A stretch of 41,577 nt of DNA from Acidobacteriota bacterium (GTDB taxonomy: Bacteria; Acidobacteriota; Blastocatellia; Chloracidobacteriales; Chloracidobacteriaceae), in contig JACQXX010000051.1 of NCBI GenBank assembly GCA_016208495.1, positions 1 through 41,577 on the forward strand, given 5' to 3'. Below are positions 1-41,577 of this stretch, in pieces. Made by a program: the position numbers and the translations under genes. Position 1 is the first letter of the stretch. Each line of letters opens with the position of its first letter. The notes beneath the pieces are model-generated. The model saw only the letters and a list, made by a program, of their open reading frames with translations. It had not been told where the DNA came from and ran no database searches.

Positions 1-105
1 CGTTCGGCTTTTCCTCCTTCCCGCTCTTCCTGCTTCCTCTTCCTTTCGCCTCCTTTGCCTTCTTCTTCTCTTTGTTCTTCCGCCTTCACCTGGACTTCTC
101 TTTCT
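1..105. other. Homopyrimidine-rich tract on + strand
   Basis: Almost every base of the + strand here is C or T, so the - strand is a purine tract. Read on -, one frame is open and rich in Glu, Lys and Arg, and could be the start of a charged protein running off the left edge. A TAA lies just upstream of that frame and the only start I see is a GTG. It may equally be non-coding low-complexity DNA. Confidence 0.4.
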
Positions 106-107
106 GA

Positions 108-440
108 ATTGACCTTTTTTTATTCAAACAAAGAATTGCTGGTTTTCACCTTGATCAGTTTGACCTGACCCACAATGAAATTTTTGGAATTTGCCCGGTT
201 CATCGGTGTCAACTGCTGGCCGATGAAGTTCCGATCCGGTATGGATTGTTGAACCTCACCCCAAAGATCGTTGAGTTGAACCGGCAATTTCCCTTTGCAA
301 ATACTTATGTTTCAGGAGGTTGTGAAATCCAGGATGAATATCAAGCCGCCGTTGTGTACTGTGCCTTGTGTCGAGAAGGATGGCTGAAGGCTCAACCGCC
401 GAATCAGCCGAAAAAATCGCAATTTGCCAGGAAGCGGTAA
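108..440 (+). CDS. Small Cys/His-rich conserved hypothetical protein, start unresolved
   Basis: The frame is open from 108 to the TAA at 438-440. From about 159 it reads like a real protein: a CPVHRC segment, then a VPIRYGL segment, a SGGC segment and a final CALC pair, spaced as in a small zinc-binding protein. I know similar patterns only from uncharacterised proteins. No ATG or GTG in frame lies upstream of the first Cys; the first conventional start is the TTG at 246, which would remove the CPVHRC motif. The 5' end is therefore either a rare start (CTG 165, ATT 135), a lost start, or a sequence error. I propose no function. The ATG at 174 is out of frame. Confidence 0.45.
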   Translation: MDLFLFKQRIAGFHLDQFDLTHNEIFGICPVHRCQLLADEVPIRYGLLNLTPKIVELNRQFPFANTYVSGGCEIQDEYQAAVVYCALCREGWLKAQPPNQPKKSQFARKR

Positions 441-496
441 AGCCATCTTCCTGAATGAAAACCTGCTTTCCTCAATTCTGAACCTGAAGGAGCCCC

Positions 497-1150
497 GTGA
501 ATCATCTGGTTTTGCTTGGCGATTCAATTTTAGACAATAGTGCCTGGGCCTATAACGGGCCTGAAATGTGTGTGCATTTACGCGAACTGGTTGCTGAGGA
601 CTGGCAGGTTACGCTTCTGGCAGTTGATGGGCACACCACCCAGGATGTCGTCAGGCAACTGGAACTGGTGCCAACCACGGCCAGTTTTCTGGTCATCAGC
701 GCTGGTGGAAATAATGCGCTGAGGTACTTACCAGTCCTGATGGAGTGTGTCACAACCACGGCTGAAGCCATGGAAAAACTCTATCAAATCATTGAAGAGT
801 TTGAAATTGACTACCTTGAAATGCTCACGGCGGCCCAATCTTTCAAGTGCCCGGTGGCGGTCTGCACCGTCTATAATCCACGGTTTCCTGACCCAAAGTG
901 GCAACAGGCGGTGCTGGCCACGCTGGCATTGTTTAATGATTGTATTGTCCGGTGTGCTGTTCGAATAAACATTCCGGTGATTGATTTGCGGATGGTGTGT
1001 ACCGAAGAAACCGATTTTACTAACGCGATTGAACCTTCGGCCCAGGGGGGACGCAAAATCGCCGGAGCGATTGCCACCATGCTCCGGAATGTTGAATTTC
1101 ACACCAATAAATCTGAAATCTTCGGGGTTGAATGGAAAACGAGTGGCTAA
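497..1150 (+). CDS. SGNH/GDSL-fold hydrolase-like protein
   Basis: A 217-residue cytosolic protein with no signal peptide. The GTG start at 497 is supported by GAAGGAG at 486-492. Block I GDSILDN (residues 8-14) carries the nucleophile Ser, and block III is the GGNN around residues 70-73, so this is an SGNH-fold esterase/lipase-type protein. The terminal Asp-x-x-His block expected near residues 180-195 reads AIEPSAQGG: the position usually held by His is Glu. The protein may be a variant subfamily with another base, or a non-hydrolytic member. The substrate is unknown. It is probably transcribed alone; the stop codon is followed at once by a heptamer repeat element. Confidence 0.75.
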   Translation: MNHLVLLGDSILDNSAWAYNGPEMCVHLRELVAEDWQVTLLAVDGHTTQDVVRQLELVPTTASFLVISAGGNNALRYLPVLMECVTTTAEAMEKLYQIIEEFEIDYLEMLTAAQSFKCPVAVCTVYNPRFPDPKWQQAVLATLALFNDCIVRCAVRINIPVIDLRMVCTEETDFTNAIEPSAQGGRKIAGAIATMLRNVEFHTNKSEIFGVEWKTSG

Positions 1151-1152
1151 AT

Positions 1153-1236
1153 ACCAGTTTGTAGTCAGTAGTCAGTAGTTCGCTAAACTCTTTTTATTGA
1201 ATTACTTGACTATTTTCTAATACGAGGTATTCATTG
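1153..1236 (+). repeat. Interspersed repeat element, family B, copy 1
   Basis: It begins with TACCAGTTTGTAGTCAGTAG, two to three units of the heptamer TAGTCAG, then a 55-base core. The same element lies inverted at 29062-29148, with matching blocks AGTTCxCxAAA, TTTATT(C)GAATTACTT and CGAGG. It sits 3 bases after the stop codon of the SGNH gene. A TTGACT hexamer at 1206-1211 inside the core could serve as a -35 box for the next gene, but that is weak. Confidence 0.7.
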
Positions 1237-1330
1237 CGAAATAGGGTGAGTTTTCTGGAAATAAGCGATGAGGAACGCGTAACGTGTTTTCCGCTCAGAC
1301 CAGCAGTACCGCTGAAAAGGATGGATAACA

Positions 1331-2311
1331 ATGACGACTTTTCAAAAAGTTACAAATTACCAGTGTGGATGTTGTGGGTTTATGACCGAACAAGACATCC
1401 TGACGAGTACCAATCAAGGGTTTGCGCCAGACCTCGATGGCCGACCAGGAGAAATGAAGCGATCAACCATGCCCTTTTGGGTTCAAACCTGTCCAAATTG
1501 TAATTACTGTGCGCCTGATATCGCCACAGCCGAAGCCGGAGTCCAAACGTTTCTCAATCAATCAACCTACCAGGAGCAGCGCACCAATCCAAATTTTTCT
1601 GACCTGGCCAATCAGTTTTTGTGTGCCTCAATGATTTTAGAGCACTCCGGAAAGAATCTTCACGCAGCCTGGCAGTCCATTTTTGCCGCCTGGTGTTGTG
1701 ATGATGATGGGCAAGAGCAAAACGCTATTTTCGGTCGCAATCAGGCACTGGACCTCATTTCACGAGCCACCCGGAAAGAATGGCTTGACCGGCGCGTCCA
1801 ATTCGATTCGGTGGTCAGGGTTGATTTGCTCCGCCGGGTGCGTCGTTTCTCCGAAGCACTGAGCGAAATCCAAAAATTTCAGGAACTTGAGCCTGATGTG
1901 TTTCGACAGCAAATTTTAGCCTTCGAGAAGAAATTGATTTTGAATCAGGATTCAGCCAGCTACTCGACTGATGCGGCAACCGGACCGGTCACAGAAGTTC
2001 AGGATCTCAATGAAACCCTGAAGTATATTTGCAAATTCTTTGAAAAGCTTCTGACACCAACTGAACGGGAAATTGCTTTTACACAATATATCACCGAAGA
2101 AAGTGGTTGTATTTGGATCACTCGCAATCCAGATCATTTGAGAATTCTCAACCAGGGAATTGATATTTTTACCGAAAGACTTGTTCAGCGATTAAAAACT
2201 GACTACCCCAGGCGATTTATTCTAAATCAGTGCCCTCGTTGTTCGAAAGCAACCCGAACACCAGTCTCAAAACAATGCCGATATTGTGGTCACGACTGGC
2301 ACGAAGCGTGA
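1331..2311 (+). CDS. Zinc-ribbon protein, DUF2225-like N-terminus
   Basis: A 326-residue protein with AAAGGA at 1316-1321 nine bases before the ATG. The N-terminus has two Cys pairs (CGCC near residues 12-15, CPNC near 54-57) separated by a PDLDGRP segment, a pattern I associate with DUF2225-like proteins. A helical middle with TPR-like character follows (residues 85-190), and a C-terminal CPRC...CRYCGHDW ribbon (about 303-323) supplies four more Cys. Eight paired Cys suggest two structural zinc sites. There is no catalytic motif; a scaffold or nucleic-acid-binding role is possible but not shown. The next gene starts 121 bases downstream on the same strand. Confidence 0.65.
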   Translation: MTTFQKVTNYQCGCCGFMTEQDILTSTNQGFAPDLDGRPGEMKRSTMPFWVQTCPNCNYCAPDIATAEAGVQTFLNQSTYQEQRTNPNFSDLANQFLCASMILEHSGKNLHAAWQSIFAAWCCDDDGQEQNAIFGRNQALDLISRATRKEWLDRRVQFDSVVRVDLLRRVRRFSEALSEIQKFQELEPDVFRQQILAFEKKLILNQDSASYSTDAATGPVTEVQDLNETLKYICKFFEKLLTPTEREIAFTQYITEESGCIWITRNPDHLRILNQGIDIFTERLVQRLKTDYPRRFILNQCPRCSKATRTPVSKQCRYCGHDWHEA

Positions 2312-2432
2312 TGGCAAACCATTGCCAAAATTTCACTTCTGGTTCGCAAACCGTCAGTTTTAGAGTAAGCTCGACTGGTTCACAACCCTCGTGTGCTTTC
2401 AGGTTTTCAGGTTTCACTCTCTGGAGTTTCTT

Positions 2433-5400
2433 ATGCAATTTCCCGCACTGTTTCGCACTGGTTTGGCCATGGTTCTTCTGCTGGTTCAATCGGTTGGGAT
2501 GGTGACGATGGCACATCCCACCATCAGCCGTTCGCAAACAGGTCCGCCGTCGCAAGAAAAACCCAAAATCACGGCGGTGTTGTCGGCTGGGTCCAAACTT
2601 GAACGAACCCTCACCAATGACGAATCAAACACCTTCGAACTCACCCTCAGCCAGGGTCAATATCTGGAACTGGAAGTCGAACAAAAAGAAATCAAGCTGT
2701 ATGTTTCGCTGACGGATCCTGCCGGGAAACCAGTCCTGGAAATTGAGAGTGCCTATGATGTCGGCTCAACCGAGTACGTCGGGTTTCTGGCTGAAACAAC
2801 TGGAACGTTCCTCATCACCGTCACGATGGATGGCACGCCACACAATCGGCCCCGCAAGTACGAAATCCGGGTGGTTGATATTCGCCCAGCCCAGCCAGCC
2901 GATGTTGAACGCGCGGCGGCGATTCGAAGCTTTATGGAGGCGAAGGATCTGGCTGATGGGACGGACCCCAAGGGCAAGCTCAAAGCCCTGGACCTGTTTG
3001 ACCCGTTGCTGGTGCGATTTCGGGCCATTCAAGACAAACATTGGGAAGTCACCACGCTGATTGAAATCGCGCGGCAACTCAACAAAACTGGTCAGACAAG
3101 AAAAGCATTTGAACGGTATCAAGAGGTACTGCCGTTGCTGCTGGCCCTGAATGAAAAACACCTGGCCACCTCAATCCTGATTGATATTGCCACGCTGCAC
3201 AACACGTTTGGTCAGCCCCAAAAAGCGATTGAAGCCTTGCAGCAGGCGATTTCCATGGCTCAATCTATCAATCACAAACTGGGTCTTTCCGTGGCCTACA
3301 GCAATCTGGGTGTGGTCTACCGAAATCTCGGTGAGAATCATAAAGCAGTTAAGTATCACGAGCGAGCGTTGGACCTGCGGCGTGAAACGGATGATATGGG
3401 GAATTCGGGCGCCCTGTTACTCAATATGGGGGTCGCTTATGGAACAATCGGAGAGACTCAAAAAGCCCTGGATCATTTTGAGGAGGCTCTCAGGGTTTTA
3501 CGTGACCGAGATGACAAAAAAGGTCAGGCGTTTACCCTGATCAGTATGGGTCGTGAGTATATTAATCTGGGTGATCCAGCAACCGCCGTACAACTCTATC
3601 AGCAGGGCCTGGGATTGATCCGGGAATTAAACGATCTTCGGGCAGAAGCCAATGTTCTCCTGGCACTGGCCACCACGCAAAAAGAGAACGACCCACAACA
3701 AGCCCTGACAAATCTGGACGCAGCTCTCCTACTGAGCCGCAAAATCGGAGACCGGCGAAGTGAAGCCAATATACTCAGTGCTCTTGGGATATTTCACTTC
3801 AATCAAGGAAAAATCGCAGAAGCCGAACCATTCTTTTCGCAAGCCCTCAAAATTGGAGAAAGTGCCTCAAATACACTGATGATCATTGAAGCCCTGGATG
3901 GGCTGACCCAGGTTTATCTCGCCATGAAAAAGTATTCCGAGGCCAGATCCAGCATGAGCCGGGCGCTGGAACTCGTTCAAGCTCAGGGAAATGAACTGCT
4001 CGAAGCCCAGTTTTTTTATTATCTGGCGCAATTGGAATCATCTGAAAAGAACCTTGAAAAAAGCAAAACCGCGATTGAAAAGGTGCTGCAACTGGTCGAA
4101 TCAACCCGCGCCAGCTTCCGAAATCAGAATTTACGCGTTTCGTTTATTGGCAAAGTCCAGAGATACTATCATTTCTACATTCAGCTTTTGATGAAGCTCC
4201 ACCAGGCCAACCCGGCAGCCGGCTATAACCGCCAGGCATTTAACGTCAACGAACGCGCCCGTGCCCGCAGCCTGCTCGACATACTGACCGAAACCAGAGC
4301 CCGTATCCGGCAAGGGGTAAATCCAGAACTGCTTGAACAGGAACGAATACTCCAACAAAATCTGGCTGACCAGAGTGAGCGCCTGACCCGCCTAACCAAT
4401 GGCAATGCACCGGCTGAAGTTCAAGCCGAAGAACGCAAAAGCCTTGATACCCTGGTCCTTGAATATGAATCGCTCCTTTCAAAGATTCGGAAACAAAGCC
4501 CCCGCTATGCGGCGCTGACTCAACCGGAACCACTCACCCTTTCAGAAATCCAAAAGAGCGTCGTTGAATCTGGCAGTCTCCTGCTTGAATACTCACTTGG
4601 GAGTGAACAGAGCTTTGTCTGGGCAATCAGCCCAACCCAGGTCTTTTGGTATGAACTACCAAAGCAGGAAATAATTGCAACCGCAGTCAAAAAGGTGCGC
4701 AATCTCCTGCTGACCCGGAACCAGCTTCCGGCCCATCTTCTGCGCGATCAACGTGGCGACCGGATCAAACAGGCAGAGCAGGAATTGAGCACCGCCGCTG
4801 CCGAATTAAGTAATTTGATCCTGGCACCGGTGGCGGCCCATCTGGGTACCAATCGGCTACTGATTGTGGCTGATGGGGTATTACAATACATTCCCTTTGC
4901 CGCATTGCCGGAACCGATTGGAAAAGGAACAGTTTCGGGTGAAGCCACTCCGCTGGTGGTTCGCCACGAACTGGTGAGTTTGCCGTCAGCCTCAACCCTG
5001 GCGGTGCTGCGTGCGGAAGCCACCAACAAACCCAAAGCTGATTCTGACAAACTGGTCGCCGTGTTTGCCGATCCGGTTTTTGAAGTGAGCGATCCACGAC
5101 TTCGTCAGGTCCTGAAACGGTTTCCTCTCGTGGCGGAAAAGAGCAATTCCCCGCGCACTGAACCAGTTGAGATAAACCGGCTCCGGCAATTGACCCCGGT
5201 GGTCAAAGCGGACGGTCAATTCTCAATTGTCAGACTTCCCTTCACACGCCAGGAAGCCACCGAAATCCGCACGCTGGCGACAGCGGCAAAAACCAGCCTG
5301 TTCCTCGATTTTGCCGCCAACCATACAAAAGTCACCACGGCTGACATTGGAAAATACCAGTACCTCCATTTTGCCACCCACGGCCTGCTTGATACCGAAC

Positions 5401-5801
5401 ATCCCGAATTTTCCGCTCTTGTTCTCTCGCTGGTGGATGAAAAAGGCAACCGTCAAAAAGGATTTTTGCGGATGATGGAAGTCTATAACCTCGATCTGGC
5501 GGCCCAACTGGTCGTGCTTTCCGCCTGCGAAACCGGGCTTGGAAAAGAAATTCGCGGCGAAGGTCTGATTGGCCTGACGCGTGGGTTTATGTATGCCGGT
5601 GCCCCATCGGTCGTTGTCAGTCTCTGGAGCGTGAGCGATCAGGGCACTTCTGAATTAATGAAGCGTTTTTATCGCGGGCTGCTGACTGAAAAACTCCGCC
5701 CGGCGGCGGCGCTTCGCAAAGCCCAAATCGAGTTAATGGGCCAGAAAGCCTGGAATTCCCCGTTTTACTGGGCGCCATTTATTGTCCAGGGAGAATTTTA
5801 G
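2433..5801 (+). CDS. Exported TPR-CHAT (caspase-like) protein
   Basis: The frame extends upstream to 2391, but the ATG at 2433 has GGAG at 2423-2426 and opens directly into a signal peptide (MQFPALFRTG followed by AMVLLLVQ). The 1122-residue product has, in order: the signal peptide (1-28), a PPC-like beta-sandwich (about 45-145), tandem TPRs (about 180-570), a coiled-coil linker with RARSLLD (about 600-690), and a CHAT domain (about 790-1122). The predicted His-Cys dyad is H983 in HFATHG and C1032 in SACETG. CHAT domains are separase/caspase-clan proteases; TPRs usually bind the trigger or substrate. The exported location is notable, since many CHAT effectors are cytosolic. No obvious substrate gene lies next to it. 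Confidence 0.85.
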   Translation: MQFPALFRTGLAMVLLLVQSVGMVTMAHPTISRSQTGPPSQEKPKITAVLSAGSKLERTLTNDESNTFELTLSQGQYLELEVEQKEIKLYVSLTDPAGKPVLEIESAYDVGSTEYVGFLAETTGTFLITVTMDGTPHNRPRKYEIRVVDIRPAQPADVERAAAIRSFMEAKDLADGTDPKGKLKALDLFDPLLVRFRAIQDKHWEVTTLIEIARQLNKTGQTRKAFERYQEVLPLLLALNEKHLATSILIDIATLHNTFGQPQKAIEALQQAISMAQSINHKLGLSVAYSNLGVVYRNLGENHKAVKYHERALDLRRETDDMGNSGALLLNMGVAYGTIGETQKALDHFEEALRVLRDRDDKKGQAFTLISMGREYINLGDPATAVQLYQQGLGLIRELNDLRAEANVLLALATTQKENDPQQALTNLDAALLLSRKIGDRRSEANILSALGIFHFNQGKIAEAEPFFSQALKIGESASNTLMIIEALDGLTQVYLAMKKYSEARSSMSRALELVQAQGNELLEAQFFYYLAQLESSEKNLEKSKTAIEKVLQLVESTRASFRNQNLRVSFIGKVQRYYHFYIQLLMKLHQANPAAGYNRQAFNVNERARARSLLDILTETRARIRQGVNPELLEQERILQQNLADQSERLTRLTNGNAPAEVQAEERKSLDTLVLEYESLLSKIRKQSPRYAALTQPEPLTLSEIQKSVVESGSLLLEYSLGSEQSFVWAISPTQVFWYELPKQEIIATAVKKVRNLLLTRNQLPAHLLRDQRGDRIKQAEQELSTAAAELSNLILAPVAAHLGTNRLLIVADGVLQYIPFAALPEPIGKGTVSGEATPLVVRHELVSLPSASTLAVLRAEATNKPKADSDKLVAVFADPVFEVSDPRLRQVLKRFPLVAEKSNSPRTEPVEINRLRQLTPVVKADGQFSIVRLPFTRQEATEIRTLATAAKTSLFLDFAANHTKVTTADIGKYQYLHFATHGLLDTEHPEFSALVLSLVDEKGNRQKGFLRMMEVYNLDLAAQLVVLSACETGLGKEIRGEGLIGLTRGFMYAGAPSVVVSLWSVSDQGTSELMKRFYRGLLTEKLRPAAALRKAQIELMGQKAWNSPFYWAPFIVQGEF

Positions 5802-5813
5802 TTTTTATCGGGA

Positions 5814-6662
5814 TTACCGTTTTGGAATTGACGCCCGTAAAGAATTCTCCCATTTTGAGTCTCGTAGCGGTTTGATTCGTTTTTCCCACGTGCTAAGCAC
5901 ATATCGGTGATACTCATCAAGATTGGCTGGGAGTGCACCATTTTTTTGTTGATCAATGAGGAAATCAATTTCATTTGTAAAGTAATTAAAACTTTTTATC
6001 GGTTGTTTTCCAGTTGTCCCTCTCAATTTCTTTTCTATAGTGGAGATAAATGCAATTTCAAGTAACCGAATGTCTATTGTGTTGTACGGGGCTCCCTCCC
6101 GATCATCACGCCGGGTCCATTGTTGGTTTGTGTACGTTTCATACCGCCTGATGATATCGTCATGTGTTTTAAATATCATCATGTCATCATGTGACAGCAT
6201 GCTGTCCACCACTTTATCAAAGCTGGTGGACAGCTTTTTGTCGAATCGTTCGAAGTGGTGGACAGCAAGCGTTTCCCAGAATTCTTGTTTTGTAATACCA
6301 AATTGAGCACAGAAAACATTGATTCTTTTAAGGATATCTTCATTTATTCGAATTGTTTCATGCTTACGTTGATGGCGATCACCTGGCCTTGACTTTATTT
6401 GCTGTCCACTATTTTGAGCCTTTTGCTGTCCACTGCTTTGAGTGGTGGACAGCATGCTGTCCACCGCAGGTTGAGTAGTGGACAGCATGCTGTCCACCAG
6501 AATGACTGGCTGTCCACCTACTTGAGCCTCTTGCTGTCCACCATTTTGTTTCTTCGTAGTCACACCCGGATGAACAGCTAGCGGGTCACGGCTGGATTTT
6601 TTATTGGATTTTTGGTCAAGTGCATATAGAGCGGCAAAGCCAGTGTATTTCTTCTCAGACAT
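5814..6662 (-). CDS. Ribbon-helix-helix-like DNA-binding protein with internal DNA palindromes
   Basis: A 282-residue protein, second gene of a two-gene unit, overlapping the ATPase gene by 8 bases (ATGTCTGA), so probably translationally coupled. Residues 102-137 have the strand-helix-helix pattern of a ribbon-helix-helix domain (HETIRINEDILKRINVF, then GITKQEFWETLAVHHF). Residues 40-90 are low-complexity and come from the DNA word TGGACAG/CTGTCCA, giving GGQQ in one frame and VDSMLST in another. The C-terminal part (195-270) contains PIKSFNYFTNEIDFLIDQQ, reminiscent of the C-terminal helical domain of some plasmid replication proteins; that resemblance is weak. It likely binds the repeats in its own gene. 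Composition is AT-rich relative to neighbours, which suggests acquisition. Precise function unknown. Confidence 0.6.
   Translation of the reverse strand: MSEKKYTGFAALYALDQKSNKKSSRDPLAVHPGVTTKKQNGGQQEAQVGGQPVILVDSMLSTTQPAVDSMLSTTQSSGQQKAQNSGQQIKSRPGDRHQRKHETIRINEDILKRINVFCAQFGITKQEFWETLAVHHFERFDKKLSTSFDKVVDSMLSHDDMMIFKTHDDIIRRYETYTNQQWTRRDDREGAPYNTIDIRLLEIAFISTIEKKLRGTTGKQPIKSFNYFTNEIDFLIDQQKNGALPANLDEYHRYVLSTWEKRIKPLRDSKWENSLRASIPKR
6191..6542. repeat. Iteron-like array of CTGTCCAC half-sites, including 20-base palindromes
   Basis: The word CTGTCCAC or its complement occurs at 6202, 6226, 6258, 6402, 6426, 6445, 6457, 6478, 6490, 6510 and 6534. Two pairs form the perfect palindrome GTGGACAGCATGCTGTCCAC (6445-6464 and 6478-6497), the first extending to 22 bases with flanking GG/CC. 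A third, imperfect pair lies at 6191-6210. All are inside the RHH-like gene. Centre-to-centre spacing in the dense part (6402-6542) is about 20 to 33 bases, two to three helical turns. I noticed no other copies in the window. Confidence 0.9.
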
Positions 6663-7443
6663 GGAACACCGCCTCCGAAATAGCTTGATTTACGGTTTCG
6701 AGAGAAACGGTTTTTTCTCCCTGTAATAAAGACAGCTCATGTGCTACATGGCAAATCTTAAGGACTTCACGAGGAATACCGCCTGAGACTTCATAGATCT
6801 TGTCTACTTGGAGATCAGAAAAAGGATTCTTAATTTCAGCATGTTCACACCGGAAAGAAATCATGGCACGGGTTTCCCCAAGAGTGAGAGGATCTAGTGT
6901 TGAAGGAGCAAAAATTCGGGAGCGGATAGCTTTTTTAGATGGGTCAAGTAAATTCTCTCGGAGTTCAATTTGGCCTGCTAATACAAATTGAATCAACTTA
7001 GCCTGATTGGTTTCAAAGTTTAACATTGTGCGAATCAATTCCAACATCTTAGGGTTGAGTCGTTGGGATTCGTCGATGAAAAAAACTACATTGGTACCTT
7101 TTTCGAAAGAATCAACCAAAAACCCTCGAAATGCCTGTTCCTGATCATACAGGGACCGTTTGGGCAAAATATCAAACTCACCGCACAATGCTTTCAAAAA
7201 GGCAAAGTCAGAAGCGAACGAGGGTGTTGGAATCAATGCCGCGAGCGAATCTTCCCGAGACGCATATTCTCCATACAACAAACGCAAAACACTTGATTTT
7301 CCCATTCCAATATCTCCAAGCACACAAGTAAGTCCCTGGCGGCGATCAATGGTAAACCGGACTTTATGGAGAACCGCCTTGAGCGAAGGGGTAAGGTAAA
7401 GGTATGCCGGGTTTGGACTGATTGAAAAAGGGGAGTTCATCAT
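6655..7443 (-). CDS. ExeA/TniB-like AAA+ ATPase
   Basis: A 262-residue protein opening with SPFSISPNPAYLYLTPS, the typical start of ExeA/TniB-type ATPases. Walker A is GDIGMGKS (43-50), Walker B VVFFIDE (119-125), followed by the FVLAGQ sensor-like segment (153-157) and candidate arginine fingers in RSR (174-176). A C-terminal winged-helix-like lid contains SGGIPREVLKICHVA. This class includes TniB/TnsC transposition regulators, which assemble on DNA and recruit partners, and ExeA, a secretion-associated ATPase. No transposase, integrase or secretin gene is adjacent; the partner is an RHH-like protein with palindromic repeats. I infer a DNA-bound maintenance, partition or targeting role. Confidence 0.75.
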   Translation of the reverse strand: MMNSPFSISPNPAYLYLTPSLKAVLHKVRFTIDRRQGLTCVLGDIGMGKSSVLRLLYGEYASREDSLAALIPTPSFASDFAFLKALCGEFDILPKRSLYDQEQAFRGFLVDSFEKGTNVVFFIDESQRLNPKMLELIRTMLNFETNQAKLIQFVLAGQIELRENLLDPSKKAIRSRIFAPSTLDPLTLGETRAMISFRCEHAEIKNPFSDLQVDKIYEVSGGIPREVLKICHVAHELSLLQGEKTVSLETVNQAISEAVFHV

Positions 7444-7480
7444 GAAAATAAATCTTCAAAGTCTTTATAGAATAGAACCT

Positions 7481-7509
7481 AATTTAGAAAGTTAAATAAA
7501 AAATTACAA
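7481..7509 (-). promoter_or_regulatory. Putative sigma-70-like promoter for the ATPase/RHH unit
   Basis: On the - strand TTGTAA (7504-7509) and TAAATT (7481-7486) are separated by 17 bases, about 40 bases before the ATPase ATG. Each box matches consensus at four of six positions. The region 7444-7570 is strongly AT-rich, so chance matches are likely. Confidence 0.3.
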
Positions 7510-7612
7510 CTAATTTTAATAAAACTTGACAGAATTAAGCCTATTTTTTTAAGAAATACAGGTATTTGCTCATTGAGCATAGCTAACCAATCAACCTCCT
7601 CACAGCTTGTAA

Positions 7613-7657
7613 AAACACAAAGAGCGAGACGAAGAAATCGTCTCGCTCTTTGTGTTT
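7613..7657 (-). terminator. Strong hairpin terminator after the HhH protein gene
   Basis: A perfect 20-bp stem (7613-7632 with 7638-7657) closes a 5-base AGAAA loop. On the - strand the stem ends in TTTGTGTTT followed by TT, giving a U-rich tail 39 bases after the stop codon of the gene at 7696. The stem is symmetrical, so it may act in both directions and insulate the AT-rich module from the HhH gene. Confidence 0.8.
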
Positions 7658-7695
7658 CCTGTTCACTACTTACGTTTGATCCACCGCTCAGCTCA

Positions 7696-9156
7696 TCAGA
7701 TCAATTCGGCCAACCGTTCTTCGAGAAGTTCAATGCGGCGATCAAACGGCAGGCGAATCAGTTTGTCAATCAGGTCGGTATCGCCCATTTCAGCCAGGAC
7801 GACCGTTACTTCCCACATGATTTCCTGCCGCCGCCGCCGGCTTTCATTCTTGGCGGGCGCTTCGTTGGGATCTTGCCATTCTTTTGAAACGGCTTCGAGG
7901 AACCGCGACTGTTCTGAATGCAGTTCGTTCACAATTGATTGAATCACGTGAATGCGTGCCAGGTGGGCATCTTCGACCGTCATGCGGTGGCGGGGTTCAG
8001 TTGCATAGCGCCGGAAGCGTTCCACAATCCGCTCGGCAACCGCCAGCGGCAACCCGGCGGCGGCGGCCATATCCGACGGTTTGGCCGTGACATACGCCGA
8101 CAGCGTCGAGACTCCAGCCGAAAACAGGCGACGAATCGCCGGGCGACCCACGCCCTGAACTTGCTTGAGAATCGAGCTGATGATGACCGATTCCGGCGTG
8201 TTTAAATCGTCAGGAATTGAAAAGACTTTTGGAAGGAAATTTTCAAGCTCGGAATAGGCGTCCGTGATTTCAATGCGCAGCAAGGCATCAGTATCAATAT
8301 CGTTTCCGTACGAGTTCTCAGCCTTGCGCAAAACAGCTTCAAATTCTTCCAGGTGACCTGAAAGACTGTTGTAGCCAACCCCCTGGGCCGCACTTCGAAC
8401 CGATTTGCAGGCAGCCAGGCAGGGTTCAATCCAGTCACGACCTCCACGACCAAGCCGGACCTGGGCGACAAACTCACGCATCGGTCGGACAAAAACCATG
8501 GCGATTTCGGTAAAGAGTTCGCGAACGGTTTCGTCATCCTGTTCGGTCTGAGCTTCATCCCCTTGAAACGCCCCATCCAGCGTGCTGTCCAGTGATTCGC
8601 CAATCCCTTCCAGAAAATTCCCGATATCGTCTTCACCAATCGTCAATAAATCAAACGGGTCGTCATGCGGGAAGCTTTCGCGGGGCGGTGGTTCGGCTGA
8701 GAGCGCCGCCAGTTGTTCGGTACGCGACGGGACTTCCATGACCTTGCGAAGCAGATTGATCGTTGGAATCGCCTGGGCCGGCACGATCCCCCGCTCAAAC
8801 CCCTGGGCCCGGGCAGCCAAACCACGAAAAATGGCTGACGCTTCACCTAGACTTTGCCGAAGCTTGGCAAAAAAATCATCTTCCACTTCGCTTAATCGCC
8901 ACCCGGCCACCCGGACCAGCTCGCCCAAATCAATCATCATCGCCACGGCAATTTCGTCATAAATCGGCATGGGATGGCTTTTGAGTTGGTGGCCAAACCG
9001 CTCAGCCGCCAGGGCGATGGTGTCGGTATGGATCGCGACCTGTTCAAAATAGGAATCCGCTAGCTGATTATTGCGAACCGCCAGGCGCTCCAGGCAGTGA
9101 GAGAGTAGAACCGAACTATCATCAATGGCGGCGACAAATTCTGCGATACTGTTCAT
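7696..9156 (-). CDS. Helix-hairpin-helix protein with a degenerate Hpt-like domain
   Basis: A 486-residue soluble protein, mostly helical and acidic in the middle (DDPFDLLTIGEDD near 165-178). Residues about 240-262 read DWIEPCLAACKSVRSAAQG, resembling a histidine-phosphotransfer helix, but the phospho-acceptor His position is not His. Residues about 333-392 hold a double helix-hairpin-helix-like segment (VQGVGRPAIRRLFSAGVSTL, later AAAAGLPLAVAERIVERFRR), a fold that binds DNA non-specifically or mediates protein contacts. It may be a chemosensory or DNA-associated scaffold; no neighbour supports a specific pathway. It appears monocistronic, ending in a strong hairpin. Confidence 0.5.
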   Translation of the reverse strand: MNSIAEFVAAIDDSSVLLSHCLERLAVRNNQLADSYFEQVAIHTDTIALAAERFGHQLKSHPMPIYDEIAVAMMIDLGELVRVAGWRLSEVEDDFFAKLRQSLGEASAIFRGLAARAQGFERGIVPAQAIPTINLLRKVMEVPSRTEQLAALSAEPPPRESFPHDDPFDLLTIGEDDIGNFLEGIGESLDSTLDGAFQGDEAQTEQDDETVRELFTEIAMVFVRPMREFVAQVRLGRGGRDWIEPCLAACKSVRSAAQGVGYNSLSGHLEEFEAVLRKAENSYGNDIDTDALLRIEITDAYSELENFLPKVFSIPDDLNTPESVIISSILKQVQGVGRPAIRRLFSAGVSTLSAYVTAKPSDMAAAAGLPLAVAERIVERFRRYATEPRHRMTVEDAHLARIHVIQSIVNELHSEQSRFLEAVSKEWQDPNEAPAKNESRRRRQEIMWEVTVVLAEMGDTDLIDKLIRLPFDRRIELLEERLAELI

Positions 9157-9330
9157 AGCAAACCGGCGCAGATGTCCCGGTTCGAAAACCGGTAATCACG
9201 CCCTCCCTTTGTTCTTATCGAAGATGGTCTCTGCGTAGAGGTGGTGCAAGTGCTGCATTAGAACTGTCCAAACCTAGCATAGTTCAACACGTTCAGCACA
9301 GCGGCGCAATGAAAATAGCACAACAGATCA

Positions 9331-9372
9331 AGAATGAAGAATGCAGAATTGAGAATGCAGAATTGAGAATGA
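9331..9372. repeat. AGAATNN heptamer array
   Basis: Six consecutive 7-base units of the form AGAATGA, AGAATGC, AGAATTG lead into the left arm of the palindromic element at 9368. A related array lies at 11525-11563. It sits in the 508-base spacer between the HhH gene and the ABC permease; 9157-9330 holds nothing I recognise apart from the 5' region of the HhH gene. Confidence 0.7.
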
Positions 9373-9662
9373 ATAAAGTGGGGAGTGGTGCCAGTTAAGA
9401 GTTGAAAAAAAGAACGGTTTTGAATCCGCGAAGCGGGTGACATGGCTTAAAGCCTCGGGTGGAGCGTAGCGGAATCCGTGGAAAACAGAATCGGTGGAGA
9501 TGAATTCCGCCGCCCAGGCCACACTGACCGGTGCTGGGCACCACGGATTCCATTCGCTGACGCTCATTCCACCCGAGGCTTTGATTATTCCGCCCAGTTC
9601 CTGGGCTGAGAACCAAAAACCGCTTTAACCCTTAACTGGCACCACTCCCCACTTTATTCATT
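9368..9662. repeat. 295-bp palindromic element with 36-bp terminal inverted repeats (MITE-like)
   Basis: The outer arms, 9368-9403 and 9627-9662, are inverted copies matching at 35 of 36 positions. An inner pair, 9449-9481 and 9541-9582, shares AAAGCCTCGGGTGG and GGAATCCGTGG in inverted order with a small insertion. There is no coding capacity. The element abuts the stop codon of the ABC permease gene at 9665. This architecture suits a miniature inverted-repeat element or a large REP/BIME-like hairpin; a transcript could fold as one long stem and terminate or protect mRNA. Confidence 0.8.
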
Positions 9663-9664
9663 TC

Positions 9665-10543
9665 CTATTCTCCTCCGTAGCGGATTTCCATGCGGCGTAA
9701 CAGCACCGAGGCCAGGGCGAGGGTAAGGGCCGTCATAATCAGCAAACCAGGAATTGAAATCCAGGCCGGCGTTGGCTCAGCCACAATCGCAAATGGCCCT
9801 TCAGACAGGGGAACTGGGGTTAAGGATTTGAGGTAATGCAAAACGCTCAGTTTCTTGAGAATTGGCGGCAATAAAAACCCAATCATTTCCCAGCCAAGAA
9901 AAGCAATTGCTGGAAAAATGGGGTTTCGAAAGATCAATCCGACCAGCAAAAACACGGCCCCATACCCAACGCAGGCAAATACCACAATGCCAAGATACAG
10001 CACGACCTGTTTGAATCCTGGACCATTGAGCAGATAGTCCATCCCCTGAGTAAACCCGCGTGGTACATACAGTAAAAATAATGAAACGGCGGTTGAGGTC
10101 CCAAATAATCCAATGGCGGCGACGACCCCGGAAATGTATTTTCCGACCACGAGAATTTCACGTCGAACTGGACACAGGAAATAATAATGCAGGCACCGGT
10201 CCACGACGTCCCCGCGGAAGAGGTTCATAAAAATCCAGGCACAGCCAAAGAAAACCATAATTCGCAGGATCAAGGTTTCAAACATCCAGGCAAAAACTTC
10301 GGTGGCAATGACCGAATTGGTCAGTCTGGCTGAAGTGAATGGGAACGAAACCATCAAAACCAGTATAAACACTGGCAACACCGCCAGGGCATACATCAGA
10401 AGCGCCCGCCGTCCCCATAAAAATTTCTGAGTTTCAAGCCGGAAAATCGCCAAAATTTGCCGAATCCAACTGCTTGCCGGGTGGGCTGTTTCAACCTGTG
10501 CAATTTGTTCCATTGAATTAACCTGTACTGGTGTGCTGCTCAC
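9665..10543 (-). CDS. ABC-2 type transporter permease
   Basis: A 292-residue integral membrane protein with about six hydrophobic helices, such as LLMYALAVLPVFILVLMV (residues 48-65), a FFGCAWIFMNLF segment and a final LLIMTALTLALASVLL. The loop after the second helix has RGDVVDRCLHYYFLCPVRRE, like ABC-2 permeases in which a cytosolic coupling helix follows the first periplasmic segment. It lies 40 bases downstream of an ATPase gene and would form the membrane half of a two-gene ABC-2 exporter. The cargo is unknown. Its 3' end touches a large palindromic repeat. Confidence 0.8.
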   Translation of the reverse strand: MSSTPVQVNSMEQIAQVETAHPASSWIRQILAIFRLETQKFLWGRRALLMYALAVLPVFILVLMVSFPFTSARLTNSVIATEVFAWMFETLILRIMVFFGCAWIFMNLFRGDVVDRCLHYYFLCPVRREILVVGKYISGVVAAIGLFGTSTAVSLFLLYVPRGFTQGMDYLLNGPGFKQVVLYLGIVVFACVGYGAVFLLVGLIFRNPIFPAIAFLGWEMIGFLLPPILKKLSVLHYLKSLTPVPLSEGPFAIVAEPTPAWISIPGLLIMTALTLALASVLLRRMEIRYGGE

Positions 10544-10583
10544 GAATCCTCCACGGTGGTACTGAAATGCTCATTTTAAATAA

Positions 10584-11510
10584 CTACCGAATCAAATACT
10601 GATACACGGCTTGCAAGTCGTCATCAAATGGGGCAATTGATTCAACGATCAGTTTATGTTCAATCACAAGCTGGGTAAACATTTCATAAAACTGGTCGGG
10701 ATTGCGGGTTTTGACAATCATTCCGCCGCGATCATCATGGAGTCGGACTTCCATCACGTGTGGGGCGCCAAACAATTTCGAGGCGACCAGCGATGGTTCG
10801 CCACAGCGGATTGTAATTTGAAGCGGGAAATCGGGGATTTCACTGCGGACGCCTGACACATCGCCTTCGGCCACGATATAGCCGTTATTGAGTAGGACCA
10901 CAGAATCCGAGAGCAGGTCCACTTCGTGCAGAATATGACTCGATAAAATCAGGTACATTCCCTGTTGGGCACACTGGCGGAAGATGGCAATGACTTCGGC
11001 ACGGGCGAGCGGGTCGAGTCCGTTGAGCGGTTCATCCAGGATCAACACCCGTGGACGGTGCGCAATCGCCTGACCAAGCCGGATTCGCTGGCGCATGCCC
11101 TTGCTGTAGCCTTCGATTTTTCGGTCGGCGGCGTCAGTCAGATTGACTTGTTCAAGGGCAGTTTGAGTCATTTCGGCAGCTTCGGTCCTGGCAAAGCCAT
11201 GCACCAGCAAAAACGAATAAATCAACTCGCGCCCGGTCATGCCACTGGGAAAGCTGTCAAACTGCGAACAATACCCCAAAATCCGAAACAACTTTTCTGG
11301 ATGGTCGGGTGTGATTCCCAGCACGGAGATCTTTCCGCGAGTCGGTTTGAGCAGGCCCGTCATCAGGTTCATCAAGGTGGTTTTTCCCGATCCATTCGGC
11401 CCGACAAAACTGGTAATGCCCGGACCAAGCGACAAATTCACCCGATTGACTCCGAGCACTTCCCCGTAAAATTTCGAGATATCATCAAAAACAATCTGAT
11501 TTGCATTCAT
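10584..11510 (-). CDS. ABC transporter ATP-binding protein
   Basis: A 308-residue ATPase with all canonical motifs: Walker A GPNGSGKT (37-44), signature YSKGMRQ (135-141), Walker B VLILDE (155-160) and H-loop His192. The KGMRQR signature and the roughly 80-residue C-terminal extension are typical of ABC-2 export ATPases (drug, polysaccharide or lantibiotic type). It is first of a two-gene operon with the permease at 9665. A heptamer array and an AT-rich spacer of about 350 bases lie upstream. The substrate cannot be told from sequence. Confidence 0.85.
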
Positions 11511-11803
11511 CAGTGAGAACCTTTGAGAATGAAGAATGAAGAATTGAGAATTGAGAATTGAGAAAATTTATTCATGTAAGCTATCAAAATCATTGAACTT
11601 GTACGAATACTGACTCTAACGGTCTTTTCCGTACGGAAAAAACAAACTTTTGGCTGTAATTGATACACATTAAAAGAAGTTATAGGAATGTTGTCATGGA
11701 AACTTTTTTCAGGAAAAACCAGATCTTTCGAACTTTTGCATATTCCTTCCTTAGCTAACATTGAACTACCACTCTGTATATCATCTATAGCTTTTTCTGG
11801 GTT
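11511..11803. other. Intergenic spacer with AGAATNN array
   Basis: About 290 bases between two ABC operons. An array of five AGAATGA/AGAATTG-type heptamers lies at 11525-11563. The rest is AT-rich, without a convincing reading frame; it should contain the promoter of the operon reading leftward from 11510, but I cannot pick boxes with confidence. Confidence 0.5.
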
Positions 11804-11861
11804 GACTACTCGCTACTCGCTACTCGCTACTCGCTACTCGCTTTATTTCGCTACTTCGCTC
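11804..11861 (-). repeat. TAGCGAG heptamer array, left arm of an operon-flanking inverted repeat
   Basis: Read on -, tandem TAGCGAG units end at a GACTACTCGC-type terminus. The first 36 bases are a perfect inverted copy of the matching end of 13643-13707, and a further 16-base block (ATTTCGCTACTTCGCT) is also shared. The array reaches into the stop codon of the permease gene at 11860. Confidence 0.85.
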
Positions 11862-12720
11862 AATTGATAATTTCATAGGCTCGGATTTTACGGGATAGCA
11901 ACCCAAGTGAAATTATAAAAAACACGATAATGGTGAAACCGGAGCCCGCCCAGGGCAGGTCCATTCGATTGGTTTGCCCAAAGAGCCCATACCAGAGCGA
12001 CCCCATGGCTTCGCTCAAACTAAACAGGTATCCCCATTTGGTTTCAAAGAGTTGATTGATGACCTGGGCAAAGACAGCGGTGGCAAAATAAAACCCGATC
12101 ATGACGCCCTGAATGGTAATTTTCCGCTTGATCCAGGCCGAAAGCGCCAGCGACCCAAGGCACAGGGTCAAAATCCAGACCCAGGAGCCAACCACAATGG
12201 CCATTCCCAGTCTCAAATTTTCAATGATCCAGCCTGGTCCGGCCATATATCCTTGAAAGAGAAACAACAGCAACACGGGCACCCAGGTGACCGCGGAAAG
12301 CAGAATTAACACGACCGACATTTTGCCCAGCACATATTCAAGGCGCGAAAATGGACGACTGAGATAGAGCGCCAACCCATTATTTTCGACATCTTTTGAA
12401 ACCAGTGTCGGCGCCAGCATCAAGGTCAGCAGGGTCGCGAAACTGCTTTGAAACTGCGCCACGACATAAAAATAGCGCCAGTTGATCGGAATCAAATCCC
12501 TCAAGTCGAGGTTCAAAATGGCCATTGCCTCGGCATTGTGATGCAAATAAACCCAAATACTGGCCAGGAGTGGAAAAACCAGCGATATGATAAAGAGCAC
12601 AATAAACAGCTTTGATTGAAAAACCGCCCGGTAGGCATAGCGGGGCAAAATCAAAAACCGCTTCCAGGGCGACGTCAATGGCCCAGTATAGGTAAGGTAG
12701 GACTGATCATAAACTGCCAT
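11860..12720 (-). CDS. ABC-2 type transporter permease
   Basis: A 286-residue membrane protein. Helices include [20 protein letters not shown] near residue 45, [14 protein letters not shown] near 100, [19 protein letters not shown] near 140, and a final [14 protein letters not shown] before the C-terminal [26 protein letters not shown] after the second helix is the ABC-2 coupling region. It overlaps the 3' end of the ATPase gene by 14 bases, so the two are co-translated. The TGA stop is formed at the border of the TAGCGAG array. Cargo unknown. Confidence 0.8.
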
Positions 12721-13636
12721 TGGGGGTCACCTCCATTGCCTTCATAAAAATATCTTCCAGCGAGTCGCGTTTGTAATTCAACCGGCGGATATGAAGCTGC
12801 CGATCCGCGGCAATCTGGTACAAATCCCGGATTTCCACACCGGGCGGCAATACCAGTTTGACCCGCCGCTCTCCGATCAACGCCCATTCACACCCAAGCC
12901 GGCTCAGTCCTTCGGCAAATGGTCCGTTGGGCTGGCCCAGTTCGATTTCGATGAATTTTAAATTGGCTTTGCGCTCGGCTTCCAAATTGCACTGCACGAC
13001 AATTTTGCCTTCTTTGAGAATGACAATCTCTTCGCAGGATTCTTCGACGTCGCGCAATAAATGTGAAGACAGCAAAATGCACGCCTGGCCGCTGTCGCGA
13101 ATCGTGCGTACCAGCTCCAGCATGCGTTTGCGGGATGGGTAATCGAGCCCGTTGGTGGGTTCGTCGAGGATAATAAATTGCGGCCCGTGGACAATCGCCT
13201 GGGCCAATTTGGCCATTTGCTTCATCCCCAGGGAAAAGGTATCAATCGTCCGGTAGCGGGCTTCCCCCAGGCCGACAAAAAACAGGCTTTCATGGGCCCG
13301 TTCGAGCGCCACTCTCGGCGGAAGCCCTGACAGTTCAGCCATCATGGCCACAAACCCGACGCAGGACATTCCGGCAATAAACGCATCCCGTTCCGGCATA
13401 TAACCGACCAGCGCGCGGATCTTGCGGTTTTCCTTGACGATATCGTGACCAAAGAGCCGGGCATGGCCTTTGGTTGGGTGATAAAACCCAAGCAACGTGT
13501 TGATGAGGGTGGTTTTCCCGGCGCCATTCGGCCCAAGCAGTCCCACGGTCCGACCACTGAATTCACTGGTTAAGTTATCCAGAATCAGCCGTTTGCCCAG
13601 TTTAACACTCAGATTCTCAAGCGAAAGTACACTCAT
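12707..13636 (-). CDS. ABC transporter ATP-binding protein
   Basis: A 309-residue ATPase: Walker [10 protein letters not shown] (35-43), signature FSLGMKQ (134-140), Walker B FIILDE (154-159), H-loop His192. The signature has Leu where ABC-2 ATPases often have Lys, which is still within the family. Residues after 215 form the usual export-type C-terminal extension. It heads an operon with the overlapping permease gene. This operon is bracketed by inverted TAGCGAG arrays, unlike the parallel operon at 9665-11510, and may have been duplicated or moved as a unit. Confidence 0.85.
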
Positions 13637-13642
13637 AAGTTA

Positions 13643-13707
13643 GTAGCGAAGTAGCGAAGTAGCGAAATAGTGAGTAGCGAGTAGCGAGTAGCGAGTAGCG
13701 AGTAGTC
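13643..13707 (+). repeat. GTAGCGAA/TAGCGAG array, right arm of the operon-flanking inverted repeat
   Basis: It begins with 8-base GTAGCGAA units and passes into 7-base TAGCGAG units, ending in TAGTC. The last 36 bases mirror 11804-11839 exactly. It begins 6 bases upstream of the ATPase start codon, so it probably occupies part of that gene's 5' leader. Confidence 0.85.
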
Positions 13708-13759
13708 AGTACCATCTGCGTTAGCGGGTGGGGTTTTTAAAAACCCGGAACCCTAACGG

Positions 13760-13885
13760 GATGACAAGATGACAGGATGACAAGGTGACAAGGATTTGTT
13801 TCATCCCTCATCCTTCATCCCTCATCCCTTGGTTTCATCCCTCATCCTTCATCCCTCATCCCTTGGTTTCATCCCTCATCCCTTC
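13760..13885. repeat. GATGACAA octamers and CATCCCT heptamers
   Basis: 13760-13794 has four 8-base GATGACAA-like units. 13799-13885 has CATCCCT/CATCCTT heptamers arranged in a 34-base higher-order unit that recurs. The text AACCCGGAACCCTAA stands on both sides (13742-13756 and 13889-13903), and the right copy supplies the stop codon of the next gene. Confidence 0.8.
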
Positions 13886-13900
13886 CGAAAACCCGGAACC

Positions 13901-14599
13901 CTAATCGGCGGCATCCACTTTCGGCTCTTTTGCCCCCATAATCAAGAGCCACAACATCGTTGCCATTTCACCAAGAAGCGCCGGGAAGGTAATGTTCGAA
14001 ATAAAATTCTCGTACTGCGGAAATAACAATCCTGAAAAGCTCATCGCCAGATAAGCAAACCCGTTGAGGATCAGCCAGTAACTCAAAATGCGTGGAAACC
14101 AACCCGACCGCAACATCAGAACTGCCAGTGGAAAAAGCCAGAGTCCCCACAAAATCTCAGCGCCAACGAGCACCTGATGATGTAACCGCAGGAACAGCAT
14201 GGCCAGGGCATCCCGTTGTGGTTTATCAAACACCGACAAGAAATCAGCGCCGCGAATGAGTATCAAGGCCGCCGCATCATTCATCACGTTGACGAAGTCA
14301 ATTGTGGCGGGAATCACCCCGCCCAAAGCCACCATCAGTACCGCCAGGTTCTGGTCTACGTTCTTGAACAACCGATAAAGCGCCAGCACCAGGAACGTCA
14401 AGATGACGCCACAACACAAGTCACCGACTATCCCAAGACGAAAAAGCAACTCGTGAGCGGCAATGTTGCTGGCCGTCACGGTTGCGTTTCCTTTTACAAA
14501 AAGTGTGGTGGGGATATAAATGAGGCGAAACGGCGCCACGAGTACAAGGAGCAAATAGATAAACCCTGCCACTCTGGCCTGTTTGCGAATTGATGTCAT
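13901..14599 (-). CDS. DUF4386-family membrane protein
   Basis: A 232-residue protein with about six transmembrane helices and an N-terminus IRKQARVAGFIYLLLVLVAPF typical of DUF4386, an uncharacterised membrane family; the length is normal for it. A conserved polar patch lies around NDAAALILIRGADFLSVFD. There are no catalytic residues I can name. Its TAG stop is contained in the repeat text GGGTTCCGGG-complement at 13889-13903. A terminator hairpin separates it from the anti-sigma gene upstream, so it is likely transcribed from its own promoter near 14600. Confidence 0.7.
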   Translation of the reverse strand: MTSIRKQARVAGFIYLLLVLVAPFRLIYIPTTLFVKGNATVTASNIAAHELLFRLGIVGDLCCGVILTFLVLALYRLFKNVDQNLAVLMVALGGVIPATIDFVNVMNDAAALILIRGADFLSVFDKPQRDALAMLFLRLHHQVLVGAEILWGLWLFPLAVLMLRSGWFPRILSYWLILNGFAYLAMSFSGLLFPQYENFISNITFPALLGEMATMLWLLIMGAKEPKVDAAD

Positions 14600-14627
14600 G
14601 ACAAGCTTTTCTGTTCTAAAAAGTCGG

Positions 14628-14654
14628 GAGACCCATCTGGTCCAGATGGGTCTC
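14628..14654 (-). terminator. Hairpin terminator after the anti-sigma gene
   Basis: A 13-bp perfect stem, GAGACCCATCTGG with CCAGATGGGTCTC, around a single T. On the - strand it is followed within five bases by CTTTTT. It lies 41 bases past the stop codon of the gene ending at 14696. Confidence 0.75.
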
Positions 14655-14695
14655 GTTTGATTTTTATCCCACCCGCTGACGCAGGTTGGTACTGA

Positions 14696-17329
14696 CTATT
14701 TTGCTTTGTCGGGCTGGCCTTTCAGCGCCTGCAAACCGATTGAACCAGGAATGGTCAACAGATTGGTTGGGCTGAGTTTGATGATGCCATCACCACCGAG
14801 GGCAAAGATCATCCGGTCGTCGTTGACGTAGGCATAAGCCAGGGTCGGCAAAGCGGCGGCGGCCATTGCGCCAAGTTTCAGACCTTCCGGTTTCTTCGCG
14901 TTGGATGAGTCAGCAAACTGCGTGAGCATTGGCGTCAGGTTCTGGTACATCATCATCGAGAAATTGGTGTTGCCGTCTTTGGGAAGCGCGGCCATAAAGC
15001 GGGGTGCGCTCATCAGTGAAATACCTGATTCATAGTACCGCAGCGCCTGTGACACCAGTGATTGACTTGGAGCGGCAATCATATACCCGTGAGCAAACGT
15101 GTAGGTCGTGACTTCGGCAGTGCCATTTTTGCGCACCGTGTAGTACACCTGACCGTCCACCGTTGTTGAATCAAGACGAAAGGTCAGGTTTTCTTCCGGT
15201 TTGATCACCGAATTCACTTCCACAATCGCTTTGGCAAAGCTTTCCTGGAGTTTGACCGGATCATTGACTTCCAGAACCAGTTTCCAGGCTGGGGTTGGGA
15301 GCATCGGACCATCCACGGCAAAAGCCACTTCACCACCGAAGTAAGCGGCGAAATCTTCGCGGATGCGCAGTCCGTGTTTGGCTTCGAGGGCCTGCAGTTC
15401 AGACAGGAACGTTGGGTCTTCCTGCTGGAGCGTGTTAAACAATTCGGTCAGCATTCCGGCTGGGTTTTCAACCACGAAAGCTGAAACCAGGGTGGCATCC
15501 GGCGAGATAAAACTCAGGCTTCCCATTGGACCAGGGCTTGAAATCCAGGTGGCCATTCCCTTCTTCGGTTGTTTGAAGGTCACCACCGCCCGGTTGCTGG
15601 TTTCGCCGTTGACTTCCTTGAGGTTGACGATCAGGTGTTTGAAATTGCTGAATTCAGAAACTGCCTTCGAGCCATCCGCTTTGGCTTTTGCCTCAGCACC
15701 GTCGTTCATCTGGCTCAGGTCAATGGCGAGCATCAACTCAACGCCGGATTTGTATTCGGTTTCAATAGCTGACAGAAGCGAATCAGCCGGGGCCGCTTTG
15801 GGGGCATTCATCCGGTTGACAGCCTGGTTGATGGCATCGCGGTTGGTGGCAAGCACCAGCGTTCCATTGTGGATCCAGCCCAGGAGCGCAGGTTCACCCG
15901 CGGTGGTAACTGGTGTTTTTACTTCAGCGTCCGAGATGAGTTGAAATGCCAATTTTCCGGTTGTTCCCGCCAGACGTGAGGTCAGATAGTTTCGCAATCC
16001 GGCTTCATCTTTGACTTCGGCCAGCACCACTGGTTCCGATTTGACCTGATTTCCACCAGCCGCGGTAATCACGATTTCATTTCCCAGGAACCCTGAGACC
16101 GTGCGGATTTCAGTCAGAATCTGGTTATATTGAGGTGTGGCGGTCGCCGATTTTTCAGACTTCCACCAGGCAGCCAGTTCTGGGTTTTGCTGAAGGTGTT
16201 TTTCGACAATTTGCTGTGAAGTCACCAGTGATTCGCCAATGTTGGGCAACGCGAGGTAAAACACGGTATTGTCAGGGAGCATCGGCAGCAGGCGCGGTGT
16301 GGTGCGCAGACCAGGACGCGGCACTTTCTGATCCAGGTCCTGATACAGGTGCTGCAGCCCTTCGAGCAATTTGGCATAGCGGTCAGCGTCTTTGCTCCAC
16401 GAAATTTCTTCCTGAATCGGAAGCGTATCAACCGAAGTGCTGGTCGTGAATTGTTGACCGGCTTGCAACGGCTGGTCTTTCCCGGCATTGCTCACCGTGC
16501 TGGTGCCTTGAATACACGACACACGTGAACCTTTGGTGCCATGATTGACCGCCAAAATCATGTCCTTACCGGAAATCAGGCTATCATCGGTTGAAATATA
16601 GAGCGCACCCTTCACACTGGTCGGAGCTTGCAAAATGATTGACCCGCGTTCCAGTTGAATGGTTGAGCCTTGAGTTGCCTGACGAAGCGAAAATTCAGTC
16701 CGTTCGTTGAGTTCAACCACGGCATTGTTTGACAGGCGGACCTGAGCGCGCGAGTGATTGCCGGTGCGGACAATCTCGCCGAGCGTAACTCGTTCGCCAA
16801 CCGCCAGGCGCCGGTTGTCAGTGGCGCCGATTCGATACAGATCGCCATCCACTGAAACCACAGTGGCGGTGCCGGCATCAACTGAGGTCAGGAAAAACTG
16901 GGCAATAATCATTCCCAGCAGGGCAAAGCCGATGAGGGCTGAGGCGGCAAAGGACCATTGTTTCCAGGCAAAAGCACCGGAAACAATCTGACCTGCGGCA
17001 GGTTGGGTACGTCGCGGCGAACCGTTTTTGGCTTCTTTGAGCGCCTTACGGCAGGGAACACATTCCCGGGTGTGGTCTTCGACCAGCAGAGAGCGAGCCG
17101 AGGTCAGGCGTCCGGCCAGATATGCCGGAATCAGACTCTGAAAGTCAGAGCAGGTACGGATTTGGTCAACCGACGTCAATTCCGCCTCGGCAATTGACGT
17201 GTCAGTTCCAAGTCGCGTCCACACTCGTTGTGTTGCCTGTTCGACCTCGGCGCCGGTCATTTTCTGCGCCTGGATCTGTGAAGTGGACTTATCGAACAAT
17301 GATTCCACGGTGTCTTTTTTCGGTGTCAT
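14696..17329 (-). CDS. Zinc-finger anti-sigma factor with FecR and DUF3352 domains
   Basis: An 877-residue bitopic protein. The cytosolic zinc-finger anti-sigma motif is C60...H86-x3-C90-x2-C93. One helix (about 127-148) crosses the membrane. Then come a FecR-like beta domain (about 155-275, with VVSVDGDLYRIG and VGERVTLGEIVRTG) and a long periplasmic region starting at LPDNTVFYLALPN (about 365) resembling DUF3352. The gene overlaps the upstream ECF sigma gene by 41 bases, the standard coupling of a sigma factor with its regulator. It should hold the sigma factor at the membrane until a periplasmic signal is sensed. The large DUF3352 sensor part is unusual for an anti-sigma factor. The TAG stop is the start of TAGTCAGT. 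Confidence 0.8.
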   Translation of the reverse strand: MTPKKDTVESLFDKSTSQIQAQKMTGAEVEQATQRVWTRLGTDTSIAEAELTSVDQIRTCSDFQSLIPAYLAGRLTSARSLLVEDHTRECVPCRKALKEAKNGSPRRTQPAAGQIVSGAFAWKQWSFAASALIGFALLGMIIAQFFLTSVDAGTATVVSVDGDLYRIGATDNRRLAVGERVTLGEIVRTGNHSRAQVRLSNNAVVELNERTEFSLRQATQGSTIQLERGSIILQAPTSVKGALYISTDDSLISGKDMILAVNHGTKGSRVSCIQGTSTVSNAGKDQPLQAGQQFTTSTSVDTLPIQEEISWSKDADRYAKLLEGLQHLYQDLDQKVPRPGLRTTPRLLPMLPDNTVFYLALPNIGESLVTSQQIVEKHLQQNPELAAWWKSEKSATATPQYNQILTEIRTVSGFLGNEIVITAAGGNQVKSEPVVLAEVKDEAGLRNYLTSRLAGTTGKLAFQLISDAEVKTPVTTAGEPALLGWIHNGTLVLATNRDAINQAVNRMNAPKAAPADSLLSAIETEYKSGVELMLAIDLSQMNDGAEAKAKADGSKAVSEFSNFKHLIVNLKEVNGETSNRAVVTFKQPKKGMATWISSPGPMGSLSFISPDATLVSAFVVENPAGMLTELFNTLQQEDPTFLSELQALEAKHGLRIREDFAAYFGGEVAFAVDGPMLPTPAWKLVLEVNDPVKLQESFAKAIVEVNSVIKPEENLTFRLDSTTVDGQVYYTVRKNGTAEVTTYTFAHGYMIAAPSQSLVSQALRYYESGISLMSAPRFMAALPKDGNTNFSMMMYQNLTPMLTQFADSSNAKKPEGLKLGAMAAAALPTLAYAYVNDDRMIFALGGDGIIKLSPTNLLTIPGSIGLQALKGQPDKAK

Positions 17330-17948
17330 GGTGTGTCTCCAAATATTGTTTTATTTCTTTTTTGACGCTGGCGCGTGCCCGATGCACCAGCACGGCAACG
17401 ACGAGTTTGGACATTCCAAGCAAGTCGCCAATCTCTTCGTTGGTGTACCCTTCGAAAAAACGCAGCACAAACAGTTCGGCGGCAGTTCGCCCAAGTTGTG
17501 CAACTGCGGCCTGCACCACCCGGCGAAGTTCGGCATCAGCTTGTTGTGCTTCGGGATTGTGACGTTGATCGGCGGCCATATCCGCCACCTGATCTTCGAG
17601 TGTGAGTGAAGACATGCCGCTTCGGCTGCGGACGATATCGAGCGCCGCATTGATGGCGGCACGGTACAGGTAGGATTTGGGGTTTGGTGACAGGTCCAGT
17701 TTTTCTTCGCGGCTTGCCAGCCGCAGAAAAACCGTCTGCAGGACGTCTTCAGCATCAACCAAATTGCCGGTGATGCGGTACGCCGCCTGCACAACCATTT
17801 CGGAATGCTCGCGAAACAGTGTTTCGAGCGTCCCGGAAGGTCCAGACGAGTGTGGCTGTGGCAATAGCGCAATGTTTGGCACGGGTCCCTCCAGTTTTGG
17901 TTCTTGCCTGTAAAACGGGCCACGCGCCAATTTATTAACAACTGTCAA
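17289..17948 (-). CDS. ECF-family RNA polymerase sigma factor
   Basis: A 219-residue protein with sigma region 2 (LETLFREHSEMVVQAAYRIT, then DAEDVLQTVFLRL) and region 4 (ELFVLRFFEGYTNEEIGDLL, then SKLVVAVLVHRARASVKKEI). There are no regions 1.1 or 3, as expected for group 4. The segment before region 2 is about 35 residues longer than usual, so a downstream start is possible. It is translationally coupled to the anti-sigma gene. Its own promoter is probably autoregulated, but I could not identify an AAC-type -35. Confidence 0.9.
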   Translation of the reverse strand: MTVVNKLARGPFYRQEPKLEGPVPNIALLPQPHSSGPSGTLETLFREHSEMVVQAAYRITGNLVDAEDVLQTVFLRLASREEKLDLSPNPKSYLYRAAINAALDIVRSRSGMSSLTLEDQVADMAADQRHNPEAQQADAELRRVVQAAVAQLGRTAAELFVLRFFEGYTNEEIGDLLGMSKLVVAVLVHRARASVKKEIKQYLETHHDTEKRHRGIIVR

Positions 17949-18026
17949 AAAAGATTTTTGGGAATTGGGATTTGGTGACTGGGAAAGATCACTTGAAAAG
18001 TACCAGTTTCACTGATTCAAGGAAGC

Positions 18027-18059
18027 GGCTAGCCACCTGATTGGAGCAGGTGGCTAGCC
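18027..18059. terminator. Hairpin after the SDR gene
   Basis: A perfect 13-bp stem (GGCTAGCCACCTG / CAGGTGGCTAGCC) with a 7-base loop, 86 bases past the SDR stop codon. No T-run follows on either strand, so it is a weak intrinsic terminator or an mRNA-stabilising structure. ACTGGTGGCTAC is repeated nearby at about 18071 and 18094, suggesting a small repeat element. Confidence 0.4.
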
Positions 18060-18144
18060 AGTACCTTGTAACTGGTGGCTACACATCAGTTTGACTGGTG
18101 GCTACATAATTTGGCGACAGATTCCAGACTTTGGTCCTTCCACC

Positions 18145-18921
18145 TTAAAGCGACTGGATTGTCAATCCGCCATCAGCCACAATGGTTTGTCCGGTGATGT
18201 AGCTCGCCGCTGGCAAGGCCAAAAAGGCAGCCAGCGAACTGATTTCTTCCGGTACTCCTGGACGCTTGAGCGGCACCCGGCTTTGGAAGTGCGCCATAAA
18301 TTGAGGATTGGCCAGGACTGGATGGGTCAACGGCGTTTGAATAAACCCCGGCGCAATTGCATTGACCCGGATGCCATCCGCCGCCCATTCAAATGCTAAC
18401 CCACGTGCCATCTGGGACATGGCAGCTTTGGTCGCGCCATAGGGGATTCCGGTCGGCAAGGCAGTCATTCCGGCAATCGAGCCAATCAAGATCACGCTCG
18501 CCTGATCGCTGTGTTTGAGGCGGGGATGGGCTTCGCGGGTCAATTCAAACGCAGAAAAGAGATTGGTGTTAAACAGACTCAGAACTTCTTCAGTGGTGTA
18601 ATCAAGCACTTTTTTGCGGATGTTCGTTCCAACATTGCTCACCAGGACATCCAGTCCGTTCAATTTTTCGTCAACTGCCGCCCAAATAGCTGCTCGCCCC
18701 TCAGGTGTTCCGACATCAGCGGCCACGGTGTGAATCGGAAGATTTTTTTCACGAAATCCACACACGCTCTTTTCCAAAACCGCTTCGTCCCGAGCCACGG
18801 AAAGAACCGTCGCCCCAAACCCCAGGAATTCTTCGACAATGGCAAACCCGATGCCTTTCGAACCGCCAGTGACCAGTGCTTTGCGCCCGGTCAGGTTCCA
18901 CCGGGATGAAAGATTCGACAT
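18145..18921 (-). CDS. Short-chain dehydrogenase/reductase (SDR)
   Basis: A 258-residue classical SDR, probably an NAD(P)-dependent alcohol/ketone oxidoreductase. The nucleotide-binding motif is TGGSKGIG (18-25), the catalytic triad S148, Y161, K165 (YGATK). The NNAG motif is replaced by SNVG (95-98), as in tropinone-reductase-like members. The C-terminal [12 protein letters not shown] is typical. The basic residue after the Rossmann turn (ARDEAVL) is compatible with NADP. The substrate is not evident from context; the gene stands alone with its start facing a divergent exported protein. Confidence 0.9.
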
Positions 18922-19248
18922 ATGGCAACTTCCTTATTCGATAAAAGATTGATCAATCGCCCCATTGTTGTTTGGCGCGATGATTCGAGCAATACAAACG
19001 GACGAAATCCTGTTTTCTTCGACCCAAGCTTGAGTTCTTATAGACACGTCTTGTCGCCAGACCGTATGATCAGCCACCGAATTCACAAAAAAGGATTCTG
19101 TTGAACGAGTTGAACATTTATGGTTCGGGTTCGTTTTCGGAGTCGCTTCACAACCACGTTTCACAAAATACTCTTCCAACCGTCGCCAAAAACTACTCGA
19201 TCTTCAATTCAAAGATCATTCCGGTTCGATATTCGAAGGAGAATTCAC
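18922..19248. other. Divergent intergenic region
   Basis: About 330 bases between the divergently read SDR gene and the exported lipocalin-like gene. It must hold both promoters, but I see no clear -35/-10 pair. An upstream in-frame extension of the + gene (from 19120) is Arg-rich and lacks a ribosome-binding site, so I regard it as non-coding. Confidence 0.4.
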
Positions 19249-19767
19249 ATGTTTCGTTTGAAAACTGCAGCAACTGCATTAGGTCTGGTACTGGTCATTT
19301 GTTTGAGCGCCGCCGCCGCTCAAAAAACTGACCTGAGTGGAAAATGGGTCATGGACAAATCTAAAAGTGAAGGTCTGCCCCCTGATATGGAACAGACCAT
19401 GAACATTACTCAAAAAGGCGACGAATTAACCATCGCAACCACTATTAAAACTGACCAGGGTGAGCGAACATTGACTGATACCTACAAACTCGATGGCAAG
19501 TCAGTGGAGTTCAACGCCTCTCGTCCAACCCCAGATGGACAAACCATTGAAGGCAAAGGCACCAAAACAGGAAAATGGAGTACTGAAGGAAAAGAACTGG
19601 AAATTGTTCAGGAAGAACATCTCACAGTTCCTACTGGAGAAGAAGTAACCATCAAAATCACCCGCAAATGGCACATTGCGGCTGATGGCAAATCAGTCAC
19701 CATTGATCTGACGGCTGAAACGCCCAATGGCCCACAATCCACCAAGCGTTTGTTTGTCAAGCAATAG
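19249..19767 (+). CDS. Exported lipocalin-like small protein
   Basis: The ATG at 19249 is preceded by AAGGAG (19236-19241) seven bases away and opens into a clear signal peptide (MFRLKTAATALGLVLVICL, then SAAAA). The mature part of about 148 residues starts DLSGKWVMDKSKSEG and is a run of beta strands, resembling exported lipocalin-like or beta-barrel ligand proteins common in Acidobacteriota-type genomes. No Cys lipobox follows the signal peptide. Role unknown; probably periplasmic. TAGCGAG repeats begin six bases after the stop codon. Confidence 0.7.
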   Translation: MFRLKTAATALGLVLVICLSAAAAQKTDLSGKWVMDKSKSEGLPPDMEQTMNITQKGDELTIATTIKTDQGERTLTDTYKLDGKSVEFNASRPTPDGQTIEGKGTKTGKWSTEGKELEIVQEEHLTVPTGEEVTIKITRKWHIAADGKSVTIDLTAETPNGPQSTKRLFVKQ

Positions 19768-19773
19768 AAAGCG

Positions 19774-19984
19774 CGAGTAGCGAGTAGCGAGTGGCGAGTA
19801 GTCAGACAAAAAGTAAAATCAGAATTCTGGGATTCCAGGTTTGGTAAATTGAGTCTGAATCAACTGCCTTATTCAAAAAGAACCTTGGCTTGACTACTCG
19901 CCACTCGCTCTTTGGATTAACTACTCGCTACTCGCTTTGGTTCGCTACTCGCTTTGGTTCGCTACTCGCTTTGGTTCGCTACTC
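19774..19984. repeat. Inverted TAGCGAG-array element
   Basis: The left array 19774-19805 and right array 19891-19984 are in opposite orientation; 19787-19804 and 19891-19908 match perfectly over 18 bases. An unrelated-looking core of about 85 bases lies between them. The right array runs into the 3' end of the gene at 19962 and provides its last codons and stop. Confidence 0.85.
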
Positions 19985-20333
19985 CTGCCCGAAACTCCCG
20001 AATCACCTCGATTTCTCCTACCAGATTCTCATTGAGCGCCTCAAGGTCCTCGGCTGGAATCCACCATTCAGTGTGATGGGCGGCGCCGACCTGTTGCGGC
20101 GGGTAGCGCTTCATAAAGCTGGCCTTGACCTCAAATCGGGTTACAAAGCCCACACCGCTTTCTTTCACATTCCACTTTTGGGCAATTTCGCAGGCATAGG
20201 CTTCGTTGGTCACCGGATAAAAGATCGGTTGTTCCGGTAGTCGCGGAGGCCACCGCTTAAATCCACTTTGGCGAACCAGTTCAAGTTCTTGTGGCCCGGT
20301 CGGGCGATAGAGTGTCATCGTTGGTTCAGTCAT
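19962..20333 (-). CDS. Conserved protein annotated elsewhere as ADP-ribosylation/crystallin J1-like
   Basis: A 123-residue protein with MTLYRPTGPQELELVRQSG, FPVxNEAYA-like and WWIPAEDLEALNENLVG segments that match a widespread family often labelled ADP-ribosylation/crystallin J1. I know of no firm function. It overlaps the upstream coiled-coil gene by 8 bases (ATGACTGA), so it is the last gene of that cluster. The C-terminal ANQSE and the TAG come from the TAGCGAG repeat, so the natural C-terminus (after EVIREFRAG) has been altered by the repeat. Confidence 0.65.
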   Translation of the reverse strand: MTEPTMTLYRPTGPQELELVRQSGFKRWPPRLPEQPIFYPVTNEAYACEIAQKWNVKESGVGFVTRFEVKASFMKRYPPQQVGAAHHTEWWIPAEDLEALNENLVGEIEVIREFRAGVANQSE

Positions 20334-21150
20334 CGCTTTCAGGTTGGTGGTGAATCAAAACCGGGTTGGGTTTTCCTTCCAGAAACGGGCTGATGAGATT
20401 GGCCAGCCGTTGTTCCTCGGCTTCGCGTCGAAGCGCAAAATCTTTTGATTGGCGTTTCAACTCGCTGATTTCCAGATGCAGATTGTCAATTTCGGCCTGG
20501 TAGCGTTTCAAGTAGGCTTCGATTTCAGCCGTAATCTGTTGGATTTTTTCAGAATTCCGACGCTCAACATCACGTGCCCGGTCAAGCAGCATGGCTTGAT
20601 ATGATTCAAGGACCCGGTCCCGCCTGACAGCATCGGCAATTGGAACATCAACCGTTACCCCTTTGGCTGAAAGAGCCAGGTTGATGGCAATAATTTTGAC
20701 GCTCATCGGTTGAGCCGCAATGGTTGGGTTTGTCAGCAGCTTTTCCAATTCATCAACACTCAACTGGCTTTCCGTGATTCCAGCTTCACGATAAATCTCT
20801 TCAAAGGATTTCTGTGACAGGTCATCAGCGGTTTGTTCCGGAGGTGTGAATTTTGGAAATGATTCATCGGCCACCAAATCTCCGACCCGTGATGGAGCAG
20901 ATTGCCCGGCGTTGCTTGTTACTGGTTGGGTTTGCGCATTTTGCGCCGCAGTCGGTTTGACTGGTGGATCTTCTTCTTCCGGAACGATTTTGACGAAAAA
21001 CCCCAGCAGTGATTTCAGGGCACCAGGTTCTTTGGCGGGTTTGGGATGAACTGGTTCTTCAGGTTTTCCGATTCCCTGTGCCATGGCTTCCATTTCGCGC
21101 AAAATATCGTCAGTGTTTCGGGGTTTGGGCGGTTGTTTTGAATCTGGCAT
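20326..21150 (-). CDS. Soluble coiled-coil protein of the OmpA/ABC cluster
   Basis: I chose the ATG at 21150 (MPDSKQPPKPRNTDDILREM) over an upstream TTG at 21201, which would add 17 residues of no clear character; neither has a strong ribosome-binding site. The 274-residue protein has an N-terminal helix (DILREMEAMAQGIG), a Pro/Gln-rich linker (about 30-105), a conserved-looking region (SFEEIYREAGITESQLSVDE) and a long C-terminal coiled coil (about 185-250). There is no signal peptide or membrane helix. It probably acts with the membrane coiled-coil protein upstream. Function unknown. Confidence 0.65.
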   Translation of the reverse strand: MPDSKQPPKPRNTDDILREMEAMAQGIGKPEEPVHPKPAKEPGALKSLLGFFVKIVPEEEDPPVKPTAAQNAQTQPVTSNAGQSAPSRVGDLVADESFPKFTPPEQTADDLSQKSFEEIYREAGITESQLSVDELEKLLTNPTIAAQPMSVKIIAINLALSAKGVTVDVPIADAVRRDRVLESYQAMLLDRARDVERRNSEKIQQITAEIEAYLKRYQAEIDNLHLEISELKRQSKDFALRREAEEQRLANLISPFLEGKPNPVLIHHQPESDD

Positions 21151-21228
21151 ATTCTTTGTTTCAATCCTGGGAATTAAAGGTTTGAGATACAGACTGAACA
21201 AATCGGGTCTGGAGTGAAAAAAAATCGG

Positions 21229-22143
21229 TCATTTCACCCGGCGGATTTGATCCCGGGCAGTGCGCGATTTGGCTGACGGCATGTCAACCGTCTGTGGCAG
21301 TGAGGAATTGGCCGACGAACCATCTGAGGAATCTTCAAAATCCGATAGCCGTGAAAAATTTGATTCGGCGCTAAGCACTTCTTCATACGCTGACCGAAAT
21401 TCGTCGCTCATACTTAAATTGGTGAGCAACGTATCAACCAGGCCAGAAATGCCCGTCACATCGGTAAACGAGTACACTTCGTCCTGAATCAGGCTAAGTG
21501 AATTTTTGATGACCTGTAACCGGGCTTCCAGCAGCCGGACCAGTTCTTCGAGTTTCTTGATTCGCCCCAGTCGCTGTTTCAAGATGTTAAGGTTCTGGTT
21601 CAACGCATGACGAACCTGCGCAGATTCCTCACGTTCGACAGCTTGCTCAGCGCGTGCAATTTCACTGGTCAGTGACGTCTGCAAATTTCGGTAATTGCGG
21701 GTTGAGAGCAAATGGTGAGCTCGCAACATTCGGGCGTAGTCGTACCGAAACGACGAAAGTTTTTCGATGAGATTGGCCAATATCACCTGGGCGTTTGACC
21801 GTCCCAATTCATTGGATTTTCGTTCGATTTCCTCACAGAGCGTTCGAACTGAATGAAAATCCATCTGGTAGTTTTGGGGCAGCATTTTGACAATTGTGAC
21901 TTCGGCTTCTTCGATTTCAAGAAGTTTGTCCTTGTTTTTGCGTGCCCGGATGATGCGCTGAACTCTGGAATTTTGGGCAATAAACAAACATCCAATTTCC
22001 CCAGCCAGGAGTAGCGCACCAAAGCCCAAAAAATTTACCACCAGCATCAGGAAACACATAATGCCGATAAAGGCATAATTGATCTGACTTTGCAGAACTT
22101 CAGCAACATAATTGATTTCTTCATCAGGCATAACGACACTCAC
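21229..22143 (-). CDS. Membrane-anchored coiled-coil protein of the OmpA/ABC cluster
   Basis: A 304-residue protein. The GTG at 22143 has AGGA six bases upstream; an ATG four codons later is the alternative. Two adjacent hydrophobic segments (about residues 20-58) form a hairpin in the inner membrane, followed by a long cytosolic helical region (about 75-255) with coiled-coil heptads and a Ser-rich tail. It lacks any enzyme motif. Position in the cluster suggests it links the ABC ATPase/permease to the soluble coiled-coil protein. It loosely recalls proteins near TelA/XpaC-type loci, but I cannot confirm that. Confidence 0.6.
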   Translation of the reverse strand: MSVVMPDEEINYVAEVLQSQINYAFIGIMCFLMLVVNFLGFGALLLAGEIGCLFIAQNSRVQRIIRARKNKDKLLEIEEAEVTIVKMLPQNYQMDFHSVRTLCEEIERKSNELGRSNAQVILANLIEKLSSFRYDYARMLRAHHLLSTRNYRNLQTSLTSEIARAEQAVEREESAQVRHALNQNLNILKQRLGRIKKLEELVRLLEARLQVIKNSLSLIQDEVYSFTDVTGISGLVDTLLTNLSMSDEFRSAYEEVLSAESNFSRLSDFEDSSDGSSANSSLPQTVDMPSAKSRTARDQIRRVK

Positions 22144-22225
22144 CGCACTTCCTCAAGAGGGTTGGTTGGAAACTCTGAATGTGTGACCGCACTCAGACAT
22201 TCACGCCTTGGCTCCAGCTATCTTC

Positions 22226-23104
22226 TTACAGTTTTGGAAATTCGACCATTTTTATTTCACGACGGATTTCAGAAAATCTGGGGATGTCCTCGATCTCAGG
22301 ATGGTATGCCAAATGTTCGGCAATCAGGTCATAGGATTTGATGACCCTGGCACCAGGGATTGGATCCCCCTCAGTATCACGTTCCCGGCCAATCAAATAA
22401 ACATGATCTGAAATAATCAGGGCTGAGGTGACATCGTGGGTGATAATAATAAAGGTATTGAGTTCATGTTTGTTGGCCACCTGGTTAATCAACCGCAGAA
22501 CACTGGCAATGCTGATCGGATCAAGTCCTGAAAAAGGTTCATCCAGGATGATAAAATACCGGTCAATCATCAATTGCTGTAAAATGGCCACCCGTTGACG
22601 TTGCCCGCCCGAAAGGTAGACTGGCCAGACCAGTCCCTGCTTGACCAGTCCAAAGTCATCCAAAAAGTGAAGTGCTTTTTCCTGGGCTTCTTTACGAGTC
22701 ATTTTCCCCACTCGCACAGCCGGCTCAACCAGATTGGCCAGCACTGGAATGTCTTCAAATAACGGATATTTTTGAAACACCACCCCAACATCGCCCACCT
22801 GAACCGAACGCAGGGTTGAACCATCCCCATTGGTAATCAGCACTTTTCCACTCGTCGGCTGGTCGAGCCCGGCGATCAAGCGCAAGGAAGTGGTTTTTCC
22901 AACCCCGGATGGTCCAAGGAGGCTGACAATTTGGGGTTTGTATCGAATATTTTCAATCGTCAGCGACAAATCCCGGAGCGCCACAAATTTGTTGCCATCA
23001 TCCATGGGAAATTCTTTGCAGACTTTATCCAGGATCAAAACCGGACCCAGGGTCTCGGCACCACTGGTCAATGGCCCGTCAATACAAGGCGATAGATTTT
23101 TCAT
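22226..23104 (-). CDS. ABC transporter ATP-binding protein, nitrate/taurine-type importer
   Basis: A 292-residue ATPase with Walker A GPSGVGKT (64-71), Q-loop Q111, signature LSGGQ (164-168), Walker B FIILDE (184-189) and H223. The motifs and length suit SsuB/TauB/NrtD-type ATPases of importers. The extended N-terminus (1-22) and a C-terminal 45 residues beyond the core are slightly unusual. With the permease and the OmpA-fused binding protein it should form an importer-like complex. A heptamer element of 174 bases separates it from the permease gene. Confidence 0.85.
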   Translation of the reverse strand: MKNLSPCIDGPLTSGAETLGPVLILDKVCKEFPMDDGNKFVALRDLSLTIENIRYKPQIVSLLGPSGVGKTTSLRLIAGLDQPTSGKVLITNGDGSTLRSVQVGDVGVVFQKYPLFEDIPVLANLVEPAVRVGKMTRKEAQEKALHFLDDFGLVKQGLVWPVYLSGGQRQRVAILQQLMIDRYFIILDEPFSGLDPISIASVLRLINQVANKHELNTFIIITHDVTSALIISDHVYLIGRERDTEGDPIPGARVIKSYDLIAEHLAYHPEIEDIPRFSEIRREIKMVEFPKL

Positions 23105-23126
23105 ATGTGGAGACTCATTCCGCTTA

Positions 23127-23271
23127 GGGTTCAGGGTTCAGGGTTCAGGGTTTTCGAAAGGACTATGACTCAAGGTACCCACGTCCCATATCATTTATGT
23201 CCTTTTCGTCCTTTTTGTCCTTTTTCTCGAAAACCCGGAACCCGGAACCCGGAACCCGGAACCCGGAACCC
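23127..23271. repeat. GGGTTCA/GGGTTCC heptamer inverted element
   Basis: The left arm has three GGGTTCA units then GGGTTTTCGAAAGGAC (23127-23163). The right arm (23217-23271) is the inverted counterpart with five GGGTTCC units and a GTCC-TTTT spacer repeat. It lies between two genes of one operon and has no coding capacity. Confidence 0.85.
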
Positions 23272-23278
23272 AGCGGCC

Positions 23279-24079
23279 TTAGCCACGTTCGGCTATGGTG
23301 CTATAGGGGAAAAAGGTCCGTTTCAAAACGCCAAAAATCCAGTCTTCCACCACTGCAATCACGCCAATAATCAAAAGGCAGCCATACACACGGGCCAGGT
23401 TATTGGTGGCCGAATGGGCATAGATCTGGCTTCCAAGACCACCTTCGGTGCGGTTAAAAGTTTCAATTGAGGTAATCATGACCCATCCAATGGCCGCATT
23501 TTGAGCAATCGCGTCAATCATTCGGGGCAGTGTCGGACGAACCACAACGGTGTAAAAGACGTGCCAGTCGCTATATCCAAGAACTTTGGCCAGTTCATAT
23601 TTCATCCGGGGAATCTCAACAATGACAGCGGTCATGCTGGTCACCAGGAAAAAGGACATTCCCGTCGTCAGCATCGCCACCTTCATTGACCAACCAATGG
23701 CAAACAGGGTGAGAAACACCAGATTAAAGCCAATGATTGGAATATAGCGAAGCCATTGAACAAACCGGTTCAGCGGTTCAAAGAATGGAATCACGCTCAA
23801 ATAAGCGATAAACAATGAGATAACGGTTGAGTATATGAGCCCAACGACATTGAGTTTAAGGGTAACGGCAATATCTGAAAGCAAGCGATACTTCGCCCAC
23901 ATTTCATAAATGGCCTGGACAACTTCCTGGGGATAAGGAAGGGCTTTGTTTGGACTCAGCACCCATACCACAAACACTGCCACGGTCCACAGGACCACCA
24001 GGTTCGCACGTACAAAGAACCCAATTTCGCCATAGACTTGAAAAAGCTTTTTCACCGAATCTTTCATGGATTCAACCAT
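23279..24079 (-). CDS. ABC transporter permease, nitrate/taurine-type importer
   Basis: A 266-residue inner-membrane permease with five to six helices (VLWTVAVFVVWVL, VGLIYSTVISLFIAYLSVIP and others). The EAA-type cytosolic loop reads LAKVLGYSDWHVFYTVVVRP, the binding-protein-dependent transport signature that docks on the ATPase. It probably pairs with the ATPase at 22226. The start ATG at 24079 has no visible ribosome-binding site, because a TAGTCAG array lies right upstream; MKDSVKKLF at 24067 is an alternative start. Confidence 0.8.
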   Translation of the reverse strand: MVESMKDSVKKLFQVYGEIGFFVRANLVVLWTVAVFVVWVLSPNKALPYPQEVVQAIYEMWAKYRLLSDIAVTLKLNVVGLIYSTVISLFIAYLSVIPFFEPLNRFVQWLRYIPIIGFNLVFLTLFAIGWSMKVAMLTTGMSFFLVTSMTAVIVEIPRMKYELAKVLGYSDWHVFYTVVVRPTLPRMIDAIAQNAAIGWVMITSIETFNRTEGGLGSQIYAHSATNNLARVYGCLLIIGVIAVVEDWIFGVLKRTFFPYSTIAERG

Positions 24080-24084
24080 TTGTT

Positions 24085-24345
24085 GTCAGTAGCCAGTAGT
24101 CAGTAGTCAGTAGTCAGTAGTCAGTAGTCAGTAGTCAGTAGTTGATAAGTCAGTAGACAAAACCCGGGTCGTTGAATCCGTCGAATTCTTGAAAAGAATT
24201 GTTCCTAAATGATTCAAATAAAACAAAATACACTTGACACGAATTCCAAAATCCCAACACTCGACTACTGACTACTGACTACTGACTACTGACTACTGAC
24301 TACTGACTACTGACTACTGACTACTGACTACTGACTACTGACTAT
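24085..24345. repeat. Interspersed repeat element, family A, copy 1
   Basis: Opposed TAGTCAG arrays (24085-24142 and 24263-24345) flank a 120-base core. On - the core contains GTGTTGGGATTT, TGTCAAGTGTAT, AATTCTTTT and GGGTTTTGTCTACT in the same order as copy 2 at 30400-30560, so the two share ancestry. The right array supplies the last three codons and stop of the OmpA-fused gene; the left array displaces the leader of the permease gene. Confidence 0.85.
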
Positions 24346-26020
24346 TGATGTTGATGCCCGTGGTATCTGACTCCTTGAGCCATTGCCAGACTGACTGGGC
24401 CCGGTCACGTGACAGTCTCAAATTTGTATTGTCATCGCCGGTATTATCTGTGTGGCCTTCAATTGTAATTTGAGTGTCCGAAGCCCTGATCAGCAAGTTT
24501 CGAATCTCTTGCAGGACAGCCAGTTCCGAGGGTTTGATTTTGGCGGAGCCTGAATCGAAGGTGATTTGATAATTGGCTTTGACGACCGTTCCCGGATTTG
24601 TCGTTCCAGTCGGAAACTGTGCCTGATAGACCGGTGTCGAACTGCGTTCGTCGGTCATTTCCTTAATAAAACTGAGGTCCACGACCTGAGCAACTGGAGT
24701 GAACGCCTCAAGTCGTTGTGGCATCAGCTTTTGCAGCCGTTTGGCGTGATCGAGGTAGGTAATGCCGAAAATACTGCGCTCAATCGGCTGATTGCTTTCC
24801 AGGCCGAACAAATGGCGCACATCAGCGATATTGTTGACCCGTGACCCACCTAGCGAAACCCCGTTTTCGGTCGCACCGTGAAAATATTTGTACCAGAAAT
24901 TCGGTCCGCGCCCGTCCAGATTGAAAATAACTGAATTCAATGTGGCGACACGGGTTTTCAGGTACTCGTCATCGGCTTTGATCCGCTCGTTGGATCGGGC
25001 AATACACCGCAGAAGTGTTTGGACATAATCACGATGTTGATTGATCCAGTCAGCATTGCCAAACAGGATATGGGGCATCATGTAGCTATATTCTTTGGTT
25101 GAAACAATCTTTTGCAGCTTTTCGGTGGCGTTTTTGTAGGTCACCGTTGATCGCCCCTCAACCGCCATCACATCGCCTGGAGTCCAGGTGGCAACGGCAT
25201 CAATCTGGTGCTCTTCCTGTTGCCCGGTTTGCCGGTTCTTAAGGCTGACTTTGGTGTTTTTGACAAATTTCTGAGCCGCTTCGATATGATCGGTGGCATT
25301 GACAAAGTTAACCGCCGCTGGGTCATACACGGTTTCGTCGGGATTGATTGGAATCTGGTTGTCAGCCGCCCAATCAACCGTCACATTCCAGTCACAATAT
25401 GGCACCGCAGTGACCACCAGTGCACCCCGCGCTTTTTGGGGATCCTCTTTCCACGAAGCCGGCCCCATCAAACAATCTTCGCCAAACGAATAGCCGCTGC
25501 TCCAAACGACTTTGGCTTTGTTGCCACGCAGCAATTTGTTTGCACCGGCAATGTCAACCGCCGCCTGATCGCCCGTCGTCGTGACAAATTGCATTTGCCC
25601 GGCAGCCAGAGCTTTGATTTGTTCAGAAGTATCATTTTGAACAATCAACCGGGTATTGGTGATGCCAGCCTGACAGAGGCAGCTTCCCGAATAATCACCT
25701 GATTTTCCAGGTCCGCCCACTGCATCAATAATGCCGCTGGTGGTTTGCCATGTCCAAATCCCAATTGTAACTTCCGGATTGTCGCTGGTTCGCTCCGGTG
25801 GTTTTACCTGAGATGCAGGAAAATCTTTGACCTCAGTCGGAAGTTTCTCTCGCGGGTCAAGCACAACCGACCCAACTGGTAAATCCCCAGTTGGGTTCAC
25901 GGTTCCCTTAAATCTGTCTAACATTCCCAACCGATCCAACCCAAAATAGGTTAAACCCAGTAATAGACCAACAATCAAAATAACCGCTCCAGGACCAAGC
26001 TGAACGCGACCGATTCTCAT
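24335..26020 (-). CDS. Substrate-binding protein fused to a truncated OmpA-like domain
   Basis: I chose the ATG at 26020 (MRIGRVQLGPGAV, with AAGGGA nine bases upstream) over a longer frame from 26182. The 561-residue protein has one N-terminal membrane helix (GAVILIVGLLLGLTYFGL), a nitrate/taurine (NMT1-like) binding domain (about 75-400) and a C-terminal OmpA-like peptidoglycan-binding domain (from about 470, with TIEGHTDNTG and LRLSRDRAQSVWQWL). The OmpA domain stops soon after the second helix; the usual last strand and arginine-rich end are missing. The final NSQ and TAG stop lie inside the TAGTCAG array. A binding protein tied to peptidoglycan and the inner membrane is unusual for an importer. 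Confidence 0.8.
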   Translation of the reverse strand: MRIGRVQLGPGAVILIVGLLLGLTYFGLDRLGMLDRFKGTVNPTGDLPVGSVVLDPREKLPTEVKDFPASQVKPPERTSDNPEVTIGIWTWQTTSGIIDAVGGPGKSGDYSGSCLCQAGITNTRLIVQNDTSEQIKALAAGQMQFVTTTGDQAAVDIAGANKLLRGNKAKVVWSSGYSFGEDCLMGPASWKEDPQKARGALVVTAVPYCDWNVTVDWAADNQIPINPDETVYDPAAVNFVNATDHIEAAQKFVKNTKVSLKNRQTGQQEEHQIDAVATWTPGDVMAVEGRSTVTYKNATEKLQKIVSTKEYSYMMPHILFGNADWINQHRDYVQTLLRCIARSNERIKADDEYLKTRVATLNSVIFNLDGRGPNFWYKYFHGATENGVSLGGSRVNNIADVRHLFGLESNQPIERSIFGITYLDHAKRLQKLMPQRLEAFTPVAQVVDLSFIKEMTDERSSTPVYQAQFPTGTTNPGTVVKANYQITFDSGSAKIKPSELAVLQEIRNLLIRASDTQITIEGHTDNTGDDNTNLRLSRDRAQSVWQWLKESDTTGININSQ

Positions 26021-26169
26021 GTCGTTAAGTCCCTTTATTCGAAAAATTAAGGGCAAGGAGGACGCTCCAGAATCTATACCTGTCAGGGGAAAATTGCAAC
26101 AAAAACCGTAGTTTGGGGTTATTGTACAGAAATATGTGATTTGGGCTGGATCTGGTACCAGGCACAAAA

Positions 26170-26208
26170 AAGGCTGAGCCAATCACAATGTGTTGTTGGC
26201 TCAGCCTT
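26170..26208 (-). terminator. Rho-independent terminator after the small exported protein
   Basis: A 13-bp stem (AAGGCTGAGCCAA / TTGGCTCAGCCTT) with a 13-base loop. On - it is followed directly by TTTTTTG, 24 bases past the stop codon at 26232. It separates that gene from the OmpA/ABC cluster. Confidence 0.85.
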
Positions 26209-26231
26209 CGACAAAAGCAGAAAAAACCAGG

Positions 26232-26657
26232 TTACCTGGACCGTTGATTGGTAATCAGCAACGTGGCTTCATATTGGGAAGGGTCAATCACGATTCCGGC
26301 TTTTGGATCTGGACTTAATTTGACAAACCTGACCGTGTAGTTTTTGAACTTCACTTCCTGGGGTTCCACCCCAGTGTTGAGTTTGAAATATTCGCCGATC
26401 CGCTTCCGTTTATTGATCGCCCCAATACCGATCACAATTTCAGCATTGCCCTGCCAGATGCATTCAACATCAACGGGGCATCGGCTATCGCCTAATAATT
26501 GAGAAAATTCAAGTCGGAGCTTTTCGCCATCCACGACAACCTCCTGACCCAATTTCACCGTGATTTCTTTTTGGGTCGGTGTGGTTTCTTTCTCGGCGGC
26601 AAAAAGCGGTGATACGCCGAAGCTGATGACCATGCAAAACAGTAAAATAAACTTCAT
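26232..26657 (-). CDS. Small exported protein of unknown function
   Basis: A 141-residue protein with a signal peptide (MKFILLFCMVISFGVSPLFA). The mature part has the pattern VDGEKLRLEFSQLLGDSRCP, then DVECIWQGNA, then strands ending in YEATLLIT. I recognise this Cys-pair pattern from uncharacterised secreted proteins; the two Cys probably form a disulphide. AGGA lies ten bases before the ATG. It is monocistronic, with its own terminator. Periplasmic location is inferred from the signal peptide. Confidence 0.7.
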   Translation of the reverse strand: MKFILLFCMVISFGVSPLFAAEKETTPTQKEITVKLGQEVVVDGEKLRLEFSQLLGDSRCPVDVECIWQGNAEIVIGIGAINKRKRIGEYFKLNTGVEPQEVKFKNYTVRFVKLSPDPKAGIVIDPSQYEATLLITNQRSR

Positions 26658-26775
26658 AGGAGCAATTTCCTTTCAGTCAAAACACGTTTTTATTGTTGTA
26701 AGTGTTGGTGGGTCTAATGTGTTTTGTCGGACTGGGAAGAGTTGCCGGCACTATACACCAGGTTGCAATCAAATT

Positions 26776-28707
26776 TCACTTTTTCTTTCGCTTTCTCGGT
26801 TGATCATGGCCAAAAAGTGATGCCATGTCGTCCCACCGGCCAGTTTTTTCGCCTTTTGAACTGGCTGATTTTCCAGGTTTGGCTGGTTTTGAAGTGGAAC
26901 CTGATGCGGCCTTGGATTTTTTAAACGGTGGTTTTTCGCTGGTTGGGAACGGGCTTCCTTTTCGGGTATCCCCTTTGAAGGGCGCCGGTTTGAAAGCGGG
27001 TTTGGTCTCTGGACGAGGGGAAGCCGTTGGTTTGGCTGATGGGACAAACGGTTTCTGTTTCTTCGGTGCGGATGGCGAAGGTTCAGACGGTGGAACCTCG
27101 ATCACCGCATCCGGATCAGGTCGGAACCCGGCGATCCGATTCCGGATCTGAGTACGTGCCATGCGTTTTAAAATCAGATTCTTGTAATGTTCAGGGACTT
27201 CGACGTACGACCAGTCGTCATATATATCAATGGCGCCGATGGATTTTCCAGGAATGCCGGCTTCGTTGGCAATGGCGCCGACGACATCACTTGGACGCAA
27301 ACCGTGGTTATTCCCGAGATCAAGGAAGAACCGGACCATTCCAAATTCGACTGCCGGAAGCGGCTCTTTATTCGCTTCAGAAACCTGTTCAAGTTGACGG
27401 TCACCACGTGCCAGATATGAAGCCGCGGCGGCCACTTCGGCCACATCGAGTCCTTCATCCGCCAGCTCTTCGATCACGGAAAGATACAGTTCAAGATCAA
27501 CTTCGGCCACGGTCTTGCGAATGGTCTCTTTAAACAATTCGATTCTGCGGGCGGCAATATCGGCCTTGGTCGGCAATTTCATCGGCTCGATGCGCTGGCG
27601 GGTATAGCGTTCGATTTCACGCAAAAGCCGAACCTGACGCGGTGTGACAAACAAAATCGCCTTTCCCTGGCGTCCGGCACGTCCAGTGCGTCCAATTCGG
27701 TGAACGTATGATTCCGGGTCATAGGGGATGTCATAATTAATGACGTGTGAGATACGGTCAACATCCAGCCCGCGCGCCGCGACATCGGTTGCCACCACAA
27801 TTTCAACCTGCCCGGCCCGCAATCGCCGGATCACGCTTTCGCGATGGATCTGGCTCATATCGCCGTGCATGGCTTCGGCAGCATAGCCACGAGCCTGGAG
27901 TTTTTCAGTCACCGTGGCCGCCTCGATTTTGGTGTGGGTAAACACCAGCGTGGCGGTTCCTTGTTCGGCTTCGAGAATTCGGGTCAGAATATCGAGCTTA
28001 TTGGGAATTGAAACGTTGAGGTACCGCTGTTCAATTCCTTCAACCGTCAGGGTCTTCCGTTTAATTTCGACATTAACAGCCTGTTTCAGGTAACGATCTG
28101 CGATTTTACGGACTTCGTTGGGCATGGTGGCCGAAAACAGCGCGGTTTGGGCCCGGCCTTTGGCCTGTTCCAGAATCCATTCCACGTCTTCCAAAAAACC
28201 CATTTTCAGCATTTCATCGGCTTCGTCGAGGACAACCGTTTTGAGCGAATCAAACACCATCGTCCCACGGCGGAGGTGGTCCATAATCCGGCCAGGTGTG
28301 CCAACCACAATATGAACACCCAGTTCCAGCCGGCGCGATTGCCGCTGAATGGGTTGCCCGCCATATACTGGAAGGACCTGCACGGCGCCGATGTATTTCG
28401 AGTAAATATGAATGGCTTCAGCGACCTGCAGAGCCAGTTCGCGAGTCGGGACCAATACCAGCGCCTGCAGAGTGACCGGAGAGGAAAGATTCAATGAATC
28501 GAGAATCGGCAAGGCAAACGCCGCTGTCTTTCCAGTTCCGGTTTGTGCCTGACCAATGACATCCGAACCTTCTTTCAAAGCTGGGATGGTTTGTAATTGA
28601 ACGGGGGTGGGAGCTTCGTACCCAACTTCCTGTAACGCTTTGAGCAACGGCAATGACAGCCCAAGGGCTTCAAAACCTATCTCTGAATCTATGTTCTGTA
28701 TATCCAT
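26776..28707 (-). CDS. DEAD-box ATP-dependent RNA helicase (DeaD/CsdA-like)
   Basis: I chose the ATG at 28707 (MDIQNIDSEIGFEALGLS), not the upstream frame start at 28776. The 643-residue helicase has the Q motif (F12 to Q37), motif I AQTGTGKT (54-61), DEAD (161-164), SAT (192-194), then ATDVAARGLDV and HRIGRTGRAG in the second RecA domain. A DbpA-type RNA-binding domain follows (about 440-515, MVRFFLDLGNNHGL), then a Lys/Pro-rich basic tail of about 110 residues. It probably unwinds structured RNA in ribosome assembly or cold adaptation. The gene has a long leader with a repeat element further upstream. Confidence 0.92.
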   Translation of the reverse strand: MDIQNIDSEIGFEALGLSLPLLKALQEVGYEAPTPVQLQTIPALKEGSDVIGQAQTGTGKTAAFALPILDSLNLSSPVTLQALVLVPTRELALQVAEAIHIYSKYIGAVQVLPVYGGQPIQRQSRRLELGVHIVVGTPGRIMDHLRRGTMVFDSLKTVVLDEADEMLKMGFLEDVEWILEQAKGRAQTALFSATMPNEVRKIADRYLKQAVNVEIKRKTLTVEGIEQRYLNVSIPNKLDILTRILEAEQGTATLVFTHTKIEAATVTEKLQARGYAAEAMHGDMSQIHRESVIRRLRAGQVEIVVATDVAARGLDVDRISHVINYDIPYDPESYVHRIGRTGRAGRQGKAILFVTPRQVRLLREIERYTRQRIEPMKLPTKADIAARRIELFKETIRKTVAEVDLELYLSVIEELADEGLDVAEVAAAASYLARGDRQLEQVSEANKEPLPAVEFGMVRFFLDLGNNHGLRPSDVVGAIANEAGIPGKSIGAIDIYDDWSYVEVPEHYKNLILKRMARTQIRNRIAGFRPDPDAVIEVPPSEPSPSAPKKQKPFVPSAKPTASPRPETKPAFKPAPFKGDTRKGSPFPTSEKPPFKKSKAASGSTSKPAKPGKSASSKGEKTGRWDDMASLFGHDQPRKRKKK

Positions 28708-28825
28708 GTTTCTTTCTGAACGAGGTTCGACTTTCTTCAAATATGAAAAATTAAGAGTGCATTGAATACATAGCACGAGTTGCCAATCTAGGGAACGCTG
28801 GCAGAACCTGGGGCTGAAAATCCTT

Positions 28826-28950
28826 GGGCTCAGGGCTTGGGGCTGAAGACATCGGGCTGAAGAATTGGTTTTATTTCATCCCTCATCCTTTATCCCTCAT
28901 CCCTTTCTGTGCTCCGAGCTTGCGAGTCTTCAGCCCCAAGCCCTGAGCCC
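28826..28950. repeat. GGGCTNN heptamer inverted element
   Basis: 28826-28850 and 28926-28950 are perfect 25-base inverted copies made of GGGCTCA, GGGCTTG and GGGCTGA heptamers. The loop includes more GGGCTGA and a CATCCCT run (28877-28906). It lies in the 471-base spacer between the helicase and hydrolase genes; nothing else in that spacer looks coding. Confidence 0.85.
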
Positions 28951-29061
28951 TGGTTTTCTCAGCGCCATCTACCCAAACTTCCTCAAATCGGATATAACTT
29001 CTGTACCAGGCTGATCAAGATTAAAAAACAAAAAGAGCGTGTTCATTGGTAATACCATTTT

Positions 29062-29148
29062 GGAATGGAATCCTCGATTTATCGAGTAGCTAAGTAATTC
29101 GAATAAATAGATTTGGTGAACTACTGACTACTGATTACAAAACTGGTA
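29062..29148 (-). repeat. Interspersed repeat element, family B, copy 2
   Basis: On - it starts TACCAGTTTTGTAATCAGTA and continues with the same core blocks as 1153-1236, ending near CGAGGATTC. It stands about 30 bases before the start codon of the hydrolase gene, here at a 5' end and in inverse orientation to the gene. Confidence 0.75.
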
Positions 29149-29178
29149 TAAGAATGACGCTCAAAGAGGTAACACAAG

Positions 29179-30396
29179 ATGAACTTCTGGAAAAAATTGC
29201 AGCCCGGTAGCCCAAATCTGAAACAACCGCAATTGGTTTGTTTTCTGCCGGTACTGTTACTAACCCTGCTGTTTGTGACCAGCACCACCCAAACCTGGGG
29301 ACAAACCAAAAAATCGAAAACCCAACCTACTCGGGGGCCAGCCACTGAATCACCAACTTCCCATGCAAAAGGAAAACCGGAACCGATCACCGTCAACACC
29401 GTCGAAATCCAAAAAGTTGCTGAAGGGGTTTATGCCGCTATCCGGAAAGAACCGCCGGGGCTGATGTTTAACGGCAATTGCGTGTTCATTATCAACGATG
29501 AAGATGTGGTCGTTGTGGATACCACCATCACACCCAGTTCAGCCCGGGAAGTCCTGGCCGAACTCAAAAAACTGACCAGTAAACCAGTCAAATATGTCAT
29601 CAACACCCACTGGCATGATGACCACATTATTGGAAATCAGGTGTATCGCGAAGCATTCCCAGGGGTTGAGTTCATCGGACATGCCAGTACGCTGGTGGAT
29701 TTGCCAACCATCGGTGCCACAAATCGCCAACAACTCCAGGAAGGCGCCCCTGGGTTTGTCGAACAGATCCGCGCTACCATGGCCAATAAAAAAAATCTCG
29801 TCGGTGCTGACTTGACTGAAGAAGAACGGATCAGCTTTACCAGCGATATCGAACAGGTCGAACGATACCTATCTGAAATCCCAAAATTTCAGGTTATTTT
29901 GCCTACCATCACCATCCAGGACAGTCTGACCCTCCATCGGGGCACCCGAACGATTGAAATCCGGCACCTGGGGCGCGGTCATAGTGGCGCGGACCTGGTG
30001 GTGTATCTGCCCAAGGAACGGATCGCCATCACTGGAGACCTGGTGGTCTGGCCCGTGCCGCTGGTTGGGTCAACCTCCTACCCGGCTGAATTTGCCGCCG
30101 CGCTTGAAAAACTGGTTGCGTTGCAGCCGACCGTGATCATTCCCGGCCACGGCCAGGTTTTGCCTGATGACACGTACCCCAAACTCTTGATTCGGCTGTT
30201 GACCTCAATCAAAGAGCAAACCGAAGCTGCCGTTGTCCGAGGCGAAACCCTGGAGCAAACCCGCAAAAGCGTCAATCTGGATGAATTCAGAAAATTGATT
30301 GCTGGGGATTCACAACTGAAGAACTTCATCTTCAGGTTTTATGTCAGCGACCCAGGAATCACAGCCGCCTATCAACAGGCTTCCCAGAAGAAATAA
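29179..30396 (+). CDS. Exported metallo-beta-lactamase-fold hydrolase
   Basis: A 405-residue protein with AAGAGG nine bases before the ATG and an N-terminal hydrophobic segment (LVCFLPVLLLTLLFV, about 19-33). The zinc-binding motif is HWHDDH (H144, H146, D148, H149). The downstream metal ligands are in GRGHSGADL and AITGDLVVWP, and IIPGHG closes the site. The layout is that of periplasmic MBL-fold hydrolases (SoxH/quinoprotein-relay or class B3-like). An antibiotic substrate cannot be claimed from motifs. A repeat element starts three bases past the stop. Confidence 0.85.
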   Translation: MNFWKKLQPGSPNLKQPQLVCFLPVLLLTLLFVTSTTQTWGQTKKSKTQPTRGPATESPTSHAKGKPEPITVNTVEIQKVAEGVYAAIRKEPPGLMFNGNCVFIINDEDVVVVDTTITPSSAREVLAELKKLTSKPVKYVINTHWHDDHIIGNQVYREAFPGVEFIGHASTLVDLPTIGATNRQQLQEGAPGFVEQIRATMANKKNLVGADLTEEERISFTSDIEQVERYLSEIPKFQVILPTITIQDSLTLHRGTRTIEIRHLGRGHSGADLVVYLPKERIAITGDLVVWPVPLVGSTSYPAEFAAALEKLVALQPTVIIPGHGQVLPDDTYPKLLIRLLTSIKEQTEAAVVRGETLEQTRKSVNLDEFRKLIAGDSQLKNFIFRFYVSDPGITAAYQQASQKK

Positions 30397-30399
30397 TTT

Positions 30400-30560
30400 C
30401 AGTTTGTAGTCAGTAGTCAATAGTCAGTAGTCAAGTGTTGGGATTTGAGAGTTTTTGTCAAATGTATCTGGCTCTATTTACGCTATTTATGAGAAATTCT
30501 TTTTAAAATCCTATGGACTCAACTATCCGAGTTTTTATCTACTAACTACTGACTACTGAC
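30400..30560. repeat. Interspersed repeat element, family A, copy 2
   Basis: It begins CAGTTTGTAGTCAGTAGTCA and ends in an opposed CTACTGACTACTGAC array, with a core of about 105 bases homologous to copy 1. The arrays are shorter than in copy 1, about three units on each side. Confidence 0.8.
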
Positions 30561-31078
30561 AACGGATGATTGATTAGAAAACCATTGTTTTAAGTAAACG
30601 GATTTTTTCTTTCCAGGCGCTGATTTTATGAGAGATTTCCCTACAACTTCAAGCATATTCAACCTTGCAATGAACGAAGCTCGGTGAATTTGGTCTCAAT
30701 AACTCAAAAGGCAAATCGTGTTTATTTGCCCGTACAAGCATTTAAATTCTCTGAACCTACACCATTCCCTACCTTCCAAAAGCCGCTCAAAACTCAAATA
30801 AACGCAATTAAACATCTGTTGAGGGAACAGCAATTCTTTATTTGGAGGTCGGGAAGGGTTAAGAGTTGCTGCCTTTAGGCGGCCCCAGTGTCTCTTCAGA
30901 CCAAATTTGGGATATGAAACCCGCCTGAAAGCGGGGCTCTTGACTTTTTCCCGCTTGATTGAAGTCGGTGAGTCTTCCAAATTCGTGTCCTTTTGGGGTT
31001 GAAATCGAGAAACCATTCAAACAAAGAATAGCTGTTGAGGGAAACATCTCACCCCCAATTTTGAAGTTTTTGGATTGA
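30561..31078. other. Intergenic region with possible gene remnant
   Basis: There is no convincing start codon or full reading frame. One + frame between about 30880 and 31005 is open and protein-like (ends EVGESSKFVSFWG), then stops; it may be a decayed 5' piece of the following gene. A small CCCGC/GCGGG hairpin lies near 30918-30937. Confidence 0.35.
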
Positions 31079-32065
31079 ACCCAAAGAACGGACAGGGTAA
31101 AGGCTGGGCCAACATGGGGTAAGGGATGGACCAACCACAAATACGTTGAACCCAAGCTGTATCTGGTCGCCCAGTTTGAACGCAAAACCAAAGCGCTGTT
31201 TAAGGATCTGGGGATAAACGCCACCCGATACGCCAGGCTTTCAAACCGGGTCGAAGCCATTCAAAAGGCAATCACGGAGCTGCAAGGATTAGATATTCAA
31301 AATGGTGTGTTACAAATGATCTTGGAGGAAACCCAGGATGATGACTACAAGTTGATTGCCCTCATTACGGATGTCACCAAAGCTGAAGATCGTCCAACCC
31401 AGGACCTGTCGTTTTTGGAATCAATTAACGATTCCTTTCATTTTACCGACCCGGAATCACTTCCGCTACCTCCAGTTCAACCAGTTGAAAAAGAGGCTCC
31501 GGTTTCAGCCGAAGCGTTGCTGGTCATAATGTTTGAATTGTTTTCAAACACGTTTCAGATCAACCGCAAGAAACCCTCGCGCAAAGAGATTCAGTTAGCC
31601 AGGGAGTGGATTGACCAGTATCAATTCTCATCTATGCAAATTGAAGGGGTTATTACTTTTGCGTTCAGGGAAGCGACGAAAACCAATTACAAAATCCAAA
31701 ATCTGGCTGGTTTGGAGCAATATATCGAGCCCTTCTGGACCCAATCTACCTCTAAGAATTTCCCCCCTCAGTTTTTTACAGAACCATCTGGCTCCATCGA
31801 TACAGATCAACCCCGCGAGGCGCGTCCACTTTTTCCAGAAATCCCAGACGGAAAAGAACAGGCATTCCAATACTTGATCGGGTTGTCCACGACAGAGCAA
31901 GAGTACTGGTGTCAGGCAGTCCGCCGCCTCTTAAGCCAAAAAGATCCTCAAACTCTCAAGCAGATTCCCCAGTTTAATCGTGAAACCCAAAACGAAACAC
32001 TTCTCGCCAACGCCGCCAAGTATTTTACCGATGCCGTATTGAGCATTACTCACAGTAGTCAGTAG
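31079..32065 (+). pseudogene. 5'-truncated replication-initiator-like protein fragment
   Basis: The frame is open from just after the TGA at 31076-31078, but the first conventional starts are internal (GTG 31307, ATG 31316). The text before them already reads like protein: KGWTNHKYVEPKLYLVAQFE, then RYARLSNRVEAIQKAITEL. A C-terminal domain follows with PSRKEIQLAREWIDQYQF and REATKTNYKIQNLAGLEQYI, a pattern I associate from memory with the end of plasmid-type replication proteins. I think the N-terminal part was lost. The last codons, SSQ, and the TAG come from a TAGTCAG unit. If it is expressed from GTG 31307 it yields 252 residues. Function uncertain. Confidence 0.45.
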
Positions 32066-32208
32066 TTATACCCTCAACCCTAAATGATAAGTACCTTGCC
32101 ATAAGGTTACAGAGATGTTTGGATTGGGGAAGTGATTGATTCCTTTCGTGTATTTCGTGTATTTCGTAGTTAAAATGTCTGGAAATTTTCAGCGAAGCAC
32201 TTATGACT

Positions 32209-32511
32209 TCATCGCTCGATGCGGATTGCTTTTCCGAATATGCAATTATGACCAACCCAGCCATTGATCCGCCCGCGATTATTTCCAATCAAAAAGCGTC
32301 CCTGTTGAATCGCTTTAATCAAGTGCAGGTAATCCGTGCCCTTGACTCGAACGAAGACAACATCCCCGACCTCAAGGGTTTCGACTGGAACTGGTGCCAC
32401 GGTGACCAGATCTCCGTCATTGACCTTTCCGGTCATGGAATGACCTCGCGGTCGGATTTGTACTGTCTGACCTTGTTTTAGTTGTTCGATTGCGTATTTA
32501 GCCCAACTCAT
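32209..32511 (-). CDS. Orphan S24/S26 peptidase-fold protein
   Basis: A 100-residue protein; the ATG at 32511 (MSWAKYAIEQLKQGQ) has GGAG six bases upstream. The signature PRGHSM (21-26) followed by DGDLVTVAPV and LEVGDVVFVRV is that of S24/S26 peptidases, with S25 as the nucleophile candidate. There is no DNA-binding domain, unlike LexA, and no signal anchor, unlike signal peptidase I. The Lys of the dyad is not clear; the K in HLIKAI is a candidate. It may be a stand-alone processing or sensing domain. A good promoter is visible upstream. Confidence 0.7.
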   Translation of the reverse strand: MSWAKYAIEQLKQGQTVQIRPRGHSMTGKVNDGDLVTVAPVPVETLEVGDVVFVRVKGTDYLHLIKAIQQGRFLIGNNRGRINGWVGHNCIFGKAIRIER

Positions 32512-32631
32512 TGAAAGCTCCAATTTGGAGGTTATGATGCGCACGGTTGAAGCTTGACAAATCTTTACAGTTCTTCTGGAAATCCCCCTGAGGAACCCAC
32601 GAACTGGAACTGTGCCTAACCGTATCAACTC

Positions 32632-32660
32632 ATCATAGCATCGAATCGTTATTTTGACAA
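32632..32660 (-). promoter_or_regulatory. Sigma-70-like promoter for the S24/S26 gene
   Basis: On - TTGTCA (32655-32660) and TATGAT (32632-32637) are exactly 17 bases apart; each matches consensus at five of six positions. It lies about 120 bases before the start codon, giving a long leader. This is the best promoter match I found. Confidence 0.55.
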
Positions 32661-32978
32661 CTCCAGCCAGTTGCGAATTATTCTTTTATTTATATTCTTG
32701 AAAATAAAAAATTTATTGTTTTAGACCTGCTCAGGATTGGGTGCCGGCCTGAGTTGATTCCAGGTCCAAAAGATCTGGATTATCCGCATCTCACCCAAAC
32801 CATCAGGGGTTATAACTAAGGTGAAAGTGATTAGAGCCTTTTACAATTGATCATTATCATCAGTCGCTGACTTACCACAATTTCTGCTTGCCATCCACTA
32901 CCTTGTTCAATACACTAGGCATTCACCGCAGTAACAATTCTTCTCTAAAAACCTTTCCAACCCAAAAGTGCTATTACG

Positions 32979-34616
32979 ATGAGCTACAATTACCAGTGCT
33001 TCAATCCATTTCGCAACGTACAGGAAGATGCCCCAGGCAGGCGAGAGTTACGGCGGGCGCTCTATCAGGCAATCAAAAAGCAGTTTGGTTTTGTGCCAGA
33101 TCCAATCAAAATTGAACTGAAGCGACTCTCACCGCCTCAATTGGAATCGGTGATTGATATTTTGCCTCAATTTGCTTCGGTAAAATATTTAACCACACAT
33201 ATTCAAGAACTCCCACAAATGGGCGGGGCCCCGGCTGATCGAGGCGGCTCTCGTGAAATGGGGCCGTCTGAAAGTGTCCCTCAGCCTGAACGTCTTCCTG
33301 GTTCATTTGAAACATCTCAAACCTATCAACCTCCTTCACATCCGATCCCGGTTTTTGCCGAACTTTCAGAACCAGAATCCGAACCGGTTCCGGAACCTGC
33401 GGCGGCTACCCGGTTTGAGCGAATTACCGATGATGACGATGCGGCGGCAAGTGAGCCGACTGAATCCGTTACCCCGTCGGAACCCGTGGCCGCCAGCTAT
33501 ACCCGGTCGCCGGTGTTACCACCTCCGATTCAACCCCGGCACCAACCGTATACTCCGATTCCACAATCTGTAAAACCTATGACCAATCAGCCAAACTATC
33601 GCTCAGACCAGTATTCCCGTTCGGATGTGGTACGCTCTACCCTGCAAGTTACTTTGGACACCAAAACCATTCATCTGGTTTTTGAATTTGACAAATATTC
33701 AGATGCCGAAAATCAGAGAGGGATTCGATTCCTGTTGTCCATTGATGAAAACGAGCTGATTTTTGCGCAGTTTTTGGCTCAACGAAACCGGATTGAGCCG
33801 CTTGAAGCTCGGGTAGCGGCAGCGATTCAGACCTATTTCAGAGATGCTGAAAAAGTACTGTCGGGGGCTGTTGCTGCCCAGGCACAGCCGGCTTCCGTGG
33901 TTGAACCGAGTCCCGTGGCTCCGGTGCCGGTTCCCGTGGCCCCAGCCCCAACGCCGATGCCAGTGGTTGCGGCAACCCCAGTCGAAATCCTGACCCCAGT
34001 CCCTGATAGGGTTACGGTTGAGGCTGAATCGGAGAAGGCTGAATCCTCAACAACTGATAAACCCCGACGTTACCGCCGGACCAATGCCGAACTTCAAGCC
34101 GCGGGGGTTAAGGTTGAAAAGCGCACCCGTCTGACACCCCAGAGTATTGATTTAAATACACTGAAATTTGATCCTCGCATGGCTGCCATTCTCAGTTTTG
34201 ATGAAGCCAAGGAGCTCAATATTGCGGCAGTTGGATTTATTCCAAATTCAACCGACGTGCTCACCTTGTTTGTTGAACCTGAGGGAAAAGTACGAATTTA
34301 CACATTCTTCAACCGGGTTACCAATCGAGCGGCTCTGGCGGCATTGATTGGTATTCCAGCCAAAGATCGAGAAAAGGTCAAAATTCGCACGTTGCGAGTA
34401 CCCCAGGAATTCCTCGATGAATTTCTGGCCAACGGTGCCACGGCGGTGGTGCCAACCAGTAAACCCACACCGATTGTCATCACTGAAGAGTCCGACGACC
34501 CATCGAAGCCAAGTCGGCGGCGGTTCATTGTTCCAAAAGAACACGCCGGTCGCCCAACCCCAAGCGAAGAGCTGCCCAAGCGGAAACGTGGCCGCCCGGC
34601 AGGCTCTGGAAAGTAA
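32979..34616 (+). CDS. Pro-rich protein with C-terminal AT-hook
   Basis: A 545-residue soluble protein of unrecognised family. The N-terminal 75 residues are helical (DPIKIELKRLSPPQLESVID). A long Pro/Glu/Ser-rich linker follows (about 80-210), then a folded alpha/beta region (about 215-305), a second Pro/Val linker (about 305-355), and a conserved-looking part (about 385-480). The end has KRKRGRPAGSGK, an AT-hook core (RGRP), implying minor-groove DNA binding. RRYRRTNAELQAAG near 365 is also basic. No enzyme motif is visible. It stands in front of the hybrid kinase on the same strand, but co-transcription is unproven. The upstream spacer 32661-32978 is AT-rich with no other gene. Confidence 0.6.
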   Translation: MSYNYQCFNPFRNVQEDAPGRRELRRALYQAIKKQFGFVPDPIKIELKRLSPPQLESVIDILPQFASVKYLTTHIQELPQMGGAPADRGGSREMGPSESVPQPERLPGSFETSQTYQPPSHPIPVFAELSEPESEPVPEPAAATRFERITDDDDAAASEPTESVTPSEPVAASYTRSPVLPPPIQPRHQPYTPIPQSVKPMTNQPNYRSDQYSRSDVVRSTLQVTLDTKTIHLVFEFDKYSDAENQRGIRFLLSIDENELIFAQFLAQRNRIEPLEARVAAAIQTYFRDAEKVLSGAVAAQAQPASVVEPSPVAPVPVPVAPAPTPMPVVAATPVEILTPVPDRVTVEAESEKAESSTTDKPRRYRRTNAELQAAGVKVEKRTRLTPQSIDLNTLKFDPRMAAILSFDEAKELNIAAVGFIPNSTDVLTLFVEPEGKVRIYTFFNRVTNRAALAALIGIPAKDREKVKIRTLRVPQEFLDEFLANGATAVVPTSKPTPIVITEESDDPSKPSRRRFIVPKEHAGRPTPSEELPKRKRGRPAGSGK

Positions 34617-34647
34617 GTCGCGACAGTACTGGTTCAAGTTGGAAAAA

Positions 34648-34723
34648 AGAACGGGAAGTTTTGCGAAACAACATCAAGTGCCGGGAGCCCCCCCAACCCT
34701 TTGTTCGCACCGCTTCCCGTTCT
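34648..34723 (+). terminator. Structured spacer hairpin between the AT-hook and kinase genes
   Basis: AGAACGGGAAG (34648-34658) pairs perfectly with CTTCCCGTTCT (34713-34723), and inside it GCGAAACAA can pair with TTGTTCGC with one bulge. The loop includes a C-run. No U-run follows, so it may be a leader structure for the kinase mRNA rather than a terminator. Confidence 0.4.
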
Positions 34724-34771
34724 GGTTTACCCTGGGCTCTCGTTCACTCCTCCTGTTATTTTACGCAAATA

Positions 34772-37700
34772 ATGTTTGTCTCCTCACCTCCCATCCAAGA
34801 AGCCACGAGCGTTTCAATTTGTCTTATTTGTAATTCCAATATAATCCCGGCCAATGTTCTGACCCAACTTTTAACGATTGGAGAGGTCACCAAACATTCG
34901 TTTGAATCACTTCAGGTTGGAAGCCAGACGTGTGTCTATGTCTACTGGATTCAAACATCAGAGGACCTTCGGTCCTGTGGCCGAACACTTGGAAAACAGT
35001 CTGCTCGATCCGTGATCGTGGTGCCTCCGGCCCTGACTGATGGTGCAATCCAGCTTTTTGAGAACCATCCGGGGATGACACTGATTTGGGAAGATCGGTT
35101 GCAACTCCTGATTCCCGTGATTCGCCGACTCGTTGTTACGTTGCGCCAGGTGCCGTCTCTGCCAACCCCTGAGTACCTTCGACCAATCAGTCCTCCGCTT
35201 CCAAACCTGCAGGAATCCAGACTGAAAGCCCTGACCAGTGTGATTCCAGATACCTGGTTTCGGATCAGTCGCGAAGGGAAATATCTTGATTTTGGAACGC
35301 CGTCGCCGGAACTCCTGGCGCTGTCGCCCGAAACACTGATTGGGTCCACGATTGATGACCTTCCCATTTCACCCGAACTCAAACAAAGATTCAAAACGGT
35401 GGTTGATCAGGCATTTCAAACCCGACACCTCCAAACCCTTGAATATGAAATGGATGTTCCAGCCGGTCGAAGGTATTTTGAACTCCGCGCCCTGGCAAGT
35501 AGCGATACGGAAGCAATTTTAATCGTCCGGGATCAGACCGATGCCCGGCATTCCGCCGAGACAATCCGAATCAGCGAAGAGCGACTTCGTTTTGCCCTGG
35601 AGGGCGCCCAGATTGGTACCTGGCACTGGGACATCGTGACCAATGAGATGGAGTGGTCAGACCGGTATTATGCCATTTTTGGTCTCTCCCACGATTTAAA
35701 ACCCAGCCTGGAACTCTGGGAAGGTATGTTACATCCAGATGATCACGACTGGGTGATTCAGGCGCTTGGAACAATGCTTGACCATGAGAATGAAAGCAGT
35801 GCCGAATATCGAATTCTCCGGCCAGATGGTTCAGTTCGCTGGGTGAATGTGGTTGGTCGTCTCGGTCGTCAGCCCGATGGATCCCCATTACAAATGGAAG
35901 GAATCATCTTTGACATTACTGATCGTCAATTAGCCCAGGAGAAAATCCGCCAGAGCGAAGAATGGTTTCGAACCCTGGTTCAGCATTCCTCTGACATTGT
36001 GGCTGTGATTCAACCCGATGGCACACGGCGGTTTGTCAGTTCCGGTGCCCGGCGTGTGCTTGGGTATGCCCCCGAAGAGTTAATTGGTAAAAATGCCTTT
36101 CAAGGAGTTCATCCAGAAGACATGGCTCGGGTTGAACAATCATTTCGAACTGTTTTGACCGAACCTTCGCAGACAGTTCAAATTGAATTCCGGTTCCAGC
36201 ACCTCACTGGCCACTGGGTTGACCTGGAATTGATCGGTGAAAATTATCTGGAAATTGGTGGTGTTGAAGGCGTTGTGGTCAACATTCGCGATATTACCGC
36301 CCGCAAAAAAGCCCAGGCGTTACTTCGCCGGAGTGAAGAAAAATTCGCTCAGATTTTCCACGACAGCCCAATGGCCATTTGTATTATTTCGCTTCAAACG
36401 GCTGAAATCCTGGATGTCAATCAGGCGTTTTTGGATATTTCCGATTATGCCCGCCAGGATCTGCTCCATCAAACGCCGGCTGATGTCGGACTCTGGCGGT
36501 CAATGCGAGGGGTGGAACGGTTGCGGGAAAAACTGGTTGCTTCAGGTGGGTTGTTATCCTTTACGGCTGAATTGCGCCGCCGGACAGGCGAAATTCGGAT
36601 TGTGGAAGGCCGCTCAACCCTGATGGAATTTCCCGAGGAACTCTGTGCTTTGACCATTTTTGTGGATACCACGGAGCGGTTTCGGATGGAGCAGGCGCTA
36701 CGGGTCAATCAGGAACGCCTGACCGAGACCGGTCGCCTGGCCCGCGTCGGTGGCTGGGAAGTCAATCTCGGGGCTGAACGGGTGTATTGGACGGAAGAAG
36801 TCTTTCTCATTCACGATATGCAGCCTGGGCTTCAACCAACCAGGGAAGAAGCCTTTGGATTTTATCCGCCAGATGCCCAGTCAGTGTTACATGTGGCTGT
36901 GGAGCGGACGATTCAGACGGGAATTCCCTGGGAACTTGAACTCCCCTTGATTACCGCCACCGGGCGGCAGATTTGGGTTCATTCGTTGGGGCATGTTGAA
37001 TATCGTGAGGGACAACCATACCGGCTTCACGGAGCCGTTCAGGATGTAACCGAGCGTCACCTGCGCGAGGAACGGATGCGGTTGCTCGAATCAGCCATCG
37101 AGCACGCCAATGATGCCGTTTTTATTACCGAAGCGGAACCGATTGACCCACCGGGCCCGCCAATTGTGTATGTCAATCAGGCATTTGTGGATGTCACCGG
37201 ATTTGAATCATCAGAAGTGATTGGTCTGACCCCGAGCATTTTAAAAAGTCCACGCACCAGGCTTGAAGATCTGGAACGCTCGCTTGAAGCACTCCATCGG
37301 CGTGAACCGATTACATTTGAAAACATCACCTCTCGCAAGGATGGGTCTGAATTTTGGGGGGAAATCTCAATTTTCCCGGTCATTGATGTCACTGGCAAAC
37401 ATACCCACTGGGTTGCCATCTTGCGCGATATTACTGAGCGGCATGTGATCGAAGACCGTCTCCGGCAGTCCCAACGGATGGAGACGTTGGGGCAATTTTC
37501 CAGCGGCGTGGCCCATAACTTCAACAATTTGTTGACGGTCATTCGTGGGTATGCCGATATGCTGGCCAGACTTTTTAAGACCGAGCCTTCAACCCTGGAG
37601 ATGGCGCTCGAAATTCGACGGGCTGCCGACCGGGGTGCCGAACTGGTGCGGGAACTGATGGCCTTTGGCCGCCGCACCGAAGCCAATCGGGCTATTATTG

Positions 37701-38644
37701 ATGTGAACGAAGTGGTCCTGGAAACCACCAGCCTGATGCAGCGACTGATTGGGCCGCACATCCAGGTTGACCTTGATCTGGACGAATCCTGTCCCCATAT
37801 TTGTGCCGATGCCAGCCAACTGACCCAGGTGTTGCTCAACCTGGCAGCCAATGCCCGCGATGCCATGCCAACCGGGGGAACCTTAGCCATTCAAACCAGA
37901 CTGGTATCGGTTGATGAACAGGCCCTGAGCGAGTTGATTGACCGACCAGGAAAAATGGTCGTCAGCACCAATCCAATCACCACTGGCAAGAAGGTGAAAG
38001 TGACGGTTCGCGATATCGGCACCGGAATTCCTCCAGAGGTGCTCAAGCGAATATTTGAACCATTCTTTACCACAAAGGACATTGGCAAAGGTACCGGGTT
38101 GGGGCTGGCAACTGTTTATGGGTTTGTAAACGGTTCAGGTGGATTTATTGAGGTTTCTTCTCGACCTGAATATGGAACCACATTCCATATTTACCTGCCC
38201 AGTGCCGATCAAGAAACACTCATCGGGATTGATTATGATCCACTCTTGCCCAACTTTGAGGTTGGTACCCAGACGGTGCTGGTAGTTGATGATGAGCCCG
38301 CCGTTCGCAAAATGGTGAAAGAACTACTCCATCAAAATGGTTTTCATCTGCTGGAAGCTGGTTCCGGTGAGGAAGCCCTGGCCCTGGAACGCTCCTACAA
38401 AGGCACGATTGATTTGATTTTAAGTGATTTACTGATGCCCAAAATGAATGGGTATGAGCTGGTTGCCCGGTTTTTGACCCGACGGCCAACGGCACGGGCA
38501 CTGTTGATGACCGGAGATGGCTCCCGGATTACTGCGGAGAACGAGCATACCCTGTTGCCCTTGCTGGCCAAGCCCTTTACCGAAGACCAGCTCCTGGCAG
38601 CGGTCCGGCGCTCACTGACAGGCAAACACATTCGAATGACTTAA
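34772..38644 (+). CDS. Multi-PAS hybrid sensor histidine kinase
   Basis: I prefer the ATG at 34772 to the TTG at 34661, whose leader would lie in the hairpin; neither has a clear ribosome-binding site. The 1290-residue protein has a degenerate receiver-like N-terminus (about 15-125), six PAS domains (starting near 150, 268, 395, 520, 645 and 770), a dimerisation/phospho-acceptor helix with H915 in GVAHNFNN, an ATPase domain ([10 protein letters not shown], then DIGTGIPPE and [12 protein letters not shown]) and a C-terminal receiver with D1219 (LILSDLLMP). No membrane helices, so it is a cytosolic sensor. PAS stacks suggest redox, gas or small-molecule input. No DNA-binding response regulator is adjacent. 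The downstream polysaccharide genes may be a target, but this is inference. Confidence 0.9.
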
Positions 38645-38658
38645 AGTTTGCCCAAAAT

Positions 38659-38684
38659 ATCGCCGCCTTAAACCTGGGGGCGAT
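38659..38684 (+). terminator. Weak hairpin after the kinase gene
   Basis: ATCGCCGCC pairs with GGGGGCGAT with one mismatch around an 8-base loop, 15 bases after the stop codon. There is no T-run, so termination would be weak. Confidence 0.3.
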
Positions 38685-38789
38685 TCAGAAAACATCGTCA
38701 TCAAGAGAATGGTTGAACAGGTTGAAACACATTTTAGGCTATCTAATCGCTCCTCCCAGTAAATTTATCGCAAGGCGACTCAATAGTTG

Positions 38790-39971
38790 ATGAAAATTGG
38801 AATTTACAACCGCTACATCAATGCTCTCGGTGGAGGAGAAAAACGTACCCTGGCTCTGGCTGAACATTTGAGCCATCGGCATACCGTTTCGCTCATTGTT
38901 CCTTATTGCCTCGACAAGCCGTTTTTGGAAGGCTACTTCAACATTGATCTGGGGCGGGTTCGGGTGGTCGTGTTGGACTCAAATTCCAGGTCAGGGCTAC
39001 CCCACCGGGGAAGCGTTGAAGCTATTTATTTCAATCAAATCAAAGCCATGGAACTCGATCTGCTGATTAATAATTCACACCAAAGCCACCTGATGTGTCC
39101 CGCAAGCCGGGGGATTTATATGTGTATGTTCCCGCATCAAGTCTGGGGAAGTCCATTGGAATGGAAAACGCCGTTCACACTCCTTGATTCACTGTCCATT
39201 CGATGGAAAAGCCTGATGTCTGGCCAAACCCTCAAAGCGGTCAATTCTTATGATGTCGTAACCGCAAATTCACAATTTACTGGACACTGGATCAAGCGGC
39301 GCTGGAAACGCCAGTCTGAAGTCGTTTATTCCGTCTGCGAACGGATGGCGGAAGACGTTGATTTCTCACAAAAGAAGCCTGTTATTCTCAATGTCGGGCG
39401 GTTTATTGGAGATCCTTGGAAATTTCATCACAAACGCCAGGATGTCTTGCTGGAAGCATTCAAACGGTTCCACCTTGCACAGTGCCAGGGCTGGGAACTC
39501 CATTTTGCCGGAAGCAGGCCGAATGATGCCGCCGGTCACGAGTTTTTGGAGACCTTAATCGCTTCAGCCAACGGATTTCCAGTCCAATTTCACCCAGGCA
39601 TTCCCTTTGAGGCGTTGCGACAATTGTACCGGACGGCCTCGATTTACTGGCATGCCACCGGATATGGTTGTTCAGCCGAAGCCTATCCAGAGCGTCAGGA
39701 GCACTTTGGCGTCACGACCGTGGAAGCCATGTCGGCGGGCCTGGTTCCGGTGGTGATCAACTCTGGCGGCCAACGGGAAAGTGTGCGTCATCAAGGAAAT
39801 GGGTTTCTCTGGAATGACCTGGATGAAATGATCGAACTGACCCAATCTCTGATTCTGGATCGGGAGCTCCGCGAACGGCTTGGTGTGCAGGCTGCAACGG
39901 ATAGTAAACAGTTTTGTCGCGAAGCTTTTCTGGAACGAATGGACCGAATTCTTGAACGGCTGACAACTTAA
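38790..39971 (+). CDS. GT4-family glycosyltransferase
   Basis: The frame's first codon is TTG at 38787, but the ATG at 38790 is the better start (MKIGIYNRYINALGGGEKRT). The 393-residue protein has the GT-B fold layout: N-terminal GGGEKRT acceptor-side loop, NVGRFIGDPWKFHHKRQDVL linker start of the second domain, and EHFGVTTVEAMSAGLVPVV, the E-x7-E-type nucleotide-sugar motif of retaining GT4 enzymes. It would transfer a sugar from an NDP or GDP donor to a growing glycan on the cytosolic face of the membrane. The next gene makes a uronic-acid donor, consistent with an exopolysaccharide pathway. Confidence 0.85.
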   Translation: MKIGIYNRYINALGGGEKRTLALAEHLSHRHTVSLIVPYCLDKPFLEGYFNIDLGRVRVVVLDSNSRSGLPHRGSVEAIYFNQIKAMELDLLINNSHQSHLMCPASRGIYMCMFPHQVWGSPLEWKTPFTLLDSLSIRWKSLMSGQTLKAVNSYDVVTANSQFTGHWIKRRWKRQSEVVYSVCERMAEDVDFSQKKPVILNVGRFIGDPWKFHHKRQDVLLEAFKRFHLAQCQGWELHFAGSRPNDAAGHEFLETLIASANGFPVQFHPGIPFEALRQLYRTASIYWHATGYGCSAEAYPERQEHFGVTTVEAMSAGLVPVVINSGGQRESVRHQGNGFLWNDLDEMIELTQSLILDRELRERLGVQAATDSKQFCREAFLERMDRILERLTT

Positions 39972-39982
39972 ATCGTGTCCTC

Positions 39983-39991
39983 TGCTATACT
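39983..39991 (+). promoter_or_regulatory. Extended -10 promoter candidate
   Basis: TGCTATACT fits the extended -10 form TGnTATAMT and lies about 45 bases before the dehydrogenase ATG. A CTGACA at 39960-39965 is 20 bases upstream, too far for a good -35. It could give this gene its own promoter despite the 65-base gap to the glycosyltransferase. Confidence 0.35.
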
Positions 39992-40036
39992 CCGCCAACT
40001 CAACAGAGGGAAGAAATGAGGGAGACCTGAGATCAA

Positions 40037-41308
40037 ATGCGCGTACTGACCTGGGGACTGGGATATGTGGGGTTGGTTTCATCCGCCTGTCTGGCCCAAT
40101 TAGGCCATGACGTGATTGGCATTGACTCTGATATCGCCAAAGTTCAAGCACTCAACCAGGGAAAAAGTATCCTGGTTGAACCCGGATGCGATGAGATTGT
40201 GAGCCGAAATCTCAATGCAGGCCGGCTGAAGGGAACAGTTGAGGCGGATGTAGCCGCCAACTGGCCGGAAATTTTGCTGGTTTGTGTTGGAACTCCGGGC
40301 GACAGTGATGGCAATTTTATCCTGGATGACCTCAACCTTGTCACTCACACCATTGGCAACAGGTTGCGGCAGTCAACTTCATTTCAGGTGGTGGTTGTTC
40401 GGAGTACCGTCTTTCCTGGAACCACCCGCGAAATTCTGATACCCCAGTTCGAAAAATACTCTGGCAAAAAGGCGGGCGAGGACTTTGGTGTTGTGTTCAA
40501 CCCTGAATTTCTTCGTGAGTCCACAGCCATCAAGGATTTCTTTGAACCCCCCTACATTCTGATTGGAGAACTGGATGCTCGTTCTGGACGGATGGTGGAG
40601 CTTCTCTATGAACCAATGAACGCCAACCGGATTCGAGTCAGCCTTGAGGAAGCCGAATGCCTGAAGCTCGCCAGCAACGCATTTCACAGCTTAAAAGTCG
40701 GATTTGCCAATGAGATTGGCCGTTTATGCGATCGGTTGACCCTGGATAGTCAAAAGGTGATGGATTTGGTCTGTGCCGACACCCGGCTCAATCTTTCTTC
40801 CGCGTACTTAAATCCAGGGTTTGCGTTCGGTGGTGCTTGCCTTCCGAAAGATTTGCGTTCGTTGACGGCTGGCGCCCGCCACATCGGAGTTGAATTGCCA
40901 ATTCTGGAAGCCGTTTTGCCAAGCAATGACCTTCATCTGGAGATGGTGCTCAACAAAGTAACCGATCACAATCTTGGGTCCGTCGGCGTCCTGGGGCTGA
41001 GCTTCAAATCGGGTACCAATGACTTGAGGGAAAGCCCGGCGGTGGAGTTTGTTTGTCGTCTCCGTAAAAAAGGCGTGATGGTTTGGGTTTTTGATCCGGA
41101 TGTGAAACTAAGCCGACTCACCAGGGCAAACAAAGAATTTCTCATGGAAAAACTGCCGGACATTGAAACGATTGTGTGTCCGGACATCAATCTCATTCAA
41201 TCACGCTGTGAAGGAATTGTGGTTACCCGGCCCCAGCCTGAATTTCAAGCCTTCATTCGCCACATAAGGCTGAGCCATCCTCAGATACCTGTCATTAACT
41301 TTGGATGA
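40037..41308 (+). CDS. UDP-glucose/GDP-mannose dehydrogenase family, AlgD-like
   Basis: A 423-residue NAD-dependent sugar-nucleotide 6-dehydrogenase, a four-electron enzyme that makes a uronic acid donor. GLGYVGLV (residues 7-14) binds NAD, VCVGTP (about 81-86) and VVRSTVFPGTT follow, and C268 in FGGACLPKD is the catalytic Cys. NPEFLRESTAIKDFFEPP and GLSFKSGTNDLRESP match GDP-mannose dehydrogenase (AlgD) more closely than UDP-glucose dehydrogenase in my reading. GGGAG at 40020-40024 is 12 bases from the ATG. With the GT4 gene it points to an alginate-like or other uronate exopolysaccharide. The substrate, GDP-mannose or UDP-hexose, needs testing. Confidence 0.85.
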   Translation: MRVLTWGLGYVGLVSSACLAQLGHDVIGIDSDIAKVQALNQGKSILVEPGCDEIVSRNLNAGRLKGTVEADVAANWPEILLVCVGTPGDSDGNFILDDLNLVTHTIGNRLRQSTSFQVVVVRSTVFPGTTREILIPQFEKYSGKKAGEDFGVVFNPEFLRESTAIKDFFEPPYILIGELDARSGRMVELLYEPMNANRIRVSLEEAECLKLASNAFHSLKVGFANEIGRLCDRLTLDSQKVMDLVCADTRLNLSSAYLNPGFAFGGACLPKDLRSLTAGARHIGVELPILEAVLPSNDLHLEMVLNKVTDHNLGSVGVLGLSFKSGTNDLRESPAVEFVCRLRKKGVMVWVFDPDVKLSRLTRANKEFLMEKLPDIETIVCPDINLIQSRCEGIVVTRPQPEFQAFIRHIRLSHPQIPVINFG

Positions 41309-41342
41309 TCAATAGCCATTCGGAGATAATGGCTATTGATCA
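41306..41342 (+). terminator. Perfect 15-bp hairpin at the dehydrogenase stop codon
   Basis: TGATCAATAGCCATT and AATGGCTATTGATCA pair perfectly around a 7-base loop. The first three stem bases are the TGA stop. No T-run follows, so it may terminate weakly or protect the mRNA 3' end. 41343-41437 shows no other feature. Confidence 0.5.
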
Positions 41343-41437
41343 TGGGATTCGACCTGCTGATGTGCGTAAACTCTGGCTCCAGCACACTGGCCGGTGTGGG
41401 TATGCTCAACTATAAGGGGTCATCTGTTGAATTTAAC

Positions 41438-41577
41438 TAACGTGAGTTCGACGTAAGAAAAACGAAAAAATAACCAACAACTCTCATTTTTGGTATCATT
41501 TACAAAATGAAAATTCGGTGGTGGACACCAAAAAGGAGAGTGTTGGTATGATGTTGATAGATCTTTTTTGCGCGATT
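41438..41577 (+). mobile_element. Left end of an insertion sequence (IS982-like?), partial
   Basis: TAACGTGAGTTCGACGTAAG resembles an IS terminal repeat. It is followed by an inverted pair (41474-41494 with 41527-41546) and a short coding start with a strong ribosome-binding site. MMLIDLFCAI resembles the N-terminus of IS982-type transposases (LFC-x-x-DDFC), though the DDF would lie beyond the window. Assignment is tentative. Confidence 0.35.
41548..41577 (+). CDS. Partial ORF, possible transposase N-terminus
   Basis: ATG at 41548 (or 41551) with AAGGAG at 41533-41538. Only ten codons (MMLIDLFCAI) are present before the window ends. The ribosome-binding site lies in the right arm of an inverted repeat that could hide it in read-through transcripts. 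Confidence 0.35.
   Translation, partial: MMLIDLFCAI

Follow-up and report, generated by a model that had tools for sequence, protein, structure and literature searches.

The two-gene cassette

The window, by which we mean the whole stretch of 41,577 bases that was analysed, carries a gene for a predicted DNA-binding adaptor of 282 aa at 5814–6662 on the minus strand, defined by its open reading frame, an AlphaFold2 model, VIA-align and a family alignment. An AAA+ ATPase gene (262 aa; 6655–7443, minus strand) lies upstream of the adaptor gene and overlaps its start by 8 bp. The adaptor is composed, in order, of a linker whose codons contain an array of a short DNA word, an RHH-like domain, a second linker with array, and a DnaD-like C-terminal domain. 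The genes flanking this cassette encode a CHAT/TPR protein (downstream) and a helix-hairpin-helix protein, and a DEAD-box helicase and a UDP-glucose dehydrogenase are found further away; judging from this gene content, the locus looks chromosomal. No transposase is present in the two flanking genes, and no helicase loader P among the neighbours of the operon.

The AlphaFold2 model of the adaptor, a monomer built on 13 family members, has a mean pLDDT of 66.5, with values <50 at residues 1–9, 11–95 and 141–164. The RHH-like domain was delimited with VIA-align to residues 98–142 (codons at 6237–6371, minus strand). The best matches of this region of the predicted monomer are CopG, HicB and 1myl, at 1.4–1.5 Å and Z of about 5 (1myl, Z 5.0 over 45 residues at 1.4 Å; CopG 2cpg, Z 4.9). 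The model has helices at residues 108–121 and 125–141, and DSSP assigns no strand in the monomer. Residues 9, 11 and 13 of Arc contact DNA bases. In an ungapped overlay on 1myl, which we take to be an Arc variant, these positions correspond to H101, T103 and R105 of the adaptor (codons within 6348–6362, minus strand), and R105 is invariant in 19 aligned family sequences. The RHH assignment, previously guessed from the letters of the sequence, is favoured by the structure model, with the reservation that the Z scores are only about 5.

The DnaD-like domain, residues 166–277 (codons at 5832–6167, minus strand), is the part shared by the family and was assigned with VIA-align and hhalign. For residues 168–260 the best matches are 2zc2 (Z 5.8, 70 residues, 3.0 Å) and 9a5c (Z 5.8, 78 residues, 4.5 Å), a modest similarity given that both Z scores are under 8. 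For the window adaptor, Pfam gives no match to the DnaD-like domain, and none to Phage_rep_O with E allowed up to 1. Foldseek with the adaptor model returned nothing under E 0.001, and the RHH-type proteins L034 and L036 have no PHROG match.

The ATPase matches PF13401 (E 1.2e-18) and phrog_296, a DNA transposition protein (E 1.2e-15), and Foldseek with its model (pLDDT 64.7) retrieves an ORC/Cdc6- and TnsC-like fold. It is of the AAA_22 type with an ordinary Walker A motif, GDIGMGKSS; the deviant Walker A of ParA is absent, so the window ATPase is not a ParA.

A repeated DNA word inside the adaptor gene

The sequence-only reading had pointed to an eleven-copy repeat within the adaptor gene, and this is borne out: CTGTCCAC/GTGGACAG occurs in 11 exact copies, all located at 6202–6541, with none elsewhere in the 41,577 bases. 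In 100 dinucleotide shuffles of the whole window the same word occurs 1.33 times on average and at most 4 times. When the codons of the adaptor gene were shuffled synonymously with the protein kept (n = 300), the commonest 8-mer never exceeded 5 copies, against 11 in the real gene, and the repeat is therefore not a mere by-product of the peptide.

Eight copies form the main array at 6402–6541 in the N-terminal linker codons, starting at 6402, 6426, 6445, 6457, 6478, 6490, 6510 and 6534, with a spacing in gene order of 24, 20, 12, 21, 12, 19 and 24. The second array at 6202–6265 has three copies, starting at 6202, 6226 and 6258. In terms of codons, eight words fall in the N-terminal stretch, two between the folded domains and one (6258–6265) in the codons for the end of the second RHH helix, where the peptide is LAVHH; hence 10 of the 11 lie in codons of low-confidence linkers of the AlphaFold2 model. 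The codons of the β-strand contain no copy. The palindromes described earlier are also present, as two perfect 20-bp copies of GTGGACAGCATGCTGTCCAC at 6445–6464 and 6478–6497, read directly from the sequence, and a third of this type at 6190–6209 that is damaged at one end.

The readings GQQ/GQP, VDS/LST and AVH that had been named are all found in the gene. The statement that the word is kept in all three reading frames is wrong for the window gene, in which frames 0 and 1 are used on each strand (CTGTCCAC 3 times and once, GTGGACAG 3 and 4 times), i.e. four of the six strand/frame settings; the words of L037 and L098 use five of six each. The underlying claim, that the DNA word is conserved beyond what the peptide would dictate, stands on the excess over 300 of 300 synonymous shuffles, on the use of both strands with two frames each, and on the retention of 9 of 11 words between two related genes (see below).

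The AT content is 66% at 6301–6400, 46% at 6401–6500 and 49% at 6501–6600. An AT-rich element beside the array was considered for 6301–6400, but this stretch encodes the RHH domain.

In the window's own genome (8.38 Mb), the 9-mer GCTGTCCAC is found 62 times and its reversed control 63 times; 11 of the 62 occurrences belong to the window gene. The remaining 51 are scattered, with no two of them closer than 162 bp. No second cluster of the word was detected in this genome, and none of GGTGGCTAC in the related genome G001. Genome-wide depletion of the words was considered as well. In the own genome CTGTCCAC occurs 180 times and the reversed word 343 times, but GCTGTCCAC is at 62 versus 63; GGTGGCTAC occurs 34 times in G001, including 8 array copies, compared with 177, which may reflect TAG avoidance. 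We draw no conclusion from these counts. Across 17 flank stretches of 5.9–20 kb, only 3 own words lie outside the respective genes, and none just upstream of the operon. In the window, the word nearest to the upstream end of the operon is about 900 bp inside it.

A family of adaptors with private words and two ATPases

Adaptor matches were found in 5 of 98 genomes searched, with three copies in the own genome and 14, one of them a fragment, in G001 (Blastocatellia MAG SSF51). Profile searches found adaptors in 11 of 162 genomes of the class and in at least 9 of 396 sampled genomes of the phylum, the latter with the best five or fewer candidates scored per genome. No two of the 13 full RHH-type genes of G001 have the same top word. 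The sequence-only reading had missed these larger facts, namely that there is a family whose paralogues differ in their words, and that the ATPases are swapped.

Each of 19 RHH-type genes holds 7–12 copies of its own word. Of 29 family genes, 23 have a word array beyond that of any of 300 synonymous shuffles, including 18 of 20 of the RHH type and 5 of 9 of the others, which are mostly O-type and whose private words are often in one frame. The six remaining genes (L044, L045, L097, L099, L101 and L102) are matched by 1–12 of 300 shuffles; the two RHH-type exceptions are L044, matched by one, and L045, which has a weak word, by three. In a set of eight O-type genes, read at those of 16 loci that passed a motif filter and sharing one gene with the former set, three beat all 60 shuffles and five, including L102, are matched by 1–16 of 60. 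The single-frame bias of some O-type relatives is seen in L096 (14 of 18 words) and L100 (6 of 6).

In the 19 × 19 table of words against genes, off-diagonal counts are 0–4 except for L036/L042, L035/L038 and L034/L044, which have the same or overlapping words and are all cross-genome pairs. It is noted that some words within G001 are only one base apart (CCGTCCAC/GCGTCCAC and GTAGCCAC/CTAGCCAC), which weakens the case for their separate specificity. The spacers of the arrays share TTCAA/TTGAA (as GTTCAA, GTTTGA), the top-ranked 5-mer, in 15 of 18 RHH genes; with L045 and L046 left out, the array spans hold it 75 times, compared with the 29.5 that synonymous shuffles lead one to expect. This shared element could reflect a common factor or DNA bendability.

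More distant relatives have a lambda-O-like winged helix in place of the RHH domain. L062 passes the Phage_rep_O cut-off (33.5 versus 28.7 bits) and three other O-type matches are below it. All five O-type proteins compared with PHROG match phage 'replication initiation O-like' families, and four of them also match phrog_186, a DnaD-like helicase loader. The C-terminal domains of the RHH and O types are related (hhalign probability 95.7, E 1.1e-8).

An ATPase adjoins or is fused to the adaptor in 37 of 41 relatives, 30 of them with ParA and 7 with AAA+. In the first set of adaptor genes it is adjacent in 27 of 30 (ParA 22, AAA+ 5); of the three others, two are at contig ends and L045 has a ParA nearly 6 kb off. 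In the second set it is adjacent or fused in 10 of 11 (ParA 8 including one fused, AAA+ 2), L148 having none. The ParA and AAA+ profiles behind these assignments were built from the same loci that they classify, and Pfam agrees for the six partners checked. Both adaptor types, RHH and O, are found with both ATPases. The ParA partner of L036 matches ParA/Soj structures, with a best E of 2.6e-31. At L150:3069-5126 (G280:C49) an open frame of 685 aa fuses ParA (residues 17–278) to an O-type adaptor (278–674). A second, separate ParA-adaptor pair is located 5.5 kb beyond this fusion on the same contig.

The neighbours of other cassettes vary, and include a sigma-54 regulator, a glutamate dehydrogenase-like protein, a radical SAM protein and TerD. 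A plasmid origin of the G001 copies was considered and rejected: five short contigs (5.9–8.1 kb) and one of 17.6 kb lack exact terminal overlaps of 20–399 bp, so that there is no sign of circles among these six. The coverage across 12 G001 loci is similar, at 5.1–9.6. Searches with tblastn of the window protein and the O-type L080 against phages and plasmids gave nothing, and three scans of viral contigs found no adaptor relatives.

Conservation at the DNA level and apparent exchange of cassette parts

To follow individual words between related genes, positions were selected by the words of the first gene of each pair only. From L036 to L042, whose ParA partners are 83% identical and whose adaptors agree at 186 of 340 positions, 9 of the 11 words have stayed in place; of the other 8-mers in this stretch, 18 of 328 have done so. 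The corresponding figures are 4 of 6 words against 8 of 223 other 8-mers from L035 to L038, and 15 of 16 against 152 of 351 from L095 to L096. In L036/L042, 95 of 104 word columns are identical, compared with 225 of 383 columns in the remainder of the array span. Of third codon positions, 31 of 36 agree within word columns and 134 of 304 beyond them; both comparisons are tilted towards identity by the choice of columns with a word in either gene. The refutation proposed earlier, by homologues that lack the DNA word and keep the peptide motifs, hardly applies here, because the homologues change word and peptide together.

The geometry of the array can be similar where the word differs. In gene order, the spacing is 20, 12, 21, 12, 19, 24 in L043 and 25, 20, 12, 33, 19, 24 in L034, compared with 24, 20, 12, 21, 12, 19, 24 in the window, and the words are GTAGCCAC (L043), CCGTCCAC (L034) and CTGTCCAC (window). 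In other paralogues the differences in spacing are larger. L043 adjoins the orthologue (72% identity, against 38% for the runner-up in that genome) of the window neighbour at 7696–9156, and its other flank has no match above 40%. Seen from the 7696–9156 side, L043 may therefore be the same locus as that of the window; if so, the word, the triad (HTR versus QNR) and the ATPase (AAA+ versus ParA) have all changed there.

A second comparison concerns L031 and L032 (G001, C56 and C88), whose flanks are 91% and 90% identical and whose adaptor-gene ends are 90% identical over 348 bp. The middle, comprising most of ParA and the adaptor N-terminal and RHH parts, is only 37–52% identical in 150-base steps. 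From the alignment, this looks like a specificity block replaced between conserved ends, or like two strain variants of one locus; it can also be read as a recent duplication with cassette exchange.

Two adaptor remnants were seen in G001. One, at L030:2871-3335 (C80, minus strand), is a piece of an O-type adaptor C-terminus (O-type profile E 5e-29) next to an intact RHH cassette, which gives the impression that one cassette has taken the place of another. The other, at L028:1495-1824 (C97), is a truncated adaptor C-terminus (residues 226–275, 54%); the intact cassette L023/L033 lies about 1.5 kb away.

Relationship between the word and the RHH domain

Over 19 RHH genes, with L045 left out for its weak word, word similarity correlates with the similarity of the β-strand residues 100–106 (r 0.348, reached by 0 of 10,000 permutations) and of the helix residues 107–129 (r 0.284, 6 of 10,000), compared with r 0.142 (1017 of 10,000) for the C-terminal domain. 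The strand correlation given the C-terminal domain is 0.328 (2 of 10,000). It is 0.251 (30 of 5000) without one member of each of two shared-word pairs, and 0.223 within G001 alone (293 of 5000, not significant). The 13 pairs with the same triad include those ranked 1st, 3rd, 6th and 14th in word similarity and extend down to 118th of 171, so that the same triad does not mean the same word; five genes of one genome with the triad KTR have different words. Comparison of the sequences is thus suggestive of a word that follows the RHH strand across the family, and leaves this unproven inside one genome.

At 14 ParA-bearing loci, the correlation with word similarity is 0.503 for the RHH domain (0 of 5000) and 0.236 for the C-terminal domain (180 of 5000). 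Co-inheritance of ParA with the RHH domain was considered and rejected, since the two show no correlation over these 14 loci (r -0.002), despite the block swap of L031/L032. Without three divergent ParAs, the values are 0.396 for ParA and word (25 of 5000), 0.409 for ParA and C-terminal domain (51 of 5000) and 0.148 for ParA and RHH domain (578 of 5000).

Proposed function and alternative explanations

The array, its conservation at the DNA level, the private words, the tendency of the word to follow the RHH domain across the family and the existence of two interchangeable ATPases are evident from comparing the sequences, and it is on these that an interpretation has to build. We regard it as very probable that the in-gene array is bound by the protein encoded in the same gene, i.e. 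that it is the cognate site of the gene's own product. Dimers of the RHH domain would bind the repeated word; the protein around this domain is predicted to be mostly disordered, which would leave the DNA there free to encode sites. The resulting nucleoprotein cluster would display the DnaD-like domain and engage the ATPase encoded by the upstream gene with which the adaptor gene overlaps, in the way that parS-bound ParB-type adaptors engage ParA. ATPase, adaptor and centromere-like in-gene array would then make up a self-contained cassette, and on balance we lean towards a partition-like cassette of these three parts. Whether it positions or stabilises DNA in a ParABS-like way is about an even call, made by analogy; DNA positioning as the outcome is something we infer, as we do the binding and the ATPase stimulation.

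MuB and ParA offer a parallel for the exchange of ATPases. The TnsC/ORC-like AAA+ protein that takes the place of ParA in the window could do the same job, binding DNA with ATP and being released by the site-bound adaptor. Published work describes release of ParA by ParB and an RHH adaptor, SegB, in partition (PMC9178275), a diffusion ratchet for ParA (PMC2950902) and removal of MuB from DNA near Mu ends (PMC2837660). Against the partition-like reading are the 13 partition systems that it would place on one chromosome without obvious need, the cassettes looking chromosomal, and the fact that the window ATPase is not a ParA.

The cassette could instead be an origin-like or initiator module, with iterons in the gene of an O-like initiator and an ATPase that assists helicase loading or controls firing, the chromosomal copies being captured parts of replicons. 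Relatives through the C-terminal domain do carry the Phage_rep_O winged helix, with all five O-type proteins matching O-like initiation families; the C-terminal domain is DnaD-like, and the AAA+ partner resembles ORC/Cdc6. We nevertheless consider this explanation unlikely. The loader P is absent from the operon neighbours in the window, the commonest partner is ParA, which is not known to be a helicase loader, and at least 13 firing origins per chromosome are implausible; moreover, the window protein lacks Phage_rep_O at E up to 1, and L034 and L036 lack a PHROG match.

RHH proteins are often autorepressors, and the sites lie within the operon itself, as would suit a protein that binds its own gene for repression or as a roadblock and has no role in moving DNA. 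This is rather improbable in our judgement, given that the upstream end of the operon is without the word, the nearest copy in the window being about 900 bp inside, and that eleven sites, conserved spacing and a dedicated ATPase exceed the needs of a repressor.

An equally speculative proposal, to which we likewise give little weight, is that the cassettes form a chromosomal repertoire of mutually exclusive replicon identities that acts as incompatibility-based immunity against plasmids and phages. A private word, its matching RHH or winged-helix reader and one of the two exchangeable ATPases would be traded as a block at fixed spots. A resident with the same word would compete for an incoming element or mis-partition it and thereby protect the host, and selection against shared words would drive word diversity. 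There are reported precedents for each half: ectopic copies of the lambda ori stop lambda (PMC4488673), and an IncC plasmid loses stability through parS-like sites on SGI1 (PMC10954446). The tblastn searches found no plasmid or phage relatives of the adaptors.

Selection on peptide repeats such as GQQ and VDSMLST, with the DNA repeats merely following, would fit the single-frame words of L096 (14 of 18) and L100 (6 of 6); it is highly improbable for the window gene, where two frames are used on both strands and 0 of 300 shuffles reach the real count, and for L036/L042, where third codon positions are identical at 31 of 36 in words versus 134 of 304 outside. Least credible of all are selfish short repeats spreading within the gene, for although palindromes here lie in coding sequence in more than one frame, and palindromic elements are known inside Rickettsia genes, there is no other cluster in the own genome, dispersed matches are at the control level, and every paralogue repeats a word of its own, at spacings that are conserved from one paralogue to another.

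Relation to known systems

The partition-like cassette that we favour has likenesses to several described systems. It had been stated from the sequence alone that no described system has this layout; this has to be corrected, since lambdoid phages carry O-binding iterons inside the O gene (PMC4488673, PMC7466680), with 4 iterons in lambda and 6 in Stx phages according to the latter. Like the window gene, the lambdoid O gene has repeats inside the coding sequence of the binder (here presumed), and the distant relatives share the O-type winged helix. Unlike lambda O, the window gene has an RHH-like domain and 11 short words on both strands, its ATPase lies upstream with no loader P, and there are chromosomal paralogues with different words.

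In type I partition systems with RHH adaptors (ParF/ParG, SegAB), as with the RHH-like adaptor here, the adaptor gene comes after that of the ATPase and is accompanied by a repeat array, and ParA is the commonest partner in the present family. The window cassette differs from them in the sites being inside the adaptor gene, in the DnaD-like domain fused to the RHH domain, in the AAA+ ATPase and in the presence of up to 13 paralogues per genome. The AAA+ regulators of transposition MuB, TnsC and TniB resemble the window ATPase in fold and in having a DNA-binding protein with site specificity, presumed in the window, for a neighbour, whereas the cassette is without a transposase and the partner is an RHH-DnaD-like adaptor. 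ParB and Noc (PMC7383237) are likewise related DNA-binding proteins that diverged in site preference; in the present family, by contrast, a single gene contains the site and encodes the protein, and the copies of the site have changed together. The window ATPase is not a ParA and its adaptor has no winged-helix match, and the cassette is therefore assigned to neither the ParABS nor the lambda O family; by analogy, it may work like ParABS or O. In the open-access literature, we found no published account of a private in-gene word per paralogue combined with two exchangeable ATPases. In-gene sites are thus known from lambda O, and the private-word repertoire with exchangeable parts appears to be new.

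Because a single gene transmits both the site and its presumed reader, this family offers a direct view of how DNA-binding specificity evolves. With ParA and a TnsC/ORC-like AAA+ protein occurring in the same place, the parallel suspected for ParA-type and MuB-type ATPases can be put to the test. Pairs of protein and site from these genes would also be candidates for tools to label or position DNA. The immunity proposal, if true, would amount to a new kind of defence.

Additional observations

About 2–3 kb from the RHH cassette of L036, at L036:13456-15232 (G000:C43), another ParA is located beside a ParB_N/HTH_ParB protein and a TerD-domain gene, in what is possibly a mobile region. The window itself contains 7-bp tandem repeats (CTACTCG, AGTAGCG, GCGAGTA, GTCAGTA and GACTACT), seen in the sequence at 11806–11842, 13642–13705, 19773–19801, 24085–24142 and 24263–24348, mostly between large ORFs.
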